Positions 1 to 64,000 of a DNA stretch of 64,000 nt are shown one piece after another. Every line of letters begins with the position of its first letter. The stretch's first letter is position 1. The notes beneath the pieces were generated by a model. The model did no database searches, was not told the origin of the DNA, and saw nothing but the letters and a program-made list of their open reading frames with translations. The stretch is from Janthinobacterium sp. 61. GTDB taxonomy: Bacteria; Pseudomonadota; Gammaproteobacteria; Burkholderiales; Burkholderiaceae_D. The position numbers and the translations under genes were made by a program. The stretch covers positions 2,232,001 through 2,296,000 of the forward strand of contig NZ_PJMQ01000001.1 of assembly GCF_002846335.1 (NCBI RefSeq), in the 5' to 3' direction.

Positions 1-128
1 GTAGAACGAGGTTACCACGCTGCAAGCGCCAGGGTGCGCACGACTGTGACGGGCGCATGCATGCGCTCTTATCTGTTTTTCGCATGTTCAATGTCAATTC
101 TCAACATTTTTTTAGCCTGCTCTGGCGA

Positions 129-134
129 TATAAT
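129..134 (+). promoter_or_regulatory. Putative -10 element (TATAAT)
   Basis: A perfect TATAAT lies 30 nt before the chosen ATG of the metallo-hydrolase. No convincing -35 hexamer sits at 16-18 bp. The element falls inside the longer open reading frame that begins at 57, which is one reason for preferring the downstream start at 165. Confidence 0.4.
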
Positions 135-164
135 GCACTTCCCTGTCCGTACCTTGCCGCCGCG

Positions 165-1022
165 ATGACTCCACAAATCCAAGCTTTCTTCGACCCCGCC
201 ACCGCCACTGTCACCTACGTCGTGTACGAGGCAGATGGCCAGGACTGCGCCATCATCGATTCCGTGCTCGACTACGATCCGAAGGCGGGCCGTACCTCGA
301 CCGCGTCGGCAGACAAGGTGATCGCCTTCGTGCGCGAACACGGCTTGCAATGCCGCTGGCTGCTGGAAACCCATGCGCATGCCGATCATCTTTCCGCCGC
401 GCCCTACCTGCAGCAGCAGCTGGGCGGCGATGTGGCCATCGGCGCCGCCATCCAGACGGTGCAGCAAGCCTTTGCCGCCGTCTACCACCAGGATGACGCC
501 CGGGCCGACGGCTCGCAATTCGACCAGTTGTTCGCGCCCGACCAGGTGTTTCATATTGGCAAGCTGGAGGTGCGCGCCCTGCACGTGCCAGGCCATACGC
601 CGGCCGACCTGGCTTACCAGATCGGCGACGCCGTCTTCGTAGGTGACACCCTGTTCATGCCGGACGTGGGTTCGGCCCGCTGCGACTTTCCAGGCGGCTC
701 CGCGTCCCTGCTGTACCGCTCCGCGCAGCGGCTGCTGTCGCTACCGCCGCAAACGCGACTGTTCATGTGCCACGACTACCCGCCCAACGGCCGCGCGCCG
801 CGCTGGGAAGTGACGGTGGCCGAACAGCGCGCCAGCAACATCCATTTGCGCGACGGCATCACGGAAGAGCAATTCGTTGCCATGCGCACGGGCCGTGACG
901 CCACCCTGGACATGCCGACATTGATCCTGCCCGCCATCCAGGTCAATATCAATGCGGGCAAGCTGCCCGAGCCGGAAGAAAACGGCGTGCGCTACCTGAA
1001 GATACCGCTGAACGCGATCTGA
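165..1022 (+). CDS. MBL-fold metallo-hydrolase, persulfide dioxygenase/ETHE1-Blh-like
   Basis: Metallo-beta-lactamase-fold hydrolase of 285 aa. The metal-binding motif THAHADH is at residues 69-75, with the later ligands visible in VPGHTPAD and in CHDYPP near residue 205. The context ETHAHADHLSAA plus CHDYPPNG is typical of the ETHE1/Blh subgroup, non-haem iron persulfide dioxygenases that oxidise glutathione persulfide in sulfide detoxification. The frame is open from 57, but the protein homology appears to begin at MTPQIQAFFDP, so ATG 165 is chosen; it also follows a TATAAT. No rhodanese or BigR-type regulator is adjacent, so the sulfide role rests on the fold alone. A glyoxalase-II-like activity remains possible. 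A 7-bp GC hairpin follows the stop. Confidence 0.8.
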   Translation: MTPQIQAFFDPATATVTYVVYEADGQDCAIIDSVLDYDPKAGRTSTASADKVIAFVREHGLQCRWLLETHAHADHLSAAPYLQQQLGGDVAIGAAIQTVQQAFAAVYHQDDARADGSQFDQLFAPDQVFHIGKLEVRALHVPGHTPADLAYQIGDAVFVGDTLFMPDVGSARCDFPGGSASLLYRSAQRLLSLPPQTRLFMCHDYPPNGRAPRWEVTVAEQRASNIHLRDGITEEQFVAMRTGRDATLDMPTLILPAIQVNINAGKLPEPEENGVRYLKIPLNAI

Positions 1023-1026
1023 TTCC

Positions 1027-1045
1027 CCGGGCGTTCCCCGCCCGG
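1027..1045 (+). terminator. GC hairpin after the metallo-hydrolase gene
   Basis: CCGGGCG (1027-1033), loop TTCCC, CGCCCGG (1039-1045): a perfect 7-bp stem starting five bases after the stop codon. The following run CTCCTCCTTTCTT is pyrimidine-rich rather than a clean U-tract, so termination may be inefficient. Confidence 0.45.
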
Positions 1046-1079
1046 CGCTCCTCCTTTCTTGACACCACGCAAACTCCAG

Positions 1080-1114
1080 CCCAGGCAATCCGCATACAGT
1101 GCAGATTGCCTGGG
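1080..1114. repeat. 11-bp perfect inverted repeat, 13-nt loop
   Basis: CCCAGGCAATC (1080-1090) is the exact reverse complement of GATTGCCTGGG (1104-1114). It lies in the 140-bp spacer between the metallo-hydrolase and the next gene and is not followed by a U-tract, so it is not a standard terminator. It could be an operator, an mRNA-stabilising hairpin or a REP-type element. Confidence 0.5.
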
Positions 1115-1162
1115 TTCGCTTGGGCACCGCTTTTTCAAGTTCAACATTGACGGAGCGCCCAT

Positions 1163-1669
1163 ATGTCGCCCGACCCTACGCTCGATACGAATTGCATCCT
1201 GCTCGCCGAGGCCGATGGCGCGTATGCGCCCTACCGTTCCCAGGGCAAGGGCGATGCGCAAGCCGAGGCGGCTAGCAAGGAATTCAATGCCTGGCGCAAG
1301 CAGGAAATCCAGAACTACCTGGCCGCCAGCCAGCTGGCGCAGGCGCTGACCCTGGAAGTGCCGGACTTCGACTTCCTGCCACAGACCCTCAATTCGCCAG
1401 CGCTGCTGGGTGAAATGGGCGCCGGCACGGCGCTGACCAACGTGGTCCTGGGCATCGCCCACGCGAACCACGTCGGCAAGAGCGTGCTGGTGGCGGGCAC
1501 CAGCGATCCTGACAGCGCTAGCTGCGTGCTGGTGTTGCCGCCGGCCACCGTGCGGCCCATCAATCACGAGAAACCGTGGTGCCGCGCGCGCGGCGAAAAC
1601 AATGCCTGCTTGCCGTGGTGGGGCATCCGCCACGATGCGGCCGACGATCTGCAGGGTTACTCGCAGTGA
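1163..1669 (+). CDS. Hypothetical protein (168 aa)
   Basis: An unrecognised soluble protein of 168 aa. There is no signal peptide or membrane segment. The middle holds a glycine/alanine-rich stretch (GEMGAGTALTNVVLGIAHAN, about residues 83-102) and the tail is Trp/Cys-bearing (KPWCRAR, CLPWW). GGAG at 1150-1153 lies 9 nt before ATG 1163. It is convergent with the M28 peptidase, whose stop is 16 nt away. Codon use resembles its neighbours. No function is proposed. Confidence 0.6.
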   Translation: MSPDPTLDTNCILLAEADGAYAPYRSQGKGDAQAEAASKEFNAWRKQEIQNYLAASQLAQALTLEVPDFDFLPQTLNSPALLGEMGAGTALTNVVLGIAHANHVGKSVLVAGTSDPDSASCVLVLPPATVRPINHEKPWCRARGENNACLPWWGIRHDAADDLQGYSQ

Positions 1670-1684
1670 GGAGGCGAGCCCCCC

Positions 1685-3139
1685 TTACTCCGTTTGCTCC
1701 GGGGCCCGCCCGATCTCGCCATCAATATTGGCCAGGAACCAGGCCAGCGACGACATCAGCGCCACGTTGCGCTTCAGGTTCTCCGGGTCGACCTTGTCCA
1801 GCGTGTCGGCCGGCGTGTGATGGTAGTGGAAGTAGCTGTGGCTGTCGACCAGCGGCTCGAAGCTGGGCACGCCGCCCGTTTCCAGGCGGTGCAAGTCACC
1901 CGTGCCCAGCGCGTCGCGGCGCGTGAACGCGTGCGCACCGATTGGCTGCAAGGCGGCGCGCAGGGGCGCGAACAGCTTTTCCGACTTCGGCCCGACGCTG
2001 GCCAGGATGCCGAACGGGCGGCCGGCGCCGCTGTCCATCTCGATGGCCGCATATTGCTTACCAAGCGCCTGCTTGTGGGCTTCGAAATAGGCCTGGCCGC
2101 CACGGCCGCCATTTTCCTCGTTCATCCACGCGATCACGCGGATGGTGCGGCGCGGGCGGTAATCGAGCTTTTTCAGGGTTTCCACCACGCCCATGGCCGC
2201 CACCACGCCGGCGCCGTCGTCGTGCGCGCCCGTCGCCAGGTCCCAGGAATCGAGGTGGCCCGAGACCACCACCACTTCGTCAGCCTTGTCCGTGCCCGGC
2301 CAGTCGGCGATCACGTTATAGCTGTCCGCCTCGGGCAGGTTTTGCGGCGTCAGTGTCAGGTGCATTTTCAGGGGACCGCGCGCGGCCAGGCGGCCGATCA
2401 ACAAGGCGTCTTCCACCGTGACGGCGGCGGCGGGAATGCGTTTATTGTCATCGAGGCCCGTGGCGCCCGCATGCGGGATGCGGAAGTTCGCGCCGCCGAT
2501 CGAGCGCACCAGCGCGGCAGCCGCGCCCAGGTCGGCCGCCGCCTTCGGTCCATTGAAACGGAAGCGCGAACCCTGGCCGTAAGTCACGCCGGCCAGGCCC
2601 CGTTCGGCCATCTCCTGGTCGAACGGCGTATCGATCAGCACGATGGCGCCCTTCACTTGCGCCGCACGCGCCTTGAGCTCCTCCAAGCTTTTGACAATGA
2701 TGAGGGGCGCCGTCAGGCCGGCGGCCGGAGTGGCACCGGAGCCGCCCAGTGCGGTGAGCACCACGCGTTGCGACACGCCCTGCGGACGGCCCGCATAGTC
2801 GACGATTTCCGCCGTTTCCACACCGCGCACCCAGTGCGGCACTTTGACGGGCTGCAAGGTGACAGTGGCGCCCAGCTGGCGCATGGCCTCGGCCACCTGC
2901 TGCACGGCGGCGGCAGCGCCGGCGGAGCCAGACAGGCGCGGGCCGATCAAATCCGTCATGTCAGCCAGGCGGGCATACGCCCAGTCGCTTTGCAGCGCCG
3001 TGTCGCGCACCTGCGCCAGCGCCTGCGGCGCATCTCCTGGCGCGGCGGCAAAGGCGCTGGTGACGCAGCCAAGGGCGATGGCAATGGCGATGGACAAGGA
3101 CGAACGGCGCAGTGGCGCGCCAGTCAAAATGGTATGCAT
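1685..3139 (-). CDS. Secreted M28-family zinc metallopeptidase (PA domain)
   Basis: A 484-aa exported peptidase. Residues 1-31 are a signal peptide (RRSS, hydrophobic core, cleavage near SAFA|AAPG). A protease-associated insert spans roughly 120-260. The M28 catalytic core follows: SGHLDSWDLATGAHDDGAG supplies the first His and bridging Asp, MNEENGG the general base Glu and ligand Glu, EMDSGAG the next Asp, and HYHHTPADT the last His. All metal-binding positions of an active di-zinc aminopeptidase/carboxypeptidase-Q-like enzyme are present. It probably acts in the periplasm on peptides. It is a single gene, divergent from the GNAT gene at 3313, and convergent with the hypothetical gene on its other side. 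Confidence 0.88.
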   Translation of the reverse strand: MHTILTGAPLRRSSLSIAIAIALGCVTSAFAAAPGDAPQALAQVRDTALQSDWAYARLADMTDLIGPRLSGSAGAAAAVQQVAEAMRQLGATVTLQPVKVPHWVRGVETAEIVDYAGRPQGVSQRVVLTALGGSGATPAAGLTAPLIIVKSLEELKARAAQVKGAIVLIDTPFDQEMAERGLAGVTYGQGSRFRFNGPKAAADLGAAAALVRSIGGANFRIPHAGATGLDDNKRIPAAAVTVEDALLIGRLAARGPLKMHLTLTPQNLPEADSYNVIADWPGTDKADEVVVVSGHLDSWDLATGAHDDGAGVVAAMGVVETLKKLDYRPRRTIRVIAWMNEENGGRGGQAYFEAHKQALGKQYAAIEMDSGAGRPFGILASVGPKSEKLFAPLRAALQPIGAHAFTRRDALGTGDLHRLETGGVPSFEPLVDSHSYFHYHHTPADTLDKVDPENLKRNVALMSSLAWFLANIDGEIGRAPEQTE

Positions 3140-3312
3140 GTGATTTCAGTTCCAGTCAACAAGGTCGAAGCGGATACGCCGTGGCCAGGGGCAAGGCGCG
3201 GCTTTCTACGATAGCGTATTTATTCTGTCATTGCAGCAACTTTTACGGGATCGATTGCCTCTTTCCTCCAGAGTCGATACCATGCAAAGCGTGATCGTTA
3301 CCGGATACCTCC

Positions 3313-3843
3313 ATGCTCAAGGGAACACTCTGTACCGTCCGGCATTTGCAGGCTGCGGACCTGAATGCCTATATTTCCCTCGTCAACGACCTGCCCTCGC
3401 GCGGCGAGTTTTTCTCCATGCAATTCAAGTCGCCCGAGGCCATGCGGCGCGATTTCCTGCAATCGGGCTTTGTCACCGAGGACAGCGAATTGTTCCTCAT
3501 CGAAGACAAGGCCCAGCACATCATCGGCACGATCACGCATTTCAAGAGCCGCACGCCAGCCTCGCGCGAGATCGGCTACCGCCTGTTCGACCGGCAGCGC
3601 GATGGGCAGGGCTACATCAGCGAAGCGACGCGCCTGGTGATCGACTACCTGTTCAACGCCTATCCGTATCACCGCCTGGAACTGCTGATGGATCCACTGA
3701 ACATCGGCTCCGAGCGCATCGCGCAAAAGAACGGCTTTACCCAGGAAGGCTTGATGCGCCAGGCCTTTTTTATCAACGGCGCGATGCACGATGTCAAAAT
3801 GTACAGCCTGCTGCGGCCCGAATGGCAGGCGCGTGCACGCTGA
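3313..3843 (+). CDS. GNAT N-acetyltransferase, RimJ/RimL-like
   Basis: A 176-aa acetyltransferase. The RimJ/RimL-type fold is visible as the N-terminal strand LCTVRHLQAADLNAY, the FLIEDKAQHIIGTI strand, and the acetyl-CoA-binding stretch GYRLFDRQRDGQGYISEA (about 97-114). The C-terminal half ends with the characteristic NIGSERIAQKNGF helix and EGLMRQAFFINGAMHDVKMYSLL. The family acetylates N-termini of ribosomal proteins, antibiotics or small amines; the substrate cannot be read here. The start at 3313 lacks a clear Shine-Dalgarno, so it is provisional. A standalone gene. Confidence 0.85.
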   Translation: MLKGTLCTVRHLQAADLNAYISLVNDLPSRGEFFSMQFKSPEAMRRDFLQSGFVTEDSELFLIEDKAQHIIGTITHFKSRTPASREIGYRLFDRQRDGQGYISEATRLVIDYLFNAYPYHRLELLMDPLNIGSERIAQKNGFTQEGLMRQAFFINGAMHDVKMYSLLRPEWQARAR

Positions 3844-3915
3844 CTTGTTACCATCGGAGCAGGATTGTAATAAGTTGTATTAGACATGGAACAAGCGGGG
3901 AGCAGCAGATATAGT
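3844..3915 (+). promoter_or_regulatory. Operator plus -10 shared with the promoter at 20498
   Basis: ATTGTAATAAGTTG (3864-3877) is followed 32 nt later by TATAGT (3910-3915) and then CCAGTCCATGCA. The same two blocks, 31 nt apart, precede the YXWGXW gene at 20582. GTAATA (3867) and GTATTA (3877) form a direct repeat with 10-bp period, the spacing used by OmpR-type winged-helix activators. CTTGTTAC at 3844-3851 is a 7/8 inverted match to GTAATAAG. No good -35 lies at 17 bp, which fits an activator-dependent promoter. Confidence 0.6.
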
Positions 3916-3963
3916 CCAGTCCATGCAGATCATTGTGATCTCGCCGGAATGGAAGGAAATGCC

Positions 3964-4413
3964 ATGTTGAACAAGAAACTCCTGGGTGCGGTAATGGTAG
4001 CGGCAGTGGCTGTGTCTTCGGCCGCAGTCGCCGGTGACCGCGACTTCAATACCGTTGCTGGCGCCGTCGTCGGAGCGGCCATTGGCAACAGCACCGGCGG
4101 CCGCAATGGCGCGATCGTCGGTGGCGTGCTTGGCGCCGCCGTCGGCAACAGCATCAGCACGAATGACCGCTATTACGACCGTGGCGGCTATCGCGGCGGC
4201 TACCGCGAAACCTATTATGCGCCTGCGCCGCAACCGGTGTACTACGCCCCGGCGCCGCAACCCGTGTACTACGCGCCGCCACCGCGCTACTACGGCCCGC
4301 CGGCTGTCGTCTACGTGCAACCGGGCCGCGGCTACTACCGCGACCATGGCCGCCGCGGCTACTATGACCGGGACTACCATGACCGCGGCCACGGCTGGGG
4401 CCATCGCCGTTAA
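3964..4413 (+). CDS. Glycine-zipper envelope protein, Tyr/Pro/Arg-rich tail
   Basis: A 149-aa exported protein. ATG 3964 has AAGGAAATGCC before it, giving the signal peptide MLNKKLLGAVMVAAVAVSSA with cleavage near AVAG. Residues 30-70 are a glycine-zipper 2TM region (AGAVVGAAIGNSTGG and GGVLGAAVGNSIS). The remainder is low-complexity: tandem YYAPAPQPV units and an Arg/Asp/Gly/Tyr/His tail ending DRGHGWGHRR. Such proteins sit in or under the outer membrane and are usually envelope-stress-linked. Its promoter matches that of the YXWGXW gene at 20582, suggesting co-regulation. Precise function unknown. Confidence 0.8.
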   Translation: MLNKKLLGAVMVAAVAVSSAAVAGDRDFNTVAGAVVGAAIGNSTGGRNGAIVGGVLGAAVGNSISTNDRYYDRGGYRGGYRETYYAPAPQPVYYAPAPQPVYYAPPPRYYGPPAVVYVQPGRGYYRDHGRRGYYDRDYHDRGHGWGHRR

Positions 4414-4556
4414 GCACCGCCCTGCACCATGCGAAACCTGCGCCAGCCTGCTGCCGCAGGTTTTTTTGCGAGATAGGCAAGGTATCACCGCTGCACAATT
4501 TCGGCTAAGCTGTGTCCTATGATCAACTTAACTGGCCGCCTGGACCGCACCGACCG

Positions 4557-5507
4557 ATGCATTTAATCAAAGACGCGCTTGACTTCGGCCCCTGGATCGA
4601 TGCCGCCGCCGGCACCAGCGTGGGCGCCGGCCCCATGCCGCGACGCGAAAACCAGGATAACTTCCTGCTGATCGATGCCAGCGGCCACGCCGTCTGCCTG
4701 TCGCGGCAGGCGCCATTCCACTGCCAGGTGCCGGGCTGGCCGCGCGGCCATGTGCGCGCAGCCGTGCTCGACGGCATGGGCGGCCACGGCCATGGGCGCG
4801 AGGCGGCGGAAGCGGCCGTGCAAGGCTTGCTGGCCATGCCCGCTTGCCTCGACACGACTACCCTGGCAGCCAGGCTCGACGCCTTGCACACGCGCTTGCA
4901 GGACAGTTTCGCAAGAAGCGCACCCGCCCAGGCGCGCCCCCCCGGCACCACCCTGACCTTGCTGGAAGTGCCGCCCGGCGAAGCCCCGCTGCTGTATCAC
5001 GTGGGCGATTCGCGCCTGTATGAGCTTGCCGACGGCGCGGCCAGCATCCTGACCGTCGACCACGTGCCAGCCACCGTGTACGCCATGCGCGGCGCGCTCG
5101 ACGAGACGCGCTGGCGCGCTGCCGTGCACGGCGAGCACCATCCGCAAATTTCGCAGGCATTTATTTTAGGCAACGCCATCAGCGACAGCTTGCAGCTCGA
5201 CAAGCCCCTGCGCGGCCTCGATGCGGCCACCTTGCCGCCCTTCCTGGCGCATCTGGGCGACCGCCGCGTGCTGCGCGTGCGGCCCGGCGCCCACTATGTG
5301 CTCGCCAGCGATGGCTTCTGGGCCTGTGACGATCCGCTGGCTCTCACAGGCCGCTGGCCCGCCTTGTGTGCCGGCAAGAGCGCAGCACAGGCCGTCGGCG
5401 CCCTGTTTGACGACTTCCTCGCCCACCCGCCAAAAGGCTTGCATAGCGACAACATTACCTTGCTGGCGCTGCGCTTCGATGCGGCGTTCACCGGCCCAGG
5501 CGGCTAG
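4557..5507 (+). CDS. PP2C-family Ser/Thr protein phosphatase
   Basis: A PP2C phosphatase of 316 aa. Motifs in order are RRENQDNFL, VLDGMGGHGHG (metal-binding Asp and Gly), the PPGTTLTLLEV strand, HVGDSRLYEL, LASDGFWACDD and SDNITLLAL. All the metal-coordinating aspartates of an active manganese/magnesium-dependent enzyme are present. There is no membrane segment, so it is cytoplasmic. An upstream GTG at 4512 is in frame; neither start has a strong Shine-Dalgarno. The FHA protein at 6218 and the kinase at 17450 are the obvious functional partners. The last 20 bp overlap the end of the convergent DUF2177 gene. Confidence 0.85.
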   Translation: MHLIKDALDFGPWIDAAAGTSVGAGPMPRRENQDNFLLIDASGHAVCLSRQAPFHCQVPGWPRGHVRAAVLDGMGGHGHGREAAEAAVQGLLAMPACLDTTTLAARLDALHTRLQDSFARSAPAQARPPGTTLTLLEVPPGEAPLLYHVGDSRLYELADGAASILTVDHVPATVYAMRGALDETRWRAAVHGEHHPQISQAFILGNAISDSLQLDKPLRGLDAATLPPFLAHLGDRRVLRVRPGAHYVLASDGFWACDDPLALTGRWPALCAGKSAAQAVGALFDDFLAHPPKGLHSDNITLLALRFDAAFTGPGG

Positions 5508-5907
5508 CTGCCAGATAACCGGCCGTTGCCGACGCGGCCGACAACACGCTGCCCCAGGCCATGTCGATCATCGTCAAGCCCAGCGGCCAATCGCGCAAGG
5601 TCGCGTAATTACTCAAGTCATAAGTACCATAGGCAAGCAGGCCGAGCAGCGCGCCCAGTGCCGCCGCCGTGCGCCCGCGGCGCGCACGCAGTCCGGGCAG
5701 GATGGCAAAGACCAGCAGCCCCGCCACGTACAGCAGATAAAACAGCGTGGCCGGCGCCCAGCGGGGCGACTCCGCCAATAGCGGCCCCAGCGCCGCGGCA
5801 TACACGGGCCGCATCAACACCGCCAGCCACAGGGCATCGATGGCCAGGAACACAGACAAGGTGGCGCCATAGGCTATGGCAAGCTGAAGCGGGCGTTGGG
5901 CAGGCAT
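5488..5907 (-). CDS. DUF2177 family membrane protein
   Basis: A 139-aa inner-membrane protein with four predicted helices, around residues 8-32, 52-72, 81-101 and 112-134. The pattern FLAIDALWLAV near the start and GTYDLSNYATLRDW in the third/fourth helix region is characteristic of DUF2177. Function of the family is unknown. ATG 5907 is chosen because homology starts at MPAQRPLQLAIAYG; the frame is open further upstream. It overlaps the 3' end of the PP2C gene by 20 bp tail-to-tail. Confidence 0.8.
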   Translation of the reverse strand: MPAQRPLQLAIAYGATLSVFLAIDALWLAVLMRPVYAAALGPLLAESPRWAPATLFYLLYVAGLLVFAILPGLRARRGRTAAALGALLGLLAYGTYDLSNYATLRDWPLGLTMIDMAWGSVLSAASATAGYLAASRLGR

Positions 5908-6217
5908 AGTCGTCTTTCGATTCAAACGTGAGGGGATCGGCTGCGCCAGCATAATGCAAAACGTCCCAGGCTCGCATCGCGGGCGTAAAAATACCCAGCC
6001 GGCGCGCACGTGCATCGAGGGGAAGCGATTCCATGTAATATCAGAACAACATATCAAGAAAGATATAAAATATGTTTTTGAGCAATGGTTTCCTTGGCGC
6101 GTATTGCATGGTGTGACCGGGAACATGAATTCGGGCAAAAAGAGCGCATTCCGGCGCTGCGAAAGTTGCCAAGCAGGCGCAAAAGCGCGTAAGCTCTCAT
6201 GTAGAACAGAGGGCAAA
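5908..6217. other. Divergent intergenic region, partly AT-rich
   Basis: 310 bp between DUF2177 and the FHA gene. It contains an AT-rich core around 6031-6086 (AAAGATATAAAATATG and flanks) that probably holds the divergent promoters. No convincing -35/-10 pair or repeat was identified. The frame of the FHA gene stays open here, but this is not thought to be coding. Confidence 0.4.
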
Positions 6218-7822
6218 ATGCCCCCGCTCGATTCGAGTCAGAATGTCATGAAAAAATGCAGCAACCCGGAGCACCCGCACTGTACGTTCTGGGTCTTGCC
6301 TGGGGAAACAGTCTGTGCGGGCAACCACCCGCAAGCGACCAATGCCCCCAGCAGCTACGACCTGTTGACCGCACTGCGCAGCGCCCGTTCCGAGCCATCG
6401 GCAACGGCGCTTTCGCACGCCCCGGCCCATGATCCAGCCTTTCAGGCCGTGAGCAGCAATGTGCCGCTCTCCACCGCGCCTCCGCCATTCACGCCAGCCG
6501 CCGTTGCCGCGCCAGCGGCTGCGCCGGCCTACCAGCCCGTACAAACCCATCTGCACATCAGCGGCTTCGATCCCCGTGCGGCAGGCGGACGGCAAACCCT
6601 GAAAATGGAACTGCGCGGCATGAGCGCCGCCTGTGCGCCGCAACTGACCTTGCGCCTGCGCTCGGACCTGATACCCCGTGGCCATGTGCAGCATGATTTC
6701 GTGCGTACCACCCGCGGCGACTGGCGCCCCGTGTTTGTCGAGTTCTCCTCGCGCAACAAGGAACACGGGCAGTACCAGATCGAAGTGGAAGTGCACAGCC
6801 ATGTCGACGGCGCCGTGGCGCAGAAATGGGTGTGCACCTTCGTCATCCTGGTGCCGCGCCGCGATGCCACCCTGACGGAAATCCACCAGATCTTCCTCAG
6901 CACGCACAAGAATGTGCGCGTGATGGCCGACGACGCCTCGATCGCCCGCGTCACGGGTGGCGACGGCTGTAACCTCGACGTGACGGCGCGCAATGCCGGC
7001 ATCGCCCACGTGGATTTATCTGCGCCGCAAGGCAAGATCGACATGGGTTTTACCACCATCGCCTGGGACGAGGAGTTGATCGAAGTCGACCTGCCCGCCG
7101 CCAGCCACTGCCATCCGCATCCGAGCCAGGCCGCCTGCCTCGTCAATGCGGCGCCGGAAGCGGGCGAACAGCGCCAGATCCGCCTGTTCGCGCTGGAAGA
7201 ATGCATGCTGGGCCGCTTCGAGCTGGTGGACCCGGAAGCCGATGTGCTGCTCAGCCATTTCAACCCCGACGGCCAGGACAACAATGGCTTGACACGTCGC
7301 CTGTCAGGCCGCCATGCCATCATCCGCCGCGGCCAGCAAGGCTTTGAAATCGAGGACGTGTCACGCTATGGTGTGTTGCTCGACGGCGTATGGCCTGGCA
7401 AGCACAAGCCAGTCGCCCTGCGGCTGGGCATGCGCATCGAACTGTCTGCCAGCATCAAGGGCATCGTCGTGCTCAGCGTCACGGCCATCCTTGCGCACGG
7501 CGTAATCCTGCACCGCATCGACCACGGCGCCCGCGCCGAATGTTTTTACCTGCTGCTGCCGGAAGCCCAGCCCTCGCCAGCCACCCACCTGGCCACGCCG
7601 CAGGCCAGCTGCCTACCCGTGCTCTTCCACCGCAACGGCGGTTTCTGGCACCTGGACACGGCCAGTGGCAAGGAAACAGCACTGGCCCCCGCTACCGCTC
7701 TGGATAAACTCAGCGGCTTCGCGCGGCACAAACGCTTCGCCAGCGAACCGTATCCGGAATGCTGGATCATCCGCACCGAGGGTGCGGCGCTGTGCGATAG
7801 TAGTACCATGCAAACCGCCTGA
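6218..7822 (+). CDS. FHA-domain protein with N-terminal zinc-site motif
   Basis: A 534-aa cytoplasmic protein. ATG 6218 is chosen for the AGAGGG six bases upstream; an ATG at 6248 is an alternative. Residues 12-36 carry a Cys/His cluster (KKCSNPEHPHCTF then ETVCAGNHP) that looks like a small zinc site. A Pro/Ala linker (about 60-105) leads to a beta-rich region. An FHA domain at about 325-405 shows LGRFEL, the RRLSGRHAII core with the phosphothreonine-contacting Arg/Ser-Arg-His, and IEDVSRYGVLLDG. The canonical NGT after the last strand is YGV here. FHA domains read phosphothreonine, so it is a likely reader for the kinase at 17450, opposed by the PP2C at 4557. The C-terminal 130 aa are unrecognised. 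Confidence 0.75.
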   Translation: MPPLDSSQNVMKKCSNPEHPHCTFWVLPGETVCAGNHPQATNAPSSYDLLTALRSARSEPSATALSHAPAHDPAFQAVSSNVPLSTAPPPFTPAAVAAPAAAPAYQPVQTHLHISGFDPRAAGGRQTLKMELRGMSAACAPQLTLRLRSDLIPRGHVQHDFVRTTRGDWRPVFVEFSSRNKEHGQYQIEVEVHSHVDGAVAQKWVCTFVILVPRRDATLTEIHQIFLSTHKNVRVMADDASIARVTGGDGCNLDVTARNAGIAHVDLSAPQGKIDMGFTTIAWDEELIEVDLPAASHCHPHPSQAACLVNAAPEAGEQRQIRLFALEECMLGRFELVDPEADVLLSHFNPDGQDNNGLTRRLSGRHAIIRRGQQGFEIEDVSRYGVLLDGVWPGKHKPVALRLGMRIELSASIKGIVVLSVTAILAHGVILHRIDHGARAECFYLLLPEAQPSPATHLATPQASCLPVLFHRNGGFWHLDTASGKETALAPATALDKLSGFARHKRFASEPYPECWIIRTEGAALCDSSTMQTA

Positions 7823-7851
7823 TACAACGACGTCCTGCACCTCCCTGATCG

Positions 7852-7956
7852 CTAGCGCGGCACCAGTACGAGAAAAATCATCGACAAGCCGAGTATAAAC
7901 ACCGCTTCCAGCGTAAACACGATGGCGGGGATCTGCAATTCGCGCGGGATTTTCAT
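7852..7956 (-). CDS. Small single-pass membrane protein (34 aa)
   Basis: An ORF of 34 codons reading MKIPRELQIPAIVF and ending IFLVLVPR. It has a charged N-terminus, one hydrophobic segment (residues 10-32) and an Arg stop-transfer. AGAGG lies 7 nt before ATG 7956. It is convergent with the FHA gene, 29 nt from its stop. The good ribosome site and amphipathic-then-hydrophobic layout argue for a real small membrane protein, but homology cannot be checked here. Confidence 0.5.
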   Translation of the reverse strand: MKIPRELQIPAIVFTLEAVFILGLSMIFLVLVPR

Positions 7957-8214
7957 GGCAAGACCTCTTCAAAACGTAGGACTACCTTCAGCATAGTGCG
8001 CCCCGCGCCAATTGCATTATCAGCCACACAATACACTTGACTGGCCGGCATGCGTTGCCGAGCTCGCTGGCAAGGCCATTCCGACACACAATTTAACAAA
8101 TTATCGCCAGATATTCTGCAAATACTCCCCCTTCACGCCCTTGCATACTGTATATTCATCCAGTTAATATCCCTTGCATTTCACAAAGCGCCCGCATAGC
8201 GTTTTACATTTCCT

Positions 8215-8817
8215 ATGGCTTCCAACAAAGCGCACCATGCGACCGGCTGGGCTGCCGGCGTGATTGCCGCGGCCCTGGTCGCGCACGCTGACGCCGGTGG
8301 ACCCTATCAAGTGCTGAGCATGCTCGCCTTTATCATGGGCGCGCTGGGCGGCACGGCGCCCGACTGGCTGGAAGTGGCCTGGTGGGCGCGCACGCACCGA
8401 CTGTGGATCACGCACCGCACCTGGACGCACTGGGGCCTGGCCTGGATCGCCCTGCTCATCTACACCTACCTGCAATTGCCGCACCACCTCTGGGCGCCGC
8501 CCCTGTTCGGCTTTGCGGCGGGCGGTATCATGCATCTGCTGGCCGACTGGCCCAATCCGCTGGGCGTGCCGTGGATCTTTCGCCGCCACTCTCTGCGCTG
8601 GTGGAAAAGCGGCCGCCATGACATCATCGTCATCGCCGCCGCCTGGCTGGCCGCCACGGTCGTGGCCGACCATGTATTTTTCGATGGCATCCACCTGCGG
8701 CGCACCCTGCTGGCGCTCGACAGCCTGCTACACTGGTCCGCCACTGCCCTGCAGCAAGCCTGGGCGGATCTGCAACAGTGGCAGGAACGCTGGCGCCTTG
8801 GTGGTGGCGCCAATTGA
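8215..8817 (+). CDS. YdjM/DUF457-like inner-membrane metal-dependent hydrolase
   Basis: A 200-aa membrane protein of the LexA-binding/YdjM-like family. Diagnostic motifs are NKAHH at the N-terminus, TAPDWLEV, ITHRTWTHW (about 63-71) and HLLADWPNPLGVPW, which together form a His/Asp metal site at the membrane. Four or five hydrophobic segments alternate with these motifs. Biochemical role is undefined; related proteins are annotated as metal-dependent hydrolases. It ends 20 bp before the Fur box of the iron-uptake unit and is probably not part of it. Confidence 0.82.
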   Translation: MASNKAHHATGWAAGVIAAALVAHADAGGPYQVLSMLAFIMGALGGTAPDWLEVAWWARTHRLWITHRTWTHWGLAWIALLIYTYLQLPHHLWAPPLFGFAAGGIMHLLADWPNPLGVPWIFRRHSLRWWKSGRHDIIVIAAAWLAATVVADHVFFDGIHLRRTLLALDSLLHWSATALQQAWADLQQWQERWRLGGGAN

Positions 8818-8837
8818 CGCCGGCGGCGTGGCAATGT

Positions 8838-8856
8838 GATAATGAGTATCATTCTC
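8838..8856 (+). promoter_or_regulatory. Fur box upstream of the FecI-like sigma factor
   Basis: GATAATGAGTATCATTCTC matches the 19-bp Fur consensus GATAATGATAATCATTATC at 16 of 19 positions. It lies 66 bp before the chosen start of the sigma factor. Iron-bound Fur would repress the whole fecI-fecR-receptor unit. Its position also argues against the upstream in-frame start at 8836. Confidence 0.8.
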
Positions 8857-8922
8857 AAAAAGCCCAGCCAGCCGGCACACCGCGTTCCGTCAGCCCAGCT
8901 CTTCCCTTGCCTGGAGAACGCA

Positions 8923-9432
8923 GTGAGTACCGTCAGCCCCACCCATGCCAGCCACCTGAGCACCCTGTACAGCGAGCACCATGGCTGGCTGTATGGCTGG
9001 CTGCGCGGCAAGTTGGGCAATCGCGCCGAGGCGGCCGACCTGGCGCAGGACACCTTTTTGCGCCTGCTGGGCAAGCGCGATGCGGAGTGCCTGCGCGAGC
9101 CGCGCGGCTACCTGGCGACGATTGCGCGCGGCTTGCTGATCGACCGCTACCGACGCCAGGCGCTGGAGCACGCCTACCTGGAAGCGCTGGCCCAGCAGGC
9201 CGAACCGGTATCGATGTGCGCCGAAACGCATGCCATCATCATTGAAACCCTGCTCGCCATCGACCGCCTGCTCGACAGTCTGGGCGCGCGCACGCGGGCC
9301 ATCTTCCTGCTGGCGCAAATCGAGGAGCTCAGCTATGTGGATATCAGCCGGCGCCTCGGCATATCCCTGCCGACCGTCAAGAAACACCTGGTGCGCGCCT
9401 ACACGGAATGCCTGATGCTGGCGGCCGGCTGA
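8923..9432 (+). CDS. ECF sigma factor, FecI-like
   Basis: A 169-aa iron-starvation sigma factor. Region 2 contains EAADLAQDTFLRLLG and the -10-recognising RGYLATIARGLLIDRYRR; region 4 contains LDSLGARTRAIFLLAQIEELSYVDISRRLGISLPTV split by the usual turn, ending KKHLVRAYTECL. GTG 8923 is chosen because GGAG lies 8 nt upstream and because the upstream frame start at 8836 would lie in the Fur box. It directs RNA polymerase to the receptor gene when its anti-sigma partner is signalled. The stop overlaps the FecR start (TGATG). Confidence 0.88.
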   Translation: MSTVSPTHASHLSTLYSEHHGWLYGWLRGKLGNRAEAADLAQDTFLRLLGKRDAECLREPRGYLATIARGLLIDRYRRQALEHAYLEALAQQAEPVSMCAETHAIIIETLLAIDRLLDSLGARTRAIFLLAQIEELSYVDISRRLGISLPTVKKHLVRAYTECLMLAAG

Positions 9433-10400
9433 TGTTTGGCCCTTCCGCCCCGCATTCAGCCCCAATCCCCCGCAATGTGCTGGCCGCCGCCGCCCACTGG
9501 CATGTGGAACTCCAATGCGGCAGCGCCGACCCGGCAGCGCTGCAGGCATGGCGCGACGCCAGCGCCGAGCATGAACGGGCCTGGGAACTGCTGCAGCGCA
9601 TGGATGGCCAGCTGGGCACGATACCCGCCAGCCTCGCCCTGCCCGCGCTGCAGGCGGCGCAGCAACGCCGGCGCGCGGCCGCCAAGATACTCGCGCTGCT
9701 GGTGGCGGCCGGCGGCGGCATCGCGCTGGGCCAGGCAGGCCTGCAGTCGAGCCCATGGCAAGCCTTGACGGCGTCCTTGCGCACGGCGCCGGGCCAGCGC
9801 CGCCACGTCACCTTGGCCGATGGCGGGCGCCTGGAGGTCAATACGGATAGCGCCCTGGATGTCGCCTACAGCGCCACGCAGCGCCGCATCCGCCTGCACC
9901 ATGGCGAAATCATGATCACGACGGCGCCCGATCCGCGCCCCTTCCTGGTCGACACCCGGCACGGCGTGATCCGCGCGCTGGGCACGCGCTTCGGCATACG
10001 ATGCGACGCCGATGGCAGCACCGTCAGCGTCTTCGAGCACGCCGTAGAAGTGCGCTGCGCTGCACGACCGGACGCCGTGCGGCGCCTGGAAGCGGGTCAG
10101 CAGCTACGCTTTGGCGAAACTGGCGCGGATAATGTGCAGGCCACGCAAGCGCACCAGGACAGCTGGCTGCGCGGCATGCTGGTGGCCACCGACTGGCCCC
10201 TGCAGCAACTGGTGCGGGAACTGGCGCGCTACCGGCGCGGGCGCCTCGTATGCGACGCCAAGGTGGCGCGGCGGCCCGTCACGGGCACCTACCGCCTCGA
10301 CGATATCGACGCCGCGCTGGAAAGCCTGTGCGCCTCGCACGGGCTGCAAGTGACCTACTTCACACGCTACTGGGCCACGGTGGCGGCCAGGCCCGCATAA
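9432..10400 (+). CDS. FecR-family transmembrane sigma regulator
   Basis: A 322-aa anti-sigma/signal-transfer protein, translationally coupled to the sigma gene through TGATG. The N-terminal cytoplasmic DUF4880 region (AAAHWHVELQCGS..LQAWRDASAEHERAW) precedes a hydrophobic segment near 85-108 (ILALLVAAGGGIALG). The periplasmic FecR domain follows (GQRRHVTLADGGRLEVNTDS, VDTRHGVIRALGTRFGIR), then a C-terminal STN-like region that contacts the TonB receptor. It holds the sigma factor until the ligand-loaded receptor signals across the periplasm. Confidence 0.88.
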   Translation: MFGPSAPHSAPIPRNVLAAAAHWHVELQCGSADPAALQAWRDASAEHERAWELLQRMDGQLGTIPASLALPALQAAQQRRRAAAKILALLVAAGGGIALGQAGLQSSPWQALTASLRTAPGQRRHVTLADGGRLEVNTDSALDVAYSATQRRIRLHHGEIMITTAPDPRPFLVDTRHGVIRALGTRFGIRCDADGSTVSVFEHAVEVRCAARPDAVRRLEAGQQLRFGETGADNVQATQAHQDSWLRGMLVATDWPLQQLVRELARYRRGRLVCDAKVARRPVTGTYRLDDIDAALESLCASHGLQVTYFTRYWATVAARPA

Positions 10401-10513
10401 TTATTTTCAGCCTTTTTGCGCCAGGGGTTGGTGTTTCGATGCGCTGCTTCGGCTTGATAAGTAAGAAGCAGATTCAGCCACCATTTACCACACCCTGAGC
10501 AGAAAGACCGAGC

Positions 10514-12991
10514 ATGCAGCTGACCACCCCCGTCCTCCATCCCGCCGCGCGCGCCATCCGCCTGGCCGTCCTCGCCATGGCTTGCGCCGCCCCCGCCGCC
10601 TTCATCGCCGCACCCGCCCTGGCGCAAGGCCAGGCTGCCGCCGCAGCACCGCAACCCTACGCCGTGCCAGCCGGCCCGCTGGCCACCGCCCTCAACGATT
10701 TTGCCGTCGCCGCCGGCGTCAGCCTGTCGACCGATCCCGCGCAGACGCGCGGCCTGCGCTCGCCCGGCGTGCGCGGCAGCTTCAACGTAGCCCAAGGCTT
10801 TTCCCAGGTGCTGGCCGGCAGCGGCATGGAAGCGGTGCAGCTGCCGAACGGCGCCTACGTGCTGCGCCAGGCGGCGCCATCCTCCACCTCGGAGGCTGGC
10901 GTAGAAAAGACCATGGCGCCCGTGATGGTCAGCGCCAGCATGGAGCGCGACCCCGTCAGTGAGCACAGCAGCTCGTACGCGGCACGCGCCGTCACCGTCG
11001 GCAAGGGCGTGCAGACCCTGCGCGAAATTCCCCAATCCGTCAGTGTCGTCACGCGGCAGAAAATGGACGACCAGAACCTCAGCACCATCGACGCCGTGCT
11101 GGCCAATACCACCGGCATCACCATGTACGATAGCCCCATGGGCGGACGCTATGTGTATTCACGCGGTTTCATGGTCGAGACCTACCAGTTCGATGGCGTC
11201 AACCGCGCCATGTACTACCCGCAGGCGAACAGTTTTACCAGCAATACCGCCATGCTGGATCGCGTGGAAATCGTGCGCGGCGCCACGGGACTGCTGCAGG
11301 GCACGGGTTCGCCGGGCGCCGCCATCAACATGGTGCGCAAGCGCCCGCTAGCGGAAAAACAGACGCAACTTGCGCTCAGCGCGGGCCGCTGGAACGACGT
11401 GCGCGGCGAAGTCGACGTCACCGGCCCCTTGAACGAGTCGGGCAGCATCCGCGGCCGCGTCGTGGCTGCGCACGACCAGCGCGATTATTTTTATGACGTG
11501 GCCAACAGCCGCACCGACGTACTGTACGGCGTGCTGGAATTCGACCTGGCGCCGGGCAGCAAGCTGACGACGGGCGCCAGCTACGAAAAACTGCACTCGA
11601 CCCCGTTTTTCTCCGGCATGCCCCGCTACCTCGACGGCAGCGACCCGAAACTGCCCCGCTCGACCTACCTCGGCGCCGATTGGAACCGGTGGGACAGCCG
11701 CCAGACGGCCGCCTTCGCCGAATTCGAGCACCGTTTCGATGCCGACTGGTCGCTGAAAGCCAGCGCCAACTACACGCGCGAACAGCATGACGTGAAATAC
11801 ATGTTCAACCTGGGTGCGCTCAACCCCGCCACCCTGGCCGGCATGATGATGTACGCCGGCGTGTTCGACTATGGCACCACCAACAAGGGTGTCGACTTGT
11901 CGCTCGATGGCAAATTCAACGCCTTTGGCCGCCGCCACGGCTTCAGCGCGGGCATCAGCACGAACCGGCTGGAAAACGACAGCGATTACAGCCTGGCCAT
12001 GATGAAGCTGCCCAATAGCGCCCTGCAACCCAATCACGGCGTAGCGGAACCGAGCGATGCCTGGCTTCGCGAAAATCGCTATGGTGGTGCTCACAGCCTG
12101 ACGACCATGACGCAGACGGGCGCGTATGGCGTGGCCCGTTTCAGCGTCAGCGACCCGCTCACCGTGGTGGCCGGCGCGCGCGTGTCGAACTACAAATCGA
12201 GCAGCGTGTACCGCGACACGGGCGAGGTGTATCTCGACCCCTACCGCGAAAACGGCGTCGTCACGCCGTATGGCGGCGTGATCTACGCATTCGACAAGGA
12301 CTGGTCCGGCTACGCCAGCGTCTCCGACATCTTCCAGCCGCAAAACCAGCGCACGGCCGATGGCGCCTTGCTCGACCTGCTCAAAGGGCGCAACCTGGAA
12401 GTGGGCGTGAAAGGTGAACTGTTCAACGGCAAGGTCAATACCTCGCTGGCGCTGTTCCGCATCGAGCAGCGCAACCGCGCCGAGGCCGATCTGGTCAATA
12501 TCTGTACCAGCGGCACGGAGTGCTATTTCTCGACGGGAAAGGTGCGCAGCGAAGGCCTCGACGCTGAAATCAGCGGCGAAGTGGCGCCGGGCTGGCAGCT
12601 GTTCGCCGGCTACACCTTGAACAACTTCAAATACCTGGACCAGACCTCGATTGTGGGCGTGATGTTCGCCAGCACCTACTCGCCGCGCCACATGCTGCGC
12701 GCGTGGAGCGACTACCGCCTGGCCGGCGCGTTGCAGAAGTGGAGCGTGGGTGGCGGCGTGAACTTCCAGACGGAGAGCTCGCGCACCACGCGCGACGTGA
12801 AGGTGGCGCAAGGCGCGTACGCCTTGTGGAGCGCGCGCGCCGCCTACCAAATCGACCGCAACTGGACGGCGGCGCTGTCCGTGACGAACTTGCTCGACAA
12901 GCGCTACTACCAGACGGTGAGCGCGCCTGCGTGGGGCAATTTCTATGGCGAACCGCGCAAGGCGCAACTGACCTTGCGCGCGCGTTTCTAA
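10514..12991 (+). CDS. TonB-dependent siderophore receptor with STN domain
   Basis: An 825-aa outer-membrane receptor. Signal peptide 1-37 (cleavage ALA|QG); STN signalling domain about 45-110 (YAVPAGPLATALNDFAVAAGV); plug from about 150 (VGKGVQTLREIPQSVSVVTRQ, VEIVRGATGLLQG); 22-strand barrel ending with the terminal aromatic in LTLRARF. The plug motifs and the single Cys pair near 660 (NICTSGTECYF) match FpvA/FhuE-type ferric-siderophore receptors. The STN domain makes it a transducing receptor for the FecR/sigma pair just upstream. No siderophore biosynthesis genes are nearby, so it may take up foreign siderophores; this is inference. Confidence 0.9.
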   Translation: MQLTTPVLHPAARAIRLAVLAMACAAPAAFIAAPALAQGQAAAAAPQPYAVPAGPLATALNDFAVAAGVSLSTDPAQTRGLRSPGVRGSFNVAQGFSQVLAGSGMEAVQLPNGAYVLRQAAPSSTSEAGVEKTMAPVMVSASMERDPVSEHSSSYAARAVTVGKGVQTLREIPQSVSVVTRQKMDDQNLSTIDAVLANTTGITMYDSPMGGRYVYSRGFMVETYQFDGVNRAMYYPQANSFTSNTAMLDRVEIVRGATGLLQGTGSPGAAINMVRKRPLAEKQTQLALSAGRWNDVRGEVDVTGPLNESGSIRGRVVAAHDQRDYFYDVANSRTDVLYGVLEFDLAPGSKLTTGASYEKLHSTPFFSGMPRYLDGSDPKLPRSTYLGADWNRWDSRQTAAFAEFEHRFDADWSLKASANYTREQHDVKYMFNLGALNPATLAGMMMYAGVFDYGTTNKGVDLSLDGKFNAFGRRHGFSAGISTNRLENDSDYSLAMMKLPNSALQPNHGVAEPSDAWLRENRYGGAHSLTTMTQTGAYGVARFSVSDPLTVVAGARVSNYKSSSVYRDTGEVYLDPYRENGVVTPYGGVIYAFDKDWSGYASVSDIFQPQNQRTADGALLDLLKGRNLEVGVKGELFNGKVNTSLALFRIEQRNRAEADLVNICTSGTECYFSTGKVRSEGLDAEISGEVAPGWQLFAGYTLNNFKYLDQTSIVGVMFASTYSPRHMLRAWSDYRLAGALQKWSVGGGVNFQTESSRTTRDVKVAQGAYALWSARAAYQIDRNWTAALSVTNLLDKRYYQTVSAPAWGNFYGEPRKAQLTLRARF

Positions 12992-13000
12992 ACGAAATGC

Positions 13001-13888
13001 CTATGCCGAAGGCCGCAATGGCGCCTTCGGCAGCGGAATGAATTCCGTCTCGCCCGGCACCTGCCCCATGCGCTGGGCGCTCCAGTCGTCGGCCGCCTGC
13101 GACAAGCGCTCCTTGCTCGATGAGACGAAATTCCAGAACAGGAAGCGGTGGCCGTCCAGCGGCTCACCGCCGATGACAACAAACTGCACCGGGCCGCTGC
13201 CTGCCGTCACGACAGGCACCTTGCCCTCCTCCAGCAAGGCCATGGTGTGCGGCAGCAGCGCCACGCCATCGACCAGCACGTCCCCGCTGATCGGGTAAAT
13301 CGCCGCTTCCGCCGGCAAGCCCTCCAGGCGCAGCGCCTTGCCCGCCTGCAGCGCCACGTCCAGGTACAAGGCCTGCATATAGGTGCGCACGGGCGAGGTC
13401 TTGCCAAACGCCGTGCCGATCAACACTTTCACGATGGCGCCATCGAGCGGCACGACGGGAATGTCGGCCTGCGGCGTGTGCGTGAAACTCGGTTCATCCT
13501 CTTCATGCGCCTTCGGCAGCGCGGCCCACAGTTGCAAGCCGTGGGTACGGTGCGGTTGTCCCGCCAGGTCGTGCGGCGTGCGCTCGGAATGCACGATGCC
13601 GCGCCCGGCCGTCATCCAGTTGATGGCGCCCGGTTCGATGCGCTGATAAGACCCTATGCTGTCACGGTGGTCGATCGCGCCTTCGAAGAGATAGGTGACG
13701 GTGGCCAGGCCAATATGCGGATGGGGGCGCACGTCGTGGTTGGCGTCCGGCGCCACGTCGATGGGGCCGAAATGGTCAAAGAAAATGAAGGGGCCGACGG
13801 CCTGTTTTACTGCAGAAGGCAGCAAGCGCCGCACGACGAAGCCGCCCCCGAGGTCCTTTTCGTGGCTTTTCAGGATAGCCGCGCTCAT
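13001..13888 (-). CDS. Pirin family protein
   Basis: A 295-aa bicupin. The N-terminal cupin shows the pirin signature: FFDHFGPIDV, HPHIGLATVTYLFEGAIDHRDS with the metal-binding His residues, and MTAGRGIVHSERT. The C-terminal cupin is at about 170-280 and ends GEPLDGHRFLFWNFVSS. Pirins bind iron; some are quercetinases and others redox-linked regulators. ATG 13888 overlaps the OsmC stop (ATGA), so the two are co-translated. The tail carries an 8-bp hairpin (13006-13030) that may help terminate both this gene and the convergent receptor gene. Confidence 0.9.
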   Translation of the reverse strand: MSAAILKSHEKDLGGGFVVRRLLPSAVKQAVGPFIFFDHFGPIDVAPDANHDVRPHPHIGLATVTYLFEGAIDHRDSIGSYQRIEPGAINWMTAGRGIVHSERTPHDLAGQPHRTHGLQLWAALPKAHEEDEPSFTHTPQADIPVVPLDGAIVKVLIGTAFGKTSPVRTYMQALYLDVALQAGKALRLEGLPAEAAIYPISGDVLVDGVALLPHTMALLEEGKVPVVTAGSGPVQFVVIGGEPLDGHRFLFWNFVSSSKERLSQAADDWSAQRMGQVPGETEFIPLPKAPLRPSA

Positions 13889-14283
13889 GCCAGCACCGTC
13901 GTCACTTCGGTGGTCACAGCCGTCATCAGCTTGTGCAGCGGGCATTTGCCGGCTGCGGCCAGCAATTCCTGGCGCTGCGCGTCGCTCAAGTCACCGGTCA
14001 GGTGCAGGGTGGCGGCCAGGCGGTACACGCCCTTGCGCTCTTCGCTGGCATCGCGCTCGGTCGATACTTCCACGTGTTCCAGGGGGATGCCCTTGTGCCT
14101 GGCATACCAGACCACCGTGAGCGCCTTGCAGGCCGACAGGGCCGCGTCGTACAGGTCGTGCGGAGACGGGCCGGCATCGCCGCCACCTTCCTCTATCGAG
14201 GCGTCGGCGGAGATGATGTGATCGCGCACGTGCACGATGTGGCGCATGGGTTGCGACTGGTCGCGGATGGCTTTGATGGTCAT
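13885..14283 (-). CDS. OsmC-family protein
   Basis: A 132-aa OsmC/Ohr-fold protein. It shows GGGDAGPSPHDLYDAALSACKA with the expected Cys at about residue 52 and KCPLHKLM near the C-terminus with the second Cys (about 115). Both peroxidatic-type cysteines are therefore present, consistent with a thiol-dependent peroxidase acting on organic hydroperoxides. It is translationally coupled to the pirin gene (4-bp overlap), suggesting a joint oxidative-stress role. Confidence 0.85.
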   Translation of the reverse strand: MTIKAIRDQSQPMRHIVHVRDHIISADASIEEGGGDAGPSPHDLYDAALSACKALTVVWYARHKGIPLEHVEVSTERDASEERKGVYRLAATLHLTGDLSDAQRQELLAAAGKCPLHKLMTAVTTEVTTVLA

Positions 14284-14361
14284 GGCGTTCCTTGGTGCGT
14301 TTGGAAAGCCACAATTTACACCGTTTGCCCGCTTTGCGCAGCCCGCTCCCGGGGCGCCTGG

Positions 14362-15081
14362 CTATTTGATGCGGAACACGGCGTCGACCGTCTGCGCCAT
14401 CTTCAGGCTGGTGACGATCAGCATGTCGTCGGGATTTTTCTGCGCGCGACTGTTGGCGCGCTGGTAACGATCGGACGGCACCAGGCCCACCGCATTACCC
14501 AGGTTTTTCAGCTGGTCCGACGAGATGCCGGCCACGGCGCCCGCGCGCTTGCCGAAGCCGCGCGCCATCGCGTCGGCCTTGCGCTGCGCATCCTTGACGG
14601 CCTCGCCCACCAGTTCCTCCTCCAGGCGGACGCGCTGCGTGGCGCCGAAGGTGGTGGCAAACGCATCGAGATTGGGCATGGCCAGCAGCGGGCGCATGAC
14701 GGCGGGCCACTTTGACAGATCCGCCACGTTGATATGCACGCTGGCCTTGATCAGGTACTGCGGATTGGCCGGGTCCTGCTCGGCGCCCTTGCGGATTTCC
14801 TTGCGTACGTCGCGCACCTCGATGCCTGCCGCCGCCTCGGCCAGGCCTTGCTCCAGCAACAGCGCCTTGATTTCCGTGATGCGCGTCTGCACGAGGGCCG
14901 TGGCCACCTCCGGCACGGGGTCGTAGACGCTGACGTCGAAGTCGATCTCGCCCAGGTCCGGCATGATGAAACTGTAGGCCGTGCCCGTCGCATGGATGAA
15001 GGGGTAGGCAGGCAAGTCGCCGGCAAGGGCAGGCATGGGCAGGCAAACGAAGAGGATGGACAGCAGGCGGTTCTTGAACAC
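14362..15081 (-). CDS. SIMPL-domain (DUF541) periplasmic protein
   Basis: A 239-aa exported protein. The GTG at 15081 with CTGGAG 5 nt upstream gives a good signal peptide (FKNRLLSILFVCLPMPALA|GDL); an ATG at 15108 is the alternative. The SIMPL domain covers most of the protein: GTAYSFIMPDLGEIDFDVSV, VRDVRKEIRKG, and the conserved helix VGEAVKDAQRKADAMARGFGK leading to AGISSDQ. The family includes BP26, which forms channel-like oligomers in the periplasm. It starts 62 nt after the kinase stop on the same strand, so it may be the third gene of that unit. Confidence 0.8.
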   Translation of the reverse strand: MFKNRLLSILFVCLPMPALAGDLPAYPFIHATGTAYSFIMPDLGEIDFDVSVYDPVPEVATALVQTRITEIKALLLEQGLAEAAAGIEVRDVRKEIRKGAEQDPANPQYLIKASVHINVADLSKWPAVMRPLLAMPNLDAFATTFGATQRVRLEEELVGEAVKDAQRKADAMARGFGKRAGAVAGISSDQLKNLGNAVGLVPSDRYQRANSRAQKNPDDMLIVTSLKMAQTVDAVFRIK

Positions 15082-15143
15082 GGATACTCCAGCGCAGTTA
15101 AGATGCATGAAGTATCCGTCAAGATGACACTTTTGACAATTAA

Positions 15144-17450
15144 TTAGTCGAGCGTGCGCGCCACCCGGAAGCCCACGATGTCGTTCGACAGCACGGTGGA
15201 AAAGCTATTGCGCACGGCCGAGCGCAGGTAGCGCGGGTGGTACAGCCAGGAGCCGCCGCGCAGGATGCGCCGGCTGCTGTCGCAGCCCTCTTCCCACGCG
15301 CTGCCATCGACGGGCGCGCCTTCGTAATTGTCGTGCACCACGTCCTGCACCCATTCCCACACATTGCCATGCATGTCGAACAAGCCCCAGGAATTCGGCG
15401 CGAAGCTGCCCAACGGGCTGGTGCCGCCGCGGTACACACCGCGCGGGCCGCCATTGTAGACATACAGGCCATCGTAGTTGGCTTGCTCGGTGCTGATCGT
15501 TTCGCCCACGTTGAAGGCGGTGCGCGTGCCGGCGCGGCAGGCGTATTCCCATTCGGCTTCGCTGGGCAAGCGGTACTGCCGGCCCGTGCGGTCGCTCAGC
15601 CACGCCAGGTACAGCTGCGCATCATTCCAGCTCACGCCCACCACCGGGTGCTGGTCGTTCTGCACGAACCCAGGATTGTCCCAGTCCGTTTCGGAACCGC
15701 CCGCCCATTGCGTCGCTTGCACAAAGGCGCGCCATTCTCCCACGCTGACGGGATGGCGCGCCAGCGCGAACGGACGCTCGATGCCGACCCAGTGCTGCGG
15801 CGTCTCTCGCTCGAGCCAGGCCTGCTGCGAGCCTGCCTGGATGGCGGCCTTGTGTTCCGTCTCGTGCGCACCCATCTGGAAGCGGCCGCTGGGAATGAGC
15901 ACCAGTTCCGGCCCCTGCCCCGGGCCATCGAGGAAATCATCGCGCAAGATGCCTTCGGCATTGGCCACCGGTGCCACGTGTTCCGTTTCTGCTGCCGGCA
16001 CGGATGCCGGCGCCGGGACAGATGCGGCGGCGGCGCGGCTGGCCTCTTCCCTGCGCGCGCGTTCCTGCTCGGCGCGATAGGCCGCCTCCGCCTTGGCGAC
16101 GATGGCCTTGCGCTGCAATTCCTGGTGTTCCTGCAAGGCGGTGGCGGCATCAGCTTCGCGGCGCGCGCGCAACTGGCCGCGCAGCGCTTCCTTGCGCAGC
16201 TTGCGCGCCTCTTCGGCTTCGAAATGGCGCTGCGCCTCCTGCTCGCGGCGCAGTTTGTCCTGCCGCTGCTTTTCCAGCGCAGCGGCCTGGATTTCCGCCT
16301 TGCGCCGCTGGTCCAGTTCTTCCTGGCGCGCGCGCGCTTCCTTCAGCGCCGCTTCGCGGGCCTGTTCGGCGGCCAGCGCCGCCTGCTTTTGCTGCTGCGC
16401 CGCCCGCGCCTGCTGCTGGCGCGCCTGTTCCGCCAGTTCTTCAGGCGACGGTCCGGCGGCGCGCTCCAGCCCTTCCAGCAAGGCTTGCACGGAGTGCGGC
16501 CGCAATTCCGCCATCAAGGAAAAGCCGTTCTGCAGCACCTGCCACTGCGCTGCATTGAGCGACTGCGGTGACGACGGCAAATGGCTGGCGCTGCGCGCAT
16601 CGTCGAACGGCATGCGCCCTTCGAGCATCTGGTAAATCATCACGGCCACCGCATAGACATCCAGGCGCGGGCTGGGCTGGCGCTGATTGGCGCCTGCCTC
16701 GGGCGCCCGATAACCGTGCGTGCCCGCATTCGGCGTTTCCAGCGCCAGGCTGCTGTCCGCATTGCGCACGCGTGTAGCGATGCCGTAATCGAGCAGCTTG
16801 ATGTCGCCTTTCGCCGTCAGGAAGACATTCCCCGGCTTGATGTCGCGGTGCACCAGCTTGTGCTTTTCCCACGCATACGACAAGGCATCGGCTACCGGCT
16901 GCAGCAATTGCTGCACGGTCGACAGAGGCAGCGTGCCCTGGCGCCCAAGATAGTGCTCGAGGTCTTCTCCATCGAGGCATTCCATGATGATGAAATAGCT
17001 GGCCGTGGCCGGGTCTTGCGCCCACTCATAGACGCGCACGATGTTTTCATGCGCGAGTTTGCGCGCCTGGGTGGCTTCCTCGATCAGCAGCTTGGCATGC
17101 GTGGCGCTCTGCGTCAGCTGCGCCGGCAAGATCTTCAGCGCCACCATTTCGCTGCTGCCCAGCTCCGCGTGCGTGGCCAGGTCGGTGGCTTGCCACACCT
17201 GCCCCATGCCGCCCGTGCCGATCAGCCGTTCGAGCCGGTAGCGGCGGTTTTGCGGGCCGATTTCCTGGCCCGTCATGAAGCCCAGTTCCGTACCCTGGCG
17301 CACGGGCAGAGGCGCGGGCGCGGCGCCCGGCGGCGCGTACTCGGCGTCAAGGATGGCGTTCTTGCGGCGTTCAAATTCCTGCTCGCTGAGCAGCCCGTCG
17401 TCGTGAAGGGCGCGCAGTTCCCGCAGTTTGTCTCGTGCTTTTTGCATCAT
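15144..17450 (-). CDS. Ser/Thr protein kinase fused to SHOCT, coiled coil and FGE-like domain
   Basis: A 768-aa fusion from ATG 17450. Domains in order: SHOCT-like helix pair (3-38, LHDDGLLSEQEFERRK); kinase (about 70-330) with LIGTGGMGQVW, VALKIL, the catalytic HRDIKPGNVFL and the DFG equivalent LLDYG (DYG); a long Ala/Gln/Arg/Glu coiled coil (about 345-500); and a formylglycine-generating-enzyme-like domain (about 535-768) with PSGRFQMG, RHPVSVGEWRAF, RLPSEAEWEYACRAG, GLFDMHGNVWEW and RILRGGSW. In the segment where FGE has its two catalytic cysteines this copy reads HPRYLRSAVR, with none, so the domain is probably a ligand-binding C-type-lectin fold rather than an enzyme. It starts 19 nt after the coiled-coil protein gene. 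Confidence 0.85.
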   Translation of the reverse strand: MMQKARDKLRELRALHDDGLLSEQEFERRKNAILDAEYAPPGAAPAPLPVRQGTELGFMTGQEIGPQNRRYRLERLIGTGGMGQVWQATDLATHAELGSSEMVALKILPAQLTQSATHAKLLIEEATQARKLAHENIVRVYEWAQDPATASYFIIMECLDGEDLEHYLGRQGTLPLSTVQQLLQPVADALSYAWEKHKLVHRDIKPGNVFLTAKGDIKLLDYGIATRVRNADSSLALETPNAGTHGYRAPEAGANQRQPSPRLDVYAVAVMIYQMLEGRMPFDDARSASHLPSSPQSLNAAQWQVLQNGFSLMAELRPHSVQALLEGLERAAGPSPEELAEQARQQQARAAQQQKQAALAAEQAREAALKEARARQEELDQRRKAEIQAAALEKQRQDKLRREQEAQRHFEAEEARKLRKEALRGQLRARREADAATALQEHQELQRKAIVAKAEAAYRAEQERARREEASRAAAASVPAPASVPAAETEHVAPVANAEGILRDDFLDGPGQGPELVLIPSGRFQMGAHETEHKAAIQAGSQQAWLERETPQHWVGIERPFALARHPVSVGEWRAFVQATQWAGGSETDWDNPGFVQNDQHPVVGVSWNDAQLYLAWLSDRTGRQYRLPSEAEWEYACRAGTRTAFNVGETISTEQANYDGLYVYNGGPRGVYRGGTSPLGSFAPNSWGLFDMHGNVWEWVQDVVHDNYEGAPVDGSAWEEGCDSSRRILRGGSWLYHPRYLRSAVRNSFSTVLSNDIVGFRVARTLD

Positions 17451-17469
17451 CTGGGGTGAAACGCTTCCA

Positions 17470-19785
17470 TCAAGGCTGCAGGGCGACGCCGCAGGCGGCG
17501 CAGAATTTATCTTCCGGATGGCCTGCGCGCTGCGCATGGCCGTTCTTGCAGCGTGCTGGCGCGGCAGCAGCGGCACCTGGCTGCAGCGCCTGCGCCACGG
17601 CCACACCCAGCTGCGCCTGCGCCGACAGGCCATGCGCGTGCGCAGCGTTGTGCAAGTTGATCAGGTCCAACTGCTGGCGCCGTTCACGCTCCGCCTGGCC
17701 TTCCAGGTAGCTGCGCTCCTGCGCCACGCTGTCCTGCGCCATGCGCATGGCATCCAGCGGCGCGACGCTGTTCTCGGCCGCCGCCAGCGCAGCCAGCGCG
17801 TGGATCTGCTCGGCGCTCATGCCTGCCTGCAACTGTACCTTCAGCACTTGCGCCAGCGCGGCCGCATTCTGCCCGGCGGCCATGGCCACCTTGCCCGTGT
17901 CGCTCAGCGTGCCGATTTTCTCGATGCGATCGATGTCGATGCGCGCCAGTTCGGCGGCATGCGCCTGTTGCGCCAGCAAGGCTTCATATTCGCCCTTCCA
18001 GCGCGCGTAGTCGCTTTCGCGCTGCTGCGCCATGGCCAGCAGATCGCGCTGCCATTGCGCTTCCTGCTCCAGCTGGCGCAGCTGCTGGCGCTGTTCCTCG
18101 ATGGCCAGCGCGTCGAGCTGCGCCAGCTGTGTTTGCTGCTGCAACTGGCGTGCGTGCACGCCATCGGCCTCGATGGTGCGCAGCAGCTTTTCCTGCTGCG
18201 CGATGGCGTCCTCGCGCGCGCCGCCGCGCCGCAGCACCGCCACTTTTTCCGCGATTTCTGCCGCCTGCACCTGGGCCGCTTCATCCTTGTGCGCCTCGGC
18301 GCGCAGCAGCTCGCGCTGGCGCGCCAGCTGCATCTGGTCTTCCCACTCCTGCACCCGCTCGGCTTCGCGTTTGCGCGCCGCATTCGCCAGCATCAGGCCC
18401 TGCCAGGCTGCCTGGTGCTGCTCCGCCTCCAGCTGCGCCTCGCGCTGCGCCGCATCCGCTTCGGCCTGGCGCAGGCGCGCCAGCTGGGTGCGGCGCCCGG
18501 TTTCGTCGTCGATCAGCAGCGCGCTTTCAATTTGCTGCGCGATCGACTGCAAGTGGACTTGATGGGTAAAGCGCTGCTGCGCCAGCTGGATTTGCTCGCG
18601 CCCATGCAGTTGCGACAGTTCCAGCTCGCTGCGCATCTTGATGGTGGCCAGCGCGCGCACGTGTTCCCAGTTGGCCGCTTCATCGGCGCGCTGCGCGCCC
18701 TTTTGCGCCAGTTCCTGTTCCAGCTCACCCAGCGCCAGCGCGGCGCCATGGTCGAGCGCCTGGCGCCGCGATTTCGCTTCCAGGATGCGGCCATAAAGGT
18801 CGATCTGGCGCCCGCGCAGCGCTTGCAGGCGCTCCGCTTCCTGGTAGCCCTGCTCCGCCTTTTCCACCGTCGCATCCTGCTGCAGCTCTGCGCGCCGGTG
18901 CGCATGGCGCGCCGCCAGCTCTTCGCGGCGAATGCGCTGCCACTCTTCCTCGTCATACAGCTGGTCGAGCTGCTTCATGCGCTCCAGGCTGTGCTGTTCC
19001 AGTTCCTGCGCCGGCAAGCCGCCCAGCCACAGGGTGCCGATGGCTGCGTCGCCGTTGCCCTCGCGCTTGTCGTGCCGCAGGCTGAGGGTGTCCACGCGCG
19101 CCACGGCCAGGCCGCTGGGCGCCAGGCGTTGGGTCAGGGCCGATTGCAGGCGTTCGTTCAATTCGGGCCGCAAGTCGGCATTCGCGTCCATTTCGCGCAG
19201 CGCGCGGCTGCCGATGAATTCCAGCGCAATCTGGCGCACGGACGGCAGCAGCAAGGCGTGCAGGTGGGCGCGCGTGACGGCGCCCGGCGCGCGCATGAAC
19301 TGGCGCGCGAACGCATCGGGCTGGCCCAGCGCGATATCTACGCGCAGGGATGCGGCGACGTTCAGCAACTCCGTGCTGGCCAGGCCGGGCAGGTCGAATT
19401 CCAGGCTGACCGCGTCGGCGCGCGCAATCAGCACTTCCGCCGGACGCGCCGGCAGCAGTGCAGGCAGGCGCGCAAAGAAGGTGGCGCTATCGTAGTCGCC
19501 GGCTGGTATCAAGGTGAAAGCGTCCGATTGCACGATCCAGGCACGCGACTCGGCGGGCACCTGCAGGCGGCGCGCCGCGCCGCCGAACAGCGAGGACAGT
19601 TCGCGCACGCCGAAGAACAGGGCCAGTTGCCCATCGGCAAGATGCCACTGATTGGCGTGCAGCACCGCGTCGCTGTCGGGGGCGCCCAGCGACAAGCCGC
19701 AATGCGCGCAATAGCCGGCGGCAGCGCCGTTCTTGTGCTCGCAGCGCGGGCAGCGGGCGCCGCCAAAACCAAACAATTGGAACAT
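17470..19785 (-). CDS. Zinc-ribbon / SPFH-like / coiled-coil protein (771 aa)
   Basis: A large cytoplasmic protein with two zinc ribbons and a very long coiled coil. The N-terminal ribbon is CPRCEHKN..YCAHCG (12-32). Residues about 60-270 resemble an SPFH/band-7 core: repeating beta strands, then the helix TRAHLHALLLPSVRQIALEFIG and GLAVARVDTLSL. From about 285 to 690 it is a heptad-rich Glu/Gln/Arg/Ala helix. The last 30 residues form a second ribbon (RCKNGH..FCAACG). No transmembrane segment is seen, unlike flotillins. AGGAG precedes ATG 19785. It is the first gene of a unit with the kinase. SPFH proteins form ring or cage oligomers; that this one is a kinase scaffold is inference. Confidence 0.7.
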   Translation of the reverse strand: MFQLFGFGGARCPRCEHKNGAAAGYCAHCGLSLGAPDSDAVLHANQWHLADGQLALFFGVRELSSLFGGAARRLQVPAESRAWIVQSDAFTLIPAGDYDSATFFARLPALLPARPAEVLIARADAVSLEFDLPGLASTELLNVAASLRVDIALGQPDAFARQFMRAPGAVTRAHLHALLLPSVRQIALEFIGSRALREMDANADLRPELNERLQSALTQRLAPSGLAVARVDTLSLRHDKREGNGDAAIGTLWLGGLPAQELEQHSLERMKQLDQLYDEEEWQRIRREELAARHAHRRAELQQDATVEKAEQGYQEAERLQALRGRQIDLYGRILEAKSRRQALDHGAALALGELEQELAQKGAQRADEAANWEHVRALATIKMRSELELSQLHGREQIQLAQQRFTHQVHLQSIAQQIESALLIDDETGRRTQLARLRQAEADAAQREAQLEAEQHQAAWQGLMLANAARKREAERVQEWEDQMQLARQRELLRAEAHKDEAAQVQAAEIAEKVAVLRRGGAREDAIAQQEKLLRTIEADGVHARQLQQQTQLAQLDALAIEEQRQQLRQLEQEAQWQRDLLAMAQQRESDYARWKGEYEALLAQQAHAAELARIDIDRIEKIGTLSDTGKVAMAAGQNAAALAQVLKVQLQAGMSAEQIHALAALAAAENSVAPLDAMRMAQDSVAQERSYLEGQAERERRQQLDLINLHNAAHAHGLSAQAQLGVAVAQALQPGAAAAAPARCKNGHAQRAGHPEDKFCAACGVALQP

Positions 19786-20150
19786 GTGTGACTCCTGATG
19801 AGAATGATTGTGTGCACAAGTATGTGCAACACCGCTGCCATGCCGATTCTAGCAGGACAGCTGGCGCAGCACCTGGCACGCGCCATGTGTGCGCGACGCG
19901 GCTCACAACAGGCGCACAACACTGTGCAGTGTCAAATAATGCCATAGGGAAATTGCATTCATATCTAGGGATACAGGGCGAATTAGGCCTCAATTCAAGC
20001 GGTCGCCCCCAGTACCGGGCGCAGGCATTTCAGCGCCGTTTTTTTGCAGGCCATCCCGCCAAAACCACGGCTGGTCGCATCCGCATGGCGCATGGGCGCG
20101 CGCATGGCTACAGTGCAGACATACCCACCCGCCACCAGAAAGGAACGATC
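19786..20150. other. Intergenic region between divergent genes
   Basis: 365 bp with promoters for the coiled-coil gene (minus) and the small gene at 20151 (plus). It holds several TGTGCA/TGTGCAC words (19810-19830 and 19915-19935) but no clean palindrome. AATGATTGTG near the minus-strand start only faintly resembles a Fur site and is not called. No coding potential recognised. Confidence 0.4.
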
Positions 20151-20393
20151 ATGAAAGCCTTGAAAAACATGGAAGCCATCTTTACCGTCGCCGTCGCCGT
20201 CGCCATCGCCTGCGGCGCCAGCTATGCCAGCTTCGCCCAGCCAACGGCCACGAAAACAGCCGCTGCGACGCAAGCCGGCGCCATCCCCGTGGTGGTGGTC
20301 AGCGCCAAGCGCCTGACGGAACAGGAAAAGAAAATCTCGCTGATCGAGGAACGGCAAGCCTTGCTGGGCAACGCCACCGCCAGCACCATGTGA
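20151..20393 (+). CDS. Small exported hypothetical protein (80 aa)
   Basis: An 80-aa protein from ATG 20151 with AAAGGAACGATC upstream. The N-terminus is a signal peptide or anchor (KNMEAIFTVAVAVAIACGASYASFA). The mature part is Ala/Thr-rich, then IPVVVVSAKRLTEQEKK and a charged helix. The VVVxAKRL pattern recalls the short exported proteins common in Oxalobacteraceae; no function is known to me. The gene stands alone, 190 bp before the YXWGXW gene. Confidence 0.65.
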   Translation: MKALKNMEAIFTVAVAVAIACGASYASFAQPTATKTAAATQAGAIPVVVVSAKRLTEQEKKISLIEERQALLGNATASTM

Positions 20394-20497
20394 AGCATCC
20401 ATGCTGACTCCACGCCGCCTGGCGCCCCACGGCTAGCCAACGCGTCAGGCCGCCATTTGTATCTGCCACGGATACACGGACACACATTATTGTGTCA

Positions 20498-20548
20498 ATT
20501 GTAATAAGTTGAATCAAAGGCGAAAAACCGCCAGCAAGCGCCTATAGT
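20498..20548 (+). promoter_or_regulatory. Operator plus -10 shared with the promoter at 3864
   Basis: ATTGTAATAAGTTG (20498-20511) and TATAGT (20543-20548), the latter followed by CCATTTCATGCA. Both blocks match those upstream of the glycine-zipper gene with spacers of 31 and 32 nt. No recognisable -35 lies 17 bp before the -10. The half-sites GTAATA and GAATCA are 10 bp apart. Confidence 0.6.
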
Positions 20549-20581
20549 CCATTTCATGCAATCACCGAAATGGAGAACACC

Positions 20582-21280
20582 ATGAAACCCATCACACTCT
20601 ACGCAGCAGCCATGCTTGCCATCAGCGCCGCGGCCTTCTTGCCCGTGCAGGCCATGGCACAGAATCAGCTCGGCGTCAGCATTGTCGTCGGCAACGCCCC
20701 GCCTCCCCCACGCTTTGAAAGCGCGCCAGCTCCGCGTGCCGGCTATGTCTGGGCACCGGGCTACTGGAACTGGGATGGCCAGCGCCATGTCTGGAACAGC
20801 GGCGAATGGCTGCGCGAACGCGGCGGCAACGAGTACCGCCGGGCCGCCTGGATACAAGAAAACAACCGCTGGCGCCTGGACCGTGGCGGCTGGGTCGCCG
20901 CGCAAGTGCAGCCCGTGCGCTATGACGAGATCCGCATCGCCCCGCCGCCACCGCGCCGCGAAGCCATCCCGCGCGCGCGCCACGGCTACATCTGGGCGCC
21001 CGGCCACTGGGAATGGCGCGGCCAGCGCTACGCCTGGACGCCAGGCGTGTGGATCGCCGAACGCCCCGGCTATGTGTATGCGCCGCCCGCCTGGAACCAG
21101 CGCGATGGCCGCTGGCAGATGGAGCAAGGCCGCTGGTCGCCACGCGGGCCGAACGGCGACCGTGACCGCGACGGCATCCCCAACCGCTATGACCGCGACA
21201 ATGGCAATCGCCACGACCGCGACGGCGATGGGGTACCGAACCGCGACGACCGGCGTCCGAACAACCCGAACCGCAGCTAA
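20582..21280 (+). CDS. YXWGXW-repeat envelope protein with Asp-rich calcium-type tail
   Basis: A 232-aa exported protein. ATG 20582 has GGAG 7 nt upstream. Signal peptide about 1-24 (cleavage AMA|QN). The body has YXWGXW/WXXGXW-type units: [36 protein letters not shown] and [15 protein letters not shown]. The C-terminal 50 residues contain DRDRDGIPN and [12 protein letters not shown], which match the calcium-binding thrombospondin type-3-like repeat. Such proteins sit on the periplasmic side of the outer membrane. It shares its promoter architecture with the glycine-zipper gene at 3964. A strong terminator follows. Confidence 0.82.
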
Positions 21281-21300
21281 TACGCGGCAGTAGTTCCCAC

Positions 21301-21334
21301 CAAGGCCACCCATCGCGGTGGCCTTGTCATTTTC
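21301..21334 (+). terminator. Rho-independent terminator after the YXWGXW gene
   Basis: CAAGGCCACC (21301-21310), loop CATCGC, GGTGGCCTTG (21317-21326): a perfect 10-bp stem followed by TCATTTT, 20 bases after the stop codon. Confidence 0.8.
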
Positions 21335-21396
21335 CGGACATATCCGTGTATTAAAATCTCGCGACGATCAATCACACTGCACGAGAAAGATTCACG

Positions 21397-22425
21397 ATGG
21401 CGATGGAAACTGCCGGTTTCACCTATGGTTCGGACACCTCGGGCCTGGTCTGGGGCTTCCTGTTTGGCCGCGCGGTGCAGCCGCTGGCGCTCGACTCGAC
21501 GGCCGCGCTGGCCTGGCTGGCCGATGGCGCAGCCAGGCCGGCGCAGGAATTTGTCTGGCTGCATTTCAATTTGTCGCATGCGGCCAGCGAAAAATGGCTG
21601 ATGACGCATACGCAGCTGGCCGACGAATTCTATGAAACCCTGCACCAGGGTTCCCGCTCCACGCGTATCGAACAGGCGGAAAACACCCTGATCGCCGTGG
21701 TCAACGATGTGGTGCACAATTTCTCGTTCGAAGCGTCCGATATTTCCACCATGTGGGCCAGCGTGGCGCAAAACCTCGTCATCACGGCGCGCCGCGCGCC
21801 GCTGCAGTCGATCGAGCGCCTGCGCCAGGCCGTCATCAAGAACCACGAGCCGATCCGCTCGTCGGTGGAACTGCTGATCCATCTGCTGCGCGACCAGGCC
21901 GACGTGCTGGTCAACATCGTGCGCGATGCCGTGGCACGGGTCGACGATATCGAAGACCATTTGCTGGCGGGTCGCCTGGTGCCCAAGCGCGAAGACCTGG
22001 GCGCCATGCGACGCGTGCTGGTGCGGCTGCAGCGCCTGCTGGCGCCGGAACCGGCAGCCCTGTTCCGCCTGCTGCAACGCCCGCCGGCGTGGGTATCGGA
22101 GCTGGACAGCCTGGAACTGCGCCAGTCTACGGAAGAATTTTCCGTGGTGCTCAGCGACATGTCGTCCTTGCAGGAACGCATCAAGCTGCTGCAGGAAGAG
22201 ATTGCCGCCAGGGTCAACGAGGAAAACAGCCGCAGCCTGTTCGTGCTGACCATCGTCACCGTGCTGGCCTTGCCGATCAATATTATCGCCGGCATGCTGG
22301 GCATGAATGTGGGGGGGATTCCGCTGGCCCAGCACCCGCAGGGTTTCTGGATCATCGTTGCCATTATCATCACGTTTACCGTCGTGGCGGGATGGCTGGT
22401 GGTGCGCGTGCAACGCAATAGCTAA
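21397..22425 (+). CDS. zntB: CorA-family zinc transporter, ZntB-like
   Basis: A 342-aa CorA-superfamily transporter. The long soluble N-terminal funnel (1-280) includes VWLHFNLSHAASEKWL and the coiled helices RVDDIEDHLLAGR and EEFSVVLSDMSSLQERIKLLQEE. Two C-terminal membrane helices (about 282-303 and 314-336) flank the signature GMNVGGIP, the ZntB variant of the CorA GMN motif. ZntB proteins move zinc (proton-driven uptake in recent work, earlier described as efflux). It is convergent with the Rnk gene. Confidence 0.85.
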   Translation: MAMETAGFTYGSDTSGLVWGFLFGRAVQPLALDSTAALAWLADGAARPAQEFVWLHFNLSHAASEKWLMTHTQLADEFYETLHQGSRSTRIEQAENTLIAVVNDVVHNFSFEASDISTMWASVAQNLVITARRAPLQSIERLRQAVIKNHEPIRSSVELLIHLLRDQADVLVNIVRDAVARVDDIEDHLLAGRLVPKREDLGAMRRVLVRLQRLLAPEPAALFRLLQRPPAWVSELDSLELRQSTEEFSVVLSDMSSLQERIKLLQEEIAARVNEENSRSLFVLTIVTVLALPINIIAGMLGMNVGGIPLAQHPQGFWIIVAIIITFTVVAGWLVVRVQRNS

Positions 22426-22479
22426 TGATTGGAAACACGGCCAGACAGGCGAACGGCAGGCGCCGTCCGCCATCACGAT

Positions 22480-22908
22480 TTAACGGTGGTATTCGCCGGC
22501 CCGTTCAGGCTGATAAACGATTTCCTCGATCTTCACCTTCACCACGCCGCCCGGCATGGGCCAGGCGATGCTGTCGCCGATGGATAAGCCCAGCAGTGCG
22601 CTGCCGACGGGCGCCAGCACGGAAATGCGATCAGCCTGGCCTTCCACATCCTTCGGATACACGAGCGTCAGGCAGAATTCCTCCTTGTTTTCTACCGTGA
22701 AGCGCACGGTGGAATTCATCGTCACGACGGTGGGCGGTATTTCTTGTGGCTCGAGCACCTCGGCACGGCCCAGCTCATCGAGCAAGGCGGCCTTGTCCGG
22801 CGACAAGTTATTTCCCAAGGCATACAACAACGCTTCCAGTCGTTCCAGGTCTTGTGACGACAAAATAATTTTTGGTTTTTTTTCCAAGATATCCTCACTA
22901 TTGATCAT
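22480..22908 (-). CDS. rnk: Nucleoside diphosphate kinase regulator (Rnk/GreA-like)
   Basis: A 142-aa Rnk-type protein: a short N-terminal helical region (SSQDLERLEALLYAL) followed by the GreA/GreB C-terminal FKBP-like domain (VTMNSTVRFTVENKEEFCLTLVYP, APVGSALLGLSIGDSIAWPMPGG). Rnk binds RNA polymerase near the secondary channel and influences nucleotide metabolism and alginate-type phenotypes. ATG 22908 is the homology-supported start, though the ribosome site is weak. A possible 27-codon smORF ends 31 nt upstream on the same strand. Confidence 0.82.
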   Translation of the reverse strand: MINSEDILEKKPKIILSSQDLERLEALLYALGNNLSPDKAALLDELGRAEVLEPQEIPPTVVTMNSTVRFTVENKEEFCLTLVYPKDVEGQADRISVLAPVGSALLGLSIGDSIAWPMPGGVVKVKIEEIVYQPERAGEYHR

Positions 22909-22939
22909 TAGGGCGACGTCCGGTTTTGCTGGCGGCAGT

Positions 22940-23023
22940 TTACTTGGCCGCGGCAGACAAAACAAACAGCATCAGAACGTCCATCATCAGCGGATTATGG
23001 ACGAACTCGCGGAGCAAGGCCAT
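22940..23023 (-). CDS. Possible 27-aa small protein upstream of rnk
   Basis: ATG 23023 starts MALLREFVHNPLMMDVLML and ends FVLSAAAK. It is an amphipathic start followed by a hydrophobic stretch. It would be co-transcribed with rnk. The ribosome site (GAGAAC, 4 nt before the ATG) is weak, so this is only a candidate. Confidence 0.3.
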   Translation of the reverse strand: MALLREFVHNPLMMDVLMLFVLSAAAK

Positions 23024-23468
23024 AGCGTTCTCGCATTCTTCATTAAAATTTATTAAAATCAATGACTTGCAATGCCCGATACAGACAAAAATATTAATCC
23101 CTGCTGAGATGACAGGAGGCAATCAAGTTATTCTTCATGACATTTTGTTTACCTGCAGCATGTTTTTAAGAGAAAAAACCCACCAGCAAAAAAAGGATTA
23201 AAATTCAGTCTGCATTATTATTAGAAAGACACGCCCCGCATTTTCCGCCTGACTTGTCGCCTTGCATGCGGCCATCGGCCTGCGGCATGGCCACTAAATT
23301 GCCGCGCACCCTGTACTTTCACGCTGCGAAATGACAATATATCGGCCTTAACAACACGTTGAGAGTTCCGGCTCACTTCGGTTTTCATCAGACTGGAACG
23401 TAAAGTATGGCAGGGCGAGGCGGGATCACACGGGGCGGCGGCAAGCGGGGCCGGCAGGAGAATGCGTC
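23024..23468. other. AT-rich intergenic region between rnk and the GGDEF-EAL gene
   Basis: 445 bp, AT-rich from about 23040 to 23230 (many A/T runs such as AAAAAAAGGATTAAAA). It presumably carries divergent promoters. No palindrome, RNA fold or ORF above 30 codons stands out apart from the smORF just left of it. Confidence 0.4.
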
Positions 23469-25361
23469 ATGATGGCGCCATTGATGCTGCCCTTGGTGCA
23501 GTTGCGTGGTGACCGAATAGCCAGGCTGAATCTGCTGGCCGCAGCGGCCATGCTGGCCACGGCCAGCATGCTGCTGATCCTCTTCCAGTTGTTTTCCCTC
23601 CAGGCATCTTTCCAGCGCAACCTGCGCATCCACGCCGACATGCTGGCGCCTGCTGCGACACTAGCCATGCGCCGGGATGATCGTCTTGCGGCGCAACAGC
23701 TGCTCGCTCCCCTCGCCGCCGTCCCGCATGTCCAGCAAGCGCTGCTCTACAGTCCGTATGGCACGCCATTCGCCCGCTACGCACGCAGCGCCAGCGACGC
23801 CGCGCCCACGGCGCCGCGCACCGGCCTGCAGATCGATTACCTGGACGGCAGCGCCGCCCTCCTCAAGACCTTGCCCGGCGGCGGCGCACTGTATCTGCGC
23901 GCCAGCCTGGCGCCGCTGTTTGGCAGCCTGGCGCAATTTGCCACCTTCACCCTGCTGGTCTGCCTGTGTGCCTTCGGCCTGACGCTCCTGATGGTGCGGC
24001 GCACGCGCACCGCCGCCGAGCAAGCGGAAAGCCATTTGCACTACCTGGCCCACGTCGACCCTGTCACGCAACTGCCGAACCGCCATGAATTCAACGGCGC
24101 CCTGGCCTACGCGCTGGCGCGCGCCGACCGCCAGGACAGCAGCGTGGGACTGCTGCTGCTGGACCTCGACAACTTCAAGGTGGTCAACGATACGCTGGGT
24201 CACCACTGTGGCGACCAGCTGCTCAAACTCGTCGCCGAACGCCTGGTGGAGATCCTGCGCGGCACCGACATCACCTGCCGCATCGGCGGCGACGAATTCG
24301 TCGTCATCGTCGAACCGGCCGACGACGCCTCGGAAATGGCCAGCGTGGCGCGCAAGATCCTCGCTGTGCTGGCCCCGCCGTTCGCACTGGACGGCCACCA
24401 GCTGTATGTCAGCGCCAGCATCGGCGTGAGCCTGTATCCGTTTGACGCGCAGGACGTGGCCACCCTGACCCGCAATGCCGACACGGCCATGTACCACGCC
24501 AAGCACCAGGGCAAGAACCGCTACGCCGTGTTCAAGGCCGAAATGGAATTGCGCGCCCAGCGCCGCCTGCGCATGGAAGCGAACCTGCGCAAGGCCCTGC
24601 AAAACGAAGAACTGTATCTGCACTACCAGCCGCAAATCGACTTGCGCAGCGGGCGCATCGTCGGCGTGGAAGCGCTGATACGCTGGCATTGCCACGAGAT
24701 GGGGCAGCTCAGCCCCAGCGAATTCATTCCCGTGGCCGAGGAAAGTGGCATCATCGTCGAACTGGGGCACTGGGTGCTGCAAAGCGCCTGCCGCCAGGCG
24801 GCCCTCTGGTGCAAGGCCGGCCTGCTTGATTCGCTCGAACACGTGGCCGTCAACCTGTCGGCCTGCCAGGCGCGCGACCCAGGACTGATGGACGGTATCC
24901 GCGCCATCCTGCATGAGACGCAACTGCCGCATGGCTTGCTGGAGCTGGAAATCACGGAAGGGGTCTTGATGGACAATATTCACGCCAACGTGGAACTGAT
25001 GCGCCGCCTGCAGGAAACGGGCATCCACCTGTCGATCGACGATTTCGGCACTGGCTATTCCTCGATGTCGTACCTGAAGCGCCTGCCCATCGATCAATTG
25101 AAAATCGACCGCAGCTTCGTGCACGACCTGCCCGGCGAGGGCGAAGCCATCGTCACGGCCATCATCGCCATGGCGCACAGCCTGCATCTGAAAGTGGTGG
25201 CCGAAGGCGTGGAAACGGTGCAGCAGGTGGAGTTTTTAAGAAAGGCCGGCTGCGACAACGTGCAGGGCTTTTTCTTTGCGCGCCCCATGACGGCGGCGCA
25301 GTTGACGGCATTGCTGCTGGAGCGGCGCGACTGGAGTACGCGCACCGTCATGACGGCATAA
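23469..25361 (+). CDS. Membrane-bound GGDEF-EAL protein (CHASE8-type sensor)
   Basis: A 630-aa c-di-GMP protein. TM1 is at about 22-44 and TM2 at about 155-178; between them is a CHASE8-like periplasmic domain. The GGDEF domain (about 200-360) has IGGDEFVVIVE and the upstream metal-binding DLDNFKVVNDTLGH. The EAL domain (about 370-620) has EALIRW, NLSACQARD, EITEGVL, DDFGTGYSS and KIDRSFV. Both active sites look complete; which activity dominates cannot be told. Start chosen at ATG 23469 with AGGAGA upstream. The gene ends just before a bidirectional hairpin. Confidence 0.9.
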   Translation: MMAPLMLPLVQLRGDRIARLNLLAAAAMLATASMLLILFQLFSLQASFQRNLRIHADMLAPAATLAMRRDDRLAAQQLLAPLAAVPHVQQALLYSPYGTPFARYARSASDAAPTAPRTGLQIDYLDGSAALLKTLPGGGALYLRASLAPLFGSLAQFATFTLLVCLCAFGLTLLMVRRTRTAAEQAESHLHYLAHVDPVTQLPNRHEFNGALAYALARADRQDSSVGLLLLDLDNFKVVNDTLGHHCGDQLLKLVAERLVEILRGTDITCRIGGDEFVVIVEPADDASEMASVARKILAVLAPPFALDGHQLYVSASIGVSLYPFDAQDVATLTRNADTAMYHAKHQGKNRYAVFKAEMELRAQRRLRMEANLRKALQNEELYLHYQPQIDLRSGRIVGVEALIRWHCHEMGQLSPSEFIPVAEESGIIVELGHWVLQSACRQAALWCKAGLLDSLEHVAVNLSACQARDPGLMDGIRAILHETQLPHGLLELEITEGVLMDNIHANVELMRRLQETGIHLSIDDFGTGYSSMSYLKRLPIDQLKIDRSFVHDLPGEGEAIVTAIIAMAHSLHLKVVAEGVETVQQVEFLRKAGCDNVQGFFFARPMTAAQLTALLLERRDWSTRTVMTA

Positions 25362-25386
25362 AAAAAAGCAGAACCGCTGGTTCTGC
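25361..25386 (-). terminator. Terminator of prfC (hairpin plus U-tract on minus strand)
   Basis: GCAGAACC (25368-25375), loop GCT, GGTTCTGC (25379-25386), with a run of A at 25361-25367 that is a U-tract on the minus strand. It ends transcription of prfC. It may also act on the converging GGDEF-EAL transcript. Confidence 0.82.
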
Positions 25387-25409
25387 CTCTCAAGCTTACT
25401 GCAGATGCA

Positions 25410-27098
25410 TCAAGCCAGCTTGGCCGAGTGTTCCCGCGTCGCATGGAACGTCAGCTTCGGCCAGCGCTCTTCCGTCAGGCGCAGGTTGACGCCCGACGTG
25501 GCCAGGTAAGCCATGTTGCCGGCCGCATCGTAGGCCACATTGTGGCCCAGTGCGTTCTCGAAGTCCTGCAGGACGCGCTTGTCGTCGCAGCTGACCCAGC
25601 GGGCGCTGCTGATGCTGGTGCCCTCGAACACGGCATCGACGCCATACTCGTTGAGCAAACGGCTGGCCACCACTTCGAACTGCAGCACGCCGACGGCGCC
25701 CAGTACCAGTTCGCCGCCCTGCACCGGCTTGAAGACCTGTACCGCACCCTCTTCGCCCAGCTGCTGCAAGCCCTTGTGCAACTGCTTGATTTTCAAGGGA
25801 TTACGGATGCGCACGGAGCGGAAGAAGTCTGGCGCAAAGTACGGAATGCCCGTAAAGGTCAGCATCTCGCCTTCGGAAAAACTGTCGCCGATCTGCATGT
25901 TGCCGTGGTTCGGCAAGCCGATGATGTCGCCCGCGTATGCCTCTTCCACCTGTTCGCGCGAGGACGCCATGAAGGTCACCACGTTCGATACCTTGATCTC
26001 ACGCCCCAGGCGCAAGTGCTTGACCTTCATGCCGCGCTCGAAACGTCCAGAGCACACGCGCAAGAAGGCGATGCGGTCGCGGTGCGCCGGGTCCATATTG
26101 GCCTGAATCTTGAAGACGAAACCGGTAAACGGCTGCTCGGACGGCGCCACCGACCGTACGGTCGCGTCGCGCTCGCGCGGTGCGGGCGCCCAGTCGACCA
26201 GCGCGGAGAGAATCTCGCGCACGCCGAAGTTGTTGATGGCAGAACCGAAGAACACGGGCGTCTGCACGCCGGAGAGGAATTCCTCCAGGTTAAACGGATT
26301 CGACGCGCCGTGCACCAGCTCCACTTCCATGCGCAACTGATCCATCTCCAGCGGGAACATCTCCTGCAGGCGCGGGTTGTCGATGCCCTTGATGATTTCG
26401 AAGGCGCCGTCAGCTTTTTCTTCGCCGGCCTTGAACAGCATGATCTCGTCATTCAGCAGGTGATACACGCCGCGGAAGTTCTTGCCCATGCCGATAGGCC
26501 AGGTGACGGGCGCGCACTGGATCTTCAGCACCGATTCGAGTTCGTCGAGCAGGTCCAGCGGATCGCGCGTCTCGCGGTCCATCTTGTTCATGAAGGTGAC
26601 GATGGGCGTATTGCGCATGCGGCAGACAGCCAGCAGCTTGATCGTCTGCGCTTCCACGCCCTTGGCCGCATCGATCACCATCAGCGCCGAGTCAACTGCC
26701 GTCAGCACGCGGTAGGTATCTTCCGAGAAGTCCTGGTGGCCCGGGGTGTCGAGAAGGTTGACGACGTGGTCGCGGAATTCGAACTGCATCACCGAGGATG
26801 CGACGGAAATGCCGCGCTGCTTCTCGATCTCCATCCAGTCCGATGTCGCGTGGCGACCCGATTTACGGGCCTTGACGGTACCGGCCATCTGAATCGCACC
26901 CGAGAACAGCAGCAGTTTTTCCGTCAGGGTGGTCTTGCCCGCATCCGGGTGGGAAATGATGCCGAAGGTGCGGCGGCGTTGTACTTCACGCGCGATCACG
27001 GCAGGCGCCTTGCTGCTGACTGACGCTGCGGCGTTGTCCGCATTGTCAGTGGAATCGGGGGTAGTGATGTCGTTCTCGTTGGCCATATTGGTGACCAT
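25410..27098 (-). CDS. prfC: Peptide chain release factor 3
   Basis: RF3, 562 aa, a translational GTPase that recycles RF1/RF2 after peptide release. G1 is [13 protein letters not shown] (about 49-61), G2 around [10 protein letters not shown]3 DTPGHQDF, G4 NKMDRE. The middle domain and the C-terminal RF3 region ([16 protein letters not shown]) follow. The frame is open far upstream to 27920, but that part is the antisense shadow of the chemoreceptor. ATG 27098 (MVTNMANEN) is chosen; ATG 27086 is also possible. An Asp/Asn/Ala-rich N-terminal extension of about 35 aa precedes the usual core. Confidence 0.95.
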
Positions 27099-27260
27099 AA
27101 TATGGCCCTCGCAAAAAACCCTCGATTTTACAGAAGGATCGCCCTTCCGTGTGAACTGCTTCACTGTGGCGGAAAGCAAAATCGCCCACTTCATCAAGGG
27201 GTCACAATCCGCAGGCAACATTGCACTGCAGAAATGTTGTAACCCTACCCTGGAAACCCG

Positions 27261-29318
27261 ATGAAAATCCTCCTCACTCCCGCCATCCGACTCATGCAGC
27301 GCTTGCGCCTGCTGCCCAAATTCATGCTTGTCTGCCTGGTCTTCCTGCTGCCGCTGGCGCTGGCGACCACCTTGCTGATCTCGGAGCTGGGCAAGTCGCT
27401 GGCCCAGGCGCAGGATGCGCAGCGGGGCGTGACCTATGTGCGCCAGCTGCAGGAAAGCACGCGGCTGCTGCAGCAGCGGCGCGGCCTCGAGCACTTGCGC
27501 CTGAACGGCAAGTCGGGCATGGACAACTCGGCCCTGAATGCGCGCATCACGGCCGCGCTGGCCTCCCTGGCGCGCTTGCCCGCAGGTGCTGGCCTGCCCC
27601 AGGCGGCCGAGCTGACGAAGCAGTGGCAAGCCCTGCTGGGCCGCCAGGCGGGCCTCGCGGCGCGCGACAGCTACGCGGCGCACACGGCGCTGCTGCGCCA
27701 GGCGGCCAAACTGGGCCAGCTGGTAGCCGACCGTTCGCACCTGAGCCTGGACCCGGACGCAGGCGCCAACCACCTGAGCGCCGCCTTCACGGCCACCCTG
27801 CCCGACCTGGCCGAGAGCCTGTCCGACATCGCCGGGCGCGGCGCCGCCTACATCGACACGGGCCTGTTCGAAGCGAACGAAGATCAGCTCGTCAACGCCA
27901 ACGCGCTGATCGCGCGCCACGAACTGGAGCGCCTGCCGGCACGCTTCGACGAAATCCTCGCTGCCAAGCCGGAATTACGCACCAGTCTGCAAGGGGCGCT
28001 GAAAGCAGTGCCTGCGGCGCTGGCCTTCCTCGAGCGCACGAAAAATGAAGTGACGAATTCCTACGACCAGACCTCGGGCGCGCAATTCCACGCCGCTGGC
28101 ATGCAAGCCATCGACGCCTTGCAGGCGCTGTCCGGTGCCTCCGCTAGCGCCCTGGACACCCTCCTGGCGCAGCGCATCGCCCGCGACGAGGCGCGCCGCG
28201 GCCTGATCCTGGCGGCCATGCTGCTGGTGCTGCTGGCCGCCGCCTACCTGTGCGCGGGCTTCTACGCCGCCTTCGCGCGCGACGTGACGCAACTGCGCGT
28301 GGCCGTCGGCGCGGCGGCGGCGGGCGACCTGTCACAACGCATCACTTCGCAGGCGCACGACGAGATCGGCGACCTGGTGCGCGACTTCGGCGCCATGACG
28401 CATGGCCTGGCCACCCTGGTGCAGGAAATCCGCGGCGGCGCGGCCGTCATCGCGGCGGCAGGCGCCGATATCGCTCAGGGCAATGCTGCCCTGTCCGGCC
28501 ATACGGCCACGCAAGCGGACGCGCTGGGCGCCACCGTGGACTCGATGCGCGAGCTGACGGCCACCGTGGGCCGCAACGAAGCCCATGTAGGACAGGGGCG
28601 AACCCTGGTGGCCACGGCGGCCGACGTGGCCCTGCGCGGCGGGCAGAGCGTGGGCGCCGTGGTCGAGACCATGGCCTCGATCAAGGCCAGCTCGCACAAG
28701 ATCGTTGACATCATCGGCGTCATCAACGGCATCGCCTTCCAGACGAATATCCTGGCCCTGAACGCGGCCGTGGAAGCGGCGCGCGCGGGCGAGCAAGGGC
28801 GCGGCTTTGCCGTCGTGGCCTCCGAAGTGCGCAGCCTGGCGCAGCGCTCGAACGAGGCTGCGCTGGAAATCAAGCGCCTGATCGGCGATTCCGTGGCCAC
28901 CGTGGATGCGGGTGGCGACCTGGTCAATGCCGCCGGCAGCACCATGCGGCAAGTCGTCGATGCGGTGCAGCAAGTAGCCGTGGTGATCGGGCGCATCAGC
29001 AGCGCCGGCGCCGAGCAGAATGGCGAGATCGCGCGCATCAACCAGGCGCTGGCACAAATCGACGACATGACGCGCCAGAACGCAGGCCTGGTCGACGAGG
29101 CGCGCGCCGGTTCGCAGCGCCTGCACCAGGAAGGCGAGGCCCTGACGCAGGCGGTCAGCCGCTTCCGTCTGGGTGAACACGAGGTGCCTGGCGCGCGCCA
29201 GGCGAGCGCCGCGACCATGCGCGACGGCTTGCCCAGCGTGCGTCCGGCCGGCCTGCGGAGCGCCAATAAACCACGCGTCATATCACAAAATCGCGCAGAA
29301 CGGCGCAAGGCTAGCTAG
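27261..29318 (+). CDS. Methyl-accepting chemotaxis protein
   Basis: A 685-aa chemoreceptor. TM1 is at about 21-42, TM2 at about 312-335, with a roughly 270-aa periplasmic helical (nitrate/nitrite-sensor-like) domain between. A HAMP domain (about 336-390, [13 protein letters not shown]) and the signalling region follow. The hairpin tip [41 protein letters not shown] contains the CheA/CheW-binding core and is split here only for description. The C-terminus lacks an obvious CheR pentapeptide. It is a standalone receptor; no che genes are in the window. Confidence 0.92.
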
Positions 29319-29372
29319 TCAAAAGTGTGCGCGTAGGACAAGGACTACAAATCCGCCTCAAAAGAGACTACA

Positions 29373-29405
29373 AAGTGGCGACTGCTAATCTTATGTTCGC
29401 CACTT
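29373..29405. repeat. 9-bp perfect inverted repeat upstream of the Crp-like gene
   Basis: AAGTGGCGA (29373-29381) and TCGCCACTT (29397-29405), spacer 15 nt. No U-tract follows, so it is more likely an operator or mRNA hairpin than a terminator. Two copies of GACTACAAA (near 29343 and 29366) lie just before it. Confidence 0.45.
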
Positions 29406-29543
29406 ACATAAGCTTTTAAAGTAGCTACATCGCGATCTGCAGCGCGCGGTCGAAAAAAACGTCGTTACCACTTTGAGTCGGCGGCTTTTTTGACCAGCAA
29501 CGCGGCAGTCGCACTCCGATGTAAAAAGCCTGTGAGGAATACT

Positions 29544-30353
29544 ATGAGCCATACTCAACTTATCGCCCCGGTCCAGAAGAACCAGTTGCTGCCGCGCGCC
29601 ATGCCGGCGGCAGGACGGGAAATCAAGCTTGCGTCGCGGGTTAGCCTCAGCAGTGCACAACAAAATGAATTGCTGGCCGCCCTGCCGCGCGCCGCGCTCG
29701 AATCGCTGTTCGAAGACCTGGAACTGGTGGAACTGCCTTTCGGCAAAGAACTGTATGCCTACGGTAACAACCTGGAATACAGCTATTTCCCCACTACAGC
29801 CATCATTTCGCTGCTGTATGTCATGGAAGATGGCGCCACCACGGAAATCGCCGTCGTCGGCCATGAAGGTGTGGCTGGCGCCTCGCTGCTGGCAGGCGAG
29901 CGCGCCATGTGCACGGCTGTCGTGCAAAGCGCCGGCTACGGCTACCGCCTCAAAACGCAAAGCTTGCGCGATGCCTTCAATCAAGGTGGCGCCCTGCCCC
30001 AGTTGCTGATGCGCTATACCAACGCCTTGTTTGCGCAAATGGCGCAGAACGCCGTTGGCGGCCGCCACAGCTCGATCGAGCAAAAACTGTGCCGCTGGCT
30101 GCTGGACCGCCTGGACCGTTCACCATCAAACGAATTGAAAGTGACGCAAGAGCTCATTTCCATCATGCTGGGCGTGCGCCGCGAAAGCATCACGGCCGCC
30201 GCCGGCAAGCTGCAGGAAGAAGGCTTGATCCATTATCGCCGTGGCAATATCACCGTGCTGGACCGCGCCGGACTGGAATGCTATGCGGGCGAATGCTACA
30301 AGGTCGCCAAGACGGAATATGACCGCTTGCTGCGCGACGTGTCACGCTGCTGA
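29544..30353 (+). CDS. Crp/Fnr-family transcriptional regulator
   Basis: A 269-aa regulator from ATG 29544 (TGAGGAATACT upstream). The cyclic-nucleotide-binding-like beta barrel spans about 45-160 (LPFGKELYAYGNNLEYSYFPTTAIISLLY, VGHEGVAGASLL). The winged helix lies at about 195-250 (LKVTQELISIMLGVRRESITAAAGKL, LIHYRRGNITVLDR). No Fe-S cysteine cluster is present and the cAMP-contact Arg/Ser pair is not evident, so the effector is unknown. The 9-bp inverted repeat at 29373 may be its own operator (inference). Confidence 0.85.
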   Translation: MSHTQLIAPVQKNQLLPRAMPAAGREIKLASRVSLSSAQQNELLAALPRAALESLFEDLELVELPFGKELYAYGNNLEYSYFPTTAIISLLYVMEDGATTEIAVVGHEGVAGASLLAGERAMCTAVVQSAGYGYRLKTQSLRDAFNQGGALPQLLMRYTNALFAQMAQNAVGGRHSSIEQKLCRWLLDRLDRSPSNELKVTQELISIMLGVRRESITAAAGKLQEEGLIHYRRGNITVLDRAGLECYAGECYKVAKTEYDRLLRDVSRC

Positions 30354-30388
30354 TGCGAAACGGCCGCTGACACGGCAGCATGAACAAA

Positions 30389-30419
30389 AAAATGGCCGGG
30401 CTACATGCCCGGCCATTTT
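30389..30419. terminator. Bidirectional terminator
   Basis: AAAATGGCCGGGC (30389-30401), loop TACAT, GCCCGGCCATTTT (30407-30419). A perfect 13-bp stem with A-run before and T-run after, between the convergent Crp-like and histidine-kinase genes. Confidence 0.88.
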
Positions 30420-30436
30420 CTTGCATCCAGAAACAC

Positions 30437-31864
30437 TCAAACGCTGGCGTCTTCGTCGATCTCTTCCGGTTCCGGCGTCAGCGGCAAGGGAATCACGGCT
30501 TCCACACAAGTCCCCTTGCCTTCCGGCCCCTGGCGCACAGTCAGGGTGCCGCCCAGCAGCAAGGCCCGTTCGCGCATGCCCAGCAAGCCGTGCGACATGG
30601 GTTTTTGCAGGGCATCTTCGGTGATGCCGATGCCGTCATCGGTCACGCGCAGCACCAGGCCATGTTCATTGCGTTTCAAGGTCACGCTGACCATGCCGGC
30701 GCGCGCATACTTGAGGATATTCGTCAGCGATTCCTGCACGATGCGGAACAGGGCGATCGTCAGGGTCGCTTCGCGGTTGTCGATATTGATGGCCACGTCC
30801 GTTTCGCAGCGCACAGAGCTCATGCGGGCAAAATCCTCGCAATAGCTTTCAATGGCGGCACACAGGCCCAAGTTATCCAGCAGGCTGGGGCGCAAATCCT
30901 CGACGATGCGGCGCTTCAGTTCCACCGTTTCCAGCAGGGTGGCCTTGGCGCGGCGCAATTGCGCGGCCAGTTCCGGCCGCGTGTGGGCCAGTTGCTGCGT
31001 GACGGCGCCCAGGTCCATGCTGATCGAGGTCAAATTGGCGCCCAGTTCATCGTGCAGCTCACGCGCCAGGCGCGCCTTCTCCACTTCATTGACGCTGATC
31101 AAATGGCGCGACAGCACGGATAGCTGCTCCGTGCGCTTGCTGACTGTCGATTCCAGGTTGTCGTTGGCATTTTGCAGCGCATACTCGACGGCCGCGCGGT
31201 TCTGGAAGCTGCGCCGCACCAGCTGGTAAAACATGATCAGCACGAGAATGGCCAGGGCATTGATACCGATGCCAAGCAGCACGGCTTTCTGGTACTCATG
31301 ATAAAAAGCCGCACTGCCGGACGACAGTGCCTCATTCTGCTCGCGCGTCATGATCACCACCTGCAGTCGGATTTCGTCCATGGTGGCGCGATCATCGGTC
31401 ACGCGCGAGATATTGACGATTTCGGCCAGCCCGCCCTGCTTGTAGACCTCGATCGACTCTTGCAGCATCGACATCTTGCGACGGATCAAGCTTTTCAGCT
31501 GGCCCAGGTTTTTCAGCTGCGTGGGACTGCCTGCGAGCAAGGTTTGCAACTCCTTGAATTCGTTTTCGATTTCGGTGTTAGCCGTCTTCGACGGCCCCAG
31601 ATATGTTTCGGAGCCGGAAATGAAATAGCCGCGCAAGCTGCTTTCCGCGTCCAGCACGAGCACGTTCAAATACTGCAGGCGGTCCGCCACACGGGCGCTT
31701 TGGCTGAGCAAGGCGTTCGTGCCCTTCAGCGATTGCAGATTATGGAAGAGACTGAAACCATTGAGTACAAGCAACAAGGCGCAAGCCACGCACAGTATCG
31801 TCTTGTAGAGGGGCAGGCGGTGATTCGGGGCCGGTTCAACGGTGAAATACATCCTGATGTGCAT
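30437..31864 (-). CDS. NarL-class sensor histidine kinase (CHASE3, HisKA_3)
   Basis: A 475-aa membrane kinase. TM1 about 17-38; periplasmic CHASE3-like helical domain about 45-195 (LNVLVLDAESSLRGYFISG); TM2 about 200-222; coiled linker; HisKA_3 with the phospho-acceptor in LARELHDELGANLTS; HATPase with FRIVQESLTNILKYA and DDGIGI, GLLGMRERA. It ends with an acidic tail. The start is either ATG 31864 or ATG 31852. The cognate LuxR-type regulator is immediately upstream on the same strand, 132 nt away. Signal unknown. Confidence 0.88.
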   Translation of the reverse strand: MHIRMYFTVEPAPNHRLPLYKTILCVACALLLVLNGFSLFHNLQSLKGTNALLSQSARVADRLQYLNVLVLDAESSLRGYFISGSETYLGPSKTANTEIENEFKELQTLLAGSPTQLKNLGQLKSLIRRKMSMLQESIEVYKQGGLAEIVNISRVTDDRATMDEIRLQVVIMTREQNEALSSGSAAFYHEYQKAVLLGIGINALAILVLIMFYQLVRRSFQNRAAVEYALQNANDNLESTVSKRTEQLSVLSRHLISVNEVEKARLARELHDELGANLTSISMDLGAVTQQLAHTRPELAAQLRRAKATLLETVELKRRIVEDLRPSLLDNLGLCAAIESYCEDFARMSSVRCETDVAINIDNREATLTIALFRIVQESLTNILKYARAGMVSVTLKRNEHGLVLRVTDDGIGITEDALQKPMSHGLLGMRERALLLGGTLTVRQGPEGKGTCVEAVIPLPLTPEPEEIDEDASV

Positions 31865-31996
31865 CCTTAGCAAGGTTCGGCGCGGGAGAAAGCGCCGGCG
31901 CCGGCCAATTATAGTCCTCGCCACAGACTGCTGCACCGCACAAATCGTGCTAGCTAGCTGGCTGAGCGATCATGTTTCCATGATCGCACTGCAGCG

Positions 31997-32629
31997 CTAG
32001 TCAAGCAAATTGTTTTTCATTGCGTAATAGGTCAAGTCGCTGTTCGATTGCAAGCCCATTTTTTCCATGATGCGCGTACGGTAAGTACTCACCGTCTTGA
32101 TGCTCAGCGACAAGGCCACACCGATATCGGACACGGTGGCGCCACGCGCCAGGCGCAGGAAGACCTGGAATTCGCGGTCCGACAATTCTGTATGCAGTGC
32201 GGCATTCGTGTCGCGGTCGAACGACTGCGCCAGCAACTCGCCCACGGTGGAACTGACGTAGCGGCGCCCCTGGAACACGGTGCGCACGGCCGTCATCAGC
32301 TCATCGGCTTCGCATTCCTTGTTCAAATAGCCATTCGCGCCCATCTTGAACAGGTTCAGCGCGTATTGTTGCGCGGGATAGCCGCTGAGTATCAGCACGG
32401 GCAATTCCGGCTGGCCCTGGCGGATCGTGCGCAAGGTATCGATGCCGCTCTGATCGGGCATGGCGATATCGAGCAGCAATACATCGCATATTTCGCGGCG
32501 GGCGATATCGAGCGCTTCACGCCCCGTACCGGCTTCCGCCACCACACTGAAATCGCTTGACGACGAAAAAATTTGCTTGAATCCAGCTCGTACTATTTGG
32601 TGATCATCACAAATGGCAACGCGTATCAT
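31997..32629 (-). CDS. NarL/FixJ-type response regulator
   Basis: A 210-aa response regulator. The receiver has DDHQIVRAGF, the phospho-acceptor Asp in LLLDIAMPDQSG and the K in LNKECEAD. The LuxR helix-turn-helix (about 145-200) reads LSDREFQVFLRLARGATVSDIG then LSLSIKTVSTYRTRIMEKMGL. It is the partner of the downstream CHASE3 kinase. Architecture resembles UvrY/GacA-type regulators. Confidence 0.9.
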   Translation of the reverse strand: MIRVAICDDHQIVRAGFKQIFSSSSDFSVVAEAGTGREALDIARREICDVLLLDIAMPDQSGIDTLRTIRQGQPELPVLILSGYPAQQYALNLFKMGANGYLNKECEADELMTAVRTVFQGRRYVSSTVGELLAQSFDRDTNAALHTELSDREFQVFLRLARGATVSDIGVALSLSIKTVSTYRTRIMEKMGLQSNSDLTYYAMKNNLLD

Positions 32630-32729
32630 TGTTTCCCCTTAAATTTTCCTGGCTTGGGAAAGACTACCGGAACCTGAACGCTGCTCCGGCTTAGCGTCAC
32701 TAACAAAAACGCAACATTAACATTATATT

Positions 32730-32765
32730 CAAAATAGGGCGCGCCGCAGGCTACCGGCAGCGCCC
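32730..32765 (-). terminator. Probable terminator after the MerR gene
   Basis: On the minus strand GGGCGC...GCGCCC (arms 32760-32765 and 32737-32742, imperfect inner pairing GCCG/CGGC) is followed by TATTTTGAA. It would end the thrS-to-merR operon. Confidence 0.5.
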
Positions 32766-32830
32766 GGGCAGCCAGCCCATGCAATATAGTCAGCCCGTAT
32801 TGGACAACCTCACCTATATTGGTACAAATC

Positions 32831-33241
32831 TTATTTTAGCAAGTTTAAAATCGCAATTAATTCATTGCGTATCCACGCGCGGTCCAGCGGCTCTTCCTGC
32901 GGCACGACGGGCATGGCCGGCAGCACAGGCAACTCATCAAGGATGGCATGCGATGCACCACGGCTATCGAGCTTGTTGCGCGCACCACTGATGGTAAAGC
33001 CTTGCTCATACAGCAATTCGCGGATACGACGTATCAGCAGCACCTCGTGGTGCTGATAATAACGGCGATTGCCACGTCGTTTGACCGGCTTGAGCTGGGA
33101 AAACTCCTGCTCCCAATAGCGCAGTACGTGCGGTTTGACCCCGCACAACTCGCTCACCTCGCCGATCGTGAAATAGCGTTTCGCCGGAATGGGCGGCAAG
33201 GCGATCAACTCGGTTTTACTGATGCGCTCGTTCATCGCCAC
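32831..33241 (-). CDS. MerR-family transcriptional regulator
   Basis: A 136-aa protein with a MerR winged helix (about 22-90): RYFTIGEVSELCGVKPHVLRYWEQEF, KRRGNRRYYQHHEVLLIRRIRELL. The C-terminal part is short and has no metal-binding cysteines. It follows ihfA by 4 nt and is the last gene of the translation block, the usual position of this regulator in proteobacteria. Regulatory target unknown. Confidence 0.9.
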   Translation of the reverse strand: MAMNERISKTELIALPPIPAKRYFTIGEVSELCGVKPHVLRYWEQEFSQLKPVKRRGNRRYYQHHEVLLIRRIRELLYEQGFTISGARNKLDSRGASHAILDELPVLPAMPVVPQEEPLDRAWIRNELIAILNLLK

Positions 33242-33245
33242 TCAC

Positions 33246-33593
33246 TCAGGCAGCACGTGCCAGCGGACTAGTCTCTTCGACCATGCTCTTCAGCTTCTGG
33301 CTCGCATGAAAGGTCACGACACGGCGTGCGGTAATGGGAATCTCTTCGCCCGTCTTCGGATTGCGGCCCGGCCGCTGCGGCTTGTCGCGCAGTTGGAAAT
33401 TGCCGAAACCGGACAGCTTGACGGCCTCGCCACGCTCGAGCGCATTGCGGATCTCATCGAAAAAGGTCTCGACCATATCCTTCGCTTCGCGCTTGTTCAG
33501 ACCCACTTGCTCGAACAACAGTTCGGCAAGTTCCGCCTTGGTCAAGGTGGGTAAATCTTTTTCCGCTTCCTGGCGCACTTTGGCAACCAGCAT
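33246..33593 (-). CDS. ihfA: Integration host factor alpha subunit
   Basis: IHF-alpha, a DNA-bending protein. The canonical core [24 protein letters not shown] through [22 protein letters not shown] is intact, with the intercalating Pro in the beta arm. The usual start would lie at LTKAEL; here about 15-50 extra coding-like residues precede it ([16 protein letters not shown] from ATG 33593, and [18 protein letters not shown] before that). An AGGAAAATTAAT upstream near 33660 suggests translation may begin further up from a non-ATG codon. The 5' end is therefore uncertain. Confidence 0.88.
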
Positions 33594-33730
33594 GGCCCGA
33601 TGCAGATCGGCGGCCAGTGCTGATTGCAGTACGGCGGAATCAACGTCGCTGTTATTAATTTTCCTGCCCTGCCTTTTCTGTGCGCCCGAGCCCGCCACAT
33701 GGCAGGCTCGTCTACTGTTGACGACGGAAA

Positions 33731-33753
33731 GGCCGTCACGCTAGGCGACGGCC
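33731..33753 (-). terminator. Hairpin between pheT and ihfA
   Basis: GGCCGTC (33731-33737), 9-nt loop, GACGGCC (33747-33753); on the minus strand it is followed by TTTCCGTCGTC. It is a weak terminator or processing hairpin that may lower read-through into ihfA. Confidence 0.4.
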
Positions 33754-33763
33754 AGTCCGCAAA

Positions 33764-36190
33764 TTACGAACGCAGTTTAGCGTCGTGGCCCTGCTTGGCG
33801 GCATCGATCAGAACAGCCATCAAGCCATCGACGACATCGTCCTGCAGGGTGTTTTGAGTATCTTGCAAGCTAATCCGGAAAGCAAGGCTTTTTTCATCCG
33901 CTTCCAGCCCTTTTCCACGATATTCATCAAATAAAACAATGGCTTGCACGATACGCGCTGCAGGGCTTGCCTTGACGGCAACGTGGAAGCTGTCGAGCAG
34001 ATCCTGCACCGCCACCGATTGCTTGACGACCACGGCCAAGTCGCGGCTGGCGCCAGGGAATTTGGAGATTTCCTGGTACACGGGCACGACTCTTTGCGTC
34101 AAGGCAGCGGCGTCGACTTCGAACAGCACGGGCGCCAGCGGCAAGTCGTACTTTTGCATCCAGCGCGGGTGTAATTCGCCGATGAAACCGATGACTTTGC
34201 CATCGAGTTCCACGTTGGCCGAACGGCCCGGATGCAGGGCCGGGTGCTCCGCCTTGGTGAAACGCAAGACCAGCGGCGCGAACAGCGCTTCCAGGTCTGC
34301 CTTCACGTCAAAGAAATCGACCGTGCGTGTAGCCTGGCCCCACTGCTCGTCGGCCACCGGGCCATACGCCATGGCTGCCACACGCTTCGGCTGGGCGTAG
34401 CCAGCCACCGACAAGGGGCCGTTTTCCACGCTGTCATCGCGCTGGTAGATGGCGCCCACTTCGAAGATGCGCACGCGGTTCGTCTTGCGGTTCAAGTTGT
34501 AGCGCACATTGGCGATCAGGCTGCCGATCAGCGAGGAACGCATCACGCTCATCTGACTGGCGATCGGATTCTGCAATTTGATAGGATTCGTGTTGCCCGA
34601 GAAATCGCGCTCCCATGCCGTATCGACAAAGCTCATATTAACCACTTCCTGGAAGCCCAGGTCGGCCAATTCATGACGTACCGCAAACAGGGAGCGAGTA
34701 TTTTCTGGTGCAATCTGCATCACGTTCGCTGCCACGGGCGGCAGGGTCGGGATGTTTTCAAAGCCGTACACGCGCGCCACTTCCTCGATCAGGTCTTCCT
34801 CGATCTCGATGTCGAAACGGTAGCTGGGCGACGTCACGGAAAAAACGCCGTCCGCCAGGGTGAATGGCAGGGCCAAACGCGTGAAGATATCGGCGATCAA
34901 CTCATCGTTGAGCGGCACGCCGATGACCTTTTGCGCGCGCGCCGTGCGCATGGACACTGGCTGGCGTTGCGGCAAGTTCACAACATGGTCGTCCACGGGG
35001 CCGACGGTCGTTGCCGGCGTACCGCAAATTTCCACGATCAGGGCCGTGATGCGCTCGATGTGCTCGACGTTGGTGGCGAAATCGACGCCGCGCTCGAAGC
35101 GGTGCGCCGCATCGGTGGAGAAATTCAAACGGCGGGCGCGGCCTTGAATCGCGTTAGGCCACCAGAATGCCGCTTCCAGGTAGATGCTGTCCGTATCGTC
35201 CGATACCGAACTGGCGTCGCCGCCCATGATGCCTGCCAGCGATTCGATTTCCTGGTCATCGGCAATGACGCCGATCCACTCGTCGACGGCGACGGTGTTG
35301 CCATTCAACAGTTTGACCGATTCGCCCGCCTTGCCCCAACGCACGTCGAGGCCGCCGTGGATCTTCGCCAGGTCGAACACGTGGCTGGGACGGCCCAGTT
35401 CCAGCATCACATAGTTGGAAATATCGACCAGGGCCGACAAAGGACGCTGGCCGCTGCGCTCGAGACGCTGCTTCATCCAGTCAGGCGTGACGGAACGGGC
35501 GTTCAAGCCGCGGATGACACGGCCCGTGAAACGGCCGCACAGGTCCGGCGCGCTGACTTTTACGGGCAAGACTTCGTCGCTGGACACCGGCACGGTGCGG
35601 AACTGCGGCACATTCAGCGCCACGCCCGTGAGAGCCGACACTTCACGCGCCACGCCCAGCACGGACAGGCAGTCCGCTTTGTTCGGCGTCAACTTGATGG
35701 TGAATTTCAAGTCGTTCAAAGCAAAGTAATCACGGAAATTCTGGCCAATCGGCGCGTCATCCGGCAATTCCATCAAGCCGGCGTTTTCTTCCGACAATTT
35801 CAATTCGCGCGCGGAGCACAGCATGCCTTGCGACTCGACGCCGCGCAGCTGGCCAACCTTGATTTCAAACGGCTTGCCATCGGCGCCAGGGGGCAGCACG
35901 GCGCCCGCCATCGCGCAAACGACTTTCAAGCCCGGGCGCACGTTCGGCGCGCCGCAGACGATGTTGAGCATGGTGCCCGTGCCGACATCGACCTGGCACA
36001 CATTCAGGCGGTCCGCATTCGGATGTTTTTCCATCTCCAGGACCAGGCCTACCACCACGTTCGAGAACGGTGGGGCGACGGGATCGACGTCCTCGACTTC
36101 AAGACCGGACATGGTCAGCAGATGGGCCAGTTCGTCCGAAGTCATCTTCGGATCGACCATGGTACGGAGCCAGTTTTCGGAAAATTGCAT
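33764..36190 (-). CDS. pheT: Phenylalanyl-tRNA synthetase beta subunit
   Basis: PheRS beta, 808 aa, from ATG 36190 with AAGG 7 nt upstream. Order: N-terminal EMAP/OB tRNA-binding domain ([25 protein letters not shown]), B3/B4 editing domain (about 210-400), B5 domain, catalytic-like core, and the C-terminal ferredoxin-like anticodon-binding domain ([14 protein letters not shown]). It pairs with PheS in an alpha2-beta2 enzyme charging tRNA-Phe. It follows pheS by 79 nt. Confidence 0.97.
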
Positions 36191-36269
36191 AATCAAGCCT
36201 TCAAAGGGTCAAAGCTCACAGCGCGAGCGCACAGGCGCTCAAGCGCCATGAATCAAACGGAACAACGCT

Positions 36270-37286
36270 TTAGTTGAATTGCTTCAAGAAACGCAAGTCG
36301 CCTTCATAGAACAGACGCAGGTCGTTGATGCCATAGCGCAGCATCGTCAAGCGTTCCAGGCCGGAGCCGAAAGCAAAACCGATGAATTTCTCAGGGTCGA
36401 GGCCGAAGTTCTTCACCACGGTCGGATGGACCTGGCCGGCGCCTGACACTTCCAGCCAGCGGCCCTTCAATGGACCCGAGCCAAAGGCGATGTCGATCTC
36501 GGCCGACGGTTCCGTGAACGGGAAGTACGACGGACGGAAGCGCACTTGCAAGTCGTCCGTTTCAAAGAAGGCCTTGACGAAATTCAGGTACACGCCCTTC
36601 AGGTCGGCAAAGCTGATGTCTTCGGCGATCCACAGGCCTTCGACCTGGTGGAACATCGGCGAATGGGTAGCATCGCTGTCGACGCGGTAGGTGCGGCCCG
36701 GCGCGATAACCTTGATCGGCGGCGTATGCGTGCGTGCATAGCGCACTTGCATCGGGCTGGTATGCGTACGCAGCAGCAAAGGCTTGCCATCCGTGTCGTT
36801 ACCGTCGATATAGAAGGTGTCCTGCATGGAACGGGCTGGATGGTTTTCCGGGCTGTTGAGCGCCGTGAAATTGGTCCAGTCGTTTTCGATTTCAGGGCCG
36901 TCGGCCACGTCAAAGCCGATCGAGCGGAAGATTTCCTCGACCCGCTCCCACGTACGCATCACGGGATGGATGCCGCCGGGCATGCGGCCACGGCCTGGCA
37001 GGGTCACGTCGATCGCTTCGGCGTTCAGACGGCCTTGCATCTGGGCATCGGCGAGTGCATCACGGCGCGCCGTCAGCGCATCCTCGATCTGCACTTTGAC
37101 GGCATTGATCAGGGCGCCCTGCGCCTTGCGCGCGTCCGGGTCCAGTTTGCCCAGGCCCTTCATCATTTCGGTAATCTGGCCAGTCTTGCCCAGGTAGCGG
37201 GCTTTGGCGTTTTCAAGTGCGGCAGCGTCTGCGGCGGCGATAAAGTCAGCCTGAGCCGAGACGACGAGTTCTTCTAGGGAGTTCAT
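36270..37286 (-). CDS. pheS: Phenylalanyl-tRNA synthetase alpha subunit
   Basis: PheRS alpha, 338 aa, from ATG 37286 (AGGAAATGCCGC upstream). N-terminal coiled-coil arm, then class II catalytic core: motif 2 in [37 protein letters not shown], the Phe-pocket [14 protein letters not shown] and motif 3 GLGLERL-equivalent [13 protein letters not shown]. Forms the aminoacylating subunit. Preceded by an attenuator-like hairpin. Confidence 0.97.
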
Positions 37287-37343
37287 GCGGCATTTCCTGT
37301 TTTGGACATCAATTCTGGACTCGGTTATCAAAAGTCCAACAAT

Positions 37344-37384
37344 CAAAAACGGAAACGGGGCATAAGGTTCACACCCCTGCCCCG
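37344..37384 (-). promoter_or_regulatory. Attenuator/terminator-like hairpin before pheS
   Basis: On the minus strand the arms CGGGGCA (37384-37378) and TGCCCCG (37362-37356), with an inner GGT/ACC pair, form a hairpin followed by TTTCCGTTTTTG. It lies in the 145-nt rplT-pheS spacer. In enterobacteria pheST is attenuated through a Phe-codon leader peptide; no such leader ORF is evident here. Confidence 0.55.
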
Positions 37385-37431
37385 CTCTTTATGACGTCAC
37401 CCTACGGATGACGTTGTGCAATCACCGATGC

Positions 37432-37791
37432 TTACGCAGCGATTTTTGCTTTAACTGCGTTGACAATCGCAGCGAATGCTGGCTTGTCCATCACAGCCAT
37501 ATCGGCCAGGACTTTACGGTCCAGTTCGATATTTGCTTTTTTCAAGCCGTTCATGAATACGCTGTACGTTACGCCATGCTCACGGGAAGCGGCGTTGATA
37601 CGGGCGATCCACAGGCGGCGGAAAACGCGCTTCTTGTTGCGGCGATCGCGGTAAGCGTATTGGCCAGCGCGCATAACTGCTTGCTTGGCAACACGGTATA
37701 CACGGCTGCGGCGACCACGGTAGCCTTTAGCTTGAACAAGAATCTTTTTATGACGGGCACGAGCTGTAACCCCACGTTTTACTCTAGGCAT
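37432..37791 (-). CDS. rplT: Ribosomal protein L20
   Basis: L20, 119 aa: [30 protein letters not shown] basic N-terminus, then the globular RNA-binding part with [19 protein letters not shown] and [13 protein letters not shown]. It binds 23S rRNA early in 50S assembly and is the autogenous repressor of the rpmI-rplT operon in many bacteria. 26 nt after rpmI. Confidence 0.98.
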
Positions 37792-37817
37792 AGTAACTCC
37801 TTAAATTGAGTGTGAGA

Positions 37818-38015
37818 TTAAGCAGTCGGCATCATGCGGTAGACGGATTTCACGTCAGACGCAGCGACATTGGTGGTACCGCGCAGAGCGCGTTTCAGCT
37901 TGGTGGTTTTCTTGGTCAAGATGTGGCGTTTGAACGCATGACCACATTTAACAGTTCCACCCGGACGCACGCGAAAACGTTTTTTCGCAGAGCTTTTGGT
38001 CTTCATTTTAGGCAT
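37818..38015 (-). CDS. rpmI: Ribosomal protein L35
   Basis: L35, 65 aa, starting [15 protein letters not shown] at ATG 38015, with AGAGGACAG upstream. Very basic, ending SVYRMMPTA. The frame is open to 38045 but the normal length fits the internal start. Confidence 0.97.
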
Positions 38016-38109
38016 AGCAATCTGTCCTCTTACGGACAGCTCCATTTATAACAGGATTGCAGGTGGCAACACGACGCTGCGCTTAGATGCCTGCTTTCAC
38101 ATGTTGTGC

Positions 38110-38169
38110 AGCGGATGCGAGTCCGCTACAGTTTGCGCGGCCCGCACATTGCTGAGCGGGCCGCGCAAA
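38110..38169 (-). promoter_or_regulatory. Two strong hairpins in the infC-rpmI spacer (candidate L20 leader)
   Basis: A 14-bp perfect stem, TTTGCGCGGCCCGC (38132-38145) with GCGGGCCGCGCAAA (38156-38169) and a 10-nt loop, is followed by a 6-bp stem AGCGGA/TCCGCT (38110-38127). No U-tract follows the first stem on the minus strand, so simple termination is unlikely. The position, upstream of rpmI-rplT, is where L20 autoregulatory structures sit in other bacteria. Confidence 0.5.
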
Positions 38170-38242
38170 TTCTGCCTGGAATCTGGTGTCGCACCAATGC
38201 TGGCACAAACCACGTCGATCCACAGTAAAACGCTATTGTAGC

Positions 38243-38764
38243 TTACTTCTTCTTCTTAGGCGAAAGAACCATGATCATTTGGCGCCCTTCCATCTTCGGG
38301 AACTGCTCGACCTGGCCGTACGGCTCCAGATCGGCTTTCAGACGTTCCAGCATGCGGAAGCCAATATCCTGATGCGCCATCTCACGACCGCGGAAACGCA
38401 GCGTGATTTTGGTTTTATCGCCATCCTCAAGGAACTTGATGAGATTACGCAACTTGATATTGTAGTCACCATCATCAGTCCCCGGACGGAATTTGACTTC
38501 CTTCACGAGGATGATCTTTTGCTTCAATTTGGCTTCGTGAGCTTTCTTTTGCTCCGAATACTTAAATTTGCCGTAGTCCATCAAACGGCACACCGGTGGC
38601 TGCGCGGTAGGCGCAATTTCCACCAGGTCGACGTTTGCCTCTTCCGCCAGGCGGAAGGCTTCAGCCAAACTTACGATACCGAGTGGCTCGTTATCGACCC
38701 CGCTTAAACGCATTTCAGGGGCAGTGATTTCGCCATTGATGCGATGTGACTTGTCAGTAGCTAT
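38243..38764 (-). CDS. infC: Translation initiation factor IF-3, AUA start codon
   Basis: IF-3, 173 aa. Homology begins with the family N-terminus (I)[12 protein letters not shown], 17 codons before the first ATG. In frame, the codon there is ATA at 38764, preceded by AAAGGAAATTAC. IF-3 genes classically use rare AUU/AUA/AUC starts so that IF-3 represses its own translation. N-domain ([20 protein letters not shown]), linker, C-domain ([33 protein letters not shown]). It follows thrS by 51 nt. Confidence 0.95.
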
Positions 38765-38815
38765 TGTAATTTCCTTTAAAAATCTTGTAAGACGGTCGTG
38801 CAGCGAGTTTCCTCG

Positions 38816-40723
38816 TCAGGCCTTGGTGTCGACTTCATGTTTGAGTCGCTCAATCAGGGCATCGACGGACATGACGCCCAGATCGACATTGCCCCGCGCC
38901 CGCACGGCCACTGTATTTGCATCCCGCTCTTTGTCGCCAATTACTAAGATGTAAGGCAATTTTTGTACGGAATGTTCACGTATTTTATAGGTAATCTTCT
39001 CGTTACGCAAATCAGCCTGTACGCGCAGCCCCGCTTTGCGCAGTTTTGTTGTAACTTCCTGTACATAGTCAGCTTGAGCGTCGGAAATATTCAACACCGA
39101 CACTTGCACCGGCGACAACCACAACGGCATGGCACCCGCATAGTGCTCGATCAGGATGCCGATGAAACGCTCCAGCGAACCCACGATCGCGCGGTGCAGC
39201 ATGATCGGCACCTGGCGCGTGTTGTCCACGGCCACGTATTCGGCGCCCAGACGGCCTGGCATCGACGGATCGATCTGCACGGTACCCACTTGCCATGCGC
39301 GACCCAGACTATCTTTCAGGTGATATTCGATCTTCGGACCGTAGAACGCGCCCTCGCCCGGCAATTCCGTCCATTCCACGCCGCAGGCGCGCAGGGCCGA
39401 ACGCAAGGACTCCTCGGCGAAATCCCAGGACTCTTCCGTGCCGATGCGATTATCGGGGCGCAAGGCCAGTTTCACGTCGATATTCGTAAAGCCGAAAGCC
39501 GTGTACACATCCATGGCCTGCTGGTGGAAAGCCGTCACTTCGCCGGCGATCTGTTCTTCCAGGCAGAAAATGTGACCATCATCCTGCGTAAAGCCGCGCA
39601 CGCGCATCATGCCGTGCAAGGCGCCCGATGGCTCGTTGCGATGGCATTGACCGAATTCGCCGTAGCGCAATGGCAGGTCGCGGTAGCTGCGCATGCCATT
39701 GTTGAAAATCTGGATATGGCCAGGGCAATTCATCGGCTTCAGCGCATACGCGCGGTTTTCCGATTCCGTGATGAACATGTTTTCACGGTAATTGTCCCAG
39801 TGACCCGTTTTTTCCCACAGGCCGCGGTCGAGGATTTGCGGCGCCTTGACTTCCTGGTAACCATTGACCTGGTACACATTGCGCATGTATTGCTCGACCT
39901 GCTGCCAGATCGACCAGCCCTTCGGGTGCCAGAAGATCAGGCCTGGCGCTTCTTCCTGGAAATGGAAGAAATCGAGCTGCTTGCCCAACTTGCGGTGATC
40001 GCGCTTTTCCGCCTCTTCCAGGTTGTGCAGGTACAGTTCCTGGTCTTCCTTCTTGGCCCAGGCCGTGCCATAGATACGCTGCAACATCTCGTTTTTCGAG
40101 TCGCCGCGCCAGTAGGCGCCAGCCAGCTTCATCAGCTTGAAGACTTTCAGCTTGCCCGTCGATGGCACGTGGGGGCCGCGGCACAAGTCCGTAAACTTGC
40201 CTTCGGAATACAGCGACACTTCCTGGTCGGCCGGAATCGAACCGATCAGCTCAGCCTTGTAGGCTTCGCCGATACCCTTGAAGTATTCGATGGCTTCATC
40301 GCGGGCAACAACCTTGCGCGTGACTTGCTCGTCCTTCTTGGCCAGTTCGGTCATTTTCTTTTCGATCGCCGTCAAATCTTCCGGCGTGAACGGGCGTTTG
40401 TAGGCGAAATCGTAGTAAAAGCCGTTGTCGATCACGGGACCGATGGTCACTTGCGCTTCCGGGAACAATTCCTTGACGGCATACGCCAGCAAGTGAGCCG
40501 TCGAGTGGCGGATCACTTCCAGGCCATCGGCGTCCTTGTCCGTGACAATCGCCAGTTCCGCGTCTTGCTCGATCAAATAGGAGGTATCGACCAGCTTGCC
40601 ATCGACCTTGCCGGCCAGTGCAGCCTTGGCCAGGCCAGTACCAATATTGGCCGCAACCTGGGCCACGGTGACCGGCCCGTCAAATTGACGGACGGAACCA
40701 TCGGGAAGTCGGATTGTAAGCAT
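38816..40723 (-). CDS. thrS: Threonyl-tRNA synthetase
   Basis: ThrRS, 635 aa, from ATG 40723 with GGAGATCAAT upstream. TGS domain (1-60), editing domain with [16 protein letters not shown] and the later HxxxC region (YWRGD), class II core with motif 2 [26 protein letters not shown] and motif 3 [10 protein letters not shown], and the anticodon-binding domain at the C-terminus. First gene of the translation block; transcription of the tRNA genes upstream is ended by a hairpin at 40804. Confidence 0.97.
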
Positions 40724-40803
40724 ATTGATCTCCATATCGGCGCTGACGCCAGGTAAAACTGCGATGTGATGGGTGAAATAACTGAAAGGAAAACGCAGAC
40801 GCA

Positions 40804-40829
40804 AAAAAACGCGGACTAGCCGCGTTTTT
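40804..40829. terminator. Bidirectional terminator between tRNA-Val and thrS
   Basis: AAAAAACGCGG, loop ACTAG, CCGCGTTTTT. On the minus strand it ends the tRNA-Val transcript before the thrS promoter region. Confidence 0.82.
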
Positions 40830-40934
40830 CACTTTCTTGAGACAAAGGAAACCCGTTCGACTAGCGTCACTCCCAAAGCTTGGTAGTAGTTCGCGGTGTC
40901 ATAACCGGTTTTACCTTTCTCTCTAACTGCATTC

Positions 40935-41011
40935 TGGTGGGCGGTGAGGAATTCGAATCCCCGACCCCTTGGATGTCGACCAAGTATTCTAACCAGCTGA
41001 ACTAACCGCCC
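40935..41011 (-). tRNA. tRNA-Val (GAC), copy 1
   Basis: A complete 77-nt cloverleaf with encoded CCA. Acceptor GGGCGGT/ACCGCCC, D arm GTTC/GAAT, anticodon stem CTTGG/CCAAG with loop TCGACAT, T arm GGGGA/TCCTC with loop TTCGAAT. The middle of the anticodon loop is GAC, hence valine. Position 33 is C instead of the near-universal U. Identical to copy 2, located upstream of thrS as in other betaproteobacteria. Confidence 0.9.
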
Positions 41012-41090
41012 GTAAAACTTTTGTTGATCATTGTATTTCAAATGACCGCTTGCGGCTTGCGCCAGCTTAAAACCATCTACTGCCAAATTC

Positions 41091-41167
41091 TGGTGGGCGG
41101 TGAGGAATTCGAATCCCCGACCCCTTGGATGTCGACCAAGTATTCTAACCAGCTGAACTAACCGCCC
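41091..41167 (-). tRNA. tRNA-Val (GAC), copy 2
   Basis: Identical in all 77 bases to copy 1, 79 bp upstream of it on the same strand. Same C33 anomaly in the anticodon loop (TCGACAT). The two are probably transcribed together. Confidence 0.9.
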
Positions 41168-41315
41168 CGAAGACCAGCATTATAGAGAGGCTTTCCCAGA
41201 ATGACAAGGGCTGTTTTGCAGGAAACTTTAATCTGTTTTTCATCCGCCTCCCGGGCGTCAGCCCCCTTTATACAGAGTCGGCCCGGCGCACGCGGAATGC
41301 CGCTAGAATCGCGGC

Positions 41316-41780
41316 ATGAACTCCACCTTATTAGCCTGGCTGAAAACCCTGAGCCGCGTCTGCGGTTTCGAAACGGCCGATTCCTTCCCGCCCGGCCACC
41401 CGTATGCGCGCACGCGCTGGAATGCGGCGTACTTCGATATCGCTTCCGACGTGAAACCGGACGAGATGGAACGGCGCATCTGCGCGGCCATTGCCAACAC
41501 GCCGAGCGTCTTCGCCTACATCAGCAATCCCACGCCGCGCATGCAGCGCGCGCTGCTGAGCGTGATCCACGACCGGCTGCGGCGCCAGCCCGGTGCGGGG
41601 GCCACGGACCTGGTCTTGTTATTGATCAATGCCTACGCCAGTCCCCACATCACGGAAGCCGTGCCCGGCCTGCGCACCCTGATCTTCAACACGGAACATG
41701 AAGACACAAATCTGCGCGTGCATGCCATCCTGGAATTGCTGGTGGGCACGCCACGGGGGCTGGACGTGATCGATATGTAG
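41316..41780 (+). CDS. Hypothetical protein (154 aa)
   Basis: A soluble, mostly helical 154-aa protein with no recognised domain. Features are GFETADSFPPGHPYARTRWNAAYF near the N-terminus and ILELLVGTPRGLDVIDM at the end. No signal peptide. Its stop is 15 nt from that of the convergent acyltransferase. Codon use is normal for the genome, supporting a real gene. Function unknown. Confidence 0.65.
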   Translation: MNSTLLAWLKTLSRVCGFETADSFPPGHPYARTRWNAAYFDIASDVKPDEMERRICAAIANTPSVFAYISNPTPRMQRALLSVIHDRLRRQPGAGATDLVLLLINAYASPHITEAVPGLRTLIFNTEHEDTNLRVHAILELLVGTPRGLDVIDM

Positions 41781-41795
41781 TGAACGAGCTGTCAA

Positions 41796-42905
41796 TCAGG
41801 CGTGATTGGCGGGAACATAGCGCGCCCGCAAGCGCATGAATGGTGTTTCCACCACTCTATACAAGAGCCAGCCCGTGACGATGCTGAGCACTATCATCAA
41901 CAGCATGGCCGGCAAGCTGTCCGGCCCGTAACCCATATCCTGCAAGATCGGGCGCAGCAGGATGCACAACTGCTTGTGCAACAAATAAATCGCATACGAC
42001 CACAACGCCAGGCTGGCAGCACCCGGCACGCGCACTGTGTAGAGGACACTGGCGGGACTCAGCGCGGCAATCAGCAGCAGGGTAAAGCTGGCGGCCAGCA
42101 CCGGATAGCCGAACACCGTCACCCAGTAGCCATAATGATCGGCAAGAAACACATAAAACATCAGTGCCGTACCAGCGATACCCGCCAGCAAGGCGCGGTT
42201 GCCATATGAGGTCAGGCGCGTCCAGGCGCCCGGATGGTAGTTTTTCAGCAGCGCCAGCGCCACGCCCGCCACCAGCTCGTCGAAGCGGCACCAGGATGCG
42301 TAGTAAATGTACTTGTAATAGCCGAGGCCGCCGCGCGGCACTTGCACATATTCATCCCACAGAGTCGCGCGCACCAGCATGCCGACGATAAAGCTGGCGG
42401 CCACGGCCACCCACGCCCACAGCAGCGACTTGCGGCAGGCGGCGACAAGCAAGGCCACGGCCGGCAGCAGCACATAGAACTGCTCTTCCACACATAGCGA
42501 CCATGCATGGGAAAACGCCGTGCCCGGTGTCAAATTGATGTTTTGCGTAAAGGTGAGGAATTTCCACAGGGGCAGCAGCGCACTATCGCCGCGAAACGCG
42601 GGCCACAAATAATACAGGGCCAGCACGACATAGAAATTGGGCAAGGTGCGCAGGAAGCGCCGCGCATAGAAGCGGGGCAAGGAAAAGCCGCGCTCGCTGC
42701 GCAAGGAGGCGAAGATCTGGTTGCCGATCAGATAGCCGCTAAGGGCAAAGAACAGGTCCACACCCGTCCAGCCGATTTCTCCCCAGAAACCAAATGCCCC
42801 GCCATCGCTGACGAACAACAAATAGTGGTTCATGAACACCAACACGATGGCCAGCGCGCGCAAGGTATCGAGACCGTACAGGCGTGAAGAAGATGAAGAC
42901 GACAT
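41796..42905 (-). CDS. Acyltransferase-3 (OafA/YrhL-like) membrane protein
   Basis: A 369-aa inner-membrane acyltransferase with about ten helices. N-terminal signature RLYGLDTLRALAIVLVFMNH with the catalytic-type His, then GWTGVDLFFALSGYLIG and the RRFLRTLPNFYVVL segment, SLCVEEQFYVLLP. The family transfers acyl groups to sugars of LPS, exopolysaccharide or small metabolites; the acceptor is unknown. No linked glycan cluster is present. ATG 42905 is preferred to the in-frame TTG at 42917. Confidence 0.88.
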   Translation of the reverse strand: MSSSSSSRLYGLDTLRALAIVLVFMNHYLLFVSDGGAFGFWGEIGWTGVDLFFALSGYLIGNQIFASLRSERGFSLPRFYARRFLRTLPNFYVVLALYYLWPAFRGDSALLPLWKFLTFTQNINLTPGTAFSHAWSLCVEEQFYVLLPAVALLVAACRKSLLWAWVAVAASFIVGMLVRATLWDEYVQVPRGGLGYYKYIYYASWCRFDELVAGVALALLKNYHPGAWTRLTSYGNRALLAGIAGTALMFYVFLADHYGYWVTVFGYPVLAASFTLLLIAALSPASVLYTVRVPGAASLALWSYAIYLLHKQLCILLRPILQDMGYGPDSLPAMLLMIVLSIVTGWLLYRVVETPFMRLRARYVPANHA

Positions 42906-43053
42906 GGATATCAGCAATGGAAAACAACGGTGGCGCCGATCATGCCATGCCGCACACTGCCATGGTCAACTTTTTCCAGGCGGCCAAGGCGAATCCCGCT
43001 AAAATATGCCGACCCCGCTTTCCCTTCCCGCAACCGCATAGGATATGTCCAGC

Positions 43054-44007
43054 ATGAGCAGCGCACTCCACTTCAAGTCCATCAACTACACGGGCCAGGG
43101 CAGCGGCCCGCGCCTGATCGTCACGGGCGCCGTGCACGGCAATGAAACCTGCGGCACCAAGGGCATCCACCGCGTAATGGCTGAACTCGACAGCGGCGCC
43201 CTCTCCATTCTGGCCGGCAGCGTCACCTTCGTGCCCATCACCAATCCACTGGCCTACGCCAAAGGCGTGCGCAGCGGCGACCGCAACCTGAACCGCAATC
43301 TGTTTCCGAACGACAATCCGCAGGATTTCGAAGACCGCATCGCCAACTGGCTGTGCCCCTTGCTGGGCCAGCACGACGTGCTGCTGGACTTGCACTCGTT
43401 CAATGCCGACAGCCAGCCTTTTGTCATGGTGGGACCGCGCAACAACGACGGCCCGCTGCAACCGTTTCAACATGAAGACAAGGAACGCGCGCTGGCGCGC
43501 CGCCTGGGTGTGCGCCGCTTCGTTGATGGCTGGCTGCACGCTTACGGCCAGGGCGTGCAACGCCGCCTGGGCAATAGCGACCAAGTGGGCCTGGTCTTGC
43601 GCTACGGCGTGGGCACCACTGAATACATGCGCTCGACGGGTGGCTACGCCTTGACCCTGGAATGCGGCCAGCACGCGGACCCTGCTGCGCCGGATGTCGC
43701 CTACCGCGCCATCAAGAATACGCTGGCCTTCCTCGGTTTCATTGATGCACCGCAACCGGAAGCCATCGCGGACGCCGACATGGAAGCACTCAATATGGTC
43801 GTCGTGCACGACAAGCTGCACGCGGACGACCGCTTCATCAAGACCTGGTCCAGCTTTGACAAGCTCAAACAGGGCGAGCAGATCGGCGTGCGCGCGGACG
43901 GCACCCCCGTGACGGCCGAATTCGACGCCTACATCCTCTTCCCGGACGTCAACGCGCAAGCCAATGCCGAGTGGTATTACCTGGCAAGAGTTGCCGCCAG
44001 TTTCTGA
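43054..44007 (+). CDS. M14-family succinylglutamate desuccinylase/aspartoacylase-like deacylase
   Basis: A 317-aa zinc carboxypeptidase-fold deacylase. Zinc ligands appear in GAVHGNETCG (His, Glu) and LLDLHSF (His); the substrate-binding RNLNRN motif and the catalytic Glu in TLECGQHAD are present. The C-terminal beta domain ends EFDAYILFPD. The family removes acyl groups from N-acyl amino acids. ATG 43054 has AGGA about 10 nt upstream; ATG 43045 is the alternative. Its stop abuts that of the convergent SMR gene. Confidence 0.85.
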   Translation: MSSALHFKSINYTGQGSGPRLIVTGAVHGNETCGTKGIHRVMAELDSGALSILAGSVTFVPITNPLAYAKGVRSGDRNLNRNLFPNDNPQDFEDRIANWLCPLLGQHDVLLDLHSFNADSQPFVMVGPRNNDGPLQPFQHEDKERALARRLGVRRFVDGWLHAYGQGVQRRLGNSDQVGLVLRYGVGTTEYMRSTGGYALTLECGQHADPAAPDVAYRAIKNTLAFLGFIDAPQPEAIADADMEALNMVVVHDKLHADDRFIKTWSSFDKLKQGEQIGVRADGTPVTAEFDAYILFPDVNAQANAEWYYLARVAASF

Positions 44008-44337
44008 TTAATGACCCACTGACTTGGAGAAAAGGTTAATCACCAGCACGCCGGCAATGATCAGCCCCAGGCCGATCAAGGCTGGCGTATCCAGGCTCTG
44101 CTTGAACCAGAACCAGCCCACGGCAGAAATGAGCACGATGCCCACGCCGGACCAGATCGCATACACGATGCCGGTAGGAATGACCTTCAAGGTCAGGGAC
44201 AAGCACCAGAAGGCGATACTGTAGCCGACCACGGTGATGACGCTGGGCCACAAGCGGCTAAAGCCCTCGGACGCCTTCAAGGCGCTGGTAGCGACGACTT
44301 CGGCGACGATGGCGATGGCCAGGTAGAAATACGTCAT
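44008..44337 (-). CDS. SMR-family multidrug efflux protein (EmrE/QacE-like)
   Basis: A 109-aa four-helix transporter. The membrane-embedded Glu in [18 protein letters not shown], the helix 3 [13 protein letters not shown] and helix 4 ending [10 protein letters not shown] are typical of the Qac subtype of small multidrug resistance exporters. Works as an antiparallel dimer with proton exchange. ATG 44337 gives the typical length; an ATG at 44349 is in frame. Confidence 0.88.
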
Positions 44338-44453
44338 GGCAAGGCTCATGCGACAGTCCTTTCAAGGTAAATAGGAACAACAACGCCCCGCCCGCCCACC
44401 GCCTGTTCGATCATGGCGGCACGGCGGCGCAGGGCGCATCGGGGAAAACCACG

Positions 44454-44510
44454 TTACTGCGGGCTGAGCAGCTTCAAGCCCAGGATGCCGGAGACGATCA
44501 ATGCGATGCA
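44454..44510. repeat. 57-bp direct repeat, left copy
   Basis: Identical to 47099-47155 and in the same orientation. The two copies bound the AT-richer segment with the ChaN/EreA-like gene and the IS3 fragment. Confidence 0.85.
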
Positions 44511-44654
44511 AGCCAGCGCAGCCGCCTTAGGTATTTTTTTGCTAAATACGGAAGCGATGCCCTCCCCCACCAGCCAGCGCCCGTCGCGGACTTTGCAAAC
44601 CTGCACCGCACTGTTTTCAGCAAAACCTGTCTGCGCCGGTACGAAGGCATTCGA
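44454..44654 (-). pseudogene. Duplicated 3' end of gdx/sugE joined to degenerate coding sequence
   Basis: The first 57 bp (44454-44510) are identical to the 3' end of gdx at 47099-47155 and encode [19 protein letters not shown] plus stop. Upstream in the same frame the reading continues as VCKVRDGRWLVGEGIASVF, unlike Gdx, until a stop at 44655. No start codon or ribosome site is seen. An overlapping frame (44617-44715) encodes a 32-aa piece beginning MTDAKVVFEKTE, so this may be a frameshifted remnant of an unrelated gene fused to a gdx tail. Confidence 0.5.
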
Positions 44655-44715
44655 TCAACTGTCGCTGAAAAAAGTAGCGCTCTGTTTTTTCGAAGACAAC
44701 CTTGGCATCAGTCAT

Positions 44716-45363
44716 GATGCGAAAACGCACGTCATTGATTTCAGTCTTTCCGTAATTTCATCCATTGCGATTCCCAGCTGCAGCAGACTCGGAGCCTCAC
44801 CCTGGCAACCGCCATTATGACCCATATGGTGTTATCAAACTTCAGGATGCCGCAGCCGCGCACGCATGGCCGGCGAATGCCGGAAGCAATGAGGGCCCTC
44901 TTCGAGATCATCGCCACCGAATAGTCCGGCAGATACCCTCTTCGCCACTTGAACACAATGTTAGATCGCTCGCTCCAACTGAGATAGCAATATGACCGGT
45001 GCATAAACCTCAACAGTCACCTTCAGCCTGAAGCTGCGTGGAATTCATGGATGGAAAGTTTGCCCCCTTACAGCCAAGCTAACTTAGGCCCCCTGAAGCA
45101 CTCAATTTGATCTGACAGTCACAGGCTTGAAACCGAATAATTGTCAATGATAGCTCGATCATTACAGCTCGATCCGTTCGCATGTCACTAGCCCAGACAC
45201 GGATTTTTTTGCGGAAGTTGAAATGAAATGTCTACCTGAATTTCCTCAACTCCACCTAAGAATTCGAACTCTTAATGGCCTTTATAGTTACATAAAAGAT
45301 ATTATTGCCATGTTTGAATTTATGATGTAGAGTTGCAAGAAAATTCACTAAATACTTCCTGGA
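44716..45363. other. AT-rich region with short, doubtful ORFs
   Basis: About 650 bp without a convincing gene. A minus-strand frame (44741-45013) contains SNIVFKWRRGYLPD, faintly like the helix of IS66/IS3 accessory transposase proteins, but no start or family fit is clear. A 35-codon plus-strand ORF (45223-45330) begins MKCLPEFPQLHLRIR and has GGAAG upstream; it may be chance. The last 150 bp are strongly AT-rich and probably hold the promoter of the gene at 45364. Confidence 0.4.
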
Positions 45364-46701
45364 GTGGACTGTCAAGTGTGTACGATACTTCCCGTCGAGG
45401 AAAACACGATTTCTCAACGACTGATCCGGCGGATAGCCATTTTCTTGCGCGTTCGGCTCGCAATTACTAATGTGATTTTACTTATTTCAGTGGCATTTTG
45501 CACAAACGCGCTCGCGGAGAATTTTTCTTATATGCATAGCCTAAAGTCAGCTGAGAAGTCCATTGGGGATCTAGATATTTTTTCCAGGCTTGAAAACTTG
45601 AGCCCGGACAAAGTAGAGTCGCTGTACGAGAGCAAGGGCAATGACATTCAGAAACTAATGACAATGCGTTCTCTTACTGGAGACTCAACCGGTGCGGCTG
45701 AAGCCTTCCGCTGGCGGTATTTTCTGTCAAAATCAAAACCAAGCATTGCTCAAGAAAATCAGGAAACATTGGAATCAGTAACTGCAGAAAATGCACTTGA
45801 AGCGATTGTGGCAAAGGCAAAAATGCATCAAATCGTTATCCTCAATGAAGCTCACCAAGAACCGATACATCGTGTTTTTGCGGCTAAGGTCGCCCGCGAG
45901 TTGAAAAAAATCGGATTCAATTATCTGGCAGGTGAAACGTTCCGGCCGAACATTCCACAACAGCCAGGGTACGTCGACACCAGTATGGGGTTTTATTTAC
46001 GTGAACCTATGTTCGGAGAATTTATACGGAATGCGATTAAAGACAAATGGAACTTCGTTGGATATGACGTCTATCCAGAAGGCCAAAATATCGCCGATCT
46101 GGCCAGGGAACGGGAATTTGGTGCGGCGCAAAATATCATCCGCCAGATTTTTTCCAAAGATCCTAATGCCAAGGTATTTATTTATGTCGGCTACGGACAT
46201 GCCCGAAAAGAACCCGCATATACGGACGAAAAAACATACGCTTCATTGGCAGCAGTGCTGCAGCATCGGCTCGGTGTAGAACCACTCACAATCAATCAAT
46301 CGGATATGTTTAGCCACGGCGATAAAGAAACAGATAATCCAGTATATCGGAAGGTGCTTGAGCGCTTTCCAAGTTCAAATCCCATTGTTCTCAAGAAAAC
46401 AGAAGGAGAATATGCAGTTTTAAGCGGCCGACCGGGATATGACATGGAGGTATTTCATCCCGATGGCACAATGCTGTCAGAGACTGGACGCCCAATTTGG
46501 ATGCAGAAAGCAGCTGGCCTGCATGCTCTCGCTATCCCGTCTGAGCTTTTACCGAAGGACAGGCGACGACTAATCCAGGCATTTCACGTAGAGGACGGTC
46601 CGAATGCCGTTCCAGCTGACATGGTAATGGTTGAAGTCGGTCGCCCGCCCAAGGCTTTAATGCTACCAGCAGGCAAATTTCGTCTGACTTACGAGGAGTG
46701 A
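45364..46701 (+). CDS. Exported ChaN/EreA-like protein on an AT-rich islet
   Basis: Up to 445 aa. A signal peptide lies around residues 22-52 (RRIAIFLRVRLAITNVILLI to AFCTNALA), so the true start is probably downstream of the GTG at 45364, possibly a TTG. The core (about 150-310) has IVILNEAHQEPIHRVFAAKVAREL with the Glu/His pair of the EreA/ChaN fold, LAGETF, NFVGYDVYP, then a REFGAAQNI helix and VFIYVGYGHARKEP. ChaN binds haem and EreA hydrolyses macrolides; which applies here is unknown. Base composition is clearly AT-richer than its neighbours, suggesting horizontal transfer. Confidence 0.65.
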   Translation: MDCQVCTILPVEENTISQRLIRRIAIFLRVRLAITNVILLISVAFCTNALAENFSYMHSLKSAEKSIGDLDIFSRLENLSPDKVESLYESKGNDIQKLMTMRSLTGDSTGAAEAFRWRYFLSKSKPSIAQENQETLESVTAENALEAIVAKAKMHQIVILNEAHQEPIHRVFAAKVARELKKIGFNYLAGETFRPNIPQQPGYVDTSMGFYLREPMFGEFIRNAIKDKWNFVGYDVYPEGQNIADLAREREFGAAQNIIRQIFSKDPNAKVFIYVGYGHARKEPAYTDEKTYASLAAVLQHRLGVEPLTINQSDMFSHGDKETDNPVYRKVLERFPSSNPIVLKKTEGEYAVLSGRPGYDMEVFHPDGTMLSETGRPIWMQKAAGLHALAIPSELLPKDRRRLIQAFHVEDGPNAVPADMVMVEVGRPPKALMLPAGKFRLTYEE

Positions 46702-47098
46702 ACAACCAGTAACCCCCCATTTTTAGAGCGCGCGAAAAGTAGCGGTTGTGCAGCAAAGACAAGCTTTTGTTTTGGCGTGATGCCGCCAAGTGCCATATTG
46801 GGCCGGTCGTGATCGTAAGCCCACCACCAGCGGCTTGCGAAATCCTGAATCTCATCGAGCGTTTCAAACAGGTGATGGGCCAACCAGTCATAGCGCGCCG
46901 TACGGTTATAGCGCTCGACATCAGCGTTCTGCTGCGGCTGGCCAGGCTGGATAAAAACGATGCGTATGGCATGCCTGGCGGCCCAGGCCAGCATCACAGC
47001 ACTGATGTACTCGGGGCCGTTATCGCCGCAAATGACCTGGGGTTTGCCACGCCATTCGGTGATCCTCTCGAGTACCACATGGCGCATCAGGAAATGTA
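46689..47098 (-). mobile_element. Truncated IS3-family transposase (C-terminal integrase part)
   Basis: A 132-codon fragment of an IS3-family OrfB. It shows VICGDNGPEYIS (second Asp of the DDE triad), IQPGQPQQNADVERYNRT (catalytic Glu region), and the tail NMALGGITPKQKL. The N-terminal half, OrfA and the left inverted repeat are missing; the break lies exactly at the gdx 3' repeat (47099). On the other side the frame runs over the probable end of the IS (TCTAAAAATGGGG, near 46720) into the ChaN-like gene. Confidence 0.8.
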
Positions 47099-47155
47099 TT
47101 ACTGCGGGCTGAGCAGCTTCAAGCCCAGGATGCCGGAGACGATCAATGCGATGCA
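47099..47155. repeat. 57-bp direct repeat, right copy
   Basis: The 3' end of the intact gdx gene, identical to 44454-44510. The copies are 2.6 kb apart, which looks like duplication during an insertion or recombination event. Confidence 0.85.
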
Positions 47156-47419
47156 GGCGATGCGCGCGGCGCTGGCCGGCTCACCGAGCACCATGATGCC
47201 GAAAATGGCAGTGCCGACAGTACCGATGCCGGTCCAGATGGCGTACGCCGTGCCCAGCGGCAAGGTGCGCAAGGCCAGGCCCAGCATCACCACGCTGCCC
47301 AGCATGGAAACGGCCGTCAGTGCGGAGGGCACGAGGCGGGTAAAACCGGCACTGTATTTGAGACCGATGGCCCAGCCAATTTCAAGCAAACCCGCCAATA
47401 CCAGAATGATCCACGCCAT
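47099..47419 (-). CDS. gdx: Guanidinium exporter Gdx (SugE)
   Basis: A 106-aa SMR transporter of the SugE/Gdx subtype. It begins [22 protein letters not shown] with the essential Glu and the Gdx-specific GLKYS, then [20 protein letters not shown] and a final helix ending GLKLLSPQ. This subtype exports guanidinium in exchange for protons. ATG 47419 has GGGAGA upstream. The guanidine-II riboswitch in its leader confirms the assignment. Confidence 0.93.
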
Positions 47420-47436
47420 CTCTTTTCTCCCGAGGC

Positions 47437-47490
47437 GGCAGGGTCGTCCCCGCCATACAGCCCCCACATCGAGCGGGGTCGTCCCCACAG
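47437..47490 (-). ncRNA. Guanidine-II (mini-ykkC) riboswitch
   Basis: On the minus strand two short hairpins each with an ACGA loop precede gdx: GGGGACGACCCC (47486-47475) and GGGGACGACCCT (47451-47440), separated by a 23-nt linker. The second hairpin is followed by GGGAGA and the gdx ATG. This is the defining architecture of the mini-ykkC motif, whose two loops dock on guanidine and expose the ribosome site. Confidence 0.92.
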
Positions 47491-47629
47491 GAGCAAAGGG
47501 AAAAGTATACCATTGGGTGAAAAGTCTTGCCGCAAGCACACTATCGCTAGTACGGCCGCTCTAATCGAAAATTGCCAGAAAACAGGCGCTTGGCAGCATA
47601 ATTGCTGCATCCATTCACTCTCGGGAACA

Positions 47630-47992
47630 ATGATGCTGCTTATGGCCCAAATCCTTACCGCCCTCATCTTGCTGCTGCACGTCTACATCGTGCTGCTGGA
47701 AACCGTGCTGTTCGATGCGCGCGGACGCAAGGTGTTTGGCCTGTCCAAGGAAAAAGCGGAGATCGTGCGCCCCGCCATGTCGAATCAGGGTTGCTATAAC
47801 GGCTTTCTTGTCGCGGCGCTGGCGCTGGGCTTTTTTCACCCGGACGCCGCCATCGCCCATGCGTTCACCGTGTTCGGCCTGGCCTGCATCGCCGTGGCCG
47901 GCGCGTGGGGTGCGGTGACCGTCATGACGCGCATCCTTTACCTGCAAACCGTGCCTGCCGTCATCGCCCTGCTGCTGTTCCACTTCAATTGA
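47630..47992 (+). CDS. DUF1304 family membrane protein
   Basis: A 120-aa protein with four hydrophobic helices, typical of DUF1304: LHVYIVLLETVLFDARG in helix 1, the conserved NQGCYNGFLVAALALGFF in helix 2, then two short helices. Function unknown. ATG 47630 follows CGGGAACA. Divergent from gdx. Confidence 0.8.
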   Translation: MMLLMAQILTALILLLHVYIVLLETVLFDARGRKVFGLSKEKAEIVRPAMSNQGCYNGFLVAALALGFFHPDAAIAHAFTVFGLACIAVAGAWGAVTVMTRILYLQTVPAVIALLLFHFN

Positions 47993-48070
47993 TTCCTGCC
48001 GGGCGGAGCTGACGGCCGCCCATCCCCTTCCCTCCTTGAAAAATGCACGCCGCCAGCACGTTATTTACTT

Positions 48071-48122
48071 ATATCGTACTATAGCGATATTGAAATTTAC
48101 AAAAGACGATACATATATCGTC
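48071..48122 (+). promoter_or_regulatory. Twin palindromic operators upstream of the ArsR-type gene
   Basis: ATATCG(8 nt)CGATAT (48071-48090) and GACGATA(CATA)TATCGTC (48105-48122). A -35-like TTGAAA (48090-48095) lies between them, and the -10 region would fall inside the second palindrome. This layout suits autorepression by the downstream ArsR-family protein. Confidence 0.6.
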
Positions 48123-48151
48123 CACAGACGAACATCGACAGGAGAAACACC

Positions 48152-48448
48152 ATGGACATCGACGCCATCCACAAGGCGCTGGCCAATCCCGTGCGGCGAC
48201 AGATCCTGCAATGGCTGAAGGAACCGGAGCAGCATTTCGCCCAGCAAGACCATCCGCTCGACTTCGGCGTCTGTGCCGGACTGATCGACCGCAGCCTGGG
48301 CCTGTCGCAATCGACGGTCTCGGCTCACCTGGCCACCTTGCAAAAGGCCGGCTTGATTTCCGCCAGAAAAGTCGGGCAGTGGAGTTTCTTCAAGCGCAAT
48401 GAAGCCACCATCCAGGCTTTTCTGGAACATATGCAGCAAGGTTTGTAA
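48152..48448 (+). CDS. ArsR-family transcriptional regulator
   Basis: A 98-aa winged-helix protein: ALANPVRRQILQWL, then LGLSQSTVSAHLATLQKAGLI and the wing RKVGQWSFFKRNE. The single Cys in FGVCAGL (about 41) could be a thiol sensor; there is no arsenic CxC motif. CAGGAG lies upstream. It precedes the OYE-family reductase by 55 nt and probably represses both. Confidence 0.85.
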   Translation: MDIDAIHKALANPVRRQILQWLKEPEQHFAQQDHPLDFGVCAGLIDRSLGLSQSTVSAHLATLQKAGLISARKVGQWSFFKRNEATIQAFLEHMQQGL

Positions 48449-48503
48449 CCGTAGCCCATCCATATCGCCGTCCGCGGCACTCTCGACAGGAAAAATAGCA
48501 ATC

Positions 48504-49568
48504 ATGACAACCTTATTCGACCCCATCACCATTGGCAGCCTGCAACTGAAAAATCGCATCATCATGGCGCCGCTGACGCGTTCGCGCGCCGGCAATCCTG
48601 GCCGCGTCCCCAACGCCCTGATGGCCGAGTACTACACGCAGCGCGCTTCGGCCGGCATGATCATCTCGGAAGCGACGGCCGTCACGCCGCAAGGCGTGGG
48701 CTATGCCGACACGCCGGGCATCTGGTCAGAGGAACAGGTAGAAGGCTGGAAACACATCACCAAGGCCGTGCATGACGCAGGCGGCTTGATCGTGCTGCAA
48801 CTGTGGCATGTCGGCCGCATTTCGGCGCCCGCCTTCCTCGATGGCGACTTGCCCGTGGCACCCAGCGCCGTCAAGCCGGCCGGCCATGTCAGCCTGCTGC
48901 GCCCGAAACAGGAATTCGTCACGCCGCGCGCGCTAAATACGGAAGAAATTCCCGGCATCGTGGCGGCTTACCGCCTGGGCGCCGAGAATGCGAAAAAAGC
49001 CGGCTTCGACGGCGTGGAAATCCACGGCGCGAACGGTTATTTGCTCGACCAGTTCCTGCAGGACAGCACCAACTTGCGCACCGACAACTACGGCGGCTCG
49101 ATTGAAAACCGCGCACGCCTGATGCTGGAAGTGACGGATGCATGCATCGAGGTATGGGGTGCCGACAAGGTGGGTATGCATCTGGCACCGCGCCGCGACG
49201 CGCACGACATGGGCGATTCCGACCCGCGCGCCACCTTCGGTTATGTGGCACGCGAGCTGGGCAAGCGCGGCATCGCCTTCATCTGCGCGCGCGAAGCGCT
49301 TGGTGAAGACCGCCTGGGTCCGTACTTGAAGCAGGAATTTGGCGGCGTATACATTGCCAACGAGAAAATGGACAAGGCGGCGGCCGATGCCTTGCTGACC
49401 AAAGGCGAAGCCGATGCCGTGGCCTTTGGCCTGTGGTTCATCGCCAACCCCGACCTGCCCATCCGCCTGCACAGCGACGCGCCATTGAATCCCCTGAATC
49501 CGGACACGCTGTACGCACCCGATGCGGCCGGCTACACGGACTACCCGGCACTCGCGGCACAGGCTTAA
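48504..49568 (+). CDS. Old Yellow Enzyme-family alkene reductase (NemA-like)
   Basis: A 354-aa FMN-dependent ene-reductase. FMN-binding MAPLTRSRA near residue 22, LQLWHVGRIS, the active-site EIHGANGYLLDQFL with His-Gly-Ala-Asn, then the RTDNYGGSIENRARLMLEV signature. The family reduces electrophilic alkenes, nitro compounds and nitrate esters with NADPH. Under the ArsR-type regulator this looks like an electrophile-responsive detoxification pair. Confidence 0.92.
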   Translation: MTTLFDPITIGSLQLKNRIIMAPLTRSRAGNPGRVPNALMAEYYTQRASAGMIISEATAVTPQGVGYADTPGIWSEEQVEGWKHITKAVHDAGGLIVLQLWHVGRISAPAFLDGDLPVAPSAVKPAGHVSLLRPKQEFVTPRALNTEEIPGIVAAYRLGAENAKKAGFDGVEIHGANGYLLDQFLQDSTNLRTDNYGGSIENRARLMLEVTDACIEVWGADKVGMHLAPRRDAHDMGDSDPRATFGYVARELGKRGIAFICAREALGEDRLGPYLKQEFGGVYIANEKMDKAAADALLTKGEADAVAFGLWFIANPDLPIRLHSDAPLNPLNPDTLYAPDAAGYTDYPALAAQA

Positions 49569-49582
49569 ACAACACTCCGGAC

Positions 49583-49611
49583 GACAGCAGCGGCACTTCG
49601 TCGCTGCTGTC
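49583..49611. terminator. Hairpin between the convergent OYE and small ORF genes
   Basis: GACAGCAGCG (49583-49592), 9-nt loop, CGCTGCTGTC (49602-49611): a perfect 10-bp stem with only a weak T-run after it, 14 nt downstream of the OYE stop. Confidence 0.6.
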
Positions 49612-49617
49612 TGTCCC

Positions 49618-49839
49618 TCAGCGCCATCGGCGCCTTGCCGGCCGGGCCGGGCGGCGCGCGTGCACACTGCTGAACACACGGCGTATCACCTCGGCCGGCA
49701 CCGCGAGCCCACGCAAGCAGGCTGTCGCCACCGTCCGGCCAAGGGCGTGATGAAACGCCACACCCCGCTCGACGAGCCCGGCCATCACCTTGTCCGTTCG
49801 GACATGCTCCCCCGCCACTTCATCGATACTGTTTTTCAT
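49618..49839 (-). CDS. Small hypothetical protein (73 aa)
   Basis: ATG 49839 has CAGGGAGCC directly upstream. The protein begins KNSIDEVAGEHVRTDKVMAGL, with a helical middle (VAFHHALGRTVATACLRGL) and a very basic C-terminus (ARRPARPARRRWR). The basic tail could bind nucleic acid. No recognised family. The good ribosome site and convergent terminator support it. Confidence 0.5.
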   Translation of the reverse strand: MKNSIDEVAGEHVRTDKVMAGLVERGVAFHHALGRTVATACLRGLAVPAEVIRRVFSSVHARRPARPARRRWR

Positions 49840-50089
49840 GCCATGGCTCCCTGTCGCGTGGATCTACCTTGCATCAAGTTTTGACCACATTGTGTGCATT
49901 TGGTGCCCGGCACTGTGGCAAAGCATCGTTAAAATAGCAGCAATAAACACCCCGATGCCGCATGAATAGCGGCCTCGGCTGCTTGTCGCCACCGCCAGCC
50001 CCGTATAGAATGCCTGCGCAGAATTTTTGCTTCAAGGAAAATGGCCGCTAGCGCCATCCCATTAAGAATAGTGTCACTGAAGGGTATCA
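49840..50089. other. Intergenic region
   Basis: 250 bp between the small ORF and the acyltransferase-like gene. It should contain divergent promoters; AAGGGTATCA near 50080 serves the downstream gene. No repeat or RNA structure was noticed. Confidence 0.35.
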
Positions 50090-50701
50090 ATGGACGATTT
50101 ATTTGTACAAGCGGGCGACTTGCCGACCTGGCACCAGCGTTGCGCGCTGCGCGTGCTGCAGCTGTTTGGCTGGCGCATGCGCTTCCGCCCCTTGCCGGGG
50201 CCGCGCGGCATCGCCGTCGTCTACCCGCACACGTCCAACTGGGATTTCATGGTGGGCCTGTTCGGCAAATGGGCGCTGTCCCTGCCGTTCCGCTGGCTGG
50301 CCAAGGATTCCTTGTTCCGCGGCCCCATGGGCAAGGTGCTGCGCTACCTGGGCGGCGAACCCGTCGACCGCAGCACCACCAGCGGCACCATCGGCCGCCA
50401 GGCCGAGCGCATGCAGGCCGCCGACTGGTACTGGCTGGCCATCACGCCGGAAGCGACGCGCAGCTACCGACCGAACTGGAAAAGCGGCTTTTATCACCTG
50501 GCCCTGGCCGCCAAGGTGCCCTTGCTGCTGGTCTATATCGACTATCCGAATAAGGTGCTGGGCGTCGTCGACCATTTATACTTGACGGGCGACAAGGACG
50601 CCGACATGGCGGCCATCGCCGCCGTGTATGCGGGCCACCAGGGCTTGCACCCGGAAAAGGCGGCGCCCATCGTCTTGTCGGACAAGCGCCCCGGCGCTTA
50701 A
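50090..50701 (+). CDS. PlsC-like (lyso)phospholipid acyltransferase family protein
   Basis: A 203-aa acyltransferase. The PlsC HX4D box is YPHTSNWDF (about 45-53); the second box is the glycerophosphate-binding ITPEATRSY (about 118-126), where the family has EGTR. LFRGPMGKVLRYLGGEPVDR lies between them. Probably cytoplasmic-face lipid or ornithine-lipid acylation; substrate unknown. It is convergent with ureJ and overlaps its end by 4 bp. Confidence 0.8.
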   Translation: MDDLFVQAGDLPTWHQRCALRVLQLFGWRMRFRPLPGPRGIAVVYPHTSNWDFMVGLFGKWALSLPFRWLAKDSLFRGPMGKVLRYLGGEPVDRSTTSGTIGRQAERMQAADWYWLAITPEATRSYRPNWKSGFYHLALAAKVPLLLVYIDYPNKVLGVVDHLYLTGDKDADMAAIAAVYAGHQGLHPEKAAPIVLSDKRPGA

Positions 50702-51258
50702 GCAAGCCCCATCAAGACCACGCCGGCGGCCGTCAAGGCCACGCCGGCCACGCGCAGCATACGCTCGGCCAGCACCTGGCCAAGGAGACGCCCGGCACAC
50801 AGCAAGCTGGCCGAAGCCAGCATGAAGCCGCACGCGGCCGAGGCGGCTGGCAACTCCTGGCCATGCGCATTGCCGTGCGCCAACGCAAATACGCCCACCA
50901 GGCCCATGCCGAGCCAGTTCGGCAAGGCCAGCGCCAGCGCGATGGCCAGCCCCACCAGGGCCACCGTGGCGGCGACGCCCGTTTCCAGCCCGGGCACCGT
51001 CAAGCCCGCCATGCCGGCCAGCGCACCGAGCAGCATCATGCCGAGGAAGGTGGCGGGCTGGGCCAGGCTGCGGCGCTGCTGGCCGCCCCATATGCCCACA
51101 CCCAGCATGGCCAGCAAATGGTCGATGCCCGTGAACGGATGGGCGAAACCGGCCAGGAAACCCGCGCTCTCGCCATGGCCGGGATGCGCCATGGCGGGCA
51201 AGGCCAGCAGGCACAGTGCCGCCACGGCGGCTGTTTTTATCATCACTCTTGCACTCAT
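50698..51258 (-). CDS. ureJ: HupE/UreJ nickel permease
   Basis: A 186-aa membrane protein. Signal-like N-terminus ending [12 protein letters not shown], then the HupE/UreJ motif [22 protein letters not shown] (His/Asp nickel site), a second [14 protein letters not shown], and six or so helices. Brings Ni into the cell for urease. Its ATG overlaps the ureG stop (ATGA). Last gene of the urease operon. Confidence 0.92.
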
Positions 51259-51893
51259 TGCAGCTCCTTGCCTGGTTGGTCGAGCAAACCTTGCTCGCGG
51301 ATAAAATCGATGACGACCTGCACACCGTCGCCGCTGCGCAGGTTGGTAAACACAAAGGGGCGCTCGCCGCGCATGCGCTTGGCATCCTGCGCCATCACGT
51401 CCAGATTGGCGCCCACATACGGCGCCAGGTCCGTCTTGTTGATAATGAGCAAATCCGAGCGCGTGATGCCGGGACCTCCCTTGCGCGGGATTTTTTCGCC
51501 GCCCGCCACGTCGATCACGTAAATCGTCAGGTCCGACAGTTCCGGGCTGAAGGTGGCGGCCAGGTTATCGCCGCCCGATTCGACCAGGATCAAGTCGAGA
51601 TTCGGAAAATCAGCTTGCATGCGCGCGATCGCTTCCAGGTTGATCGATGCATCTTCGCGGATGGCCGTGTGCGGACAGCCGCCCGTCTCCACGCCCATCA
51701 GGCGCTCGGCCGGCAAGGCGTCCGCGCGCAGCAGAATTTCCATGTCTTCCTTGGTGTAGATGTCATTCGTGATGACGGCCATGTCGTAGCGCTCGCGCAT
51801 GCCCTTGCACAGCATTTCGCACAGGGCCGTCTTGCCCGAGCCGACCGGGCCGCCGATGCCTACGCGCAGGGGATTTGAGGTAATCGATGTCAT
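51255..51893 (-). CDS. ureG: Urease accessory GTPase UreG
   Basis: A 212-aa SIMIBI GTPase. P-loop [13 protein letters not shown] (13-25), the nickel-binding CPH motif in [13 protein letters not shown], switch [15 protein letters not shown] and [11 protein letters not shown] for guanine recognition. UreG delivers nickel to urease with UreF and UreD. 23 nt after ureF. Confidence 0.97.
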
Positions 51894-51916
51894 GTTGTAG
51901 TCTCTCGGTGTAGTGT

Positions 51917-52600
51917 TCAGGAACGGTACAAACGGCTGTACTGCACTTCGTGCCGCATCGACAGCAGCGACAGGCCGGGCGCCCAGTTGTCCATCTCTTC
52001 GTCTTGCAAGGTTTGCGCCGTGCGGGCCGCCGCTTCCAGCTCCGGCCGCAGCGACAGCAGCAAACGCTGGCCCGCTACCTGCCCCAGCGGCACGGATTTC
52101 ACGCAGACCAGCACCTGGTTTTCCGCCCAGGCGAACAGCATGGCCAGCAGCGCCTCTTCGCGCGGAATGGCCAGCGCCGCCACGGCGCAGGCATAGGCCG
52201 TGGGCAGCGCCACTTCCGGCTGGCCCTGCAGCATGTCGATCAACACGCCATCAGCCACGCCCAGCTCGGCCAGCAGCTTGGTCAATGAATAGCCCATCTG
52301 AATGGTTTCGGCGCGAAATTCCGCCGTGTCGCGCGAGGCGATGAAGCGTTCGCTCCAGCGCTGCACGCCACACAAATCCTGCGCTTCGAAGGCCTGGATC
52401 AAACGCCAGCACAGGGGCGCTTCCCAGCGCGCCACCACCAGCGTCAGATGCTGCGCGATCCAGTCGCGCGCCGTGGCCGCATCCACCACCAAGCCGCATT
52501 CCAGGGCCGCTTCCAGCCCCTGCGAATAGCTGTAGGCGCCAATCGGCAAGGCCGGGCTGGCGAACTGCAGCAAATGCAGCAGGGCCGATGCCTGCATCAT
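51917..52600 (-). CDS. ureF: Urease accessory protein UreF
   Basis: A 227-aa all-helical Ure[26 protein letters not shown] at the start, then [21 protein letters not shown] and the C-terminal [15 protein letters not shown]. It gates UreG GTPase in the urease activation complex. Its start overlaps the ureE stop by 4 bp. Confidence 0.95.
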
Positions 52601-53121
52601 GCGGTGCCCGGTGTGTCGCTGGGGCGGTGAATCTTCTGGCGCAGCGGCACGGGCGCCAGCAAGTGCTGGCCATGGCCGTCGTGGTGGCCATGGCCGCCGC
52701 CATACGCGCCCGCTTCCGGCTCGAATGGCGCGCTTTCCTCCGTCACACTCGCCTGCAAGCCTTCCAGCATCTCCTTCAGCACCACGTCCTTGCGGATGCG
52801 CAAAAAGCCGTCACCCACCTGCGCCTGCGTGTGGCGGTTACCCAGGTGGAAAGCGCAGCGCAGCAGGGTGTGGGCGTCAAGGCAGCGCACCAGGTAGGTC
52901 GGTTCGCGCGCGGCGACGATCTGCACTACGAGCCCTTCCGGTCCCGTCATGCGCTCGCCGTCGCGCAGCACCGTGCCGCGCACGGTGAACACGGCTACCT
53001 CGTCGCCATTCGACAGCACGGCGCGCAGCCGGCATTTTTCGCGCTGGTCATAGGGCAACACAAGTTGGGCAACGGCGGCGCGACTATCGTCAGCCGCCAG
53101 CTTGGTATGCAAAGTGAGCAT
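52597..53121 (-). CDS. ureE: Urease nickel metallochaperone UreE
   Basis: A 174-aa UreE. The N-terminal peptide-binding domain has LPYDQREKCRLRAVLSNGDEVAVF; the C-terminal nickel-binding domain has HLGNRHTQAQVGDGFLRI. The tail is His-rich (GGGHGHHDGHGQH), supporting extra nickel storage. Its gene starts 12 nt after the ureC stop. Confidence 0.95.
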   Translation of the reverse strand: MLTLHTKLAADDSRAAVAQLVLPYDQREKCRLRAVLSNGDEVAVFTVRGTVLRDGERMTGPEGLVVQIVAAREPTYLVRCLDAHTLLRCAFHLGNRHTQAQVGDGFLRIRKDVVLKEMLEGLQASVTEESAPFEPEAGAYGGGHGHHDGHGQHLLAPVPLRQKIHRPSDTPGTA

Positions 53122-53133
53122 GATGTCTCCTGC

Positions 53134-54834
53134 TTAAAATAAAAAATAGCGCTGCGCCATGGGCAGCACGGCGGCCGCCTCGCACACCAGCAGCTGGCCG
53201 TCGGCGCGCACGGCATAGGTTTCCGGGTCCACTTCCATGTGCGGCGTGGCGCTGTTATGTATCATGTCGTGCTTGCGCAAGCCGCGCATGTTCTTCACGG
53301 CGATGACGGATTTATTCAGTTTCAGCTGATGCCCGATATCGAGGTCGTAGGCCGCCTGCGAGACAAAGGTGAAAGACTTTTTCAGACCGCCGCCGAAGGC
53401 GCCGAACATCATGCGGTAGTGCACGGGCTGCGGCGTGGGAATCGACGCATTCGGGTCGCCCATCTGCGCAGCGGCGATCATGCCGCCCTTTAAAATCATC
53501 GATGGCTTGACGCCGAAGAAGGCGGGCTTCCACAGCACGATGTCGGCGATTTTGCCCGCCTCGATGGACCCGACCACGTGGGAAATCCCATGCGTGATGG
53601 CCGGGTTGATCGTGTACTTGGCGATATAGCGCTTGGCGCGGAAGTTGTCGCTGCGCGCCGTGTCGGGCGCCAGCGGCCCCCGCTGCACCTTCATCTTGTG
53701 CGCCGTCTGCCAGGTGCGCATGATCACCTCGCCGACCCGGCCCATGGCTTGCGAGTCCGACGACATCATCGAGATGGCGCCGATGTCGTGCAGGATATCT
53801 TCCGCGGCGATGGTTTCGCGGCGGATGCGCGACTCGGCAAACGCCACGTCTTCGGCAATCGCCGGGTCCAGGTGATGGCACACCATCAGCATGTCCAGGT
53901 GCTCGTCGAGCGTGTTGACGGTAAACGGGCGCGTCGGGTTGGTCGACGAGGGCAGCACGTTGGACTGTCCCACGGCGGCGATGATGTCTGGCGCATGGCC
54001 GCCGCCCGCCCCTTCCGTGTGAAAGGTGTGGATGGTGCGGTCCTTGAAGGCGGCAAGGGTGTGCTCCAGAAACCCGCCCTCGTTGAGGGTATCGCTGTGC
54101 AGCGCAACCTGAATATCCATGCGGTCCGCGACGGACAGGCAATTGTCGATGGCGGCCGGCGTGCTGCCCCAGTCCTCGTGCAGTTTCAGGCCGATGGCGC
54201 CCGCGCGCACCTGCTCCTCCAGTGGCAGCGGCAAGCTGACGTTGCCTTTCCCCATGAAGCCAAGATTCATCGGGAAGGCGTCGGCGGCGGCCAGCATGGC
54301 GTGCAAGTGCCATGGTCCCGGCGTGCAGGTGGTGGCGGCCGTGCCCACGGCCGGCCCCGTGCCGCCGCCCAGCATGGTCGTCACGCCGCTCATCAGGGCT
54401 TCCTCGATCTGCTGCGGGCAAATGAAATGGATGTGCGTATCGACGCCGCCGGCCGTAACGATCATGCCTTCACCGGCGATAATCTCGGTCGCGCCGCCGA
54501 TGGGCAAGGTCACGCCAGGCTGGATGTCCGGGTTGCCCGCCTTGCCGATGCCGAAGATCAGCCCATTCTTCAAGCCGATATCGGCTTTCACGATGCCCCA
54601 GTGGTCGAGGATGACGGCATTCGTGATAACGGTATCCATCACCTCGGCCGCGCAGCGCTGCGACTGGCCCATGCCGTCGCGTATCACCTTGCCGCCACCG
54701 AATTTCACTTCTTCGCCGTAGATCGCATAGTCATGCTCGATCTCGATGAACAGTTCCGTGTCGGCCAGGCGGATGCGGTCGCCCGTGGTGGGGCCGAACA
54801 TTTCGGCGTATGCGCTGCGGGGAATGCTGGCCAT
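53134..54834 (-). CDS. ureC: Urease alpha subunit UreC
   Basis: The 566-aa catalytic subunit. Nickel ligands are visible in [14 protein letters not shown], the carbamylated Lys in [30 protein letters not shown], the flap [19 protein letters not shown] with the catalytic His, and [12 protein letters not shown]. Hydrolyses urea to ammonia and carbamate. ATG 54834 with AGGAAAGG upstream; one base after the ureB stop. Confidence 0.98.
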
Positions 54835-54835
54835 C

Positions 54836-55165
54836 TCAATCCTTTCCTGGTGGAGTGTCTTGCAGTTCGCCCATGACTTCACCATTGAAGCCGTAGACCT
54901 TGCGCTCCCCCGCCAGCGCCACCAGTTCCACCGTGCGCTGCTGGCCCGGTTCGAAGCGCACGGCCGTGCCGGCCGTGATGTTCAGGCGCATGCCGTAGGC
55001 GCGCCAACGCTCAAAGGCCAGCGCCGGGTTGACTTCAAAAAAGTGAAAGTGCGAACCGACCTGTATCGGCCTGTCGCCCCGGTTGGCCACCACCACGGTG
55101 GCCGTGGCGCGGCCCACATTGAGGCTGATTTCGCCTTCTTCCAATTTGTATTCGCCTGGGGTCAT
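54836..55165 (-). CDS. ureB: Urease beta subunit UreB
   Basis: 109 aa from ATG 55165 (AAGGAGTCCCTC upstream). [16 protein letters not shown], the strand [21 protein letters not shown] and [15 protein letters not shown] are hallmarks of the small beta subunit. A separate polypeptide from UreA, as in most bacteria. Confidence 0.97.
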
Positions 55166-55258
55166 GAGGGACTCCTTCAAAGATCGCGTTACGCTTGCCG
55201 GCGGGTCGCCAGCGCAAAAACAGCCATGACGCGGGTGGCGCCCTGGCCAATCAAAAAA

Positions 55259-55561
55259 CTACGGTATCGGGTGGTGCACGGTCACCAGCTTGCTGCCATC
55301 GGGAAAGGTCGCTTCCACCTGGATATCGGGGATCATCTCGGCGATGCCGTCCATAACGTCCGCACGTGAGAGTATTTTCGTACCGTCCGACATCAGCTGC
55401 GCCACCGATTTTCCATCGCGCGCACCTTCCATGATGGCGGCGCTGATCAGGGCCACCGCTTCCGGGTAATTGAGCTTCAAGCCGCGCGCCAGGCGCCGTT
55501 CGGCCAGCAGCGCGGCCGTAAAAATGAGCAGCTTGTCTTTTTCGCGGGGAGTCAGGTCCAT
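55259..55561 (-). CDS. ureA: Urease gamma subunit UreA
   Basis: 100 aa: [44 protein letters not shown], and the C-terminal [18 protein letters not shown]. Full-length UreA. 25 nt after ureD; a 93-bp spacer separates it from ureB. Confidence 0.98.
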
Positions 55562-55586
55562 GGTTTTCCTTGCGCTTCTTTCCTGA

Positions 55587-56453
55587 TTAAGTGTTCCAGA
55601 TGCGGGGCACGACGGCGTCGCGTCCCAGCATGGCGGGGCGTAGCAGCTGCCAGGCGGCCAGCATGATCGTGCGCGCCGCCTCGCTGTCGCCGCACAGCAG
55701 GCGCACCACCACCAGCGATTTCATCTGCGTGGCGCCAAACGCGGCGCCGGCAGGCACCTTGATCTCGCGCAAGGCAGCCAGCACGGCGGCAGAAACGGGT
55801 GTGCCGACGGCGATCAGGGTGGCGCACACCGTGTGCCCCCCCAGTCCCAGTGGGCTGGCCATCAGCGCGCCGCCGGCGGCCAGCACGCCCTGCTCCCACC
55901 ACAGCAGCTTGCCGCCGCGGCGGATCTGCACCTGCTGGGCGATGCTGCCTTCATTAAAAATTTCGCCAGAGGCGCTGCGGCCCAGGCAGACGATGTCGCA
56001 GCCGATATAGCTGGCGTCCGCCGCCAGTTCCACCTCGTGACGCAGGCGCACGCACGCCTGGTCGAAGAAAATGCTTTCCTGCGGCAGCCACTCGATGGAA
56101 GCGCCGCTACCGGCGCGCAGCACGATGTGCTGGCCCGAGACGTGGCCATTCGCGCGGTACCACTTGGCCGCCCCCGGCGACGTGAGAAACGCGTGCGCGC
56201 CTTCGCCCACCGTGACGTCGACAGCCAGCTGGTCGCCGCCCACCACGCCGCCGGGCGGATGGATGATGATGGCGTGGCAGACGGCATCGCCTTCCGGATA
56301 CAAAGGCTTTTGCACGCGCAGGGGGCCGCTGTGCGTGCGCTCGACCAGACGGCTGACGCCATCGTGCCAGGCAAATCCCAGGCGCAAGTGCGCCTGCCAG
56401 GCGTCATGTGCGTTGGCCTGTGAGGGCATGGCTGGGTGAGTACTATCTGGCAT
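55587..56453 (-). CDS. ureD: Urease accessory protein UreD
   Basis: A 288-aa UreD/Ure[57 protein letters not shown] and [10 protein letters not shown]. Scaffold for urease activation. Possible starts are ATG 56462, 56453 and 56429. First gene of ureDABCEFGJ. No urea transporter or regulator is adjacent. Confidence 0.95.
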
Positions 56454-56583
56454 GCGGGGCAATCGCGTAAATAAGCGATTACCTAAGCAGGATATGTGCC
56501 AGCATCAAGGGATGGAACCGTGAGAATTGCGCACCACGCTGCGGCAGACGCACCCGCATGGTGCATCGGCCGCACCGCGGCGT

Positions 56584-58788
56584 CTACGCCACGGCCAGCG
56601 CGCGCCGTTCGCGCAGCAAGGCCGTGAATGGTGCAGCAGCCAGGGGACGGCTGAAATAATAACCCTGCATTTCGTCGCAGCCGTGTTCCGTCAGGAAGTC
56701 CACCTGTTCGCGCGTTTCCACGCCTTCGGCGATGACGCGCATGTCCAGGTTGTGCGCCAGCGAGATGACGGAACGCGCGATGGCCGCGTCGCTGCTGCTG
56801 GTGGTGACGTCGTCGACGAAGGATTTGTCGATCTTCAGCACGTCGATGGGAAAGCGCTTCAGGTAACCCAGGCTGGAATAGCCGGTGCCGAAGTCATCGA
56901 GCGAAATGCCCACGCCGATATCCTTCAGGCGCGTCAGGGCGGCCACCGCCTTGTCCGGGTCGCCCATCACCGTGCTTTCCGTGATCTCGATGCCCAGGCA
57001 GGCGGGCGCGATGCCGTATTTGCGCAATGCCGCTTCGACGAAAGGCACCGTACGGTCCTGCGCGAACTGTTTACCAGACAGGTTGACGGCCACCTTGATG
57101 CTGCCCAGGCCCGCGTCGTGCCAGGCACGGATCTGCGCGCAGACGGTTTCGAGCACCCATTCGCCGATGGCGGTGATCAAGCCGTATTCCTCGGCCAGCG
57201 CGATGAACAGACCGGGCGGCACATTGCCCAGCACCGGGTTATTCCAGCGCAGCAGAGCCTCCGCGCCCAGCATGGCGCCCGTGCGCAAACACATTTGCGG
57301 CTGATAGTGCACTTCGAATTCCTCGCGGCCGATGGCGCCGCGCAGCTGCTGCTGCATGGCCAGGCGGGCGCGGATATCGCTGCCCATGCGCTCCGTGAAG
57401 AAAGCGTAATGATCGCGCCCCATTTCCTTGGCGCGCACCAGGGCCGTGTCGGCGTGGCGCAGCACGTCGTCGAGGCTGTCGCCGTCGGCCGGGCACATGG
57501 CGATGCCGATGCTGGTGGTCAGCGCCAGGCGCTCGCCACCGACACTGAGCTCTTCGCGCAAGCCGGCCAGGATGGTCTGCGCCAGCGCCAGCGTGCGGCC
57601 CAGCAGGGCATCGTCCTGCAGCAGGATCTGGAATTCGTCGCCGCCCTGGCGCACCACGGTGTCGCCCTCGCGCACGCAGCCGGACAGAAAACGCGCCACC
57701 ACTTGCAGCGCCTTGTCGCCCACGGCCTGGCCGTGCGAATCGTTGATGTTCTTGAAGCGGTCCAGGTCCAGGCACATCAGCACCACTTGCTGGCTGTCGC
57801 GCAGGGCGTTGGCGCGCGCCTGTTCGAAGCGCTCGCGCAGCAGCACGCGGTTCGGCAAGCCAGTCAGCGCGTCGTGGTAGGAGAGGAAGTCGATCAGATG
57901 CTGCTCGGCCTTGCGCTCGCTGATATCGAGGAAGACGCCCACGTAGTTGACAACGCCGCCGTCCGGGCCATGCACGGTGGACACGCTGAGCAAACAGGGA
58001 TAGGTGTCGCCGCTCTTGCGCCGCGTCTGCACCTCGCCCGACCAGCAGCCGCTGCTGCGCAAGCCCTGGCGCATGGCCAGCAGCACCGCTTCGCCCGTAT
58101 ATTCGGCGTGCAGGCGCATGATGTCCGTGCCCACCACATCCTGCGCCGCGTAGCCAGTGATGCGGGTAAAGGCGGGATTGGCCGTGACGATGATGCCGGC
58201 CGGATCCGTGATCAGGATGGCGTCCTGAGTGGCTTCGAAGACCTGGCCCGAGAGGCGCAGCAATTCCTCGTTGGCGCGGCGGATTTGCACTTCGCGCGCC
58301 AGGGTGCTGGCCACCTGTTCCAGTTCGGCCGTGCGTTCGGCCACGCGCCGTTCCAGGTTGGCGCGCTCCTGCGCCAGCTGCAGCTGCGCCCGCGCCAGGC
58401 GCACATGCGCATCGGTGCGGGCCAGGATTTCCTCGGCCTGGAAGGGCTTGGCGATGAAATCGACGGCACCCAGCGCAAAGCCGCGCACCTTGTCGTCCGT
58501 ATCGTACTGGGCCGACAGGAAGATTACCGGCACCTGGCGCAGGGACGGAATCTCCTTCAGGCGGCGGCAGACTTCAAAGCCGTCGAGACCCGGCATGCGC
58601 ACGTCGAGCAGGATCAGCTCAGGCGGGCGCGCCTGAGCCGTCCACAGGGCCAGCTCACCGTTCGGCGCCTGGCGCACCGCATAGCCGGCGCCGCCCAGCA
58701 AATCGCTCAACAGCTTCAGCGAAGCCGGCGTATCTTCAACGATCAGTACTTCGCCCTTAGCATTCACTTCGGAAAAATCGCGGTGCAT
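56584..58788 (-). CDS. Response regulator with PAS, GGDEF and EAL domains
   Basis: A 734-aa cytoplasmic protein. Receiver (1-130) with phospho-Asp in LILLDVRMPGLDG; coiled linker to about 165; PAS (about 180-300, QDAILITDPAGIIVTANPAF); GGDEF (about 310-470, VRQGGDEFQIL, CLDLDRFKNINDSHG); EAL (about 480-734, GAEALLRW, NLSGKQFAQD, EITESTV, DDFGTGYSS, KIDKSFVDD). Both catalytic motifs look intact. It is encoded just downstream of two membrane sensor kinases and is likely their output, linking phosphorylation to c-di-GMP. Confidence 0.92.
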   Translation of the reverse strand: MHRDFSEVNAKGEVLIVEDTPASLKLLSDLLGGAGYAVRQAPNGELALWTAQARPPELILLDVRMPGLDGFEVCRRLKEIPSLRQVPVIFLSAQYDTDDKVRGFALGAVDFIAKPFQAEEILARTDAHVRLARAQLQLAQERANLERRVAERTAELEQVASTLAREVQIRRANEELLRLSGQVFEATQDAILITDPAGIIVTANPAFTRITGYAAQDVVGTDIMRLHAEYTGEAVLLAMRQGLRSSGCWSGEVQTRRKSGDTYPCLLSVSTVHGPDGGVVNYVGVFLDISERKAEQHLIDFLSYHDALTGLPNRVLLRERFEQARANALRDSQQVVLMCLDLDRFKNINDSHGQAVGDKALQVVARFLSGCVREGDTVVRQGGDEFQILLQDDALLGRTLALAQTILAGLREELSVGGERLALTTSIGIAMCPADGDSLDDVLRHADTALVRAKEMGRDHYAFFTERMGSDIRARLAMQQQLRGAIGREEFEVHYQPQMCLRTGAMLGAEALLRWNNPVLGNVPPGLFIALAEEYGLITAIGEWVLETVCAQIRAWHDAGLGSIKVAVNLSGKQFAQDRTVPFVEAALRKYGIAPACLGIEITESTVMGDPDKAVAALTRLKDIGVGISLDDFGTGYSSLGYLKRFPIDVLKIDKSFVDDVTTSSSDAAIARSVISLAHNLDMRVIAEGVETREQVDFLTEHGCDEMQGYYFSRPLAAAPFTALLRERRALAVA

Positions 58789-58962
58789 GTAGCAGTTCTC
58801 TCAGCTTTGGATGAGGCGCGGCGGTCAGTTGCCACGCTGGACAAGACATTTCTTTGCGGTGAACTACGTACTATCATCATAATCTTTATTGCAATTTAGC
58901 ACCATCCATCGGCGCCACTTAGTCCGTCTTTTCATCGAATCCGATGTTGTCAGCCCACACTT

Positions 58963-61128
58963 TCAGGCATGTGCCAGCGCGCCCTCGCTATCCAGCAAGA
59001 CACACAACTGACGGTACTGGTGCTGGTCGAGCATGGCCTGCAGCGGCGCCAGCAACGGCGCCGCCGACGCAGGCATGGCCGCCAGCAGCTGTGCCACCCG
59101 GGCCAGGTTCAATTCGCGCAGCGCCACCAGCAAGGCGGCGCGCTCTTCCCAGGCCAGCAGACGCAAGTCTTGCGCCTGCAGTGCAGGCAGCACTGCCGCC
59201 TGCGCTGGCGGGGCCGGCGGCACGGATGCCAGCATCCGTGCCTGCGCCGCCTGCGCTGGAATACTGAAACGGAAGGTGGCGCCCTGCCCCGGCGTGGACT
59301 CCACCGTCAGCTCGCCCTTCATTAACTGCACGAATTCGCGCGAGATGGCCAGGCCCAGGCCCGTGCCATCCTTCGGTCCCGCGCTATCGGCCTGCACGAA
59401 GGGTTCGAAGATGCGCTGCTGGTCTTCCGGGGCGATGCCGATGCCCGTGTCGCTGACTGCGAAAGACAGGCGCCACGTGGCATCGTCGCGCCGCTCGCCG
59501 CGCACGCGCAAGGTGACCTTGCCGCTGCCGGCGAACTTGACGGCGTTCGACATCAGGTTCAGCAGCACCTGGCGCAAGCGCGTCGCATCAAGCAGTACCG
59601 CAGCCGGCAGGTCCGCGCAATCGAGGTGCAGGACCAATCCCTGCTGCTCGGCGGGCATGCCCAGCATGTCCATCACTTCCTGCAACAGCGGCGCCAGCGC
59701 CACCACGGTCGCCTGCGCCTGCAAGCGCCCCGCCTCGCCCTTCGACAGTTCGAGGATTTCATTGATCAAAGTCAATAAATGATTGCCGGAGCGGTGGATG
59801 ATGGCCAGGTTGCGTTTTTCATCGTCCTGCATGTTGGGCGAGGCGGCCATCAGGCGCGAAAAGCCGATCACGGAATTCAAGGGCGTGCGCAGTTCATGGC
59901 TCATGTTCGCCAGGAAGGTGCTCTTGGCGCGGTTCGCCGCCTGCGCCTGGCTGACGGCCACCGACAGGGCGCTCGTGCGCTCGACCACCAATTCTTCCAG
60001 GTGATGGCGGTGGCGCAGCAGTTCCAGTTCGGCCTCGCGGTGCGCGGTGATGTCGTAGTTTGAACCCACCAGGCGCACGGGCCGGCCCCGCCCGTCGCGG
60101 AAGATCACGGCATCGGCCTTGATGTAGCGGATGGCGCCATCGGGCCACAGGATCCGATACTCGTGCGTGAACGCATGGCCTGTGCCCAGTACGGCGCGCA
60201 AGGCCTCCTTGGCGGCCGGCACATCGTCCGGCACCAGCGCCGCGCGCCAGATCGCCGCCGGCGACATGTTGCCGGACGCATCGGCCTTGAATTGCGCGTA
60301 CATCTGTTCATCCCACTGCAATGCGTCGCTGCTGACGTTCCAGTCCCATATGCCGATGCTGGCCGCGCCCGTCGCCATCTGCACGCGCTCCTCGCTGCGT
60401 TGCAGGGCGCGGTAACGGCTGTCGAGCAGCGCCACCATGTCGCGGATGGAACGGTACAGGGTGCGCAGCTCGCCCAGGAACCACGCTTTCGGCGGCGTGC
60501 CGAAGGCTTCGCCCTGCCCCGCCTTGACGCCGGCCGCATACTGGCCAATCGCCTTCAGGGGCTTGAGCATCAGGCACCACATGAGCAGCCAGATGCTGGC
60601 CACCAGGATCACGTCGAGCGCCACGATCATGGCGCCGATGCCCAGCGCGCGCTGCCGCAGCTGCGCGTGCAGCAAGGCCGGCGTCGCATACACGGCGACG
60701 CTGCCGATGACTTGTCCACCCATCGTCACGGAGCGCCGCTGCACCAGCCAGCCCGGTTCGGCGGGCAGCGCGGCGAGGCTGTCGATGGCGCCGTCCGCAT
60801 TGCGGCGCAGGACCAGCGCTTCCTTGCCGATGCCCGGCGTCAGGGAGCTGGCCACCAGTTCGCGCTTGCCCAACATGCTGCGCATGATGGCCTGCATCTG
60901 CTTTTCATCCAGGTTCCACAAGGGCAGTTCGATGGCCACGGCCAGCTGGTCCGCGCTGACGGCCAGGCTTTGCTGCAGCTGCTGCCAGCGCTGTTCGCGC
61001 TCGGATTGGTAAAACAGCACGGCAAACACCAGCAGCAGCACGGTGACGACAAAGGTCAACGTTACGCTGACGGCCAGCACGATGGACACGCCGCCCAGGC
61101 GGGCGCCCTTGGGTGCGTAAAAAGTCAT
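58963..61128 (-). CDS. Membrane sensor histidine kinase (HAMP-PAS-HisKA)
   Basis: A 721-aa kinase from ATG 61128, overlapping the upstream kinase stop by 4 bp. TM1 about 15-38, periplasmic domain, TM2 about 165-187, HAMP-like linker, PAS (about 255-375), HisKA with FLANMSHELRTPLNSVIGFSRLM, HATPase (DTGIGIAPEDQQRIFEPFVQ, GTGLGLAISREFV). There is no receiver domain. The tail after 640 (MLDQHQYRQLCVLLDSE) is similar to that of the hybrid kinase upstream, marking them as paralogues. Confidence 0.9.
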   Translation of the reverse strand: MTFYAPKGARLGGVSIVLAVSVTLTFVVTVLLLVFAVLFYQSEREQRWQQLQQSLAVSADQLAVAIELPLWNLDEKQMQAIMRSMLGKRELVASSLTPGIGKEALVLRRNADGAIDSLAALPAEPGWLVQRRSVTMGGQVIGSVAVYATPALLHAQLRQRALGIGAMIVALDVILVASIWLLMWCLMLKPLKAIGQYAAGVKAGQGEAFGTPPKAWFLGELRTLYRSIRDMVALLDSRYRALQRSEERVQMATGAASIGIWDWNVSSDALQWDEQMYAQFKADASGNMSPAAIWRAALVPDDVPAAKEALRAVLGTGHAFTHEYRILWPDGAIRYIKADAVIFRDGRGRPVRLVGSNYDITAHREAELELLRHRHHLEELVVERTSALSVAVSQAQAANRAKSTFLANMSHELRTPLNSVIGFSRLMAASPNMQDDEKRNLAIIHRSGNHLLTLINEILELSKGEAGRLQAQATVVALAPLLQEVMDMLGMPAEQQGLVLHLDCADLPAAVLLDATRLRQVLLNLMSNAVKFAGSGKVTLRVRGERRDDATWRLSFAVSDTGIGIAPEDQQRIFEPFVQADSAGPKDGTGLGLAISREFVQLMKGELTVESTPGQGATFRFSIPAQAAQARMLASVPPAPPAQAAVLPALQAQDLRLLAWEERAALLVALRELNLARVAQLLAAMPASAAPLLAPLQAMLDQHQYRQLCVLLDSEGALAHA

Positions 61129-64000
61129 GCGTCTTCGCCCTGCGGTTCGCTGGCCATCTGCGCCAGCAAGGCGCACAGTGGCTGGTACTGGTGTTGTTCC
61201 AGCATGGCGGCGATATGCGCGGATAGCTGCGGCAGGCCAGTTGCCACGCTGGCCAGCACAATGGCGCTGCGCCGCAAATCGAGCGCCTGCACGGATTCGA
61301 GCAGCGCCTGCCGTTCGGCTGCACCCAGCTGGCCCAGCGCCTGCGACAGGTCAAAGGCCGGCGCGGGCACGCGCGGCGACGCGGCGGTGGTGCGCTGGAA
61401 GCGCACGCCCAGTTGCTGCTCCAGCATGGCGAACAGGTGTTCCTGTTCGATCGGCTTGCGCAGGAAACCGTCGGCGCCGGCCGCCAGCGCCTCCTGCTTT
61501 TCTTCTTCGAAGGCGGAGGCGGTCATGATCACCAGGCGCGGCTGCACCAGCACCGGCTGCGCGCGCAGCCAGCGCGTCAGCGCCAGGCCATCCATGCCTG
61601 GCATGCGCCAGTCGCTCAACACCATGTCGTAGCGCTGCGCCGCCAGCATGGCTTGCGCCTGCGCGCCGCCCGCCGCTTGCTGCAACTGGAAGCCCAGTGG
61701 TGCCAGCAAGCCGGCCAGCAGCTTGCGGCAGTTGTCGTCATCATCGACCAGCAGCACCATGCGCCCGCGCTGGCCCGGCGGCAGGCGCGCCACGCGGCCC
61801 GGCGCCAGCGCCGCGATGGCCGGTTGCTGCAGCACCGGTGCGCGCAAGTCGAAACGGAATACGGAACCCGCTCCCAGCGTGGAATCGACGCGCAACTCGC
61901 CGCCCATCAGGCGCACGAATTCGCGCGAAATGGTCAGCCCCAGTCCCGTGCCGGCCTGCGCCACGGCGCTGTCGGCCTGCACAAACGGTTCAAAGATACG
62001 TTCCAGATCCGCTTCCGCGATGCCGCTGCCCGTATCGCGCACGGCAAACGACAGCGCCGTCTGCCCATCTTCTGCCGCCTGGCACGCCAGCGACAAGATC
62101 ACACTGCCCTGCTCGATGAATTTGAGCGCGTTCGACAACAAATTGAGCAGCACCTGGCGCAGCTTGGCGCCATCGAGGCGCACCAGCGGCGGCACGCCGG
62201 AACGTTCGATCTGCAGCGCGATGCCCTGGTCGCTCGAGCGCATGCGCACCATCTCGAGCACCTCGTCGAGCAAACCATTCAAGTCCACGGGTCCCGTTTG
62301 CAGCTGCATGCGGCCCGCTTCGATTTTCGACAATTCCAGGATATCGTTGATCAAGGTCAACAAGTGGTGGCCGGCGCGGTTGATGATGGCCAGGTTATGC
62401 TTTTCTTCCTCGAACATGCTGCTCGAATCGGCCATCATCTGCGAAAAACCGATCACGGAATTCAATGGCGTGCGCAATTCGTGGCTCATGTTGGCCAGGA
62501 AAACGCTTTTCGCGCGATTCGCCGATTCGGCCTCGGTGACGGCCACAGACAGGGCGGCCGTGCGCTGCTGCACCAGTTCTTCCAGGTGGTCGCGGTAGCC
62601 GAGCAATTCCTGCTCGCTGTGCTTGCGCTCGGAAATGTCGACGATGCCGCTGCGTACCAGGCGCCGCCCTTCCATGGGCAATTTGACCAGCCGCACCTCG
62701 CAGGGAAAAATGCTGCCGTCGGCACGCCGCACATTGCGCTCCACCAGGACAGGCTCGCCCAGCATGGCGCGGCGCAGATGCTCTTCCATCATCAGTCCCA
62801 GCGGAAGGCCATCGGGCTGCTTGCCGGTATACAGGTCGAACGGCCCGCGCGCCAGCAGCGCTTCGCGCGACAGGCCCAGCATGCACTGCGCGCTGCTGTT
62901 GGCGTCGACGAAGCGATCCAGGTCCAGGTCGTACACCAGGATGGCTTCCGGCGCATGCTCGACCAGGATGCGGAAGCGCTGCTCGCTCTCGCGCGCATCG
63001 CTCTCGGCGCGCCGCAGGCGCCGCCGCTGCAGCAGCAAGGCGCTCAGCAAGCCGACCATCACGATAAAGACGCCGCCCACCAGCAGCACGGCAACGCGGT
63101 GTTCATGCCACAGTTGCGGTGGCCGGTTGAGGAACAGCGTGTGCGGCGGCAGGCGGCTGATGTCGGCATCCCAGCGCTGCAGCTGTTCCCAGTCGTACAT
63201 GGGCACCGGGCGAGCGGGCTGCAGCAAGGCGCCCGGCGCCGCGGGCGCCTTGCCCGCCAGCACCGCGAGCGACATTTGCGCCACCTGCTGCGCGGCCTGT
63301 TCGATGTGCAGGATGGAGCCACCCAGGATGCCCTTGCCGACCGTCGCGTTGTACATGCCAAAGGTGGGCACATTCGCCAGCCGCGCCAGTTGCACGGAAA
63401 ACTGCACGGGCGTGGCGATGGCGCCGTCCACGTCGCGGTTGACATTGCCCGCCACCAGCACGGCATCGGAGGGCAGCCGCGCCACGGCCGCGCGCATCTG
63501 CTCCAGGGTCAGGTTGTCGAGGTAGCGCATGGCCACCTTGCCCTGCCACGCCAGCGCCGCCTGCTGCATGTTGCGCTTCAAGACCTGGTCGGCCTCGCTG
63601 GTACCGACGGCCATGACGATGGTCTTGGTGTCAGGGAACAGCGCCATGGCTTGCGCCAGTGTGCCGGGAAAATCGACATTCGCCTTTTGCTGCCAGATGG
63701 CAGCCGGGCTGCCGGCAGGCAAGGCCATGCCTGAGGTGTTAATCGCCAGCACGGGCACGTCGCGCGCCAGCGGCGCCAGGTCCGACAGCAAAAAATCGAG
63801 CGCTGGCTGCTGCATGGCGACGATCAGGTCGGCCTTGCGCCCCATTACCTCAGTGTATCTTAAAAGCAACAAATCGCGCATCTCATTGCGCAGCGCCGGG
63901 TCTCCCTGGGTATTCATGTTCAGGTGCTCGACCATGATGTCTTCGCTGGCCAGGCCCGCGGCGGCCATGGCGGCGACATAGGTGCGCGTGTACGATTCCA
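61125..64000 (-). CDS. Hybrid histidine kinase with ABC substrate-binding-type sensor (partial)
   Basis: At least 958 codons; the frame stays open to the window edge, so the N-terminus is missing. Periplasmic part: a COG2984-like ABC-type substrate-binding domain (TIVMAVGTSEADQV, PTFGMYNATVGKGILGG). One TM at about residue 310 of the visible part (VAVLLVGGVFIVMVGLL). Then PAS, HisKA (FLANMSHELRTPLNSVIGFSQMM), HATPase (DTGSGIAEADLERIFEPFVQ), receiver (LLVDDDDNCRKLL, DWRMPGMDG) and a C-terminal tail containing MLEQHQYQPLCALL. Senses an unknown small solute. Confidence 0.9.
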   Translation of the reverse strand, partial: ESYTRTYVAAMAAAGLASEDIMVEHLNMNTQGDPALRNEMRDLLLLRYTEVMGRKADLIVAMQQPALDFLLSDLAPLARDVPVLAINTSGMALPAGSPAAIWQQKANVDFPGTLAQAMALFPDTKTIVMAVGTSEADQVLKRNMQQAALAWQGKVAMRYLDNLTLEQMRAAVARLPSDAVLVAGNVNRDVDGAIATPVQFSVQLARLANVPTFGMYNATVGKGILGGSILHIEQAAQQVAQMSLAVLAGKAPAAPGALLQPARPVPMYDWEQLQRWDADISRLPPHTLFLNRPPQLWHEHRVAVLLVGGVFIVMVGLLSALLLQRRRLRRAESDARESEQRFRILVEHAPEAILVYDLDLDRFVDANSSAQCMLGLSREALLARGPFDLYTGKQPDGLPLGLMMEEHLRRAMLGEPVLVERNVRRADGSIFPCEVRLVKLPMEGRRLVRSGIVDISERKHSEQELLGYRDHLEELVQQRTAALSVAVTEAESANRAKSVFLANMSHELRTPLNSVIGFSQMMADSSSMFEEEKHNLAIINRAGHHLLTLINDILELSKIEAGRMQLQTGPVDLNGLLDEVLEMVRMRSSDQGIALQIERSGVPPLVRLDGAKLRQVLLNLLSNALKFIEQGSVILSLACQAAEDGQTALSFAVRDTGSGIAEADLERIFEPFVQADSAVAQAGTGLGLTISREFVRLMGGELRVDSTLGAGSVFRFDLRAPVLQQPAIAALAPGRVARLPPGQRGRMVLLVDDDDNCRKLLAGLLAPLGFQLQQAAGGAQAQAMLAAQRYDMVLSDWRMPGMDGLALTRWLRAQPVLVQPRLVIMTASAFEEEKQEALAAGADGFLRKPIEQEHLFAMLEQQLGVRFQRTTAASPRVPAPAFDLSQALGQLGAAERQALLESVQALDLRRSAIVLASVATGLPQLSAHIAAMLEQHQYQPLCALLAQMASEPQGEDA

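Follow-up and report, generated by a model that had tools for sequence, protein, structure and literature searches.

The gene cluster of relatives suggests a former role in turning wall building on and off for a conserved SPFH protein and kinase pair of Janthinobacterium

What task unites a zinc-ribbon SPFH protein and a SHOCT kinase whose genes lie side by side in Janthinobacterium, a soil bacterium? We addressed this question for a 64,000-nucleotide stretch of the genome of Janthinobacterium sp. 61 (hereafter the window), whose relevant genes are listed in the table. A first-pass annotation of this DNA had placed the two genes 19 nucleotides apart. Its coordinates are right, and the gap holds if the kinase gene starts at 17450, one of two adjacent ATG codons that could serve (the other is at 17453).

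Table. Features of the window discussed in the text
Coordinates	Strand	Product	Details
4512..5507	+	PP2C-family Ser/Thr phosphatase	331 aa; Pfam PP2C_2 26.8 bits (cut-off 24)
6248..7822	+	FHA-domain protein with N-terminal Cys/His cluster	524 aa; Pfam FHA 25.4 bits (cut-off 20.7)
14362..15108	-	SIMPL (DUF541) protein with signal peptide	Pfam SIMPL 60 bits; lineage-specific accessory
15144..17450	-	SHOCT, Ser/Thr protein kinase, charged linker, FGE-like domain	768 aa, soluble; Pfam SHOCT, Pkinase and FGE-sulfatase over cut-off
17470..19785	-	Zinc-ribbon, SPFH (Band_7-like), long coiled-coil protein	771 aa; no membrane anchor; Cys clusters at N- and C-terminus

The SPFH fold of the larger protein is well supported. 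Its predicted structure resembles the SPFH domains of stomatin and prohibitin, and the Band_7 profile matches 3 of 20 relatives (best E 1.6e-8); the relative L151 reaches 29.6 bits at a cut-off of 23.6. The SPFH-like core proposed in the first-pass annotation is thus borne out by relatives and by the predicted fold, and profile searches did reveal the similarity in relatives. The window protein itself gives no Pfam Band_7 match at E ≤ 1, and a Band_7 search of its own genome returns four other places and not the SPFH locus. Searches of PDB sequences with the protein and its family yielded chance matches to coiled coils and ribbons only. Residues C12, C15, C26 and C29, as well as C746, H750, C762 and C765, show no variation among the 20 relatives aligned, and zinc-ribbon models match all 20 at E ≤ 1; the N-terminal ribbon of the window protein scores 18.8 bits, under the Pfam cut-off of 27.3. 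The idea of a ribbon at each end stands for these relatives but does not extend to the whole family, as the C-terminal ribbon is missing from deep relatives L152 and L156 and both ribbons are missing from L151. Maximum hydropathy over 19 residues is 1.15, which agrees with the earlier reading that the protein has no hydrophobic anchor. Helices are predicted across residues 279-626, with short breaks, and across residues 676-733. Both proteins had been described as mostly coiled coil, which fits the SPFH protein but not the kinase, whose sequence is apparently laid out as two globular domains with a charged linker of ~200 residues between them.

Within the kinase, Pfam recognizes SHOCT at residues 8-35 (30.6 bits, cut-off 27), as the first-pass annotation had seen, Pkinase at residues 72-290 (144 bits) and FGE-sulfatase at residues 514-766 (196 bits). 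The catalytic residues of the kinase are intact, and the signatures (VAIK-like Lys, HRD, DFG/DYG and APE) fit strict patterns in 80 of 83 family kinases. The exceptions are L154 and L156, which deviate at the VAIK pattern with the Lys kept, and L049, which has no APE match. A maximum hydropathy of 0.76 and the absence of PASTA in Pfam separate the protein from PASTA-type PknB kinases. Catalytic formylglycine-generating enzymes carry two C-terminal catalytic Cys residues. This pair is lacking in the kinase family: the FGE tail is free of Cys in all 64 members where the tail pattern was found, as had been proposed for the window protein, whose FGE domain has Cys at 638 and 723 only. The other 19 of the 83 kinases fall outside this count: contig ends truncate 4 of them, 3 have no FGE domain and 12 deviate from the pattern. 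Three deep-relative kinases of 464-478 residues were read (L152, L154 and L156; Pfam was run on two) and have no FGE domain, and from such sequences the domain is optional.

Conservation of the pair was followed through 80 named loci, the best 80 of 107 confirmed loci. The kinase gene comes after the SPFH gene in 79 of these best 80 of 107, with the kinase domain starting 183-549 nucleotides past the SPFH match; in the remaining locus, L043, the contig ends 175 nucleotides past that match. The same order is found in five of five deep-relative regions examined (L152-L156), and the pair is retained even in the deepest relatives, where SPFH identity falls to 31-38%. A neighbourhood survey had been suggested as a check on the proposed partnership of the two genes, and the conserved adjacency that it reveals argues in favor of that partnership. 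One genome, G452, has the genes B-C-D-E-SPFH (see below) with no kinase found in the 19 kb examined, and thus the kinase is not always the neighbour of the SPFH gene. Across the phylum, the SPFH profile matches 3 of 398 genomes, the host's own included, and one of the three matches is to the zinc ribbon only. Comparisons with 7 chosen Janthinobacterium loci (Nei-Gojobori) give dN/dS values of 0.07-0.24 for the SPFH gene and 0.11-0.16 for the kinase gene; to judge from their sequences, both evolve under purifying selection.

Within the genus the pair is near-universal (34 of 37), a distribution that bears on whether the locus could be a conflict or defence system, with the kinase as effector, the FGE domain (C-type-lectin-like) as sensor and the SPFH protein as superstructure. 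FGE domains have been proposed as sensors in conflict systems (in the available text of PMC7159879 and PMC10907252), and PADLOC reports matches to the kinase domain (mad6, 1.5e-53, and PD-T4-6). However, those matches span mainly the generic kinase domain, the SPFH and SIMPL proteins give none, and NCBIfam MAD6 scores 128.6 bits where 460 are needed for a full-length defence kinase. A defence system would also be expected to be patchy, and the FGE domain is both optional and far from hypervariable, being 81-95% identical to that of the window in core Janthinobacterium loci. We therefore consider a defence function very improbable. We also considered a diversity-generating retroelement acting on this domain, whose conservation falls just a little short of that of the kinase domain.

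Two further genes of the window are those for the FHA protein and the PP2C phosphatase. The FHA profile matches 15 of 18 aligned family members at E ≤ 0.01. From the list of phosphothreonine-reader motifs (GR, SxxH, NG) in the available text of PMC1262709, GR and SxxH are invariant in the family, and SRYG stands in place of the canonical NG. Of the best 80 of 107 loci, 61 have an FHA homologue close to the pair, convergent to it in all 61; where these 80 loci offer a full downstream flank, it is present in 59 of 67 and missing within 10 kb in 8. In deep relatives the FHA gene sits upstream of the pair on the same strand in four of five regions (L152-L155) and was not found in L156. The phosphatase is identified by the PP2C motifs DGMGGHG, GDSR, DG and DN, which are invariant in 12 of 12 aligned members, just 6 of which the PP2C_2 profile reaches at E ≤ 0.01. 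It occurs in 35 of the best 80 of 107 loci, always on the FHA strand (35 of 35), and was not found in three g259 regions examined. Sequence comparison indicates that the FHA and PP2C genes of the window come from the same conserved cluster as the pair.

In many relatives this cluster extends to wall-building enzymes and forms two convergent arms, each a transcription unit: PBP transpeptidase-B-C-D-E-SPFH-kinase on one side and SEDS-F558-SH3-PP2C-FHA on the other. The transpeptidase retains SxxK, SxN and KTG in 16 of 16 members, and the SEDS protein scores 62.7 bits. All twelve cluster genes are present together in 7 of 13 regions, which were chosen and not random; in these 7 a Ser/Thr kinase, PP2C, FHA, SEDS and PBP transpeptidase share a locus. 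The upstream block PBP-B-C-D-E is all-or-none: among the best 80 of 107 loci, the 74 with enough flank comprise 52 with all of it, 22 with none and 0 with some. Gene E is nested in SPFH carriers, as 129 of 129 robust-E genomes in a 392-genome family sample have SPFH (two weak gene E matches without SPFH, in G493 and G499, were dropped from the count).

The phosphatase, putative phosphate reader and two wall enzymes encoded in the cluster of relatives suggest a former role for the pair in turning wall building on and off. Of the five part types just named, the window has the kinase, PP2C and FHA only; SEDS and PBP are absent, and a wall role there is thus without direct support. The pair might instead act alone as a scaffolded kinase, with SIMPL for its third gene and the FHA, PP2C and wall genes as unrelated neighbours. 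The SPFH gene does persist with its kinase in the 22 of 74 loci (among the best 80 of 107) that lack the block, and the pair persists without FGE in g259 relatives. This arrangement is nevertheless improbable in view of the frequencies of FHA and PP2C, the all-or-none block and the nesting of gene E. SIMPL, moreover, has a tblastn match in 4 of the best 80 of 107 loci, which rules it out as the third gene that the first-pass annotation had suspected; by its distribution it is an accessory gene outside the conserved core. What survives of the system as first drawn is the conserved pair, but it does not stand alone, with FHA and PP2C in the same locus and wall genes in many relatives.

The other cluster genes offer few clues. 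Genes B and C have no family match over cut-off; by eye, we guessed a sigma-like regulator and an anti-sigma factor, respectively. Our guess that gene D encodes another SPFH protein was dropped, since hhalign gave 0.4% probability for a match to the SPFH family, and its haemoglobin match (profile against PDB sequences, E 2.9e-4, profile positions 206-277) was judged a composition artefact. Gene E has a predicted Lon-like fold, a likeness seen in the predicted fold alone, given an hhalign value to Lon under 5%. F558 was discarded as an FhaA-like FHA protein, as two members have no Pfam match and profile comparison did not relate it to the FHA family; its profile matches 2 of 331 class genomes. 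The PBP-A profile matches 0 of 331 class genomes at E ≤ 1e-20, a weak result from a run without a positive control.

A search of the literature that excluded most subscription journals did not find the cluster described. The view that the combination is new must be qualified, as the SHOCT-kinase-FGE architecture as such was already in print: one SHOCT-kinase-PG_binding-FGE protein is described in the 2013 SHOCT paper (available text of PMC3581485). That protein and Chlamydia Pkn1 (same source) likewise join a kinase and a C-terminal FGE domain in one chain, with an N-terminal SHOCT in the former only. Unlike the former as described, the kinase studied here has no PG_binding domain in Pfam, is encoded with an SPFH partner and lacks FGE in deep relatives. 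Kinase and phosphatase loci are tied to SEDS-PBP wall synthesis in Actinobacteria, and kinases are linked to phosphatases in Firmicutes (available text of PMC6554272). The actinobacterial locus pstP-rodA-pbpA-pknA-pknB-fhaB-fhaA of that source resembles the cluster in bringing together a Ser/Thr kinase, PP2C-type phosphatase, FHA, SEDS and PBP transpeptidase, a likeness in part types. It differs in its membrane-spanning PASTA kinase, where ours is soluble with SHOCT and FGE-like domains, whereas the present cluster adds the SPFH scaffold, B-E, F558 and SH3, has two convergent arms and belongs to a Gram-negative host.

A different model is provided by Bacillus subtilis YdjI (pspA-ydjGHI), an SPFH protein with a zinc finger and no membrane anchor that is required for PspA recruitment; wall synthesis is mislocalised when its partners YdjG/H are knocked out (available text of PMC8581546). 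By analogy, an anchorless zinc-finger SPFH adaptor could sense or repair membranes and be tuned by the kinase, the wall genes being mere neighbours. Weak Band_7_1 (PF13421) matches in 4 of 20 relatives (best E 0.013; L151 E 0.05) are consistent with such a YdjI/Psp-type scaffold, as are archaeal ESCRT loci, which contain SPFH-coiled coil-zinc ribbon proteins and, in other groups, STK/STP with FHA (available text of PMC10936438). The archaeal loci share this domain vocabulary, but their SPFH and kinase parts occur in different clades, and ESCRT-III/Vps4 was not recognized here by inspection. The present protein also differs from YdjI as described in its N-terminal ribbon, very long coiled coil and SHOCT kinase partner. 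No conserved neighbour was recognized by inspection as PspA-like or as YdjG/H, and a membrane-stress role leaves SEDS, PBP, PP2C and FHA as conserved neighbours across genera unexplained. We hold it to be unlikely.

We lean towards an SPFH-scaffold phosphorylation module, with the kinase as writer, whose ancestral task was to control a dedicated SEDS-PBP peptidoglycan synthase, probably lost since then in core Janthinobacterium. The part types of the actinobacterial locus and the findings on Bacillus YdjI and its partners also speak for this reading. We infer a scaffolded kinase assembly in which the SPFH domains and the long coiled coil would form a ring or cage, and the kinase may dock through its SHOCT helix. 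SHOCT is most often associated with Band_7_1, and a SHOCT peptide did not multimerise its carrier in the sole published test (both from the available text of PMC3581485). On the SPFH platform the kinase would phosphorylate the SPFH protein, the FHA protein or envelope clients, the FHA protein would bind pThr and PP2C would reset the switch. The ancestral client would be the SEDS-PBP synthase encoded in the same cluster. More tentatively, the cage itself might be a phosphorylation-controlled assembly platform onto which kinase, phosphatase and FHA load, or from which they release, a Gram-negative cell's own SEDS-PBP synthase, with core Janthinobacterium a remnant whose switch was rewired to other clients. 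If true, this would make the cluster an analogue of the actinobacterial PknB/PstP/RodA/PbpA circuit, one in which a scaffold replaces PASTA sensing. A conserved locus of such part types in Gram-negative bacteria, with an SPFH scaffold besides, would open tractable genetics of Ser/Thr kinases and SPFH proteins in wall synthesis.

The SPFH tree alone does not decide whether core Janthinobacterium lost the block. The lineage of the window probably lost the wall enzymes and kept the kinase, phosphatase, FHA and SPFH genes; the synthase, genes B-E, F558 and SH3 would have gone, and the regulatory half would have been retained. Its present-day client may be the housekeeping wall machinery or membrane stress. 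With the synthase probably lost in nature and the regulators still under purifying selection, the connection between the two halves of the cluster becomes testable.

The kinase ORF lies downstream of the gene for the zinc-ribbon/SPFH/coiled-coil protein, separated by 19 nt when its start is taken as the second ATG of an adjacent pair, in a genome assembled as a single 6.0-Mb contig. The SPFH gene occurs in 34 of the 37 genomes of the genus, including the one under study, and the three genomes without it are 82-88% complete. Matches are present in 188 of 392 genomes and 8 of 44 genera of the GTDB family (the match in G457 is weak), and in three of 398 genomes sampled across the phylum, namely our own, one with a ribbon-only match and one more. 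From 107 confirmed named loci we took the best 80 (L035-L114), which derive nearly entirely from Oxalobacteraceae and among which the nearest to the window are from Janthinobacterium sp. A kinase domain begins 183-549 nt past the SPFH match in 79 of these best 80 loci; the sequence of the exception, L043, stops 175 nt past the match. Likewise, a full-length kinase query finds a match on the SPFH strand in 80/80. In all five regions examined from g259, a GTDB genus holding deep relatives, the kinase is again found after the SPFH gene, with SPFH identities of 31-38%. The SIMPL-domain gene that the first-pass annotation offered as a candidate third member is present in four of the best 80 loci.

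Features of the window and genes of the block found upstream of the pair in relatives
Feature	Position	Strand	Properties
SPFH-gene product	17470-19785	-	771 residues
Kinase	15144-17450	-	768 residues
FHA protein	6248-7822	+	Pfam 25.4 bits (cut-off 20.7); ~7 kb from kinase
PP2C phosphatase	4512-5507	+	Pfam 26.8 bits (cut-off 24); ~10 kb from kinase
WXXGXW-repeat protein gene	20570-21280	+	divergent from SPFH gene
Tandem tRNA-Val(gac) genes, n=2	40935-41167
Gene A			~1100 aa; domain: PBP transpeptidase (Pfam, 58.4 bits)
Gene B			~440 aa
Gene C			~190 aa
Gene D			~370 aa
Gene E			~350 aa

Three domains of the kinase exceed their Pfam cut-offs: SHOCT (residues 8-35), Pkinase (72-290) and FGE-sulfatase (514-766). 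Catalytic residues are retained, as 80 of 83 family kinases match all of the four strict patterns while three miss a single pattern each, and the SHOCT pattern is found in 81 of the 83, with a one-position mismatch in the remaining two. The FGE tail is free of Cys in 64/64 family sequences carrying the tail pattern and in 62/62 with a second pattern. The closest NCBIfam model to the FGE-like domain in the window is PvdO (198 bits versus a cut-off of 500). The three g259 kinases read are 464-478 residues long, with a short charged C-terminal region and no FGE (Pfam was run on two). Because these kinases do without FGE, the SPFH, SHOCT and kinase domains are the constant parts of the partnership and FGE is an addition. 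At one locus, L151 (5316-11062, + strand), genes B-C-D-E-SPFH are present with no kinase within the 19 kb examined, and both zinc ribbons are gone from the SPFH protein, a single case hinting that the presence of the ribbons and that of the kinase are linked. At L156 (genome G662), one of the deep relatives, short CRISPR-array-like repeats lie upstream of the pair (~750-4600), noticed as repeated peptides in ORFs.

Most relatives carry five genes, A-B-C-D-E, ahead of the SPFH gene, and the set is complete in 55 of the best 80 loci. Among the 74 of these with at least 9 kb of upstream sequence, the block is all-or-none (52 with five genes, 22 with zero and none partial). The PBP motifs SxxK, SxN and KTG of gene A are invariant in 16/16 sequences, and a Pfam scan gave no glycosyltransferase domain. 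The predicted structure of gene E (pLDDT 86.5) matches Lon proteolytic domains; a fold search yielded 104 PDB matches at E<=1e-3 with Lon and RadA on top (1rr9_F, TM 0.66 to target). Gene E is probably a tandem protein, since its halves are duplicates of each other (hhalign 97.6%). In a weak hhalign alignment, two invariant residues of its C-terminal half, S270 and K316, fall on the catalytic Ser and Lys of Lon, and this half may therefore be an active Ser/Lys peptidase. One example (L055:8795-9889, + strand) combines the Lon fold and internal duplication with no AAA part seen. All 129 robust gene E carriers among the 392 family genomes have SPFH, and 59 SPFH matches in those genomes come without gene E. 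In most of the best 80 loci the SPFH arm is preceded by a gene similar to the WXXGXW-repeat gene of the window, also on the far side of the five-gene block.

An FHA protein, first met beside the pair in g259, has relatives in 61 of the best 80 loci; where the downstream flank reaches the full 9.9 kb, they are present in 59 of 67. L053, L067, L078, L079, L080, L082, L083 and L095 make up the eight of these 67 that have no FHA within reach. The FHA protein belongs to a convergent arm, encoded opposite to the pair in 61/61 loci. A PP2C phosphatase, in 35 of the best 80, shares the FHA strand in 35/35, and SH3, F558 and SEDS proteins occur in 34, 28 and 15, these last four counts being bounded by the 10-kb flank. 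Among 13 chosen wider regions, seven (G016, G743, G753, G640, G702, G352 and G516) hold all twelve genes of the two arms. Our own genome has PP2C, FHA, SIMPL, kinase and SPFH; G575, G625 and G615 have FHA, SPFH and kinase only, G452 (the genome of L151) has B-C-D-E-SPFH only, and G023 has the SPFH arm alone within 40 kb. Genes B, C, D and F558 (e.g. L058:19177-20853, - strand) are four conserved families linked to this wall-enzyme cluster; none of their scanned members exceeded a Pfam cut-off. The SEDS-F558 pair also exists outside the cluster, at L181 in another order of the class, where a SEDS homologue that is greatly extended at its N-terminus is directly followed by an F558 homologue (G867:C17:8001-28000, 15081-19194, + strand).

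In the window, unrelated genes, including an apparent Fec-type sigma/anti-sigma/receptor set recognized by eye, separate FHA and PP2C from the kinase. SEDS, F558, SH3, PBP and B-E are absent from the window and 20 kb to its left. Searches of the whole genome found neither gene A (no positive control), nor gene E (same search positive in 131 other sample genomes), nor F558. The deep Janthinobacterium genomes G001, G016, G023 and G028 contain gene E, which is missing from 33 further members of this genus that have SPFH. Moreover, the block-bearing locus of J. fluminis (L053) has a kinase domain 86% identical to that of the window, above the values of at most 82% for loci outside Janthinobacterium among the best 80. 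Loss of the block by core Janthinobacterium is thus the simpler reading. The SPFH tree has an unresolved base, a long core-Janthinobacterium stem (0.43) and at least three changes in block state. The genes kept in the window evolve under purifying selection, with Nei-Gojobori dN/dS values, each against three loci, of 0.12-0.19 for FHA and 0.19-0.34 for PP2C.

The kinase would act as writer, PP2C as eraser, FHA as reader and the SPFH protein as scaffold, and this combination at one locus points to a reversible phosphorylation switch. According to a SHOCT study, the domain is most often partnered with SPFH-type domains, and self-multimerisation of a SHOCT peptide was not found (PMC3581485). Since the kinase SHOCT here sits beside a separate SPFH protein, this association suggests that the kinase docks onto that protein through SHOCT. 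In relatives, the accompanying SEDS protein and PBP transpeptidase suggest that the switch would control a dedicated wall synthase.

A literature search, with most subscription journals outside its reach, found no paper on this cluster. Clustering of Gram-positive kinase genes with rodA and PP2C genes was observed in 2005 (PMC1262709). The actinobacterial pstP locus, tied to wall synthesis and division, contains the same types of parts (PMC6554272); however, unlike the kinase of that locus, the present one is soluble and lacks PASTA. For the SPFH protein, the nearest functional model is YdjI (PMC8581546).
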